Notes under the pieces: generated by a model
The model's input: only the letters and a program-made list of their open reading frames with translations
The model's database searches: none
What the model was told of the DNA's origin: nothing
Part shown: one piece after another, positions 1-32,770 of the stretch
How the letters are laid out: each line of letters opens with the position of its first letter
How positions within the stretch are numbered: position 1 is the first letter of the stretch
Assembly: GCA_011170325.1 (NCBI GenBank)
Contig: DUEX01000042.1
Location: 1 to 32,770, forward strand
DNA from: Dehalococcoidia bacterium
GTDB lineage: Bacteria; Chloroflexota; Dehalococcoidia; GIF9; UBA5629
DNA: 32,770 bases
Reading direction: 5' to 3'
Made by a program: the position numbers and the translations under genes

Positions 1-167
1 ATGTAGAAGAGCTTCCAGGCGTCAACACTCAAGGACGCACTTTGAAGGAAGTAAGGGAAAATCTTCAAGAAGCTCTACGCCTGATTATTGAAGCTAATAA
101 AGAGCTTGCAGCAAAGAGCCAAGCAGACACCTTCGTTATCAAAGAGCCAATCATAATAGAAATGTAA
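1..167 (+). CDS. hicB: HicB-family antitoxin, 3' end only
   Basis: The frame is open from base 3 to a TAA at 165-167. It reads about 54 residues, beginning VEELPGVNTQGRTLKEV and ending in an acidic and hydrophobic tail. The ELPG...TQG.TL.E...N..EAL pattern is the core of the HicB partial RNase-H-like fold that neutralises HicA. The 5' end lies outside the window, so any N-terminal extension or DNA-binding domain cannot be judged. The hicA gene follows 10 nt later, which supports the call. The order hicB then hicA is the reverse of the textbook order but is common. The family call is fairly secure; function in this organism is inferred. Confidence 0.75.
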   Translation, partial: VEELPGVNTQGRTLKEVRENLQEALRLIIEANKELAAKSQADTFVIKEPIIIEM

Positions 168-177
168 ACCTGTTCGG

Positions 178-363
178 ATGAAGCGGAAGGATTTGCTGCG
201 GCACCTTTGCAATCAGGAATGCCAATTGCTTCGAGAGGGCAAGAAGCATAGCGTGTTTTACAATCCAGCTAACAGTAAGACTTCAACCGTGCCACGCCAT
301 CGAGAAGTTGATGATTTTTTGGCAAGGAAGATCTACCGAGATTTAGGAATTCCAGAATTGTAG
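178..363 (+). CDS. hicA: HicA-family mRNA interferase toxin
   Basis: This 61-residue protein has the full length of the HicA/YcfA family, a small double-stranded-RNA-binding-like fold that cleaves mRNA when free of HicB. Visible family marks are the N-terminal MKRKDLLRHL helix, the REGKKHSVF strand with the presumed catalytic histidine at residue 24, the NPANS turn, the TVPRHREV strand and the C-terminal ARKIYRDLGIP helix. It lies 10 nt after the hicB end. Its stop codon lies 17 nt before the chosen valS start, so toxin and valS transcripts may be linked. The ribosome binding site is weak, as expected for a toxin translated after its antitoxin. Nothing in the sequence suggests inactivation. 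Confidence 0.8.
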   Translation: MKRKDLLRHLCNQECQLLREGKKHSVFYNPANSKTSTVPRHREVDDFLARKIYRDLGIPEL

Positions 364-380
364 TGAGGGAAACGCAACAT

Positions 381-3044
381 ATGTCTGAAATCCCTAAGGC
401 TTACGAGCCAAGTAAGGTTGAGCAGAAGTGGTATGGTTTCTGGATGGAGCAGGGCTACTTCACGCCGAAGATAGACCATAAGGAGAGACCCTTCGTCATC
501 ATCATGCCGCCGCCTAATGTCACCGGCGAGCTTCACCTAGGGCATGCTCTAACAGCTACATTGGAGGACATTATGGTCAGGTGGCATCGGATGAAGGGCG
601 AGTCTACCTTATGGCTGCCTGGAGTTGACCATGCTGGCATTGCTACTCAGGTAGTAGTGGAGCAGAAATTAGCCAGGGAAGGAATAGACCGACATCATTT
701 GGGCAGGGAGAAGTTCATTGAGCGTGTCTGGGAGTGGGTGAGCAAGGCACGGCAGTCAATCACCTACCAACATCAGAGACTGGGAGCTTCGTGTGACTGG
801 ACTCGGGAACGTTTTACTCTTGACGAAGGACCGAGCCTGGCAGTTCGTACTGCCTTCGTTCGTTTATATAATAAAAGGCTGATTTATCGTGGAGAGCGAA
901 TTGTAAACTGGTGTCCTCGTTGCCAGACGGCACTTTCTGACCTGGAAGTCCAGCATAAGGATGTAACAGGCAATCTCTATTATCTTCGTTATCCCCTAGC
1001 TGATGGTGATGGCTTTGTTACCGTGGCTACCACTCGACCCGAGACCTATCTTGGTGATACTGCGGTGGCAGTGAATCCTGAAGATAGGCGTTTCAAGGGC
1101 TTGATAGGCAAGAAGGTGGTCCTTCCAGTTATTGGAAGGGTGATTCCTATTATCACTGACAGTGCTGTTGACCTGACATTTGGTACTGGTGCAGTTAAGA
1201 TTACTCCAGCTCATGACCCGGTGGACTTCGAAATATCCGAGCGACAGGGTCTGCCGGTGATAAATATATTGAACTCAGACGCTACTATGAATGAACAGGC
1301 TGGTCCTTACGCTGGTCTTGACCGCTTTGTCTGTCGGCAAAGCGTATTAGCTGACTTTGAGAAGGCTGGGCTGCTGGAAAAGATTGAGCCACATTCCCAC
1401 TCGGTAGGACACTGTGGCCGCTGCCAGACGATGATCGAGCCTGAGGTCAGCAAACAGTGGTTTGTTAAAGTAGCGCCATTGGCTGAGGCGGCAATCAAAG
1501 CTGTTGTTGAAGGTCGGATTACCATAATTCCGGAGCGCTTTACCAAAGTCTATCTTAATTGGATGGAGAATATCCGTGATTGGTGCATCAGCCGCCAGTT
1601 GTGGTGGGGTCATCGAATTCCGGCATGGTATTGCCATAAATGCGGTGAACTGACGGTAACTGTTGATGAGCCTGTTGTTTGCAGTCATTGTGGCTTGGCT
1701 GAAATCGTTCAGGACTCTGATGTGCTCGATACCTGGTTTAGCTCGGCATTATGGACGCACTCAACTTTAGGCTGGCCTGAGGATACCGAGGACTTGGGCT
1801 ATTTCTACCCGACCTCGGTTATGGAAACTGGCTATGACATATTGTTCTTCTGGGTAGCCAGGATGGTCATGATGGGACTGGAAGATACCGAGGATATCCC
1901 ATTTGACACCGTTTATCTGCATGGGTTGGTTCGGGATGAGAAAGGCGAGAAGATGAGCAAGATGCGGGGAAATGTTCTGAGTCCTATCGACGCTATAGAT
2001 GAGTACGGCACTGATGCCCTTCGCTTTGCCGTTACAATCGGCACTTCGCCGGGGAACGATGTTAGTCTTGGTCGGCATAGATTAGAAGCTGGACGCAACT
2101 TTGCTAACAAGCTGTGGAATGCTGCCAGATTCGTACTTCAAAGCCTTGAGGCTAAGCCGATAGAAGGTCGGGCATTAGCAGAGTTAGCAGTAGAGCGCCC
2201 AGAGCCGATAGAAGACCGCTGGATTTTAAGTCGGCTCAGTCGTCTTGTTCTCAATGTTAACAAGTCGATATCTGATTTCCAGTTTGGAGAGGCTGAGCGA
2301 CAAGTCCACGACTTTTTCTGGGGTGAATTTTGCGACTGGTACATCGAGATAGCTAAAATCCGTCTGTCTCAGTCAACCTCTTCACCTCTGCCTGTTTTGG
2401 CCCTTGTCCTGGAGACGACACTTCGCCTCCTCCATCCCTTTATGCCGTTTATTACTGAGGAGCTATGGCAAAACTTGAAGCACCGTTCACCTGAAGGCAC
2501 TCTCGATTCAGCTTCTATCGTGATTGCGCCATATCCAGTTGCCGATGAGAAGGTTATCGACCCTGAGGCTGAGCAGGTGATGGACTCAGTCATAGAAATC
2601 ATCCGTTCTATTCGCAATGCTCGGGCTGAGCACAAAGTAGCCGCAGCTAAGTGGATTGAAGCCCAGGTGTATGCTGACAAGCTTGCTCCAGCTCTAGCTT
2701 CGCAGTCCAAGGCTATAGAAACCTTAGCTAGGGCTCGGCCTCTGGTTATGTTGAGTCGTGACCGGAGGCGAGATGGAGGGGAGAAAGCTCTGGTCCTGGT
2801 GCTGAAGGAGGCTGAAGTGGTCTTGCCCTGGGCAGGCATGGTTGAGTTAGTTGCTGAAAAGCAACGTTTGGAGAGGGAAATCAGCACGAATCAAAAGGAA
2901 ATTGCCCGGCTGCAGGAAAGGCTGAAAGATGCTGCTTTCGTGTCCAAAGCACCGGCAGTGGTAGTAGAGAAAGAGCGTGGCAAGCTTCGAGCTTGTGAAG
3001 ACAAGTTGGTGAGGTTGAAGCAGGAGCTGGCTCAGCTCAGCTAA
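381..3044 (+). CDS. valS: Valyl-tRNA synthetase
   Basis: Class I aminoacyl-tRNA synthetase that charges tRNA-Val with valine in the cytoplasm. The HIGH-type motif PPPNVTGELHLGHA is near the N-terminus. A CP1 editing domain with TTRPETYLGDTAVAV follows. The KMSKS-type loop is KMSKMRGN, followed by the anticodon-binding domain. The C-terminus is a charged coiled coil (LVAEKQRLEREISTNQKE onward), the tRNA-binding arm typical of bacterial ValRS. CxxC pairs in the insert (CPRC, CGRC, CHKC, CSHC) suggest bound zinc. The ORF track begins at GTG 363, but ATG 381 is preferred because GAGGGA lies 10 nt upstream and the protein then begins MSEIPKAYEPSKVE, the usual ValRS start. The length of 887 residues is normal. 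The 3' end overlaps the convergent hypothetical gene by 8 nt. Confidence 0.97.
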   Translation: MSEIPKAYEPSKVEQKWYGFWMEQGYFTPKIDHKERPFVIIMPPPNVTGELHLGHALTATLEDIMVRWHRMKGESTLWLPGVDHAGIATQVVVEQKLAREGIDRHHLGREKFIERVWEWVSKARQSITYQHQRLGASCDWTRERFTLDEGPSLAVRTAFVRLYNKRLIYRGERIVNWCPRCQTALSDLEVQHKDVTGNLYYLRYPLADGDGFVTVATTRPETYLGDTAVAVNPEDRRFKGLIGKKVVLPVIGRVIPIITDSAVDLTFGTGAVKITPAHDPVDFEISERQGLPVINILNSDATMNEQAGPYAGLDRFVCRQSVLADFEKAGLLEKIEPHSHSVGHCGRCQTMIEPEVSKQWFVKVAPLAEAAIKAVVEGRITIIPERFTKVYLNWMENIRDWCISRQLWWGHRIPAWYCHKCGELTVTVDEPVVCSHCGLAEIVQDSDVLDTWFSSALWTHSTLGWPEDTEDLGYFYPTSVMETGYDILFFWVARMVMMGLEDTEDIPFDTVYLHGLVRDEKGEKMSKMRGNVLSPIDAIDEYGTDALRFAVTIGTSPGNDVSLGRHRLEAGRNFANKLWNAARFVLQSLEAKPIEGRALAELAVERPEPIEDRWILSRLSRLVLNVNKSISDFQFGEAERQVHDFFWGEFCDWYIEIAKIRLSQSTSSPLPVLALVLETTLRLLHPFMPFITEELWQNLKHRSPEGTLDSASIVIAPYPVADEKVIDPEAEQVMDSVIEIIRSIRNARAEHKVAAAKWIEAQVYADKLAPALASQSKAIETLARARPLVMLSRDRRRDGGEKALVLVLKEAEVVLPWAGMVELVAEKQRLEREISTNQKEIARLQERLKDAAFVSKAPAVVVEKERGKLRACEDKLVRLKQELAQLS

Positions 3045-3741
3045 AAGCTACCTTTTTCAAGGCTAAGTTGTGGTGCATCTGTATCAGGGCTTTCTTGGTA
3101 TCACTAGCCACCCGGGATTTATCGCAAATTTTTAGACGATGCTTGAATAGCCAGTAGGTGAATTCCTTAAGTTCATTCACGCTCATAGATTTGCGTTTCG
3201 GACATTTCTTCTCTTTTCTGAATTTATCCAGTAGAGCTTGCTGACTGGCGCCGTAAATTCGGTGGTATGCCTTGTCGAGCTCATCCTCATATTTATTTGA
3301 GCCTGAAGCACGCTTCTCTTTGCGAATCTCGTTGACTACGGCTAGAATCAAAGCCTCTTCGACTAGAACACCGTAGAGATAATTGAGATAAGCCCGATAT
3401 TTGGCAGGGCCGATTAATCTTTTAAATCTCTCCTTGGTCAGCTCTAAGGGCGGCCGGTCGAAGAAGAGGAGGTCGGTTTTTTCCTTTTCTGGAATGGACT
3501 GGCTTATTTCCTCGCACAGACGCTCTGCCAACAGTAGCCAGTCGAAAGCCTCGCCATCAATCAGGTAGCAATAGTGGCGCCCGTCGTAATTTTCCCCGGC
3601 GCTGTTCCATAATTTGATAGCTTCGAGTAAAGCTAAGTACCAGTGCTTGCCGTTAGCTACAGCTTGTTTAAGGTGCTCGATTGCCTCGGTATCACCTTCA
3701 GCCCTGACGTCTGAAATGTTCTGTTCTCCTTGTAATGGCAT
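3037..3741 (-). CDS. Conserved hypothetical protein downstream of polX
   Basis: I do not recognise a named family. From the ATG at 3741 the product is 234 residues, soluble and mostly charged alpha-helix. It has an aromatic N-terminal part (GKHWYLALLEAIKLW, then YCYLIDGEAFDWLLLAERLC) and a basic C-terminal half. No signal peptide, membrane segment or nuclease motif is visible. The ORF track starts at 3819, but the first 26 codons there only shadow the end of polX and are Gly/Ser/Gln-rich. The ATG at 3741 lies 15 nt after the polX stop and fits an operon. Residues of the LIDGEAFDWLLLAERL type look conserved rather than random. Association with PolX suggests a DNA-related role, but that is a guess from position alone. 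Confidence 0.75.
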   Translation of the reverse strand: MPLQGEQNISDVRAEGDTEAIEHLKQAVANGKHWYLALLEAIKLWNSAGENYDGRHYCYLIDGEAFDWLLLAERLCEEISQSIPEKEKTDLLFFDRPPLELTKERFKRLIGPAKYRAYLNYLYGVLVEEALILAVVNEIRKEKRASGSNKYEDELDKAYHRIYGASQQALLDKFRKEKKCPKRKSMSVNELKEFTYWLFKHRLKICDKSRVASDTKKALIQMHHNLALKKVAFS

Positions 3742-3755
3742 CTGCCTAGGCTTTC

Positions 3756-5471
3756 CTACCTGGAGAGAGCCATAACCTCCTCCACTGGCCTGGTATTGAG
3801 TATATGCTGGGGTTGGCACCAGCCACGGCGGGCGACGCCAACACCGAAGCGCATAAAGCTTAGCTGGGCACTGCTATGGGCGTCTGTGTCCAAGATTAGC
3901 TTTACTCCCATTTCTCGCGCTCGATAGGCATGAATATCTTTCAAATCAAGTCGGCTGGGCATAGCGTTGATTTCTAAGGCCTTATTATACTTAGCTGCGG
4001 CTCGGAAGACGGCTTCTAAGTCGACAGCTACTGGCTCTCGCTCACCGAGGAGGCGACAGGTGGGGTGGGCAATGACATCAACATTTGGGTTTTCTATAGC
4101 TCCTAAAATACGCTTGGTTATTTGTTCTTCGCTTTGGGTCATAGCTGAGTGGATGGCGGCGATAACGATATCCAGATCGGCTAGAAGCTCCTGGGGTGAG
4201 TCCAGGCTACCGTCAGCCCGGATATCCACCTCTATGCCGCAAAGGATATGAATGCCATCAAGTTGCTGATTGAGCCGTTTGATTTCATCGATTTGTCTTC
4301 TCAGCCGTTCCTCGTTAAGTCCATGGGCAATGCCTCGCCCGCCTGAATGGTCGGTGATTGCCAGGTACTGATAACCAAGGGCTTTAGCTGCCAGAGCCAT
4401 GGCTTCGATGGACTCATGCCCATCGCTCCAGTCGGTGTGAGCATGGAGGTCTCCCTTTATATCTGACAATTCCACAAGCCTGGGGATAGCGCCTTGCTCA
4501 GCCATTTCTATCTCTTGCTGGGCTTCTCTCAGCTCCGGTGGAATATATTGAAGTCCCAGTCGGTGGTAGAAATCTTCCTCAACAGGGAATTTCTCCAGCT
4601 TATCTTCAGCCAGGTCGGTGATGCCGTATTCGCTTAGTTTTAGCCCCTGCTTTTGTCCTCTTAGTCTCAAGCCAATGTTGTGTTGCTTGCTGCCGGTGAA
4701 ATACTGGAGCAGGGAGCCGAAGGAGTCGTGCTCCACCATTCTCAGGTCAGCTTGGAGTCCGCCGGGGAGGATAGCGCTGGCTTTAGTTGGGCCTTGAGCC
4801 AACACTCCCCTTATTTGAGGCAGGGCGACGAAGGTGTTGATAACCTCCTCTGGATTATCGGCTGTGCCCATAAGGTCGATATCACCCAGCGTTTCTCTGA
4901 AGCGGCGCAAGCTACCGGCGGCGGTCAGATTTCTGACCCCGGGCAGGGGGTGGAGAGCGTCCAGAATCTCTTCCACCATAGGTAAAGCTTCACCTATGGG
5001 GATACGCTGGTCTTTACGGCGCAGGGCTTGAATCTGGTGCAAGATATTGTCGGCCGTCTTGTCGCCGAGGCGAAACATCTTGGCTACCTGCCCATCTTTG
5101 ATAGCCTGCTCTAACCCATCCACAGATTTTATTTCCAGTTCAGTGGAGAGCCTTTTTGCTGTCTTAGGCCCGATGCCCGGGATTTCCAGCAGGCTGGTTA
5201 TGCCTTCGGGGAACTCGGCTTTGAGGTTTTCATAGTAGCCTAGTTTCCCGGTAGTCATCAGCTCAGTAGTTTTCTTAGCTATTGCCTCGCCCACCCCTGG
5301 GATGTTCTTCAAATCCTCGCCCTCCTCGAGCATGGTCTCTATTTCTTTAGGCAGGTGCTCGATGGCCCGGGCCGCCCGCTGATAAGCTCGAATCTTGAAT
5401 ACATTTTCCCCCTTGAGCTCTAAGAGGTCAGCGATATCCTGAAATACTTTAGCAACAGCCGTGTTTTTCAT
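3756..5471 (-). CDS. polX: Family X DNA polymerase / PHP 3'-5' exonuclease (PolX)
   Basis: Bacterial PolX is a gap-filling repair polymerase fused to a PHP metal-dependent nuclease. The 571-residue length matches the B. subtilis enzyme. Helix-hairpin-helix motifs lie near residues 55-70 (IPGVGEAIAKK) and 95-110 (IPGIGPKTAKR). The nucleotidyltransferase signature GSLRRFRETLGDIDLMG is near residue 186 and holds the metal-binding DID. The PHP domain begins near 343 with HAHTDWSDG and continues with AITDHS, CGIEVDI and LDTDAHS, all expected metal ligands. No strong Shine-Dalgarno sequence precedes the ATG; a TACATT hexamer 6 nt upstream may give a leaderless mRNA. A double dyad (5496-5537) lies just upstream and probably controls this gene. 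The next gene down starts 15 nt after the stop. Confidence 0.95.
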   Translation of the reverse strand: MKNTAVAKVFQDIADLLELKGENVFKIRAYQRAARAIEHLPKEIETMLEEGEDLKNIPGVGEAIAKKTTELMTTGKLGYYENLKAEFPEGITSLLEIPGIGPKTAKRLSTELEIKSVDGLEQAIKDGQVAKMFRLGDKTADNILHQIQALRRKDQRIPIGEALPMVEEILDALHPLPGVRNLTAAGSLRRFRETLGDIDLMGTADNPEEVINTFVALPQIRGVLAQGPTKASAILPGGLQADLRMVEHDSFGSLLQYFTGSKQHNIGLRLRGQKQGLKLSEYGITDLAEDKLEKFPVEEDFYHRLGLQYIPPELREAQQEIEMAEQGAIPRLVELSDIKGDLHAHTDWSDGHESIEAMALAAKALGYQYLAITDHSGGRGIAHGLNEERLRRQIDEIKRLNQQLDGIHILCGIEVDIRADGSLDSPQELLADLDIVIAAIHSAMTQSEEQITKRILGAIENPNVDVIAHPTCRLLGEREPVAVDLEAVFRAAAKYNKALEINAMPSRLDLKDIHAYRAREMGVKLILDTDAHSSAQLSFMRFGVGVARRGWCQPQHILNTRPVEEVMALSR

Positions 5472-5477
5472 TGGCTT

Positions 5478-5483
5478 AATGTA
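5478..5483 (-). promoter_or_regulatory. Candidate -10 hexamer for polX
   Basis: On the minus strand TACATT ends 6 nt before the polX ATG. There is no good -35 hexamer at 16-18 bp, and the region where one would sit overlaps the double dyad. This would fit an activator-dependent or repressor-gated promoter with a nearly leaderless transcript. It is inferred from sequence only. Confidence 0.35.
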
Positions 5484-5495
5484 ATGTCCTACCTA

Positions 5496-5537
5496 TTGAG
5501 CACAGTTTGTGTTCAATTGAACATTAGCTATGCTCAA
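5496..5537. promoter_or_regulatory. Double palindromic operator between the methyltransferase gene and polX
   Basis: Reading the plus strand there are four heptamers in perfect overall symmetry: TTGAGCA, 7 nt, TGTTCAA, then directly TTGAACA, 7 nt, TGCTCAA. The central 14 bp TGTTCAATTGAACA are an exact palindrome, and the outer heptamers are exact inverted copies about the same centre. Each half is itself a TTGARCA-N7-TGYTCAA dyad of 21 bp, so the two dyad centres are 21 bp (two helical turns) apart. This is the layout expected for two dimers bound side by side on one DNA face. It lies 25-66 nt upstream of the polX start codon and downstream of the methyltransferase stop. The regulator is unknown. 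Confidence 0.6.
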
Positions 5538-5546
5538 TTCTCTCAC

Positions 5547-6470
5547 TTATCCACTTCCAGTCGGGGTTGCCGTGGTCGAAGAAGGACCTTCGACCTTGTT
5601 TCTTTTGCTTATTCTACCCCTCTCATACCTAGCCCATCTTATAGAGCGATTTTGTTGCTCCTTCTCAGATTCGAGGGAGGGCTTGCGCATGATGAAAAGA
5701 TACTTGAAACCGCGAAGGTAAAAATTGAACCTTCTTGCTCTATTGTGCCAAAGCCCTGTATTTGAAGTTTGGCCTCTCCTGACCACACAAATAACGTCTA
5801 CGGTCTCGAAGTATTTACATAGTCGCTCATATAGTTTGAAGCCTACGGGTGTAAACCTCTTCTTGACCCACTGGTCACCAATTAGCCAGCCCATTACCTT
5901 GCCGGGCTTTAAGATCCTGTAAATTTCGGCTGCAACTTTTTCAAGTTCATCGAAGAAACGCTCATCCTCGCAGGAAATCTTGCCGATGCAATCAGGGTGG
6001 TCGGAATAGTTTATATTGTCAGAATAGGGGGAGTCTATGAATACCATATCTGCAGAGTTATCCGATAGAGGTATGCTCCGGGCATCATTTTGTATAACTT
6101 CGGGGTGTGCTGGGGCTATATCATATCCGATGACCTGTCGTTCTTCTTCCTTGCATACATCGATTGTTGTGCCACTTCCTGCCATCGGGTCTATGACCAA
6201 ATCGCCTGGCTTGGTATATCTTTGGACGAGATTCCAAATTATGAATGCTGGTGTGACGGCAGGATATTTGTTATTGCCTTTTGGTCTTTTGCCATAGCTT
6301 TGTCTTGGATAATCCCACAGAGTGGTGGCCTCTAGCACAGGCCTTTCAGCTTTTACTTCCTTAATTTTGCTAGCCTGAGTCTTGCTAGGTTGATAAGCGA
6401 AGCCATTTTGTGGCATGTCCTTGAATAGCGGAAGCGTGGTTTCTGCATCTCTAGATTTTCTTTTGGTCAC
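5547..6470 (-). CDS. DNA methyltransferase (N4/N6 amino-methyltransferase family) of an R-M system
   Basis: S-adenosylmethionine-dependent DNA methyltransferase of 307 residues. The SAM-binding motif is DPMAGSGTTIDVC near residue 95, followed by GYDIAP (acidic SAM ligand). The catalytic loop is FIDSPYSDNINYSD, a DSPY form of the D/N/S-PP-Y/W motif IV. Motif I precedes motif IV, and no large separate target-recognition domain is obvious. A later RRGQTSNTGLWHNRARRFN segment may contact DNA. GTG 6470 is used as start because GAGGGAG, inside the end of the endonuclease gene, lies about 9 nt upstream. The endonuclease stop is only 5 nt away, so the two are cotranscribed. The last 35 residues are polar and low in hydrophobics and may be a tail changed by a late frameshift. 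Confidence 0.9.
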   Translation of the reverse strand: MTKRKSRDAETTLPLFKDMPQNGFAYQPSKTQASKIKEVKAERPVLEATTLWDYPRQSYGKRPKGNNKYPAVTPAFIIWNLVQRYTKPGDLVIDPMAGSGTTIDVCKEEERQVIGYDIAPAHPEVIQNDARSIPLSDNSADMVFIDSPYSDNINYSDHPDCIGKISCEDERFFDELEKVAAEIYRILKPGKVMGWLIGDQWVKKRFTPVGFKLYERLCKYFETVDVICVVRRGQTSNTGLWHNRARRFNFYLRGFKYLFIMRKPSLESEKEQQNRSIRWARYERGRISKRNKVEGPSSTTATPTGSG

Positions 6471-6475
6471 GGATA

Positions 6476-7174
6476 TTATCTCCCTCGAATTATTGATCGT
6501 AAATCCTGAATGAAGTTTGGGAATGCCTTGACCTTTTCACTCTCTGCAAGGTGGCGTAAGGCGTAGGTTCCATCTAGCTCGTGCTCAACAATAATCCTGT
6601 TCCGAGAAGGATTTGCCATATCTTTAACTAGATCTCCATCCTCGTCGGCGGTTATGAAGTATCCCTTAATGTGCATAGTTAGAGGGTCGCTTGCGAGCTT
6701 CAATTTCCAATATGCTGTTTGAGCGATTCTCTCACGTAATGTTATTTTACATGATATGACTCCAATTACATTGGACGTCTTGGGTTCGTAAATAACCAAA
6801 TCTACATCAGGAAGTAGTGCCCACTCTCCATATCTGACGAGGAGGTTGCGATATACCTTACTCAGTTCTGGTGTGAGATTTTTCCTTTTTAGTGTTGCAC
6901 CTGGAATGACTCGAAGATCGACGGCCTCCAATTCATCCCTAATCACATGCCAAATCAACTTCTCGAAGTTCTTACCCTTGAACGCTTTCCATGATTGCTC
7001 GGCATCTGGTGTTTTCCCTTTGGCCCTTAGTTTCAAAGCTTTGGAGCTTGATAGGTATTCTTGCTTATACTTTTCTCTTGCCTCCTCAAAGATCTCGGAA
7101 ACATGGAGATAGACTCCATCTGCGTATAATTTTTTCTTAGCTTCGTACATTGTTATTAAATCGTTGAGTTTCAT
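6476..7174 (-). CDS. Type II restriction endonuclease, possibly CCGG-family (BsaWI-like)
   Basis: This 232-residue protein is encoded immediately before the methyltransferase. It carries a PD-(D/E)xK-type core: LLPDVDLVIYEP, then about 18 residues later VISCK, followed by ITLRERIAQTAYWKLKL. The S-x-K form (serine where an acidic residue usually sits) followed at once by an R-(D/E)-R element is what Cfr10I, NgoMIV and BsaWI-type enzymes use to read CCGG. I therefore favour that group, with recognition of a CCGG core as an inference. The relocated acidic catalytic residue could not be assigned by eye. The N-terminus is helical and charged. The start ATG has GGGGG about 9 nt upstream. The restriction-nuclease role is likely; the site specificity is uncertain. 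Confidence 0.75.
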   Translation of the reverse strand: MKLNDLITMYEAKKKLYADGVYLHVSEIFEEAREKYKQEYLSSSKALKLRAKGKTPDAEQSWKAFKGKNFEKLIWHVIRDELEAVDLRVIPGATLKRKNLTPELSKVYRNLLVRYGEWALLPDVDLVIYEPKTSNVIGVISCKITLRERIAQTAYWKLKLASDPLTMHIKGYFITADEDGDLVKDMANPSRNRIIVEHELDGTYALRHLAESEKVKAFPNFIQDLRSIIRGR

Positions 7175-7226
7175 CTTAGTTTACCCCCAACTAGCTCTAG
7201 GCCGTGCTCAATTATGAAACTCGGGT

Positions 7227-7439
7227 CTAGCTTTTAAGTGTTGCATCGCTTAATTCAATGTCCTCAATCCCGTCCCAGCAGCTCAGGTGGCAGGCGTAGC
7301 GGACACAAGAGCCACGGAGGGTTAGGTTGTCATCCGATTCAGCAATATTGCCTTCGGCTATCATAAGAACAGGTTGCCCTTTTGTCATCGGCTCCTGGCA
7401 TTTATCACAGGTGGTAACACCTAAACGAGCTTCTATCAT
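7227..7439 (-). CDS. Small zinc-ribbon-like protein upstream of the R-M genes
   Basis: A 70-residue protein with a very strong ribosome binding site (AAGGAGGT, 5 nt from the ATG), so it is likely translated. It has TTCDKCQEPM near residue 9 and RYACHLSCWDGIED near residue 50, which could together hold one zinc ion through CxxC and CHxxC ligands. No helix-turn-helix is apparent, so it does not look like a classical controller protein of an R-M system. It ends 52 nt before the endonuclease start on the same strand and could share its transcript. Function is unknown. The HLSCW element resembles the second half of treble-clef or LIM-like zinc fingers. Confidence 0.7.
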   Translation of the reverse strand: MIEARLGVTTCDKCQEPMTKGQPVLMIAEGNIAESDDNLTLRGSCVRYACHLSCWDGIEDIELSDATLKS

Positions 7440-7455
7440 AGTGACCTCCTTAAAC

Positions 7456-7551
7456 CTACCTTACGCAGCAGTGCTTGTATTTTTTGCCTGAGCTGCAGGG
7501 GCAAATTTGCTGTGACCTATTACTGCCTCCGATAGATTTAATTTCGATGTG
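7456..7551 (-). pseudogene. SEC-C metal-binding tail remnant, a diverged copy of the secA 3' end
   Basis: The minus strand reads [21 protein letters not shown] and a stop, clearly the C-terminal SEC-C zinc motif (compare the secA end [15 protein letters not shown]). There is no start codon before the upstream in-frame stop, so this is a fragment. At the DNA level about 47 of 55 bases match between 7449-7503 and 8647-8701, including bases beyond the stop codon. That argues for a DNA duplication of the secA end rather than an unrelated SEC-C gene. The upstream part of this open frame only shadows the RelE remnant. Confidence 0.7.
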
Positions 7552-7629
7552 CTACACGAAGTATTATACGATTTCTTTATCTTCAATGTCGAAGATGACT
7601 CTGTAATCTCCAAAATCTATAAGTTCCTA
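7520..7629 (-). pseudogene. RelE/ParE-type toxin remnant, C-terminal end, frameshifted
   Basis: One minus-strand frame reads ELIDFGDYRVIFDIEDKEIV then stops. The +1-shifted frame continues IILRVAHRN, stop, IYRRQ. Joined, these give GDYRVIFDIEDKEIVIILRVAHRN.IYRR, the standard final strands of RelE-family toxins. At least one frameshift and one nonsense change are needed, and the N-terminal half is not recognisable, so this is a dead fragment. No antitoxin gene is beside it. Confidence 0.65.
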
Positions 7630-7903
7630 GGGGCACGCAGGCAGCCAGGTGAAAAATATAGGGGAGATATCGTCTCCTATCGGGTGGAGAGCTTCGTCAA
7701 CGCTGATAGATAGGGATTTTGGGAGATGCAGAGCATGGCTCGCATGTTGAGGGCCACTGCAAGGCTTCGAGAGGGCAATTGACAACCAGATGCCATGGCT
7801 ATATTATTTTCGACAAAAGCGATAAGGGGACAGGACTGTGCCACCGCGAGTTGAAGTGGGAAATCCCGGTTACAGTGAGGACCCCGGCTTATAGGAGGTT
7901 GTC
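7630..7903. other. Non-coding or decayed stretch before the DJ-1 lipoprotein gene
   Basis: This 274-nt stretch has no convincing gene. One plus-strand frame (TTG 7719 to TGA 7905-7907, 62 codons) overlaps the next GTG start and includes FDKSDKGTGLCHRELKW, which looks faintly protein-like. A second frame just upstream reads YRGDIVSYRVESFVNADR and a stop. They could be two pieces of one decayed gene, but I recognise no family. The GGAGG at 7894-7898 serves the downstream GTG at 7904. Confidence 0.3.
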
Positions 7904-8590
7904 GTGAGAAAGCATAAATCTTGTTCCATTGCCATCATAGTAGTAGTTCTTCTACTGGCTAGCTTGGTGACAGCTTGTGCCTCATCTGCACCGAGTTCGG
8001 CACCGCCCACGGAGATGCCTTCTACTACGGAGAGCCCACAACAGGGCCAACCTGCTGAAGAAGGGGCGGCCGAAGAACCCACGCCCCCTGCCGCCAAACT
8101 GGCATTGTTCGTCATCTACAATCAATTCCACGAGACGGAGTATGGCGAACCGCGTGCTGTACTGGAGGACGCCGGCGTCATCGTGACCGTTGCCTCTTCG
8201 TCGCTAGACGCAGTAACAGGCCATTCGGGCATGCAGGTGGAGCCGGACGTAGTGCTAGGTGATGTGTATGCTGCCGATTATGATGCCATCGTCTTTGTGG
8301 GTGGCTACGGGTATGACCAGGATGGCCCGGAAGCCTGTCGTGTCGCGCAGGAGGCGGCCGCCGAGGGCAAAGTGCTGGCGGCTATCTGCATAGCGCCGAT
8401 AACACTGGCTAAGGCGGGTGTGCTGGATGGCAAGCGTGCAACGTCCTCCGTCCTACGCTCGGAGCTAGAGGCGGAAGGTGCTATCTGGACTGGCGCTACG
8501 GTCGAGCGCGATGGGCTCATCATCACTGCTAATGGTCCTGCAGCAGCACGCCGCTTTGGGGAAACCATTGTTGCAGCACTGGAGGAGTGA
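7904..8590 (+). CDS. DJ-1/PfpI-domain lipoprotein
   Basis: A 228-residue predicted lipoprotein. A basic start, a hydrophobic stretch and the lipobox LVTAC with cysteine 25 give signal peptidase II processing. A Pro/Ser/Glu-rich linker follows to about residue 63. The rest is a DJ-1/PfpI (class I glutamine amidotransferase-like) domain: FVIYNQFHETEYGEP carries the usual conserved Glu, YDAIVFVGGYG is the core strand, and LAAICIAP holds the nucleophile-elbow cysteine near residue 162. The family often has AICHGP; here the residue after Cys is Ile, so protease or deglycase activity is not assured. GTG 7904 is supported by GGAGG 5 nt upstream. The gene looks more GC-rich than its neighbours and sits in a patch with decayed fragments, so transfer is possible. 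Its outer-face location is unusual for this mainly cytoplasmic family. Confidence 0.88.
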   Translation: MRKHKSCSIAIIVVVLLLASLVTACASSAPSSAPPTEMPSTTESPQQGQPAEEGAAEEPTPPAAKLALFVIYNQFHETEYGEPRAVLEDAGVIVTVASSSLDAVTGHSGMQVEPDVVLGDVYAADYDAIVFVGGYGYDQDGPEACRVAQEAAAEGKVLAAICIAPITLAKAGVLDGKRATSSVLRSELEAEGAIWTGATVERDGLIITANGPAAARRFGETIVAALEE

Positions 8591-8594
8591 CGCG

Positions 8595-8617
8595 GAAGCG
8601 GCTAGCCATGCCGCTTC
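8595..8617. terminator. Hairpin between convergent lipoprotein and secA genes
   Basis: A perfect 8-bp stem GAAGCGGC/GCCGCTTC with a 7-nt loop starts 5 nt after the lipoprotein gene stop and lies 37 nt beyond the secA stop on the other strand. There is no clean T-run on either side, so it may be a weak or bidirectional terminator. Confidence 0.5.
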
Positions 8618-8653
8618 TTGGGAAAACCACCATTAAGCATGGCCCCCTTAAAC

Positions 8654-11251
8654 TCATCTTCCACAGCAATGCTTGTATTTCTTGCCTGAGCCGCAGGGGC
8701 AGGGGTCGTTGCGGCCGACTTTTTTGCCGGCTGGGACAGCGACTTTTTGAGGTTGTTTAGGCGGGGCTTCTTTTTTGGTGATGCTGACTTTGTAGATGGT
8801 GTGGGCGACATCGTGCTGGATGTTGGCCAAGAGGCTATCAAACAAGGCGTGACCTTCTTTTTTGTAGACGACCAAGGGGTCAACTTGTCTCACGGCATAA
8901 AGACCTGCCCTTTGACGCAGGTGGTCCATAGCGGTCAGGTGCTCCATCCACAGGCTGTCGATGGTGCGGAGCATCACCAGCCTCTCTAATAGGCGCATGT
9001 TGTCAGTGCCTACCTCCTTCTCTCGTTGCTCGTATAATTGCTTGGCATAATCAATCAGCTTGTCACCGATTTGCTTCGGCTTCATCTGGGATAGGGCGTT
9101 GGCGTCTAGCTGAGGTGGCAAGGGTAAGATGGTGGCAGCATCTTCGATTAAGCCGGGGAAATCTGGCTCTATCAGGTCATCGCTGCAGCGGGCAGCTACC
9201 AGGTTCTTGATTTCATCTTGGACCATCGATAGGATATTTGCCTTGAGGTCAGCGCCGCCCAAGATTTTCTTTCGCTCGGCGTAGATTACCTCGCGGTGCT
9301 TGTTAACCACATCGTCGTAGTCGACGAGATGTTTGCGGATATCGAAGTGGTAGCCTTCAACCTTGACTTGGGCGTTTTCTATAGCTTTGCTGACCATAGA
9401 ATGCTCAATAGGTGTGTTTTCATCAAAGCCGGCCCAGTCCATAAAGCCTTTAACGCGGTCGCCTCCGAAGCGGCGGACAACATCATCTTCTAAAGAGACA
9501 TAGAAACGGGAGATTCCTGGGTCGCCCTGTCTTCCGGAGCGGCCTCGGAGCTGATTATCAATGCGTCTGGATTCGTGGCGTTCAGTGCCGATGATATGAA
9601 GCCCGCCAAGTTCAACCACCTTATTATGTTCCTCCTGCCATTCTTTCCTATCACGTCCGGCAGGATTGCCACCGAGGATGATGTCAACACCACGCCCTGC
9701 CATATTGGTGGCTACAGTCACGGCGTCTACTCGCCCGGCCTGGGCGATAATTCCGGCTTCCTTCTCATGGTATTTGGCATTGAGCACTTGACAGGGTATT
9801 CCTTTCCTTTTGAGAAGATCGCTTAAACGCTCCGATTTCTCGATTGAGACCGTGCCTATAAGCACTGGTCTACCCTGTTGGTGGAAGTTCTCAATCTCTC
9901 TGGCAATGGCTTTGAATTTGGCCTCTTCGTCTTTATAAATCTGGTCAGGGCTGTCGATGCGAATCATCGGTTCGTTGGTGGGAATGACAACTACTTCTAG
10001 CTTGTAAATCTTGTGAAACTCCTCGGCTTCAGTAGCTGCCGTGCCGGTCATACCAGCTAACTTCTGGTAAAGGCGGAAGTAGTTTTGAAAGGTGATGGTG
10101 GCTAAAGTTACGCTTTCCCGCTGAATTTTGACCCTTTCCTTGGCTTCGATAGCCTGGTGCAGCCCTTCAGAATACCTCCGACCGAACATCAGCCGGCCGG
10201 TGAATTCGTCGACGATGATAACCTGCCCGTCCTTGACAACATAATCGCGGTCTCTCTTGAACAAAACCTGGGCTTTAAGGGCGTTATCTAGGTATTGGGT
10301 TAAACTATAGTTAGCTGGGTCGTAAAGGCTGGGGGATTTAAGCAGTCCTTCCTTTCGGAGTGCTCTCTCCATCTTGGTAATGCCAGAGTCGGTTAAAACG
10401 ACAGTGCGCGTTTTTTCATCGATGGTATAGTCCTCGTCTCGCTTGAGCTGTGGAACCAATCGGGCAAAGACATAGTATTTTTGGGTGGCTTCTTCAGCAG
10501 CACCGCTGATAATTAGCGGGGTGCGAGCTTCATCAATAAGGACATTGTCTACCTCATCAACGATGGCGTAGTTGGGGGGGCGCTGGACGCACTGGGATAG
10601 GTCTAAAGCCATGTTGTCTCTGAGGTAATCGAAACCAAATTCGTTATTGGTGCCATAAGTTATGTCGGCTTCGTAAGCCTGGCGGCGGGTGATAGGGTGA
10701 AAGTGGGGCCAACGCTCATCTACTGGCTCACAACTAGGGTCATAAAGGCAAGCCGGGAGGTGTTCATCTGGATTCTGTTGAGGGTAGATGCTGGCAATGC
10801 TCATGCCTAGTGCATGGTATATAGGGCCCATCCAGTGAGCATCGCGCCTAGCTAAGTAATCGTTGACTGTGACCAGGTGGCAGCCTTTGCCGGTGAGAGC
10901 GTTCAGATACAGGGGGAGAGTAGCTACCAGGGTTTTGCCTTCGCCGGTTTTCATCTCGGCGATTTTACCCTGGTGGAGGACGATGCCGCCCATAAGCTGG
11001 ACATCGAAGTGGCGCTCACCTATGGTTCGTTTGGCAGCTTCCCTGACAGCAGCAAAGGCTTCAGGTAGAAGCTGGTCCAGAGTCTCGCCGTCTTTGAGTC
11101 TAGCCTTGAACTCATCGGTTTTGGCACGAAGTTCAGCCTCACTAAACCTACGGAGCTCAGGTTCCAGCGAATTTATCTGAGCCACAATAGGCTCAAGACG
11201 CTTTAATTCCGCCTCGTTGGAGTCGACAAGGCTGCCGAGCCATTTAAACAT
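8654..11251 (-). CDS. secA: Preprotein translocase ATPase SecA
   Basis: Motor ATPase that drives preproteins through SecYEG at the inner face of the membrane. The 865 residues include Walker [14 protein letters not shown] near residue 100, the DEAD-like [15 protein letters not shown], helicase motif [13 protein letters not shown], the helical wing and scaffold regions, and the C-terminal zinc-binding SEC-C motif [13 protein letters not shown]. An insert ([18 protein letters not shown]) lies in nucleotide-binding domain 1, as in other Chloroflexota-type SecA proteins I have seen. The start has AGGAG 6 nt upstream. prs ends about 9 nt before it, so prs and secA form one unit driven by the prs promoter. 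A diverged copy of the gene's last 50 bp lies about 1.2 kb further on at 7449-7503. Confidence 0.97.
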
Positions 11252-11260
11252 ATTTTTCTC

Positions 11261-12199
11261 CTATTCAAACATGGCGCCTATAGATAAGCCGGTATGGATG
11301 CGGTGTATAGCTTCACCGAGAAGTGAAGCTGTGGGCAAGACGGTGATTTTGCCCAGCTTCTTGTCCTTATTAACTGGAATGGTATCGGTGACGACTACTT
11401 CCTTAGCTGGCGATTTGGCTATTCGCTCAATAGCTGAGCCTGAGAAAACGGGATGGGTGCAGCAGGCATAAACTTCAGTAGCGCCATGTTCCAGGAGAGC
11501 GTCTACGGCGCCGACCAAGGAGCCAGCGGTATCAATCTCATCGTCGACGGTTAAGGCACGCATCCCCTCAATCTCACCGATGATATTGAGGGTTTCGGTA
11601 GCGTCGATATTTCCTATTCGCCTTTTTTCGATGATAGCCAGCGGAACATCGAGCTTAGCCGCTACATCTCGGGCGCGTTTGGATATACCGATATCAGTAG
11701 CTACTACTACCAAATCATCCAATGCTTTCTCTTTCCAGTAATCGCTGAGGATGAAAAGGGCAGTGAGTTCGTCAACAGGTATATTGAAGAAGCCCTGAAT
11801 TTGACCAGCGTGGAGGTCTACGGTCAATAAGCGGTTGGCACCAGCGGTGGTAAGAAGGTCAGCTATCAATCGGGCGGTGATGGGCACTCGAGGCTGGTCT
11901 TTCTTATCGGTGCGCCCATAGCCATAGTAGGGGATGACGGCGGTGATTCTGGCAGCTGAGGCTCGCTTGAAGGCGTCAATCATGATGAGGAGCTCTACCA
12001 GATTCTTATTGACCGGTGACGAAAGTGGTTGGATGACAAAGACATCTCGTTCGCGGACATTTTCCAGGATGCGGACGAAGATATTCTCATTGCTGAATTC
12101 GAAAATCTCAGCTTTGCCTAAAGGCAGGCCTAGGTATTCAGACACCGCTTGGGCTAGAGATGGGTGGGCATTGCCGCTGAAGACTTTGAGTTCATCCAT
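11261..12199 (-). CDS. prs: Ribose-phosphate pyrophosphokinase (PRPP synthetase)
   Basis: Makes phosphoribosyl pyrophosphate from ribose 5-phosphate and ATP, feeding purine, pyrimidine, histidine, tryptophan and NAD synthesis. The 312-residue length is standard. Visible motifs are the N-terminal FSGNAHPSLAQAV, the flexible-loop region PYYGYGRTDKKDQPR, the metal-binding TVDLHAGQIQGFF, the catalytic ATDIGISKRA and EKRRIGN, and the PRPP-binding TVDDEIDTAGSL. GIS replaces the common GGV in the catalytic segment. The ribosome binding site is AGGGGTGA before the ATG. A good divergent promoter lies upstream, and secA follows in the same unit. Confidence 0.96.
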   Translation of the reverse strand: MDELKVFSGNAHPSLAQAVSEYLGLPLGKAEIFEFSNENIFVRILENVRERDVFVIQPLSSPVNKNLVELLIMIDAFKRASAARITAVIPYYGYGRTDKKDQPRVPITARLIADLLTTAGANRLLTVDLHAGQIQGFFNIPVDELTALFILSDYWKEKALDDLVVVATDIGISKRARDVAAKLDVPLAIIEKRRIGNIDATETLNIIGEIEGMRALTVDDEIDTAGSLVGAVDALLEHGATEVYACCTHPVFSGSAIERIAKSPAKEVVVTDTIPVNKDKKLGKITVLPTASLLGEAIHRIHTGLSIGAMFE

Positions 12200-12230
12200 A
12201 AGTCACCCCTATTTATTTTTGTATAAAGTA

Positions 12231-12259
12231 ATTATAGCACCAACGGATTGTTATGTCCC
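12231..12259 (-). promoter_or_regulatory. Sigma-A promoter of prs-secA
   Basis: On the minus strand GGGACA (12254-12259), a 17-bp spacer and a perfect TATAAT (12231-12236) stand about 32 nt before the prs start codon. This is the best -10 in the divergent prs/nth gap. Confidence 0.6.
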
Positions 12260-12291
12260 AGCGTTAAGTTTAAGGGTATGTTGCCTCCGTG

Positions 12292-12297
12292 TATAAT
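12292..12297 (+). promoter_or_regulatory. -10 hexamer of nth, suggesting a leaderless mRNA
   Basis: A perfect TATAAT ends 9 nt before ATG 12307. The -35 is weak (TTTAAG-like at about 17 bp). No Shine-Dalgarno sequence precedes the ATG, so transcription would begin within a few bases of the start codon. Confidence 0.45.
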
Positions 12298-12306
12298 GGT
12301 TTCCAA

Positions 12307-13002
12307 ATGGGCGAGGTGAGCGTTAAGCAAATCCTCGATTTGTTAGTTGAGGAGTATGGCAATCGTGAATGGCAGCCAGGCCAGAGTCCGCTCTCGGTGC
12401 TGGTTCAGACGATTCTCTCCCAGAATACATCGGATAGGAATTCTAAGCGGGCTTTTGAGTCTCTCTTGGCTTCTTTCGGTAATTGGGAAGACATAGCTGG
12501 TGCTGGTATCGATGATATTGCTGATTCTATTAAGGCTGGCGGGCTGGGAAGAGTTAAGGCGAAGTATATCGAGCAGGTGCTTGAGGAGATACGGCGAAAG
12601 CGAGATGGATTGGAGCTTGATTTCCTGAGGCGGCTTCCCTTGGGCGAAGCCAGAGATTGGCTGAGGCAATTGCCGGGAGTGGGTATGAAAACAGCTAGCT
12701 GCGTATTACTTTTCTCCTTGGGGATGCCGGCGTTACCAGTGGATACGCATGTTTTCCGTGTTGCCAAAAGGCTAGGCCTGATTGATTCTAAAGCCTCTGT
12801 GGAGCAAGCCCATAAACTGCTTGAGAGCCTTATCCCACCCGAAGATGTCTATCGGTTTCATCTTCTGTTGATAGAACATGGCAGGAAGGTATGCAAAGCC
12901 CAGCGTCCTCGCTGTTACCAATGTGAGTTGCGGAGACTGTGTGCTGATTACACCCTTCTAGCTCTTGACAGCAAAGAAGGCTATGAGTTATCGTATACCT
13001 AG
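12307..13002 (+). CDS. nth: Endonuclease III-type DNA glycosylase / AP lyase
   Basis: Base-excision repair enzyme that removes oxidised pyrimidines and nicks the abasic site. From ATG 12307 it has 231 residues. The HhH-GPD fold is clear: the helix-hairpin-helix LPGVGMKTASCVLL carries the catalytic lysine, and PVDTHVFRVAKRLGL carries the catalytic aspartate. The C-terminal loop CKAQRPRCYQCELRRLC has the C-x6-C-x2-C-x5-C spacing for a [4Fe-4S] cluster. The track start GTG 12289 overlaps the -10 box and is unlikely; GTG 12316 is a further alternative. QNTSD replaces the QATD-type motif, as in several Nth/MutY-related clades, so the substrate range may differ from E. coli Nth. plsY follows 40 nt downstream. 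Confidence 0.92.
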   Translation: MGEVSVKQILDLLVEEYGNREWQPGQSPLSVLVQTILSQNTSDRNSKRAFESLLASFGNWEDIAGAGIDDIADSIKAGGLGRVKAKYIEQVLEEIRRKRDGLELDFLRRLPLGEARDWLRQLPGVGMKTASCVLLFSLGMPALPVDTHVFRVAKRLGLIDSKASVEQAHKLLESLIPPEDVYRFHLLLIEHGRKVCKAQRPRCYQCELRRLCADYTLLALDSKEGYELSYT

Positions 13003-13042
13003 TGGCACGAGGTATACGAATGCAGTTAGGAGCATTGGCACA

Positions 13043-13678
13043 GTGGAAGCGTTTTATTCTACATTACTAGCTGTATCCGCTTTTTGCCTGGGGGCGTGTC
13101 CCTTTTCAGTATGGGTCGGTCAGTGGTTGTTAGGCAAAGACATAAGAGATTATGGAGACGGTAATCCTGGTGCGGTCAACGTCTTCCGAGCCGGAGGTCG
13201 TAAATCAGCTTATCTGGCTGCAATTCTGGACATAGGAAAAGGTGTACCTTTTGTAGTCCTAGCACATTCATTCTTTGGACTCACTGAGGTGGCAGTTATG
13301 GCGGTTGGATTGAGCGCTATATTGGGACATGCCTTCTCCCCCATACTTCGGCTGAAAGGTGGTAAGTCGCTAGCAGTCACTGCTGGTGTCCTCTTAGCGT
13401 TGCCTCAACATGAGGTGCTGGTTGTGCTTCTCATCTTTATGTTTTTTGGTTTTCTAATTATAGAAATCGATGCTTGGAGGGTGATGCTTGGCGCAGCAGG
13501 TTCATTGATTTATTTGGTAACTACAAAGGGAAGCTCATGGGAAGCAGTATTTATGCTGTGTGTGCTTGTAATATTAGCAGTAAAACATTTTGACGACCTG
13601 CAAACTATTCCCAGATTCAAAGGAAGACTCATCAGTTGGCTTAGGTCAAGGAAAACGGCGGACTTAAGCCGGCAATAG
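13043..13678 (+). CDS. plsY: Acyl-phosphate:glycerol-3-phosphate acyltransferase PlsY
   Basis: Integral membrane enzyme that transfers an acyl group from acyl phosphate to glycerol 3-phosphate, the first step of phospholipid synthesis. The motif GDGNPGAVNVFRAGG corresponds to the family's S-x-N-x-G-x-T-N signature, and GHAFSPILRLKGGKSLAV to the second conserved loop (GHxFxxxxxFKGGK). Five or more hydrophobic segments are present. The track begins at 12965 inside nth, but GTG 13043 has AGGAG 10 nt upstream and gives the usual length of about 211 residues starting at the first membrane helix, so I prefer it. The C-terminal tail is basic. It is followed 13 nt later by a glycosyltransferase gene, suggesting a membrane-lipid unit. 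Confidence 0.92.
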   Translation: MEAFYSTLLAVSAFCLGACPFSVWVGQWLLGKDIRDYGDGNPGAVNVFRAGGRKSAYLAAILDIGKGVPFVVLAHSFFGLTEVAVMAVGLSAILGHAFSPILRLKGGKSLAVTAGVLLALPQHEVLVVLLIFMFFGFLIIEIDAWRVMLGAAGSLIYLVTTKGSSWEAVFMLCVLVILAVKHFDDLQTIPRFKGRLISWLRSRKTADLSRQ

Positions 13679-13691
13679 CAGGATTGAGAGC

Positions 13692-14840
13692 ATGCTGTAT
13701 CAGATAATAATAGCCGTTGGCCTGGTTAGTTTTGCGCTTAATCTCATCCTCAATTTGAGAACCCTCAGGACGCCGAATAGTGGCAGTAAGATACCCGAGC
13801 CAGCACCTCTTGTCTCCGTACTTATCCCGGCGAGGGATGAAGAGGCAAATATAGAAGCCTGCTTAGAATCTCTGCAGAACCAGGATTATCCCAATTTTGA
13901 GATTTTAGTGCTGGATGACAATTCTTCAGATAGCACGGCTGACCTTGTGAGTCAGATAACAGCTAGGGATAACCGTGTCCGACTGATAAGAGGTGAACGC
14001 CTTCCTGGAGGCTGGGCGGGTAAGCCCTTTGCCTGCTATCAGCTTGCTAAAAGGGCCAGGGGTTCTTGGCTACTATTTGTTGATGCCGATACCACACACG
14101 CCCCTCACATGCTACGCAGCGTGCTTGCGCTGGCTCTTGAGCTTAAACCTTCCCTACTCTCTGGATTCCCTCGCCAGCTTGCTAATTCCCTCCCTCAGAA
14201 GGTAGCAATCCCGGTATTATACTTTGTTATCCTGAGCTGGTTACCGCTGTGGTGGCTCCAGCATTCTAAAGAACCGAAGCCATCGCTGGCTATCGGTCAG
14301 TTCCTCCTGTTTTCTAGAGAGGAGTACTGGCGGATCGGCGGACACAAGGCAGTAAGGTCTAGAATACTGGAAGACGTCTGGCTAGGGGTTGAAGTGAGCA
14401 GGCATGGTGGCCGGCATATGGCGGTTGATTTATCGCCAGTGGTTTCATGTCACATGTACCGAAACTTGGGGGCGATGTGGGAGGGCTTCATCAAGTGGAT
14501 GTATTCAGTGGTAACATTATCCGCGGCAGCGCTGTTTGGGCTGATGGTAGCCGGCTATGTTTTCTATTTGGCGCCGTTCTACTGGCTTTGGAATGAGTTA
14601 TTTGTGGTGACTGCTCCTACGGATTGGCGACTTATCATCATTTTCCAGGTAGCTATGATAATGGTTATGCGCTGGATACTAGATAATCATTTCAAGGAAC
14701 CTGCTGTTTCAACTTTCCTGCACCCGGTGGGGTTCTCATACCTTTTCCTAGCTGCTCTTTATGCCTGTTCGCGGCAAGTAGTCGGCAAAGGGATTCGCTG
14801 GAAGAATCGGCTATACAGCAAGGGATCAGGCGTGGACTAA
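13692..14840 (+). CDS. Membrane-anchored family 2 glycosyltransferase (CrtQ/HpnB-like)
   Basis: A 382-residue GT2 enzyme. An N-terminal membrane helix is followed by the GT-A domain: SVLIPARDEEANIEACL, ILVLDDNSSDST (nucleotide-sugar Asp), then LPGGWAGKPFACYQLA and LFVDADT (the DxD metal site). LEDVWLGVEV is the acceptor-side acidic motif, equivalent to ED. Two to three further membrane segments close the protein. The GGWAGKPFAC element and the layout match the carotenoid (CrtQ) and hopanoid-associated (HpnB) glycosyltransferases, so a lipid or isoprenoid acceptor is likely, but the substrate is unproven. It sits directly after plsY. The start ATG has AGGA about 8 nt upstream. Confidence 0.88.
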   Translation: MLYQIIIAVGLVSFALNLILNLRTLRTPNSGSKIPEPAPLVSVLIPARDEEANIEACLESLQNQDYPNFEILVLDDNSSDSTADLVSQITARDNRVRLIRGERLPGGWAGKPFACYQLAKRARGSWLLFVDADTTHAPHMLRSVLALALELKPSLLSGFPRQLANSLPQKVAIPVLYFVILSWLPLWWLQHSKEPKPSLAIGQFLLFSREEYWRIGGHKAVRSRILEDVWLGVEVSRHGGRHMAVDLSPVVSCHMYRNLGAMWEGFIKWMYSVVTLSAAALFGLMVAGYVFYLAPFYWLWNELFVVTAPTDWRLIIIFQVAMIMVMRWILDNHFKEPAVSTFLHPVGFSYLFLAALYACSRQVVGKGIRWKNRLYSKGSGVD

Positions 14841-14890
14841 AATCAAGTTAAGCGTTGGCATTCGTGGATCAAGCTTGAGCCAACTCCAAG

Positions 14891-15679
14891 TCACAAAGAG
14901 AGACGTGAACATGAATACCGCCTTGGTTCAGGCATCCACTCCCGAGAAATATTGACGTTGACAGGCAACCTAACTATGAACTCGGTTCCCTCGCCCAATA
15001 TGCTGTTAACCTTGATATCTCCGCCGTGAGCTCGCACTATCTTTCTGGCGATGGCTAGCCCTAAACCGATGCCGGTTTTGGCTGCGGAAGTGTCAACTCG
15101 GTAGAAGCGCTTGAAGACGTGAGGTAGCTGTTCGGGGGGTATTCCTGGGCTGGTATCAGACACAGTAATTTCAATAAAGTCAGCGGAGGGTTGCTGTGCA
15201 GCGATGCTTATCTTACCTCCAGCTGGAATGTGTTTTAAGGCGTTGTCCAGCAGGTTGCTGAAGACTTGCTCCAAGCGGTCGATATCGCCAATCACAGGTG
15301 ATAAAGGCTTGATATCCGCTGCCATTTGTAAGTCTTTCTCTTCTGCCCGCATCATGAAAATCTCGTGGCAGTGTTGCAGAAGTTCCTCTGTATCTACTGG
15401 CCCCTGCGCCATCTGTATCTGTCCAGATTCCATCCGAGAGAGCTCAAGGAGTTCATCTACCAAACGTATCACACGCTTGGCCTCGTCCTCGATGACACTG
15501 GCGGCCTTAAGCTGAGCTTTTTTGTCCTTAGCAGTTCCATCGAGTATGGCTTGGGCAAATCCCTTGATAGAGGTAAGCGGGCTTCTTAGCTCGTGAGAGA
15601 CATCGGCTACAAAGTCGCGCAGCGCCTGCTGTTTATGGTCGCTTTGCATATCGCTATACACTGGCAGTGAATTGTCCAC
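14891..15679 (-). CDS. Orphan soluble sensor histidine kinase, no sensor domain
   Basis: A 262-residue kinase with only about 20 residues before the HisKA domain. The H-box is FVADVSHELRSPLTSIKGF with His29. The HATPase part has the N-box LLDNALKHI, a G1-like DTSPGIP (the usual G of DxGPGIP is Ser), an F-box HVFKRFYRVD and the G2 box GIGLGLAIARKIVRAHGG. It resembles the catalytic core of PhoR-type kinases. There is no membrane segment, HAMP or PAS domain, and no response regulator is nearby. An in-frame TGA lies just upstream of GTG 15679, so the sensor part is missing rather than overlooked. A TATGAT hexamer 7 nt before the GTG may give a leaderless transcript. It may instead be read through from the ABC exporter genes 84 nt upstream. 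Confidence 0.9.
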   Translation of the reverse strand: MDNSLPVYSDMQSDHKQQALRDFVADVSHELRSPLTSIKGFAQAILDGTAKDKKAQLKAASVIEDEAKRVIRLVDELLELSRMESGQIQMAQGPVDTEELLQHCHEIFMMRAEEKDLQMAADIKPLSPVIGDIDRLEQVFSNLLDNALKHIPAGGKISIAAQQPSADFIEITVSDTSPGIPPEQLPHVFKRFYRVDTSAAKTGIGLGLAIARKIVRAHGGDIKVNSILGEGTEFIVRLPVNVNISREWMPEPRRYSCSRLSL

Positions 15680-15762
15680 ACGACAAAATCATACTTTGAG
15701 CAAAATAGCAAGACTTAGTCCACATTAGATCAAGCTGTTATTGTGGGAAAAGGATTCCTCTA

Positions 15763-16515
15763 TTACTTTTTGATGCTGAATGTGTAGGAGCACAGTGAAA
15801 TCATTGCCACAGCGAATGCCACCAAGATAAGAATTTCAATATAGGCTGGCAAAAGAGGATTTGCCCCACTAAAGGTAGCCCAGCGAAGGGCATCGACACC
15901 GTATGTCAGAGGGTCTATGTAGCTCAACATTTTTAACCAGTCTGGGGACGAAGTTAGAGGGAAAAGCGCTCCGCTCAAGAAGAACATCGGCATTACTACC
16001 AAACTCATTATCAAGTTGAATCCCTCCATACTTTCCATAAAAGATGCAATCATTAAGCCAATGCTTACCAAACCGACTGAAATGAGTATCATGAGAGGCA
16101 CGAGCAGAAGGAAAGAACAAGGTGTTAGCTGAATGCCTACTAGGGGTGAAAGTGGGAGCAGAATGAAGCCTTGAAGCAGTGCGCTGGTTCCGCCGCCTAA
16201 AGCTTTTCCAATTACTAGAGAAGAACGTGAAACTGGCGCCACCAGAATTTCTTTTAGAAAACCAAACTCTCTATCCCATATCACCGAGACTCCGGACCAG
16301 ACGGAGGTAAATAGAAGGGTCATTCCAACGATGCCTGGGAAAATGAAGGATTGATAGTTCTGTATGCCGGGCATTTCAATAACTCGCATTCCGGTGCCAA
16401 AAATCAGTAACCAAAGTATAGGCGTGATTAAGGAGGAAATTATTCTGGACTTTTCTCGCCAGAATCTGATAACTTCCCTGTGCCAAATCCCGTGGATTTT
16501 CTTAAGCTCACTCAT
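15763..16515 (-). CDS. ABC-2 type transporter permease (DrrB-like)
   Basis: A 250-residue polytopic membrane protein of the ABC-2 exporter family, partner of the ATPase encoded just upstream. About six hydrophobic segments are visible. An early cytoplasmic helix (IWHREVIRFWREKSRI) leads into the first membrane helix. The SVIWDREFGFLKEILVAPVSRSSLVIGK loop and the late PDWLKMLSYIDPLTYGVDALR segment are family hallmarks. Its ATG overlaps the ATPase stop by 4 nt, so translation is coupled. Substrate is unknown; DrrAB-type systems export drugs, lipids or polysaccharides. Confidence 0.92.
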   Translation of the reverse strand: MSELKKIHGIWHREVIRFWREKSRIISSLITPILWLLIFGTGMRVIEMPGIQNYQSFIFPGIVGMTLLFTSVWSGVSVIWDREFGFLKEILVAPVSRSSLVIGKALGGGTSALLQGFILLPLSPLVGIQLTPCSFLLLVPLMILISVGLVSIGLMIASFMESMEGFNLIMSLVVMPMFFLSGALFPLTSSPDWLKMLSYIDPLTYGVDALRWATFSGANPLLPAYIEILILVAFAVAMISLCSYTFSIKK

Positions 16516-17537
16516 CTGGTTCGCCTCCTTCTCATCATATATATTCTGGCAAGCGATTCGGCTTCTTCCGCTCTTATCTCTCGTCCTGTATAGTAAAGGA
16601 ACACATCATTTAGCGTTGGGTGGTGGATAGATACAGAATTAACTTCCACTCCAATTTCGGTTGCAATTTTAATTAATTTGGGTATGAGTTTCTCAGCATC
16701 TTGTACAGTTAGCCGCAAGGCATCTTTTGAGAAGTCTACGTGGGGGGCGAGTTCAAGTTCGGTCAGTCTAGTGGCTAACTCTGCTGGTTTGGCTGTGGTG
16801 ATGGATATTATATCGCCTTTTAGAGCACTCTTCAGGTTTGTTGGAGTATCCACTATCTTTACTTCGCCGTAGTCGATAATGGCAACCCTGTTGCACAGCC
16901 TTTCAGCCTCTTCCATGTAGTGTGTGGTTAAGATAATGGTAATTTTCAGCCTGCGAGCCAGTTCCTCAATGTATGTCCATATGTGTTCTCTAGTTTGAGG
17001 GTCGAGTCCAAGTGTTGGCTCATCGAGGAAAAGAACTCTCGGATTGTGAAGCAAACCTCTGGCTAGTTCTAATCTCCTTCTCATTCCGCTGGAGTAGGTT
17101 CTCATGAGCGAATCTGCTCTATCTTCTAATCCCACCAGATTTAGAACTTCTCCTATACGCTGTTTAGTTAGGTCTGCTGGCATATCATAAAGGCAGGCAT
17201 GAAGCTGTAGATTTTCTCTGCCAGTGAGGCGGTCGTCGATGCTTGGGTCCTGGAAAACGATGCCGATGTTCCTTCTAACATCGGCTGGCTGTCTCAATAT
17301 ATCAAAGCCATTTACAGTGGCGCTGCCTGAAGAAGGGTTGATTATGGTGCACAGCATAGAAATTATCGTTGTTTTGCCGGCACCGTTTGGACCGAGTAGC
17401 CCGAATACCTCGCCGTAACCTATCTTAAGGTTTAGTTTATTTACAGCGATGAGGTTGCCATATCGTTTGGTTAAATCTTTAGTGTCAATGGCAAATTTTG
17501 CTTCCATTGTGCCTACCGTGAACTTTTCAATTTGCAT
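16512..17537 (-). CDS. ABC transporter ATP-binding protein (DrrA-like)
   Basis: A 341-residue ATPase of the ABC-2 exporter encoded with the following permease. It has Walker A GPNGAGKTT, Q-loop VFQDPSIDDRLTGRENL, signature YSSGMRRRLELARGL, Walker B VLFLDEPTLGLDPQTR and the switch histidine in ILTTHYMEEAERL. A C-terminal domain of about 100 residues (HPTLNDVFLYYTGRE) is typical of DrrA/NodI types. The start at 17537 has GAGG about 7 nt upstream; Met11 is an alternative. The same frame stays open about 80 nt further upstream without a start codon and there encodes a zinc-ribbon-like CPDCRNEIGSTSRYF, possibly a decayed end of another gene. Confidence 0.93.
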   Translation of the reverse strand: MQIEKFTVGTMEAKFAIDTKDLTKRYGNLIAVNKLNLKIGYGEVFGLLGPNGAGKTTIISMLCTIINPSSGSATVNGFDILRQPADVRRNIGIVFQDPSIDDRLTGRENLQLHACLYDMPADLTKQRIGEVLNLVGLEDRADSLMRTYSSGMRRRLELARGLLHNPRVLFLDEPTLGLDPQTREHIWTYIEELARRLKITIILTTHYMEEAERLCNRVAIIDYGEVKIVDTPTNLKSALKGDIISITTAKPAELATRLTELELAPHVDFSKDALRLTVQDAEKLIPKLIKIATEIGVEVNSVSIHHPTLNDVFLYYTGREIRAEEAESLARIYMMRRRRTR

Positions 17538-17621
17538 GAAATACCTCGAGGTTGATCCTATCTCATTTCTGCAGTCGGGGCACGACTTTGGTGGTAGAAG
17601 AGGGCGGTATAGAAAGCCTTT

Positions 17622-17650
17622 TTGTTATCAGAATTGTGATTGGCTGTCAA
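17622..17650 (-). promoter_or_regulatory. Candidate promoter of the ABC exporter genes
   Basis: On the minus strand a perfect TTGACA (17645-17650), 17-bp spacer and a poor -10 TAACAA (17622-17627) lie about 85 nt before the ATPase start. The -35 is convincing; the -10 is not. Confidence 0.4.
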
Positions 17651-17696
17651 CTGAGTTTTTTGGTTCCATTTTTAGCAGAGCTGTGTTTTTTAGGTC

Positions 17697-18938
17697 TTAG
17701 TCTACTCCTGGGGTAGGGAAGCGATGGCACAGGGAGGCTACCTGCTCAGTTGCTTCTTTTTCGGTCTTTTTGTCGCCGATGTGGGAAAGTACTTTGGTGA
17801 TGAGAGAGGCGATTTGTTTCATTTCCTGAGTGCCAAAGCCTCTGGTGGTGACGGCCGGCGTGCCCAATCTGAAGCCGCTAGCAACTTGTGGTGGTTTGGG
17901 GTCAAAGGGGATGGCATTCCTGTTTACTAAGATGCCAGCGGCTTCAAGAGCTGCCTGGGCAGTTTTACCGGTTATTCCAGTTGGGGTAAGGTCAACAAGG
18001 ATAAGATGGTTATCGGTGCCTCCGGAGATCAGGCGCAAACCATGCTGCTGAAGTTCAGCGGCAAGAACTGCAGCATTTTCTATGACTGCCTTTTGGTAGC
18101 TGGTGAACTCTGGCTGCATGGCTTCAAAGAAGGTAATTGCTTTGGCAGCAATGGCGTGCATCAGCGGCCCCCCTTGCATTATAGGGAAAACGGCGGAATC
18201 GATTTTTGAAGCCAACTCTTGTTTACATAAGATAAAGCCACTGCGCGGACCGCGTAAGGTCTTATGAGTGGACGAGGTGACTACCTCAGCGTGAGGAACT
18301 GGGGAAGGATGCAAATTGGTAGCTACTAATCCAGCTACATGAGCCATATCTGCTATAAGTTGGGCACCTGTGACGTCGGCAATGCGGTGGAAGCGCTCAA
18401 AATCTATGATTCGAGGGTAAGCGCTGGCTCCAGCGATAATTAGCTTCGGCTTGTGCTTTAGAGCCAGCTTTTCTATGTCATCGTAATCAAGCCTTTCAGT
18501 TTCCTGGTCAACTCCGTAGGGGATAAATCTATACCATCTGCCTGAGAAATTGACCTGAGCTCCATGAGTAAGATGTCCACCATGGCTTAAGCTCATCCCC
18601 ATAGCGGTATCACCAGGCTCAAGCAAGGCGAAATAGGCTGCCATGTTGGCTTGACTACCACTGTGTGGCTGGACATTGGCATGCTCAGTATTGAAGAGCT
18701 TTTTAGCTCGCTGGATAGCTAGGCTTTCAATAGCATCCATATTGGGGCAACCAGCGTAGTAGCGATGCTCTGGATAGCCTTCAGCATACTTATTAGTTAG
18801 AATAGAGCCTTGAGCTTGAAGCACCGCCCGGCTAGCGTAATTTTCGGCGGCAATAAGGTTTATGGTTTCCCTCTGCCGCCTGATTTCCAGCTCTAAAATT
18901 TTGGCAATTTCAGCGTCTTGTCGGCTTTCGTTAGTCAA
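17697..18938 (-). CDS. glyA: Serine hydroxymethyltransferase
   Basis: PLP enzyme that interconverts serine and glycine and loads one-carbon units onto tetrahydrofolate. The 413 residues match the bacterial family. Visible are [27 protein letters not shown], the cofactor-stacking [18 protein letters not shown], and [14 protein letters not shown], which holds the Schiff-base lysine. The C-terminal domain has the [13 protein letters not shown] strand. The start is TTG 18938, supported by GGAG 8 nt upstream; the nearby ATG is out of frame. A good promoter (TTGACC, 18 bp, TATTAT) lies just upstream. It appears to be transcribed alone, since the ABC exporter genes have their own candidate promoter in the 159-nt gap. 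Confidence 0.96.
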
Positions 18939-18965
18939 TCATGTATCTCCGGGGGTATTTAGAGC

Positions 18966-18995
18966 ATAATACCATTGCTCTTGGAGCCAGGTCAA
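18966..18995 (-). promoter_or_regulatory. Sigma-A promoter of glyA
   Basis: On the minus strand TTGACC (18990-18995), an 18-bp spacer and TATTAT (18966-18971) lie about 28 nt before the TTG start. Confidence 0.6.
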
Positions 18996-19035
18996 CATTT
19001 GTGAGATGATGCTTTGTTTGACAAGGGGCGATATC

Positions 19036-19064
19036 TTGCCGAAATTACCTAGTCTGTATATACT
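19036..19064 (+). promoter_or_regulatory. Sigma-A promoter of the short lipoprotein gene
   Basis: TTGCCG (19036-19041), a 17-bp spacer and TATACT (19059-19064) lie 32 nt before GTG 19097. The -10 is identical to that of the paralogous gene downstream. Confidence 0.6.
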
Positions 19065-19096
19065 TTTATTCGGTTTGTTTGAAGAAGGAAGCGATA

Positions 19097-19501
19097 GTGA
19101 AGTCAGGTATTTGTAGAGCGGGATTGGGCGTAGTTTTAGTTATATTGGCTGTATTAGCTATGCTGAGTAGCGCTTGTGGCTCATCGCTGGAGTCAGAAGG
19201 TAATCAGTCGCCAATAATCTCAGGCCTCGAAGCCAATTATATGTATGTTTACCCGTTGGGTGCCTCTGAGATTCGATGTATTGCTTCAGACCCGGATGGT
19301 GACCAGGTGAGTTTTAAATGGTCGACCACTGGTGGCAGCTTTGATGGTGTTGGACCTGTCGTTGTCTGGGAGTCCCCGAATAGTTATGGGGACTATCATA
19401 TTATGGTTATTGTTAAAGATGGCAAAGGTGGTAGTGCTCAAGCTACTTTGACCCTCAGTGTGGTAACTAGACCAAGTTGGAAAGGCTGTTGTGGTCGATA
19501 G
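19097..19501 (+). CDS. Short Ig/PKD-domain lipoprotein (paralogue of next gene)
   Basis: From GTG 19097 (AAGGAAG 5 nt upstream; the track uses TTG 19079) this is a 134-residue lipoprotein with lipobox LSSAC at Cys27. After a short linker it has one PKD/cadherin-like beta-sandwich: an ASDPDGDQVSFKWSTTGG calcium-type loop, a W-containing core and a KDGKGGSAQATLTLSV last strand. The domain is strongly similar to the first domain of the next gene. It then stops after an unrelated VTRPSWKGCCGR tail, where the paralogue continues into a second domain. It may therefore be a truncated duplicate that still has its own promoter and ribosome binding site. Function is unknown; surface adhesion or binding is the usual role for such domains. 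Confidence 0.8.
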   Translation: MKSGICRAGLGVVLVILAVLAMLSSACGSSLESEGNQSPIISGLEANYMYVYPLGASEIRCIASDPDGDQVSFKWSTTGGSFDGVGPVVVWESPNSYGDYHIMVIVKDGKGGSAQATLTLSVVTRPSWKGCCGR

Positions 19502-19550
19502 TAGCAGAGGCAACCGGACTACGGTTAGTGTATTGGGTCATCCATTTAGA

Positions 19551-19579
19551 TTGTCAAGATGGCTGAGTTTATTTATACT
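19551..19579 (+). promoter_or_regulatory. Sigma-A promoter of the large lipoprotein gene
   Basis: TTGTCA (19551-19556), a 17-bp spacer and TATACT (19574-19579) lie 29 nt before ATG 19609, so this gene does not depend on read-through from its paralogue. Confidence 0.65.
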
Positions 19580-19608
19580 TGACTCAATAATCTACAAAGG
19601 AGATGGCG

Positions 19609-20778
19609 ATGAAATCATCCGTTTTCAAAAAGAAATTGGGCATAGTTTTACTTATGCTGGCCATAATAACTATGCTGGGCAGTGCCTGTGGTCCGGGCCA
19701 AGCACCACCTGCAGCACCGTCACCGCCGGGGCAGGGGGGTAATCAGCCACCGACAATCTCAAGCCTGACGGCAACGCATACTCAGGTTTATCCTTCAGGT
19801 AACACTGAAATCCGATGCGTTGCCTCAGACCCAGATGGTGATAAGGTTAACTTTAAGTGGTCATGTACTGGTGGCAGCTTCACTGGTGTTGGAGAAATCG
19901 TTACCTGGAAGGCCTCGGAGAATTACGGCTCTTATGACGTCACAGTTACTGTGGAAGATGGCAAGGGTGGTACCACGCAGGCCACTTTGACCTTGAGCGT
20001 GGTGGCTAACCAGAATCCGCAGATTTCCAGTCTGGTTGCCGACCCATCTACAGCCCTGCCTAAGGGCAGTTCGACAATTACCTGCGTTGCCACTGACCCC
20101 GACGGGGATGAGGTTAGATATAGCTGGTCAGCTAGCGAGGGCAATGTAACCGGTGTAGGCAACAAGGTTACTTGGGTGGCGCCGAATAAAGATGGAACTT
20201 TTGACATTACAGTCCTCGTCAGCGACGGCAAGGGCGGCGAGACTACAGGGTATGTCTCGGTTACTGTGTCTGCAGCTAGAAAAACGGTGACTATCCCTGT
20301 GGTTCAAGAGGAAACTGGCACGGTATCTTCCGATGGAGATAGGGATACTTCCAAGACTATGGCCGGAGATGATGATAAAAATGTTGGCTACCGTGCTTTT
20401 TGGAGCTTTGACATTTGGAGTTTGGTAGGCACTGAGATACAAGACGCCAAGCTGGCTTTCACTACCAAGAGTAAAGCTGGTGACCCCTTCCCGAGCACCA
20501 CAGGACTTAGCGGGTTACGGTTGTGGAAAGTTAACTATGGTCGGGGAGGCTTGCCTGAGTTTGGTATAACTGGCGGTAAGATGGACAGTGTAGCTGCGGT
20601 TGTGACTAAACTACCCACTGTGATAGATGTAACTCCGGAGATAACCCATTTTGTCAAGGCAAGCAGCGATCGTTTTCAGGTAGAAGCTCTGTTTATGAAG
20701 ATAACTAATGGCAACGGTGTTGCTGAGTGGATTGAGTGGTCAGAAGTTACTCTCGAAGTTACTTATTCAGAGAGATAA
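19609..20778 (+). CDS. Lipoprotein with two Ig/PKD-type domains and a C-terminal beta domain
   Basis: A 389-residue predicted lipoprotein. ATG 19609 is preferred over 19603 because AAAGGAG then sits 6 nt away. The lipobox LGSAC is at Cys27, followed by a Pro-rich linker. Domain 1 (about 48-130) and domain 2 (about 131-223) are PKD/cadherin-like repeats sharing ASDPDGD or ATDPDGD, a central FKWS or YSWS, and EDGKGG or SDGKGG before the last strand. The C-terminal 165 residues form a different, probably beta-rich domain (YRAFWSFDIWSLVGTEIQDAKLAF) reminiscent of DNRLRE-type cell-surface domains; that link is tentative. Anchoring would be at the outer face of the membrane. Ligand unknown. Confidence 0.88.
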   Translation: MKSSVFKKKLGIVLLMLAIITMLGSACGPGQAPPAAPSPPGQGGNQPPTISSLTATHTQVYPSGNTEIRCVASDPDGDKVNFKWSCTGGSFTGVGEIVTWKASENYGSYDVTVTVEDGKGGTTQATLTLSVVANQNPQISSLVADPSTALPKGSSTITCVATDPDGDEVRYSWSASEGNVTGVGNKVTWVAPNKDGTFDITVLVSDGKGGETTGYVSVTVSAARKTVTIPVVQEETGTVSSDGDRDTSKTMAGDDDKNVGYRAFWSFDIWSLVGTEIQDAKLAFTTKSKAGDPFPSTTGLSGLRLWKVNYGRGGLPEFGITGGKMDSVAAVVTKLPTVIDVTPEITHFVKASSDRFQVEALFMKITNGNGVAEWIEWSEVTLEVTYSER

Positions 20779-20794
20779 CACTTGCTGATTTTTT

Positions 20795-20848
20795 GAGGGC
20801 TAAATTATATAAGGCAGCCTTAAGGCTGCCTTATATAATTTAGCCCTC
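20795..20848. repeat. Exact 54-bp palindrome between lipoprotein gene and hrcA
   Basis: Two 27-nt arms beginning GAGGGCTAAATTATATAAGG are perfect reverse complements with no unpaired centre. It begins 16 nt after the lipoprotein stop and ends 5 nt before the hrcA -35 box. A run of six T lies on its left side and there is no T-run on its right, so on the plus strand it is not a textbook intrinsic terminator. It would act as a very stable hairpin in RNA, a terminator or stability element, or a cruciform in DNA. Confidence 0.85.
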
Positions 20849-20853
20849 CGACT

Positions 20854-20882
20854 TTGACATATTATTGCCATGGTGGTAAATT
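20854..20882 (+). promoter_or_regulatory. Sigma-A promoter of hrcA-grpE-dnaK
   Basis: A perfect TTGACA (20854-20859), 17-bp spacer and TAAATT (20877-20882) immediately precede the CIRCE element, placing the likely transcription start at or near the operator's left arm. Confidence 0.65.
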
Positions 20883-20891
20883 ATTATTGAG

Positions 20892-20918
20892 TTAGCAGTC
20901 TTAGACGGAGAGTGCTAA
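20892..20918. promoter_or_regulatory. CIRCE operator (HrcA binding site)
   Basis: TTAGCAGTC, 9 nt, GAGTGCTAA. The consensus is TTAGCACTC-N9-GAGTGCTAA, so the right arm is perfect and the left arm has one change. It sits just after the promoter and its right arm overlaps the GGAG ribosome binding site of hrcA, whose ATG begins 2 nt later. HrcA would repress its own operon here, and repression is relieved on heat shock when GroEL is titrated. Confidence 0.92.
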
Positions 20919-20920
20919 AG

Positions 20921-21952
20921 ATGAGTGTAGGTTTAATTGCAAGAAGAGAGGCCATCCTTAAGATAATAGTTGGCGAGTATATTGCCACGGCAGTGCCTGT
21001 AGCCTCGGAGACTATTTTCCGTAGTTATCGGCTGGGGGTGAGTCCAGCGACTATTCGTAATGACATGGCATATTTGGAAGAGGAAGGCTATATTACCCGG
21101 CCTTATACATCGGCTGGCAGTGTACCTCTGGATAAAGGTTACCGCTATTATGTAGAGTCGTTAGCTGGGGATATCAAGCTTTCTGTGGATGAGCAGCATC
21201 ATATTCGCAATCTTTTTTATGAGGTGGAGGAGGAGTTTGAGAGATGGCTGAAGCTGGGGGCAGTTCTTGTGTCACGCATAGTTAGGAACGCAGCTTTGGT
21301 TACTTTTCCTAAGGCAAGCCAATGCCGATTCAAGCACTTGGAGCTGGTATCCGTACATGAATTCCTGACTCTGCTGGTCTTGGTACTGAGTGAAGCTATA
21401 CTCAAGCGGCAGCTTTTGTCTTTCGACGAGCCGGTAACTCAGGAGCAGTTAACCGGTCTGGCTAGTAAATTAAATGTTATTTATTCAGGGTTGACTGGCT
21501 CAGAGATTTCAGCTAGGAAGCTGGAGCTTTCCGCTGAAGAGGAGCGGGTGACTGAGGCTGTGGTGGACATAATGGCTGCTGAAGATGAGATGGAATACGA
21601 TGAACCTTATCTTGAAGGGTTACGTTTGATGCTGGGTCAGCCTGAGTTTGTTGAAAAGGACAGGATGTTGGGTATTATGGAGCTAATGGAGGCAAAAGAT
21701 TGGCTTAGACCTGTGCTTTTCCAGCGGTCAGGTGGGGAGGGAGTTCAGGTGGTGATCGGTGAAGAGAACCAGGACGAGGCACTGCGGGATTTAAGCTTGG
21801 TTTTCAGTCGCTATGGTATTCCTCACAAAGTTGGTGGCACTATTGTGGTGATTGGTCCAACTCGAATGGATTACCGCCGGGCTATTTCCGCGGTGGGCTG
21901 TGTGTCAGAAGTGTTAAGCGATTTGGTATCTGGAGTTTGCCGCGGCGATTAG
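20921..21952 (+). CDS. hrcA: Heat-inducible transcription repressor HrcA
   Basis: Repressor of chaperone operons through CIRCE. ATG 20921 is preferred to the track's GTG 20912, which lies inside CIRCE; GGAG is then 10 nt upstream. The 343 residues are of family length. The N-terminal winged helix reads IARREAILKIIVGEYIATAVPVAS, then LGVSPATIRNDMAYLEEEGYITRPYTSAGSVP, the most typical HrcA segment. A GAF-like dimerisation and inserted domain follow, closing with GTIVVIGPTRMDYRRAISAV. First gene of the hrcA-grpE-dnaK operon and autoregulated by the operator before it. Confidence 0.96.
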   Translation: MSVGLIARREAILKIIVGEYIATAVPVASETIFRSYRLGVSPATIRNDMAYLEEEGYITRPYTSAGSVPLDKGYRYYVESLAGDIKLSVDEQHHIRNLFYEVEEEFERWLKLGAVLVSRIVRNAALVTFPKASQCRFKHLELVSVHEFLTLLVLVLSEAILKRQLLSFDEPVTQEQLTGLASKLNVIYSGLTGSEISARKLELSAEEERVTEAVVDIMAAEDEMEYDEPYLEGLRLMLGQPEFVEKDRMLGIMELMEAKDWLRPVLFQRSGGEGVQVVIGEENQDEALRDLSLVFSRYGIPHKVGGTIVVIGPTRMDYRRAISAVGCVSEVLSDLVSGVCRGD

Positions 21953-21976
21953 AATTGCTGGATAAGGGGGTTTAGA

Positions 21977-22534
21977 TTGACTGAAGAAGACAAAGTGGTA
22001 TCTGAGAACGAAGTGTCTGAAATAGCTGGGGCTGAGGAGGTGAATGTTGAGGGCTTGAAGCAGACTTTAGCTGAGGAGAAGGCAAAAGCTGAGAAATATC
22101 TAACTAACTGGCAGAGAGCTGAGGCTGACTTCAGCAATTATAAGAAGCGTGCTGAGCAGGAAAAGAGTGAGCTGGCCGATTTTGCTAATGCTATGCCCAT
22201 TCTTAATCTATTACCAGTGTTAGATGATTTGGAGCGGGCTTTTGTCTCGTTGTCTCCAAAGTTGGCGGGGCTTACTTGGGTTGATGGTATCAGGCTCATT
22301 CATCGCAAGCTTCAGGCGGTTCTGGAAGCACAAGGACTGGCTGAAATCAAGGCTGTAGGTCAGCCCTTTGACCCTAGCCTTCATGAGGCGGTGATGTATC
22401 AGGAGGGAGAGGAAGGGATCGTCATTGATGAGGTTCAGAAGGGATATAAATTGAAAGATAGGGTGCTTCGGCCAAGTCTGGTGGTGGTGGGCAAAGGCAA
22501 AGAGGGGAAGGCTGAGGAAGCAACCGAGACATAG
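21977..22534 (+). CDS. grpE: Nucleotide exchange factor GrpE
   Basis: Cochaperone that releases ADP from DnaK. The 185 residues begin at TTG 21977 after a GGGGG ribosome binding site. The acidic N-terminus leads to a long coiled coil (LAEEKAKAEKYLTNWQRAEADFSNYKKRAEQEKSE), then the beta domain with LEAQGLAEIKAVGQPFDPSLHEAV and VLRPSLVVVGKG. It lies 24 nt after hrcA and 28 nt before dnaK, within the CIRCE-controlled operon. Confidence 0.95.
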   Translation: MTEEDKVVSENEVSEIAGAEEVNVEGLKQTLAEEKAKAEKYLTNWQRAEADFSNYKKRAEQEKSELADFANAMPILNLLPVLDDLERAFVSLSPKLAGLTWVDGIRLIHRKLQAVLEAQGLAEIKAVGQPFDPSLHEAVMYQEGEEGIVIDEVQKGYKLKDRVLRPSLVVVGKGKEGKAEEATET

Positions 22535-22562
22535 TGAGAGATTTATTTAGGAGGAGAAGAAC

Positions 22563-24473
22563 ATGGGCAGAACAGTAGGGATTGATTTGGGGACTACATT
22601 CAGTCTGGTGGCGGTTATTGAAGGAGGTGAGCCGACAATTATCCCAAATGTTGAGGGCGAAAGGCTTACTCCCTCAGTAGTAGCCATTGATAAGAAGGGT
22701 GAACGTCTAGTTGGGTTATTGGCAAAACGTCAAGCGGTTACCAATCCGGAGAATACTATTTTCAGCATCAAGCGGCTAATGGGACGCAAGTTCAAGGACT
22801 CTGAAGTCCAGTATGATATAAAGCGGTTGCCCTATAAGATAGTCGAGGCAGCCAATGGCGATGCCAAAGTGGTGATGGGGGGTAAGGAATACACTCCACC
22901 GGAAATCTCGGCTATGATTTTGCAGAAGCTGAAAATTGATGCTGAAGCTTACCTTGGTGATAAAGTTACTGATGCTGTGATTACAGTGCCGGCTTATTTC
23001 AATGACAGCCAGCGACAGGCGACAAAGGATGCTGGAACTATCGCCGGAATGAACGTACTGCGCATCATCAATGAGCCCACAGCCTCATCTTTGGCTTATG
23101 GACTGGATAGAAAACAAGAGGAAACTATTGCTGTTTACGATCTTGGTGGTGGTACCTTTGACATTTCCATTCTTGAGCTTGGCGAAGGCACTTTTCAGGT
23201 CAAGTCGACTAGCGGTGACACTCATCTTGGCGGTGATGACATTGACCAGAGAATCATGGACTGGCTATGTGATGAGTTCAAGAAGGAAGCGGGCATAGAT
23301 TTGAAGCAAGACAAAATGGCGTTGCAGCGGCTAAAGGACGCTGCTGAGAAAGCGAAGCGCGAGTTATCTACAGTAGCTCAGACAGAGGTAAACTTACCTT
23401 TCATTACGGCTGATGCTTCCGGTCCCAAGCACCTGAATATAACTCTGCCCCGGGCTAAGCTGGAGCAAATGTCGATTGACTTGCTGGAAAAGAGCATAGA
23501 ACCTTGCCGTCAGGCTCTAACTGATGCCGGTCTTACTGCGGCCCAAATCAGTGATGTTATTCTGGTTGGCGGTCAAACCAGAATGCCCAAAGTTCAGGAT
23601 ACAGTGCGCCAGTTCTTTGGTAGAGAGCCGATTAAAGGTATCAATCCAGATGAGGCCGTAGCTTTAGGGGCAGCTATTCAGGCTGGTGTGCTCAAAGGAG
23701 ACGTAAGGGAGGTGCTCCTGCTTGATGTTACGCCGCTTACTTTAGGCATAGAGACTCTTGGTGCAGTAGCTACGCCACTCATCCCGCGTAATACTACTAT
23801 TCCGACTTCAAAGAGCCAAATTTTCAGCACGGCGGCTGATAACCAGCCCAGCGTAGAAATCCATGTGCTTCAGGGAGAGCGTTCGATGGCGGCTGATAAT
23901 CGGACTTTGGGGCGTTTTATGCTTGACGGCATTTTGCCAGCGCCGAGAGGTGTACCCCAAATTGAAGTTACCTTTGATATTGATGCCAATGGCATTTTGA
24001 ATGTTCGGGCCCAAGACAAAGGCACGGGGAAGGAGCAGAAGATCACTATCACTGCTTCTAGCGGTCTGAGCAAGGATGAGGTGGAGAAGATGGCGGGGGA
24101 TGCTGAAGCCCATGCTGCTGAGGATGCTAAAAAGAAAGAAGAGGTGGAAACTCGCAACATGGCTGATACCTTGGTCTATACCGCTGAACGAACCCTGCGT
24201 GAACAAGGGGACAAGATTCCTGCTGACTTGAAGCAGGAGGTAGATGGCAAGATAGCAGCGGTGCGTTCAGCTCTTCAGGGCACGGATATAAATTATGTTC
24301 AGAGCACTGTGCGAGAGCTGTCTGAAGTGATGCAAAAAATCGGTGCTGCAGTTTATCAGCAGGCTGCGCCGCCACCGCCCGGTGGCGAAACTCCCTCAGG
24401 TGATGAGGGTGCCGGTGGTGAAGGCCCTGGTGGCGAAGAGGGTACTGTAGAGGGCGAGTTCAGAGAAGTGTAG
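22563..24473 (+). CDS. dnaK: Chaperone DnaK (Hsp70)
   Basis: ATP-driven cytoplasmic chaperone, 636 residues. The ATPase domain opens with [14 protein letters not shown] and has [34 protein letters not shown] and [12 protein letters not shown]. The linker [17 protein letters not shown] leads to the substrate-binding domain ([21 protein letters not shown]) and helical lid. The tail is Pro/Gly/Glu-rich and ends EGEFREV, where bacterial DnaK usually ends in an EEVD-like acidic segment. The ribosome binding site is AGGAGGAG. It is the last gene of the operon: a hairpin terminator follows and no dnaJ is present before unrelated genes begin. Confidence 0.98.
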
Positions 24474-24507
24474 GATAGCCGTATCCCTTATATATTTGTA
24501 ATCGAAC

Positions 24508-24540
24508 CGGCGGATGTTGTCATCAGTAGACAACCCGCCG
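24508..24540 (+). terminator. Hairpin terminator after dnaK
   Basis: CGGCGG plus GTTGTC pair with GACAAC plus CCGCCG around a 7-nt loop, with a 2-nt bulge (AT) in the left arm. It lies 35 nt after the dnaK stop and is followed by a T-rich but interrupted sequence (CTTCCATTCTT). Confidence 0.7.
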
Positions 24541-24609
24541 CTTCCATTCTTAACATGTGTGCAAACATATCTGGAAATAATACCTTACATAAGGTTTTGG
24601 GTGAGCGAC

Positions 24610-24773
24610 AATCCGTGAATACAGGGTCAAGAGGCTCACATTCGGGATGAATCCGCGAATTTAGGTGTCATTGCGGGGAGCAGGGGCAACGAAGCAATCT
24701 CGGAGGAAGGATATAACCATGGATTGTTTCGCTCCGCTCGCAATGATGAAGGAAGGACTTGCACTCACGGATT
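24610..24773. repeat. Degraded palindromic repeat element (MITE-like)
   Basis: The ends AATCCGTGA and TCACGGATT are exact 9-bp inverted repeats. Inside, GTCATTGCGGGGAGC and GAAGCAATCTC face GATTGTTTCGCTCCGCTCGCAATGA, an imperfect larger inverted repeat. A near copy of the end motif, AATCCGCGA, occurs internally. The CATTGCGAGG..CGAAGCAATC pattern is a dispersed intergenic repeat I know from Dehalococcoidia and some other environmental genomes. No ORF is inside. With the dnaK terminator it accounts for most of the 385-nt gap between dnaK and the first small membrane gene. Confidence 0.6.
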
Positions 24774-24791
24774 AAGAATGAACAATAGGTA

Positions 24792-24821
24792 TTGACAGCA
24801 TATTTTAAGAACCAGTAGTAT
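24792..24821 (+). promoter_or_regulatory. Promoter of the small membrane protein genes
   Basis: A perfect TTGACA (24792-24797), an 18-bp spacer and TAGTAT (24816-24821) lie 37 nt before ATG 24859. Confidence 0.55.
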
Positions 24822-24858
24822 AGTACAAATTTTTGCACAGAGGGAGGATGTGTTTGAT

Positions 24859-25014
24859 ATGGCGAAAAAAAATATAGCTATAAGTGGTTTGGCTATGGGG
24901 ATTATAGCTATAGTGGCTGGTGTTTTGGTTCTGGCATGGCCTGGTTCGTTATACTGGATTGTTGGCATTTTTCTTATTGTGTGGGGCATCTTGGCTGTTA
25001 TTGGAAGGCGTTAG
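24859..25014 (+). CDS. Small hydrophobic membrane protein, 51 residues
   Basis: Too short for the ORF track. After a basic start MAKKNIAISG come two hydrophobic stretches (LAMGIIAIVAGVLVLAW and YWIVGIFLIVWGILAVI) joined by PGSL, ending in GRR. This is a two-helix hairpin like half of an HdeD/DUF308 repeat or the DUF3096 family. GGGAGG is 11 nt upstream; an in-frame GTG 9 nt earlier would be too close to it. A good promoter precedes it. It is probably cotranscribed with the similar gene 34 nt downstream, with which it shares the xISGLxMGI start and the V/IGIxLIxxGIxA end. Function unknown. Confidence 0.75.
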   Translation: MAKKNIAISGLAMGIIAIVAGVLVLAWPGSLYWIVGIFLIVWGILAVIGRR

Positions 25015-25048
25015 TATCTAAATTTAGGTGAAAGGAGGTAGTATTCTT

Positions 25049-25192
25049 ATGTTTGCTGTAAGTGGTTTGATAATGGGCATACTAACCCTCATATTCGGCA
25101 TCATAGTCATGATTTTTCCTAGAATACTCAACTATCTAGTAGGGATTTGGCTTATTATAATGGGGATAGTGGCCATCATCGCGGCTGTGTAA
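25049..25192 (+). CDS. DUF3096-like small membrane protein, 47 residues
   Basis: Also missing from the ORF track. MFAVSGLIMGILTLIFGIIV is the first helix, the turn is FPRILNYLV, and WLIIMGIVAIIAAV is the second. The helix-PRxLNYxVxIxLIxxGI pattern matches DUF3096 proteins as I remember them. The strong ribosome binding site AAAGGAGG lies 10 nt before the ATG, which together with the pattern makes this a real gene. It appears to be the second gene of a two-gene unit with a diverged paralogue upstream. Function unknown. Confidence 0.82.
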   Translation: MFAVSGLIMGILTLIFGIIVMIFPRILNYLVGIWLIIMGIVAIIAAV

Positions 25193-25260
25193 CTTGATAG
25201 AAATCTAAAAGCTTATCAGTTTTGGCTTTGTTTCTGCTAATGGCTGTGCTACACTGAGAT

Positions 25261-26028
25261 GTGCTTTACTTTGGCACCTCTGGTTTCAGCTACAATGATT
25301 GGGTAGGTAACTTTTATCCTCGGGGTATGCCACGGCGGGAGTGGCTTAGTTACTATGCTCGGGAATTCAGTGCTTTGGAGCTGAATTCTACTTTTTACGC
25401 TTTGCCAAGGCTTTCTATTCTAGAAGCTATGATTGATAAGACTGGAGAAGGCTTCTTGTTTTCAGTTAAGGCAAATCAGGAGATGACGCATCAGTGTCAG
25501 CATGACAAGAGGGTTTTTGTGGCTTTTATCCATATGCTTCAGCCTTTTATTGATGCTGGTAAGCTAGGCTGTGTGTTGGCTCAGTTTCCTTATAGTTTTG
25601 GCTTCAGCCGCCAGAATTGGGATTACCTCGAGCTTTTTCGGGAATGGCTGAGAGATTTACCGGTGGTTGTAGAATTTCGCAATGCCCGGTGGCTAAAGTT
25701 AGAGGTCTTTGACTGGTTACGTAGCTATAACCTTGGTTTCTGCTGTGTTGATGAGCCGCAGTTGCCCAAGTTGCTACCATCAGTAGCTGAAGTTACCAGC
25801 AATATCGGCTATATACGCTTTCACGGGCGTAATGCAGTTAAGTGGTGGCAACATGAGCATGCTTACGAAAGGTATGATTATACTTATTCAGCCGAGGAGC
25901 TGGGAGATTGGCTGCCTAAGGTAGGCAAACTAGATAGCTTGACTGAAAAGACTTTTATCTTCGCTAATAATCACTGGAGGGGACAAGCGATAGGTACTAT
26001 CCGCCAGCTTCGGTCAATGGTTGACTAG
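25261..26028 (+). CDS. DUF72 (YecE-like) TIM-barrel protein
   Basis: A 255-residue member of the DUF72 family, a TIM-barrel fold of unproven activity. Typical parts are FGTSGFSYNDWVGNFYPRGM at the start, ALELNSTFYALP, FLFSVKANQEMTH, LAQFPYSFGFS, VVEFRNARWL, IGYIRFHGRN and FIFANNHWRGQAIG at the end. The start GTG 25261 has no Shine-Dalgarno sequence. A TACACT hexamer ends 5 nt before it (with a rough TTGTTT at 16 bp), so the transcript may be leaderless. It is cytoplasmic with no signal peptide. Neighbours give no functional hint. Confidence 0.92.
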   Translation: MLYFGTSGFSYNDWVGNFYPRGMPRREWLSYYAREFSALELNSTFYALPRLSILEAMIDKTGEGFLFSVKANQEMTHQCQHDKRVFVAFIHMLQPFIDAGKLGCVLAQFPYSFGFSRQNWDYLELFREWLRDLPVVVEFRNARWLKLEVFDWLRSYNLGFCCVDEPQLPKLLPSVAEVTSNIGYIRFHGRNAVKWWQHEHAYERYDYTYSAEELGDWLPKVGKLDSLTEKTFIFANNHWRGQAIGTIRQLRSMVD

Positions 26029-26029
26029 C

Positions 26030-26058
26030 TTGCTTTCTTTGCTAGCATAGATTAGAAT
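26030..26058 (+). promoter_or_regulatory. Promoter of the dksA/traR-like - lspA - rluD unit
   Basis: TTGCTT (26030-26035), a 17-bp spacer and TAGAAT (26053-26058) begin 2 nt after the DUF72 stop and lie 35 nt before ATG 26094. Confidence 0.5.
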
Positions 26059-26093
26059 AGGTTATATAAATTATGTTAAGACAGGTTTGTGAA

Positions 26094-26468
26094 ATGGCTG
26101 ATTTTGCTGAGCTTTATGAGCGGTTAAAAGAAGAGCGGGTGCAGCTCAATGATGAGCTGGAGCAGATAGAGGCTAAGATTCGGCCGATTAATGAAAGGCG
26201 AGAGGGGAGTCCCTTTGGTAAAAGGGAGGAGGAGGCCACCGAAGCCTTCGAGTTGGAGAGAAGGCTGGCCTTAGAGAAACGGCTAATGGATGCTCTGGCT
26301 GAGGTGGAGCACGCTCTGGAGAAATATGAAGCTGGTAGTTATGGTATATGTGACCGTTGTGGTCAGCCGATAGAGCCAGCTAGACTTGAGGCGCTACCCC
26401 AAGCAAGTTTGTGCCTGGATTGCAAGGCGAGCCAGATGAAGAATGCCAGGAGTAGATTGGAACGGTAG
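26094..26468 (+). CDS. TraR/DksA-type zinc-finger protein
   Basis: From ATG 26094 the product has 124 residues. An N-terminal coiled-coil hairpin of about 75 residues (LYERLKEERVQLNDELEQIEAKI then RRLALEKRLMDALAEVEHALEKYE) leads to YGICDRCGQPI and LCLDCKA, a C-x2-C-x17-C-x2-C zinc finger. This matches the DksA/TraR family, which reaches into the RNA polymerase secondary channel. The DksA tip DxxDxA is not evident, so it is better called TraR/YteA-like. The track start at 26073 adds MLRQVCE; I cannot exclude it, as a TATATA lies just before. The 3' end overlaps lspA by 26 nt, so the genes are translated in a chain. Confidence 0.87.
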   Translation: MADFAELYERLKEERVQLNDELEQIEAKIRPINERREGSPFGKREEEATEAFELERRLALEKRLMDALAEVEHALEKYEAGSYGICDRCGQPIEPARLEALPQASLCLDCKASQMKNARSRLER

Positions 26469-26961
26469 TGGGCGACGAGGGGGTATATTCCTATTTATTG
26501 CTGCCTTTGTGGTGGTGGTAGACCAGATAAGCAAGCTATGGGTTAGGTCTCATTTACTACCCGGGGAATCATTCCCAGAAGTTGGTTTTCTACGCTTGAC
26601 CTATGTGCAGAACACTGGCTCTGCCTTTGGTCTATTTGCTAATCAAGCTTTCCTATTAAGCCTCATCGCCATAGTTGGGTTAGTAGTTATTCTGCTATTT
26701 TATCGTTATCTTTCTGAGTCTAACATTTTGGGTAACTTAGCTTTGGGTCTGGTTTTTGGCGGTGCTGTGGGCAATCTGATAGACCGTCTTCGCCTTGGTT
26801 ATGTTACTGATTTTATTGATGTTCGCCTATGGCATGATTTTCACTGGCCAGCATTTAATGTTGCCGACTCAGCCATAACGGTCGGTACTATCGCTCTTGC
26901 TTGTTTCATTTTCTTGGCGTTGAAAAAGGAGAATGGTCATCCCTCTGGAGCCAGAAGTTAG
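26443..26961 (+). CDS. lspA: Lipoprotein signal peptidase (signal peptidase II)
   Basis: Inner-membrane aspartyl protease that cleaves prolipoprotein signal peptides before the lipid-modified cysteine. The 172 residues hold four membrane segments. The conserved motifs are VDQISKLWV, YVQNTGSAFGLF, FGGAVGNLIDRLRLGYVTDFIDV and WPAFNVADSAITVG, the last two bearing the catalytic aspartates. It overlaps both neighbours (26 nt with the zinc-finger gene, 29 nt with rluD), the classical lspA-rluD coupling. At least four lipoproteins encoded in this window would be substrates. Confidence 0.95.
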   Translation: MPGVDWNGSGRRGGIFLFIAAFVVVVDQISKLWVRSHLLPGESFPEVGFLRLTYVQNTGSAFGLFANQAFLLSLIAIVGLVVILLFYRYLSESNILGNLALGLVFGGAVGNLIDRLRLGYVTDFIDVRLWHDFHWPAFNVADSAITVGTIALACFIFLALKKENGHPSGARS

Positions 26962-27862
26962 AATACTTCAGGTTGCTGAATCAACAGTTCGTCTGGATAA
27001 GTATTTGGCTAAGGAATACCCTGAGTTATCGCGCTCTCGCCTTCAGAAGTTGATTGAGCAGGGCTATATTTTGGTTAACGGATGTGGAGCAAAGGCAAGC
27101 CAAAAATTGAACGTCGGAGATAAAATTTATGTTAGCTTGCCGCCCTCCCAACCGGTTCCCCTTATTGCTGAACCTATCCCACTAACCATAATTTATGAGG
27201 ATGATGACCTTATGGTAGTAGACAAGCCGGCTGGGTTAGCCACCCATCCGGCTCCGGGACATACTAGCCATACCTTGGTTAATGCCATCTTAGCCCATTG
27301 CCCTGATTTGGCTAAGTTCGGTGATGCAATGCGACCGGGAATAGTTCACCGCTTGGACAAGGATACTTCAGGGCTAATGATTATTGCCAAGAATAACTCT
27401 GCTCAGCAATATTTGATCAATCAGTTCAAAGCTCGGTTGGTGTCCAAGGGTTATCTTGTCTTGGTTAGAGGTAAACTGAGTCCAATGCAGGGCATTATCG
27501 AAGCTCCTGTCGGGCGCGACCCAGCTAATCGCAAACGTATGGCAGTGGTAACTGGGGGTAGACAAGCTAGGACCAGCTACCGGGTTAAGAAATATCTCGG
27601 TGATTACACCTTGCTTGAGGTTACCACTGAGACTGGGCGGACTCATCAGATACGAGTTCATTTGTCAGCCATTGGATATCCGGTTATTGGCGACCCAGTT
27701 TATGGTGTTAAGTCGGCCTATCTTAAGCGACAGTTTGTCCATGCGCACCGCTTGGGTTTCTGTTTGCCAGCTGGTGGAGAATATCGAGAGTTTACCTGTG
27801 AATTAGCTTCAGACTTGAGGCAAGCTCTCACTCTTATATGTCCGAGTCAAAACTCAATTTAG
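26933..27862 (+). CDS. rluD: RluD-family 23S rRNA pseudouridine synthase
   Basis: A 309-residue RluA/RluD-type pseudouridine synthase. The N-terminal S4 RNA-binding domain reads RLDKYLAKEYPELSRSRLQ and LVNGCGAKASQKLNVGD. The catalytic domain has VVDKPAGLATHPAPG, the HRLDKDTSGLMIIAK motif with the catalytic aspartate, and TGRTHQIRVHLSAIGYPVIGD. RluD acts on helix 69 of 23S rRNA in E. coli; the exact site here is inferred from family and from its place after lspA. Its AAGGAG is only about 2 nt from the ATG, so translation probably depends on coupling to lspA. Confidence 0.93.
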   Translation: MVIPLEPEVRILQVAESTVRLDKYLAKEYPELSRSRLQKLIEQGYILVNGCGAKASQKLNVGDKIYVSLPPSQPVPLIAEPIPLTIIYEDDDLMVVDKPAGLATHPAPGHTSHTLVNAILAHCPDLAKFGDAMRPGIVHRLDKDTSGLMIIAKNNSAQQYLINQFKARLVSKGYLVLVRGKLSPMQGIIEAPVGRDPANRKRMAVVTGGRQARTSYRVKKYLGDYTLLEVTTETGRTHQIRVHLSAIGYPVIGDPVYGVKSAYLKRQFVHAHRLGFCLPAGGEYREFTCELASDLRQALTLICPSQNSI

Positions 27863-27872
27863 GTTTTGAGTG

Positions 27873-27902
27873 TTGATTAATGGTGTAGCAATGTGCTACA
27901 TT
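27873..27902 (+). promoter_or_regulatory. Candidate promoter with embedded inverted repeat
   Basis: TTGATT (27873-27878), 18 bp and TACATT (27897-27902) lie 23 nt before the next start codon. The spacer holds TGTAGCA-ATG-TGCTACA (27884-27900), a perfect 7-bp inverted repeat running into the -10. It could be an operator, or a weak terminator hairpin of the upstream operon. Confidence 0.4.
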
Positions 27903-27925
27903 GTAGTTAGTGCGGGGTATGTAAA

Positions 27926-28204
27926 ATGAAGGACGCTGATAGATCTTATAGCCAGCTTAAAAAGGAGCAGTTAGGGAGAGAGAGTGAGCTCCTGTCTCAG
28001 CTCTTGGGTAGTGTTAGTGAGTTAAAGGATTTGGCCACTTTTGAAGCCGATTTAGGCCTTCGGCGAAATGAGATTCTATTTAAGGTGACTGTGGAGATAG
28101 AGGATACCAGGAATGCCTTAAAGCAAGCTGAGCAGCTAGTTGACCGGCTCAAGAAGCATCTAAGTCAGTTGGAAGGGCTACATCGCATCCTCACTAAGAA
28201 ATAA
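27926..28204 (+). CDS. Small coiled-coil protein, function unknown
   Basis: A 92-residue charged helical protein with no signal peptide or cysteines. The second half (EIEDTRNALKQAEQLVDRLKKHLSQLEGLH) has heptad-like spacing of leucines and should form a coiled coil. I recognise no family. It begins 63 nt after rluD and is followed by a 145-nt gap that holds the next promoter. The start ATG 27926 has GCGGGG about 9 nt upstream. It is likely real because of its position and biased codon use, but its role is unknown. Confidence 0.7.
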   Translation: MKDADRSYSQLKKEQLGRESELLSQLLGSVSELKDLATFEADLGLRRNEILFKVTVEIEDTRNALKQAEQLVDRLKKHLSQLEGLHRILTKK

Positions 28205-28300
28205 GCTTTGCTAGTCAGACGCTAGTAGAATCCTCTTCGTTTCCCACAATGCTCTTGAATTCTAGATGGTTTGATGGCGGTAATTCGCTACACCTAGAAA

Positions 28301-28330
28301 TTGAAAGGGCTGGGTAGTAAAATTTAGTAT
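28301..28330 (+). promoter_or_regulatory. Candidate promoter of the RDD gene and gltX
   Basis: TTGAAA (28301-28306), an 18-bp spacer and TAGTAT (28325-28330) lie 19 nt before the TTG start, directly upstream of its AGGAG ribosome binding site. Confidence 0.5.
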
Positions 28331-28349
28331 GCCTTAAGAGGAGCCGGGA

Positions 28350-28802
28350 TTGGAAGAGAAGCCGAAAGAATATGCTTTGGAATATGCTGGTTTCTGGGTT
28401 AGGCTTGGAGCATGTATCATCGATGGTGTAATTCTGGGGCTTATAACTTGGATAATCACCTATATTTCTGTTGCTCTGATAGTCTGGGTGACAGTCGGGT
28501 TGATAATATCGGTTACTTATTTTTGTGGTTTCTGGGTATGGCGGGGCCAGACACCGGGGAAGATGGTGATGGGGATAAAGGTGATCTGCACTGGTAGTTC
28601 TCCCGTCACCTTGCCACAGGCTCTTCTCCGCTATTTAGGTTATATCGTCTCAGCGATGGTTCTGTTCATTGGCTTTATTTGGATTGCCTTTGATAGTCAC
28701 AAGCAGGGGATACATGATAAGATTGCTGATACCTATGTAGTAAAGCTGCCACTAAGGCAGGTGGTGTTAACGGAATCTTATGCCCGAGGCGGAGTTGGCT
28801 AA
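28350..28802 (+). CDS. RDD-family membrane protein
   Basis: A 150-residue membrane protein with start TTG 28350 (AGGAG about 8 nt upstream). It has the RDD signature: GFWVRLGACIIDGVILGL holds the Arg and the first Asp, and FDSHKQGIHDKIADTYVVK near the end holds the others. QTPGKMVMGIKV is the usual cytoplasmic loop. Three to four membrane segments are visible. RDD proteins have been tied to ion or small-molecule transport, but no function can be assigned here. It overlaps the gltX track start by 23 nt, suggesting coupling. Confidence 0.88.
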   Translation: MEEKPKEYALEYAGFWVRLGACIIDGVILGLITWIITYISVALIVWVTVGLIISVTYFCGFWVWRGQTPGKMVMGIKVICTGSSPVTLPQALLRYLGYIVSAMVLFIGFIWIAFDSHKQGIHDKIADTYVVKLPLRQVVLTESYARGGVG

Positions 28803-30255
28803 GTCTGAGGCAATGGTACGGGTTCGCTTTGCCCCCAGCCCAACCGGTTATCCCCATTTGGGTAATATCAGGACTGCCCTGTTTAACTGGCTGTTTGCCC
28901 GGCATAATGGTGGCAGTTTTATTTTGCGTATTGAGGATACTGATGTTGCCCGCCAGGTGGAAGGAGCAATAGATACGATTCTAGATAGTTTACGCTGGCT
29001 GGGGCTTGATTGGGACGAGGGGCCTTATTTCCAGTCACAACGGTCGGAGATTTACCGTGAAGTCGCTGACCAATTAGTCAAGGAAGGACTAGCCTATCTT
29101 TGCTATTGTTCTCCTCAGCGACTGGAGTCGATGCGTCGGGAGCAGATAGAGCGGAAGCAACCACCGGGCTATGACCGCCACTGCCGCTATCTGGCACGAG
29201 AAAAGAGGACTGAATTGGAAGCGAGTGGTATTACTCCGGTGGTTCGTTTTAAGTCACCACTTGAAGGGCAGACCTCTTTTTACGATTTACTCCGTGGTGA
29301 CATAGTCTTTGAAAACAGCACCCTAGACGATTTCGTTCTCCTTAAGTCTGATGGTTATCCTACTTATCATTTAGCTAATATAGTTGACGACCATCTGATG
29401 GTGATTTCTCATGTCCTTAGAGCTGATGAATGGCTGTCGAGCACTCCACGGCATATTTTGCTCTACCAAGCGCTCGGTTGGCAGCCGCCACAGTTTGCCC
29501 ATCTGCCCATGATTTTAGGATCTGACCGGGCTAAGCTGAGCAAGCGGCACGGAGCTACAGCTATCAACGAATATCGAAACCAGGGTTATTTGCCTGAGGC
29601 GATGGTTAATTTCTTAGCCTTGCTTGGCTGGTCACTGGATGATGTGACGGAGCTTTTGAGTCGGCAAGAGATAATAAAGCATTTCTCCTTAGAGAGGATA
29701 AGCAAAACAGCGGCTGTGTTCAATAGAGACAAGCTTGAGTGGATGAACGGGGTTTACCTCCGCTGCTTGAGCTTGGAAGAATTTACCAGACAAGCTATCC
29801 CTTTTTTGGAAAGAGGTTTGCCTTTGGAAATCGAGCGCCCTCTGGAGACTCACTATACTCGCCAGATTATGCCTCTTATCCAAGAAAGAGCTAAGACTCT
29901 AGCTGAAGTGCCACAGCTCAGCGAGTTTTTCTTTGTTGACGAGCTGGAATATGATGTCAGTTTGCTTTTGGGTAAAATTGAAGATACTCAAGCAGTTAAA
30001 GCTCTCCAGGCTTCTATAGCTAAACTAGAGGCATTGGAAAATTGGGATATGGCTTCTTTGGAGGCTGTTCTTCGGCCAATGGCTGATGAGCTCAATCTCA
30101 AGACCGGCGTGTTTTTTGGCCTGTTACGTGTGGCGATTACAGGAAGGACAGCATCCCCGCCTCTATTTCAGACTATGGAGGTGTTGGGTGGGGAGCGGTG
30201 TCTTAAGCGTTTGAGAGTAGCTTTGAATAAGCTTTCGGTTTCAGAATTTGGCTGA
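28780..30255 (+). CDS. gltX: Glutamyl-tRNA synthetase
   Basis: Class I synthetase that charges tRNA-Glu (and possibly tRNA-Gln where amidotransferase is used). The HIGH-type motif is FAPSPTGYPHLGNIR and the KMSKS-type loop is AKLSKRHG. LCYCSPQ and YDRHCRYL give the zinc ligands seen in zinc-type GluRS. The C-terminal anticodon-binding domain is present and the length of 491 residues (from 28780) is normal. The start is uncertain: ATG 28780 overlaps the RDD gene, while ATG 28813 begins MVRVRFAPSPTG, a common start for the family, but has GAGG only 2 nt away. Confidence 0.96.
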   Translation: MPEAELAKSEAMVRVRFAPSPTGYPHLGNIRTALFNWLFARHNGGSFILRIEDTDVARQVEGAIDTILDSLRWLGLDWDEGPYFQSQRSEIYREVADQLVKEGLAYLCYCSPQRLESMRREQIERKQPPGYDRHCRYLAREKRTELEASGITPVVRFKSPLEGQTSFYDLLRGDIVFENSTLDDFVLLKSDGYPTYHLANIVDDHLMVISHVLRADEWLSSTPRHILLYQALGWQPPQFAHLPMILGSDRAKLSKRHGATAINEYRNQGYLPEAMVNFLALLGWSLDDVTELLSRQEIIKHFSLERISKTAAVFNRDKLEWMNGVYLRCLSLEEFTRQAIPFLERGLPLEIERPLETHYTRQIMPLIQERAKTLAEVPQLSEFFFVDELEYDVSLLLGKIEDTQAVKALQASIAKLEALENWDMASLEAVLRPMADELNLKTGVFFGLLRVAITGRTASPPLFQTMEVLGGERCLKRLRVALNKLSVSEFG

Positions 30256-30290
30256 ATGAGACCTTGTCCATTTCTCCTATCATAATATTT

Positions 30291-31100
30291 CTAGACCCTT
30301 TGGCAATTGGGGCAGAAGTAACTGCCACGGTTTCTGATGGCAAGACGCTGGATGGAGGTGCCACAGATAGGGCAAGGCCTGCCACCACGGTGAGCAACAC
30401 GGAAGTTGAAGTGGGCAGTGCCTAACTGGCCATTGGGGCGTTTATATGTGTCAACGCTGGCACCTTTGTTGCTGATAGCTGTCCGTAGGACATGGCGAAT
30501 AGACTTATAAAGATTCTTGATTTCTTGGGCTGAGAGGCTATTTGCTTTTCGCAGCGGGTGGATTTTGGCAGTGAATAGGGCTTCATCGGCATACATATTG
30601 CCGATGCCGGCGATGAAACCCTGGTCAAGTAGCACAGCTTTTATCGGTGCTTGGCGTTTCTGCAATCGCTTGGCTAAAGTCTCAGCGGTGGATTCGGTGG
30701 CTAGTGGTTCAGGACCAAGCTTGCCGATAATAACCTGTTCATTCTTAACTAGCCAAAGGGCTCCTAGCCGTCTGCGGTCGCTGAAGACAAGCTGGCTACC
30801 GTTGTCAAGTTGAAAAATGGCTCTGGTATGGCAGTCTGGTTGCTTGGGATTTAGCAGTAAAGCTCCAGCCATCTTTAGATGGATAATTAGCGTTTCACTG
30901 CTAGATAAATGGAACATGAGGTATTTGCCGCGGCGTTCAAGGCTGTTTACCCTCTGCCTCACTAGTTTTTGGCAAAATTTTCCGGAAGAAGGCTGGCGGA
31001 CTAGCTTAATATCGTAAATGGCAATTTGAGTGAATTGCCTTCCGATTACATGGGGCGAAAGTTCATTCTTTATGGTTTCTACTTCGGGGAGTTCAGGCAA
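30291..31100 (-). CDS. mutM: Formamidopyrimidine-DNA glycosylase (MutM/Fpg)
   Basis: Base-excision repair enzyme that removes 8-oxoguanine and formamidopyrimidines. The start is TTG 31100 with AGGAGG about 11 nt upstream, giving MPELPEVETI with the catalytic proline directly after the initiator. HLKMAGALL has the conserved lysine and QGFIAGIGNMYADEALF the H2TH region. The C-terminal zinc finger is C-x2-C-x16-C-x2-C (CPIC to CPNC). The length of 269 residues is normal. It is convergent with gltX with a 35-nt gap in which I see no clear hairpin. Confidence 0.96.
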   Translation of the reverse strand: MPELPEVETIKNELSPHVIGRQFTQIAIYDIKLVRQPSSGKFCQKLVRQRVNSLERRGKYLMFHLSSSETLIIHLKMAGALLLNPKQPDCHTRAIFQLDNGSQLVFSDRRRLGALWLVKNEQVIIGKLGPEPLATESTAETLAKRLQKRQAPIKAVLLDQGFIAGIGNMYADEALFTAKIHPLRKANSLSAQEIKNLYKSIRHVLRTAISNKGASVDTYKRPNGQLGTAHFNFRVAHRGGRPCPICGTSIQRLAIRNRGSYFCPNCQRV

Positions 31101-31145
31101 TTCTTGGCTGGCCTCCTTTACTTAGCTCACTAAGGTTGCTTACTT

Positions 31146-31225
31146 GATGTCCTGAGTGATAGCGAAGGGTGTCTAGACGCTGTTCCAATTAGTGCGAAGG
31201 ATTCCTGGCTCCGCTCAGAATGACA
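31146..31225. repeat. Degraded palindromic repeat in the 287-nt gap after mutM
   Basis: TGTCCTGAGTGATAGCGAAGG on the left faces GCGAAGGATTCCTGGCTCCG then CTCAGAATGACA on the right, an imperfect inverted repeat of the TCATTCTGAGCG..GCGAAG type. Its right end (CTCCGCTC.GAATGA..AAGGAAGGA) also resembles the right half of the repeat at 24610-24773. The rest of this gap holds only the promoter of the TPR gene. Confidence 0.5.
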
Positions 31226-31304
31226 AGGAAGGAGGTTGCTAAACGACTTCCTCACTATCAATTGACCGTTGGTAGTCATACACTTGTATTGTAGCTTAAA
31301 CTAC

Positions 31305-31333
31305 TTGGCTGTTAAATGGTTGCTGACTATGGT
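31305..31333 (+). promoter_or_regulatory. Candidate promoter of the TPR lipoprotein gene
   Basis: TTGGCT (31305-31310), a 17-bp spacer and TATGGT (31328-31333) lie 54 nt before ATG 31388. Confidence 0.4.
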
Positions 31334-31387
31334 AGTATTGGCAAAGGAATCTACTTTAGAAGGACCCATTTTAGATAGGAGGCGGCG

Positions 31388-32536
31388 ATGAAACGTAGGG
31401 GAAGGTCTATGCTAGCCATTTGTGTCGCTCTTACTGTCATGCTAGCGACTATGGGCTGTGCCAACCCTGGGCAACCTTATCTGGTTGAAGGCGACAATTA
31501 CTTTGAGCAAGGGCAATGGGATGAAGCCATCGCAGAGTATACTGAGGCAATCAAAGCAGACCCTAACTTGGCGCTGGCTTATACCAATCGTGGAGCTGCC
31601 TACAACAAGAAAAATGATTTTGATAAAGCCATAGCTGATTGTGATAAGGCGATTGAGTTCGCCCCGGGGCTTGCTGAGGCTTATAGCAATCGTGGGGCTG
31701 CCTACAATGGGAAAGGTGATTTTGACAAAGCTATGGCTGATTGTGATAAGGCAATTGAGCTTGACCTGGGGCTTGCTGAGGCATTTAACAATCGAGGGCT
31801 TGCCTACGCTGGGAAGGGTGACTTTGACAGAGCCATAGCTGATTATGATGAGGCGATTGAGCTTGACCCGGGGCTTGCCGAAGCTTACAACAGTCGGGGG
31901 CTCGTCTACTACTGGGGAGGTGACTTTGACAGAGCCATAGCTGATTATGATAAGGCGATTGAGCTCGACCCAGAGCTTGCCGAAGCTTATGATAATCGGG
32001 GGGTTATCTACTATGGGAAAGGTGAATTTGACAAAGCCATAGCCGATTATAATAAGGCGATTGAGCTCACCCCAGAGCCTGCTGAGGTTTATAGTAATCG
32101 GGGGCTTGCCTATTTTGGGAAGCAGGACTTTGACAAAGCCATAGCTGATTATAGTAAGGCGATTGAGCTAGCCCCGGGGCTTGCTCAGGCCTTTAACAAT
32201 CGAGGTCTTGCCTACACTTGGAAAGATGATTTTGACAAAGCCATAGCTGATTACGATAAGGCGATTGAGCTAGCTCCGGGGCTTGCCCCGGCTTATTACA
32301 ATCGAGGGAATGCTTACTACTTGAAAGGTGATTTTGACAGAGCCATAGCCGATTGTAGCAAGGCAATTGAGCTAGCCCCGGGGCTTGCCGAGGCTTACCT
32401 GATCCGTGGGTTTGCCTACAGCAGGAAAGGTGAAACGGCCAAGGCAGAAAGTGACTTTCAGCAGTGCATTGAGGTATCAGGTGACCCTCGACTGGTGGAC
32501 ACAGCACAGCAAGCACTGAGAGAATTCGGAAAGTAA
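31388..32536 (+). CDS. TPR-repeat lipoprotein
   Basis: A 382-residue protein with an N-terminal signal sequence and a likely lipidation cysteine at residue 24 (LATMGC; the -3 residue is Thr, so the lipobox is imperfect). From about residue 30 it consists of ten tetratricopeptide repeats of exactly 34 residues. Typical units read YNRGxAYxxKGDFDKAIADYDKAIEL and end in PG. The repeats are close to identical in DNA (102-bp units), most strongly in units 2-9, which points to recent tandem expansion or gene conversion. TPR arrays bind proteins; the partner is unknown. The ribosome binding site GGAGG lies 5 nt before the ATG. It converges on polA with a 32-nt gap. Confidence 0.92.
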   Translation: MKRRGRSMLAICVALTVMLATMGCANPGQPYLVEGDNYFEQGQWDEAIAEYTEAIKADPNLALAYTNRGAAYNKKNDFDKAIADCDKAIEFAPGLAEAYSNRGAAYNGKGDFDKAMADCDKAIELDLGLAEAFNNRGLAYAGKGDFDRAIADYDEAIELDPGLAEAYNSRGLVYYWGGDFDRAIADYDKAIELDPELAEAYDNRGVIYYGKGEFDKAIADYNKAIELTPEPAEVYSNRGLAYFGKQDFDKAIADYSKAIELAPGLAQAFNNRGLAYTWKDDFDKAIADYDKAIELAPGLAPAYYNRGNAYYLKGDFDRAIADCSKAIELAPGLAEAYLIRGFAYSRKGETAKAESDFQQCIEVSGDPRLVDTAQQALREFGK

Positions 32537-32568
32537 CCTTTTTGCTCCCTATGGCAAGAGTTGTTGGC

Positions 32569-32770
32569 TTATCCCATCTCGCCCCAGTTTTTGCCTAACT
32601 TGATATCTATCTTAAGTGGCACGCTGAGCTTTAGGGCTTGGAGCATTACTTCAGAGACCAGTTCCTTCATCGGGTCTATCTCCTCAGGCGGCACTTCAAA
32701 GACAAGCTCATCGTGAATCTGGAGAATCATTTTGCTTCTTAAGTCTCTTTTTCCCATCTCGTGGTGAAGG
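32569..32770 (-). CDS. polA: DNA polymerase I, C-terminal end (partial)
   Basis: Only the last 66 or so codons are in the window; the frame remains open to the edge (the track's ATG at 32757 is internal). The segment SKMILQIHDELVFEVPPEE is motif C of family A polymerases, with the catalytic HDE. The end, KIDIKLGKNWGEMG, matches the usual PolA C-terminus (G.NW). It acts in Okazaki-fragment processing and repair. Whether 3'-5' or 5'-3' exonuclease domains are present cannot be seen. Confidence 0.92.
   Translation of the reverse strand, partial: LHHEMGKRDLRSKMILQIHDELVFEVPPEEIDPMKELVSEVMLQALKLSVPLKIDIKLGKNWGEMG

Follow-up and report, generated by a model that had tools for sequence, protein, structure and literature searches.

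A 42-bp tandem operator before polX in a Dehalococcoidia bacterium, probably orphaned by loss of a wHTH-MNT/HEPN toxin-antitoxin module

In a 32,770-nt stretch of a Dehalococcoidia genome (hereafter the window), a 42-bp site directly upstream of polX was probably left behind as the orphaned tandem operator of a lost wHTH-MNT/HEPN toxin-antitoxin module of the PADLOC PDC-M05 type. The first-pass annotation had described a double dyad here and had missed that the site is the operator of a toxin-antitoxin family gone from the window genome.

Results

The site occupies window positions 5496-5537 and consists of two abutting 21-bp dyads with 7-bp arms, TTGAGCA-N7-TGTTCAA (5496-5516) and TTGAACA-N7-TGCTCAA (5517-5537), with no gap between them. 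These coordinates and the abutment agree with the first-pass annotation, which had also called the whole symmetric; the overall symmetry is true for all four arms, not for each base, with 17 of 21 positions paired over the full 42 bp and mismatches in the N7 spacers. Within each dyad, six of the seven arm positions pair, and the fifth is either G opposite T or A opposite C. The two palindromes are exactly 21 bp apart from center to center, and an abutting dyad pair with at least 6/7 paired arm positions occurs a single time in the window.

polX, encoding a family X DNA polymerase/3′-5′ exonuclease with a PHP domain (Pfam; NCBIfam PRK08609), lies on the minus strand at 3756-5471, so the dyad at 5517-5537 (operator dyad 1, TTGAGCATAGCTAATGTTCAA, minus strand) is the distal one, upstream in the polX sense, and the dyad at 5496-5516 (operator dyad 2, TTGAACACAAACTGTGCTCAA, minus strand) is proximal and adjoins polX. 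In wHTH-MNT operons, the corresponding slots lie between the -35 and -10 hexamers for dyad 1 and after the -10, just before the start codon, for dyad 2. A 24-nt leader (5472-5495, minus strand) runs from the end of the double dyad to the polX ATG; judged by the synteny with genome G025, it would mark the place where the wHTH-MNT and HEPN genes were lost, and no coding remnant of either is visible in it. At its other end, polX is overlapped by an ORF of 260 aa (3037-3819, minus strand) that has no Pfam, PADLOC, or NCBIfam match.

Exact matches to TTGARCA-N7-TGYTCAA in the 1.8-Mb window genome are restricted to the two at this site. Other intergenic copies in the same genome, the lack of which the first-pass annotation had listed among its refuting conditions, are absent; with an orphaned autoregulatory site, this is to be expected. 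Among 393 genomes of the class, five contain the exact motif. In G003 the match precedes polX, and in G025 it precedes a toxin-antitoxin pair followed by polX; the other three are the window genome, G089, and G220. The matches in G089 and G220 are single dyads without a partner and were taken as strays.

G025 belongs to another family of the order. There, about 1 kb separates the double dyad from polX, and two genes directly behind the dyads fill this gap, giving the order operator, wHTH-MNT, HEPN, polX, with the polX ATG overlapped by the HEPN stop. The first gene encodes an ArsR-like winged helix plus an MNT nucleotidyltransferase (Pfam Polbeta/NTP_transf_2; PADLOC PDC-M05A, 2e-50), and the second encodes a HEPN protein (PADLOC PDC-M05B, 6e-24). 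GS-x10-DxD, the known motif of the MNT antitoxin, was read from the MNT sequence, and R-x5-H was read from the HEPN sequence; the motif of HEPN toxins is Rx4-6H (PMC4621449). Motifs and gene adjacency thus identify the G025 pair as a HEPN-MNT module, in agreement with the family assignments and the structural matches. An AlphaFold2 model of the wHTH-MNT protein, computed from an alignment of 20 homologues with plasmid sequences left out, had a mean pLDDT of 88. Foldseek matched this model to MntA/HEPN-MNT structures (8xeh, 8xeo, 7bxo, and 6m6u) on the antitoxin side and to the ArsR-type proteins SqrR, HlyU, PagR, BigR, and CadC on the repressor side, and it follows from the Pfam and NCBIfam coordinates that the former correspond to the C-terminal half and the latter to the N-terminal half. 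The winged-helix half also weakly matches NCBIfam HTH_metalloreg. The modeled regulator is thus predicted to combine a winged helix of the ArsR type with a nucleotidyltransferase resembling MntA.

The same double dyad was found directly before the start codon in four modules located away from polX (L097, L098, L138, and L139), the fetched flanks of which contain no polX. In all four, TTGACN stands 1-2 nt upstream of dyad 1; the L138 operator is TTGACGG-TTGAACACAAATAGTATACGA-TAGAACATAAATTGTGTTCAA, and the other three are alike. As read from the sequence, the module promoter would have a spacer of 17-18 nt and a -10 hexamer lying across the dyad junction. In L138 (genome G197), the HEPN frame is only 75 aa long and the middle part with the R-x-H motif is gone; this module may be decaying, with the toxin lost first. 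Furthermore, wHTH-MNT relatives with 52-60% identical winged helices and a related operator occur at L107, L109-L111, and L113-L119 (genomes G002, G010, G011, G014-G016, G020, G021, G042, G043, and G045). Their proteins have a long linker and have apparently lost the MNT catalytic motif, and no HEPN gene follows in the ones inspected (L107, L109, L114, and L116), so they look like antitoxins turned stand-alone regulators.

The 21-bp spacing extends beyond this operator sequence. Most upstream regions of distant wHTH-MNT genes hold two palindrome copies 21 bp apart, and the palindromes themselves vary (GCAGTA..TACTGC, GTACC..GGTAC, TTACCC..GGGTAA, ATGCCC..GGGCAT, GTTAC..GTAAC, and ACCC..GGGT). 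When the wHTH-MNT genes were divided by eye into 14 groups, a spacing of 21 bp was best or joint-best in 8 of them, and one group favored 20 bp. The class-mean score was 11.4 at 21 bp, compared with 9.97-10.8 at other spacings and with 9.44 in shuffles (sd 0.27; maximum of 200 shuffles, 10.07). Examples with 21-bp spacing reach plasmids of Bradyrhizobium and Sulfuricella. The solo regulators (class 1b) showed no 21-bp preference by symmetry scoring, the ungapped form of which is too noisy for them; their sites were read via the sequence motif. These data suggest that a pair of palindromes with 21-bp spacing is general upstream of wHTH-MNT genes, whereas the palindrome sequence differs between subfamilies. 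The proposal in the first-pass annotation of two cooperating repressor dimers two turns apart fits these results, since the tandem site of the window recurs in promoters of genes encoding a winged-helix protein, which would be a natural autorepressor.

Operator identity was then scored with a 42-column matrix trained solely on the four operators of modules not adjoining polX. The window site ranked first of 65,458 positions at 30.6 bits, and the next ranks went to the reverse strand of the same site and to overlaps shifted by 21 bp. Among unrelated sites of the window, the highest score was 9.0 bits, and 20 weaker two-mismatch sites that were fetched scored at most 6.8 bits. Leave-one-out scores of the intact-module operators were 37-53 bits. 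The window site again came first after eleven more distant sites were added to the matrix (15 in total). By its sequence, the window site matches the operators of modules not adjoining polX.

The first-pass annotation would have taken a lack of conservation before polX in relatives as a refutation, but the dyads are conserved: the same double dyad was found 13-24 nt upstream of polX in G003, G004, and G023, three genomes from two other genera of the family to which the window genome belongs; it is absent before most other polX genes of the order. At least one dyad is degraded in each of the three. The -35 slot holds TTGACG, TTGACT, or TTGACA in intact class-1 modules, and the TTGACA of G004 and the TCGACA of G003 in this slot are apparent fossils of the module promoter. 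Alignment by position places GAGAGA in the former -35 slot of the window (5539-5544, minus strand). At the dyad junction, the former -10 slot (5516-5521, minus strand) reads TTCAAT, compared with TACGAT, TACTAT, or TACATT in intact modules and TACAAT in G025. The fixed register of TTGACN and -10 with the dyads is thus missing from the window, and no sigma-70-like promoter was called in the region around the site, which fits an orphaned copy, not a working one.

Directly downstream of the window site stands polX instead of a wHTH-MNT gene. Searches of the window genome with the wHTH-MNT protein, the HEPN protein, and the PDC-M05A profile gave no match; the genome is a 92%-complete draft, in which a regulator could be missed. 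With no cognate regulator found, the site would now be orphaned, probably a relic of a complete module rather than a member of one. Weighing on the other side are the lack of a coding remnant in the leader, the single genome (G025) with an intact module at the polX locus, and the window site being even more regular in form than the operator of G025.

The arms of the dyads have also been retained unusually well. Among the four polX-adjacent copies they are 75-86% identical, compared with 56-66% identity at polX fourfold sites, and in every pair of copies the arms are more conserved than the N7 spacers. In a neutral simulation on a four-taxon tree with a perfect ancestor, about 25 arm mismatches were expected in the four genomes, whereas 9 were seen (P ~2.5e-4), and the zero arm mismatches of the window genome had P = 0.0002; the tree was crude (Jukes-Cantor, fourfold sites, four genomes), and the outcome is treated as a lead. 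Judged by this simulation, a simple dead relic does not seem to explain the arm conservation: either the module losses were repeated and recent, or the site has retained a role for polX. It is conceivable, though doubtful, that the module-derived operator was co-opted and is now an active polX control site, with a regulator encoded elsewhere, in the missing genome part or on a mobile element, or belonging to another family. The arm conservation and the simulated rejection of free drift since the common ancestor speak for such co-option, as does the polX start codon, which now takes the position of the antitoxin start. It is opposed by the lack of a regulator match in the window genome, by the degraded dyads of the three relatives, and by the window site being without a recognizable promoter; moreover, among the M05A proteins that G003, G004, and G023 encode elsewhere, the ones with inspected upstream regions have other operator sequences. 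Independent recent module losses would account for the conservation equally well. A more specific form, rather unlikely in our estimation, is that the host took over the operator and that polX is ruled in trans by a winged-helix regulator, perhaps an antitoxin brought in by a mobile element. In its broader version, wHTH-MNT antitoxins as a class would autorepress via two palindromes exactly two helical turns apart, fixed in spacing and diverging in sequence.

An improbable alternative is that the site acts as RNA, with a hairpin between polX and the upstream methyltransferase gene serving as terminator or attenuator. The strand does fold better than shuffles (-20.5 kcal/mol, z -3.8), but the homologous sites of G003, G004, and G023 adopt different folds, and the A opposite C of dyad 2 persists uncompensated in four of five genomes. 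In addition, the site has no U-run and no Rfam match, and in the toxin-antitoxin loci it lies within the promoter. The hairpin was therefore rejected, as a good fold whose structure is not conserved and that belongs to no Rfam family.

The dyad might instead be native to polX, with the wHTH-MNT/HEPN pair of G025 having been inserted downstream and having captured it. Four polX-adjacent copies against one with a module at the locus would favor this order of events. However, in four other genomes the same operator precedes wHTH-MNT genes that do not adjoin polX, and a related form precedes the eleven solo derivatives; the site is also lacking before the majority of polX genes in the order, and an apparent fossil -35 stands before polX. 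This reading, which we regard as very improbable, is already largely refuted.

The first-pass annotation had named a controller linked to restriction-modification (R-M) or a DNA-damage or phage-state regulator as possible. An N6/N4 DNA methyltransferase gene (5547-6470, minus strand) and a BsaWI-like restriction endonuclease gene (6476-7174, minus strand) lie upstream of the polX site and are neighbors outside the operator system. G004 and G023 carry the dyad before polX without a BsaWI-like pair (the locus encodes an HNH protein and a different methyltransferase in G004 and holds other genes in G023), so the dyad is not part of the restriction system and the R-M linkage is refuted. A C-protein-type control box of the R-M operon or a LexA/SOS box, as the nearby R-M pair and repair gene might suggest, has next to no chance of being correct, since the dyad lies behind the R-M genes, not before them, the motif differs from GAAC-N4-GTTC and from the E. 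coli LexA type, as the first-pass annotation had rightly noted, and the further full-strength genomic copies needed for an SOS regulon or a DNA-damage regulator are absent.

The upstream flank has been rearranged in the window as well. The 3′ remnant of a small acidic ORF (..FFNHGNPDWKWI..; approximately 5524-5590, minus strand), which precedes polX in relatives, is read through out of frame by the methyltransferase 3′ end, and its own stop lies inside dyad 1. The methyltransferase C terminus (..TATPTGSG) in the window, G003, and G012 is the 3′ part of this small ORF in another frame, and this frame-shifted overlap is a scar of the arrival of the methyltransferase. The plus strand carries a terminator-like hairpin with a T tail at 5574-5595, within the methyltransferase 3′ end. 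The whole interval between secA and polX (window 5472-8600; L056-L062) is a turnover spot whose occupants vary among relatives and include various R-M genes, a Phd/RelE-like pair (G012), a DUF2283 gene, and the wHTH-MNT/HEPN pair of G025. The small acidic ORF next to these turnover genes encodes a hypothetical protein of 68-77 aa.

Discussion

We propose that the 42-bp site is an orphaned operator and that a module formerly separated it from polX, as is the case in G025 today. In an intact module, dyad 1 would fall in the -35/-10 spacer and dyad 2 just after the -10, so that two ArsR-like antitoxin dimers, two helical turns apart on one DNA face, could switch the module off; the bound dyads would block RNA polymerase, and the HEPN toxin would probably modulate the antitoxin dimers. 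This mechanism is drawn from the promoter layout and from the autorepression of the Shewanella HEPN-MNT system (PMC4621449). In the window lineage, both genes would once have been present and then have been removed by a deletion that began right behind the operator and ended right ahead of the polX leader. The operator would thereby have come to lie directly before polX with its recognizable -35/-10 gone, leaving only a landing site that presumably no longer functions.

Promoter-overlapping palindromic sites are usual in the ArsR/SmtB family, to which the winged-helix half is linked by its Foldseek matches; the G025-type winged helix differs in being fused to a nucleotidyltransferase. HEPN-MNT modules, their mobility, and their autoregulation are already known (PMC2701414, PMC4621449). 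Like the type VII MntA/HepT pair SO_3165-SO_3166 of Shewanella, the G025 module has MNT before HEPN and an MNT half that matches MntA/HEPN-MNT structures. The Shewanella antitoxin binds and represses its own promoter, which contains two palindromes (PMC4621449). However, no DNA-binding domain is predicted in the Shewanella MNT, and the palindromes there are dissimilar and located at -10 and -35 (PMC4621449), whereas the G025 branch has an ArsR-like winged helix fused in front and matched palindromes 21 bp apart; the window carries neither of the two genes. The G025 pair also conforms, by its profile scores, to PDC-M05, the PADLOC nucleotidyltransferase-plus-HEPN candidate for phage defense, which is listed as unvalidated, with its antiviral role unconfirmed (PMC12988326). 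In AbiE (AbiEi/AbiEii), too, the antitoxin autoregulates via inverted repeats that it binds in its own promoter (PMC7319586); AbiE differs in that the nucleotidyltransferase is the toxin and in the families involved. No description of a PDC-M05 operator was found in the literature searched. Nor did this search, which covered few subscription journals, turn up an account of the tandem 21-bp operator in the wHTH-MNT branch, of an orphan toxin-antitoxin operator, or of an orphaned copy before polX.

Few mobile gene pairs are as widespread as HEPN-MNT. A 2009 survey considered it improbable that the putative antitoxin regulates transcription and proposed that a DNA-binding partner acts in trans (PMC2701414). 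In the branch described here, the nucleotidyltransferase has a predicted ArsR-like DNA-binding domain of its own and a readable, rule-like operator; therefore, autoregulation is directly testable, and lost modules are recognizable as scars by their DNA signature. For polX itself, the finding is at most a lead; if the takeover by the host were true, gain or loss of a toxin-antitoxin element would switch a repair gene. The orphaned operator points to a route by which a housekeeping repair gene ends up behind a foreign operator.
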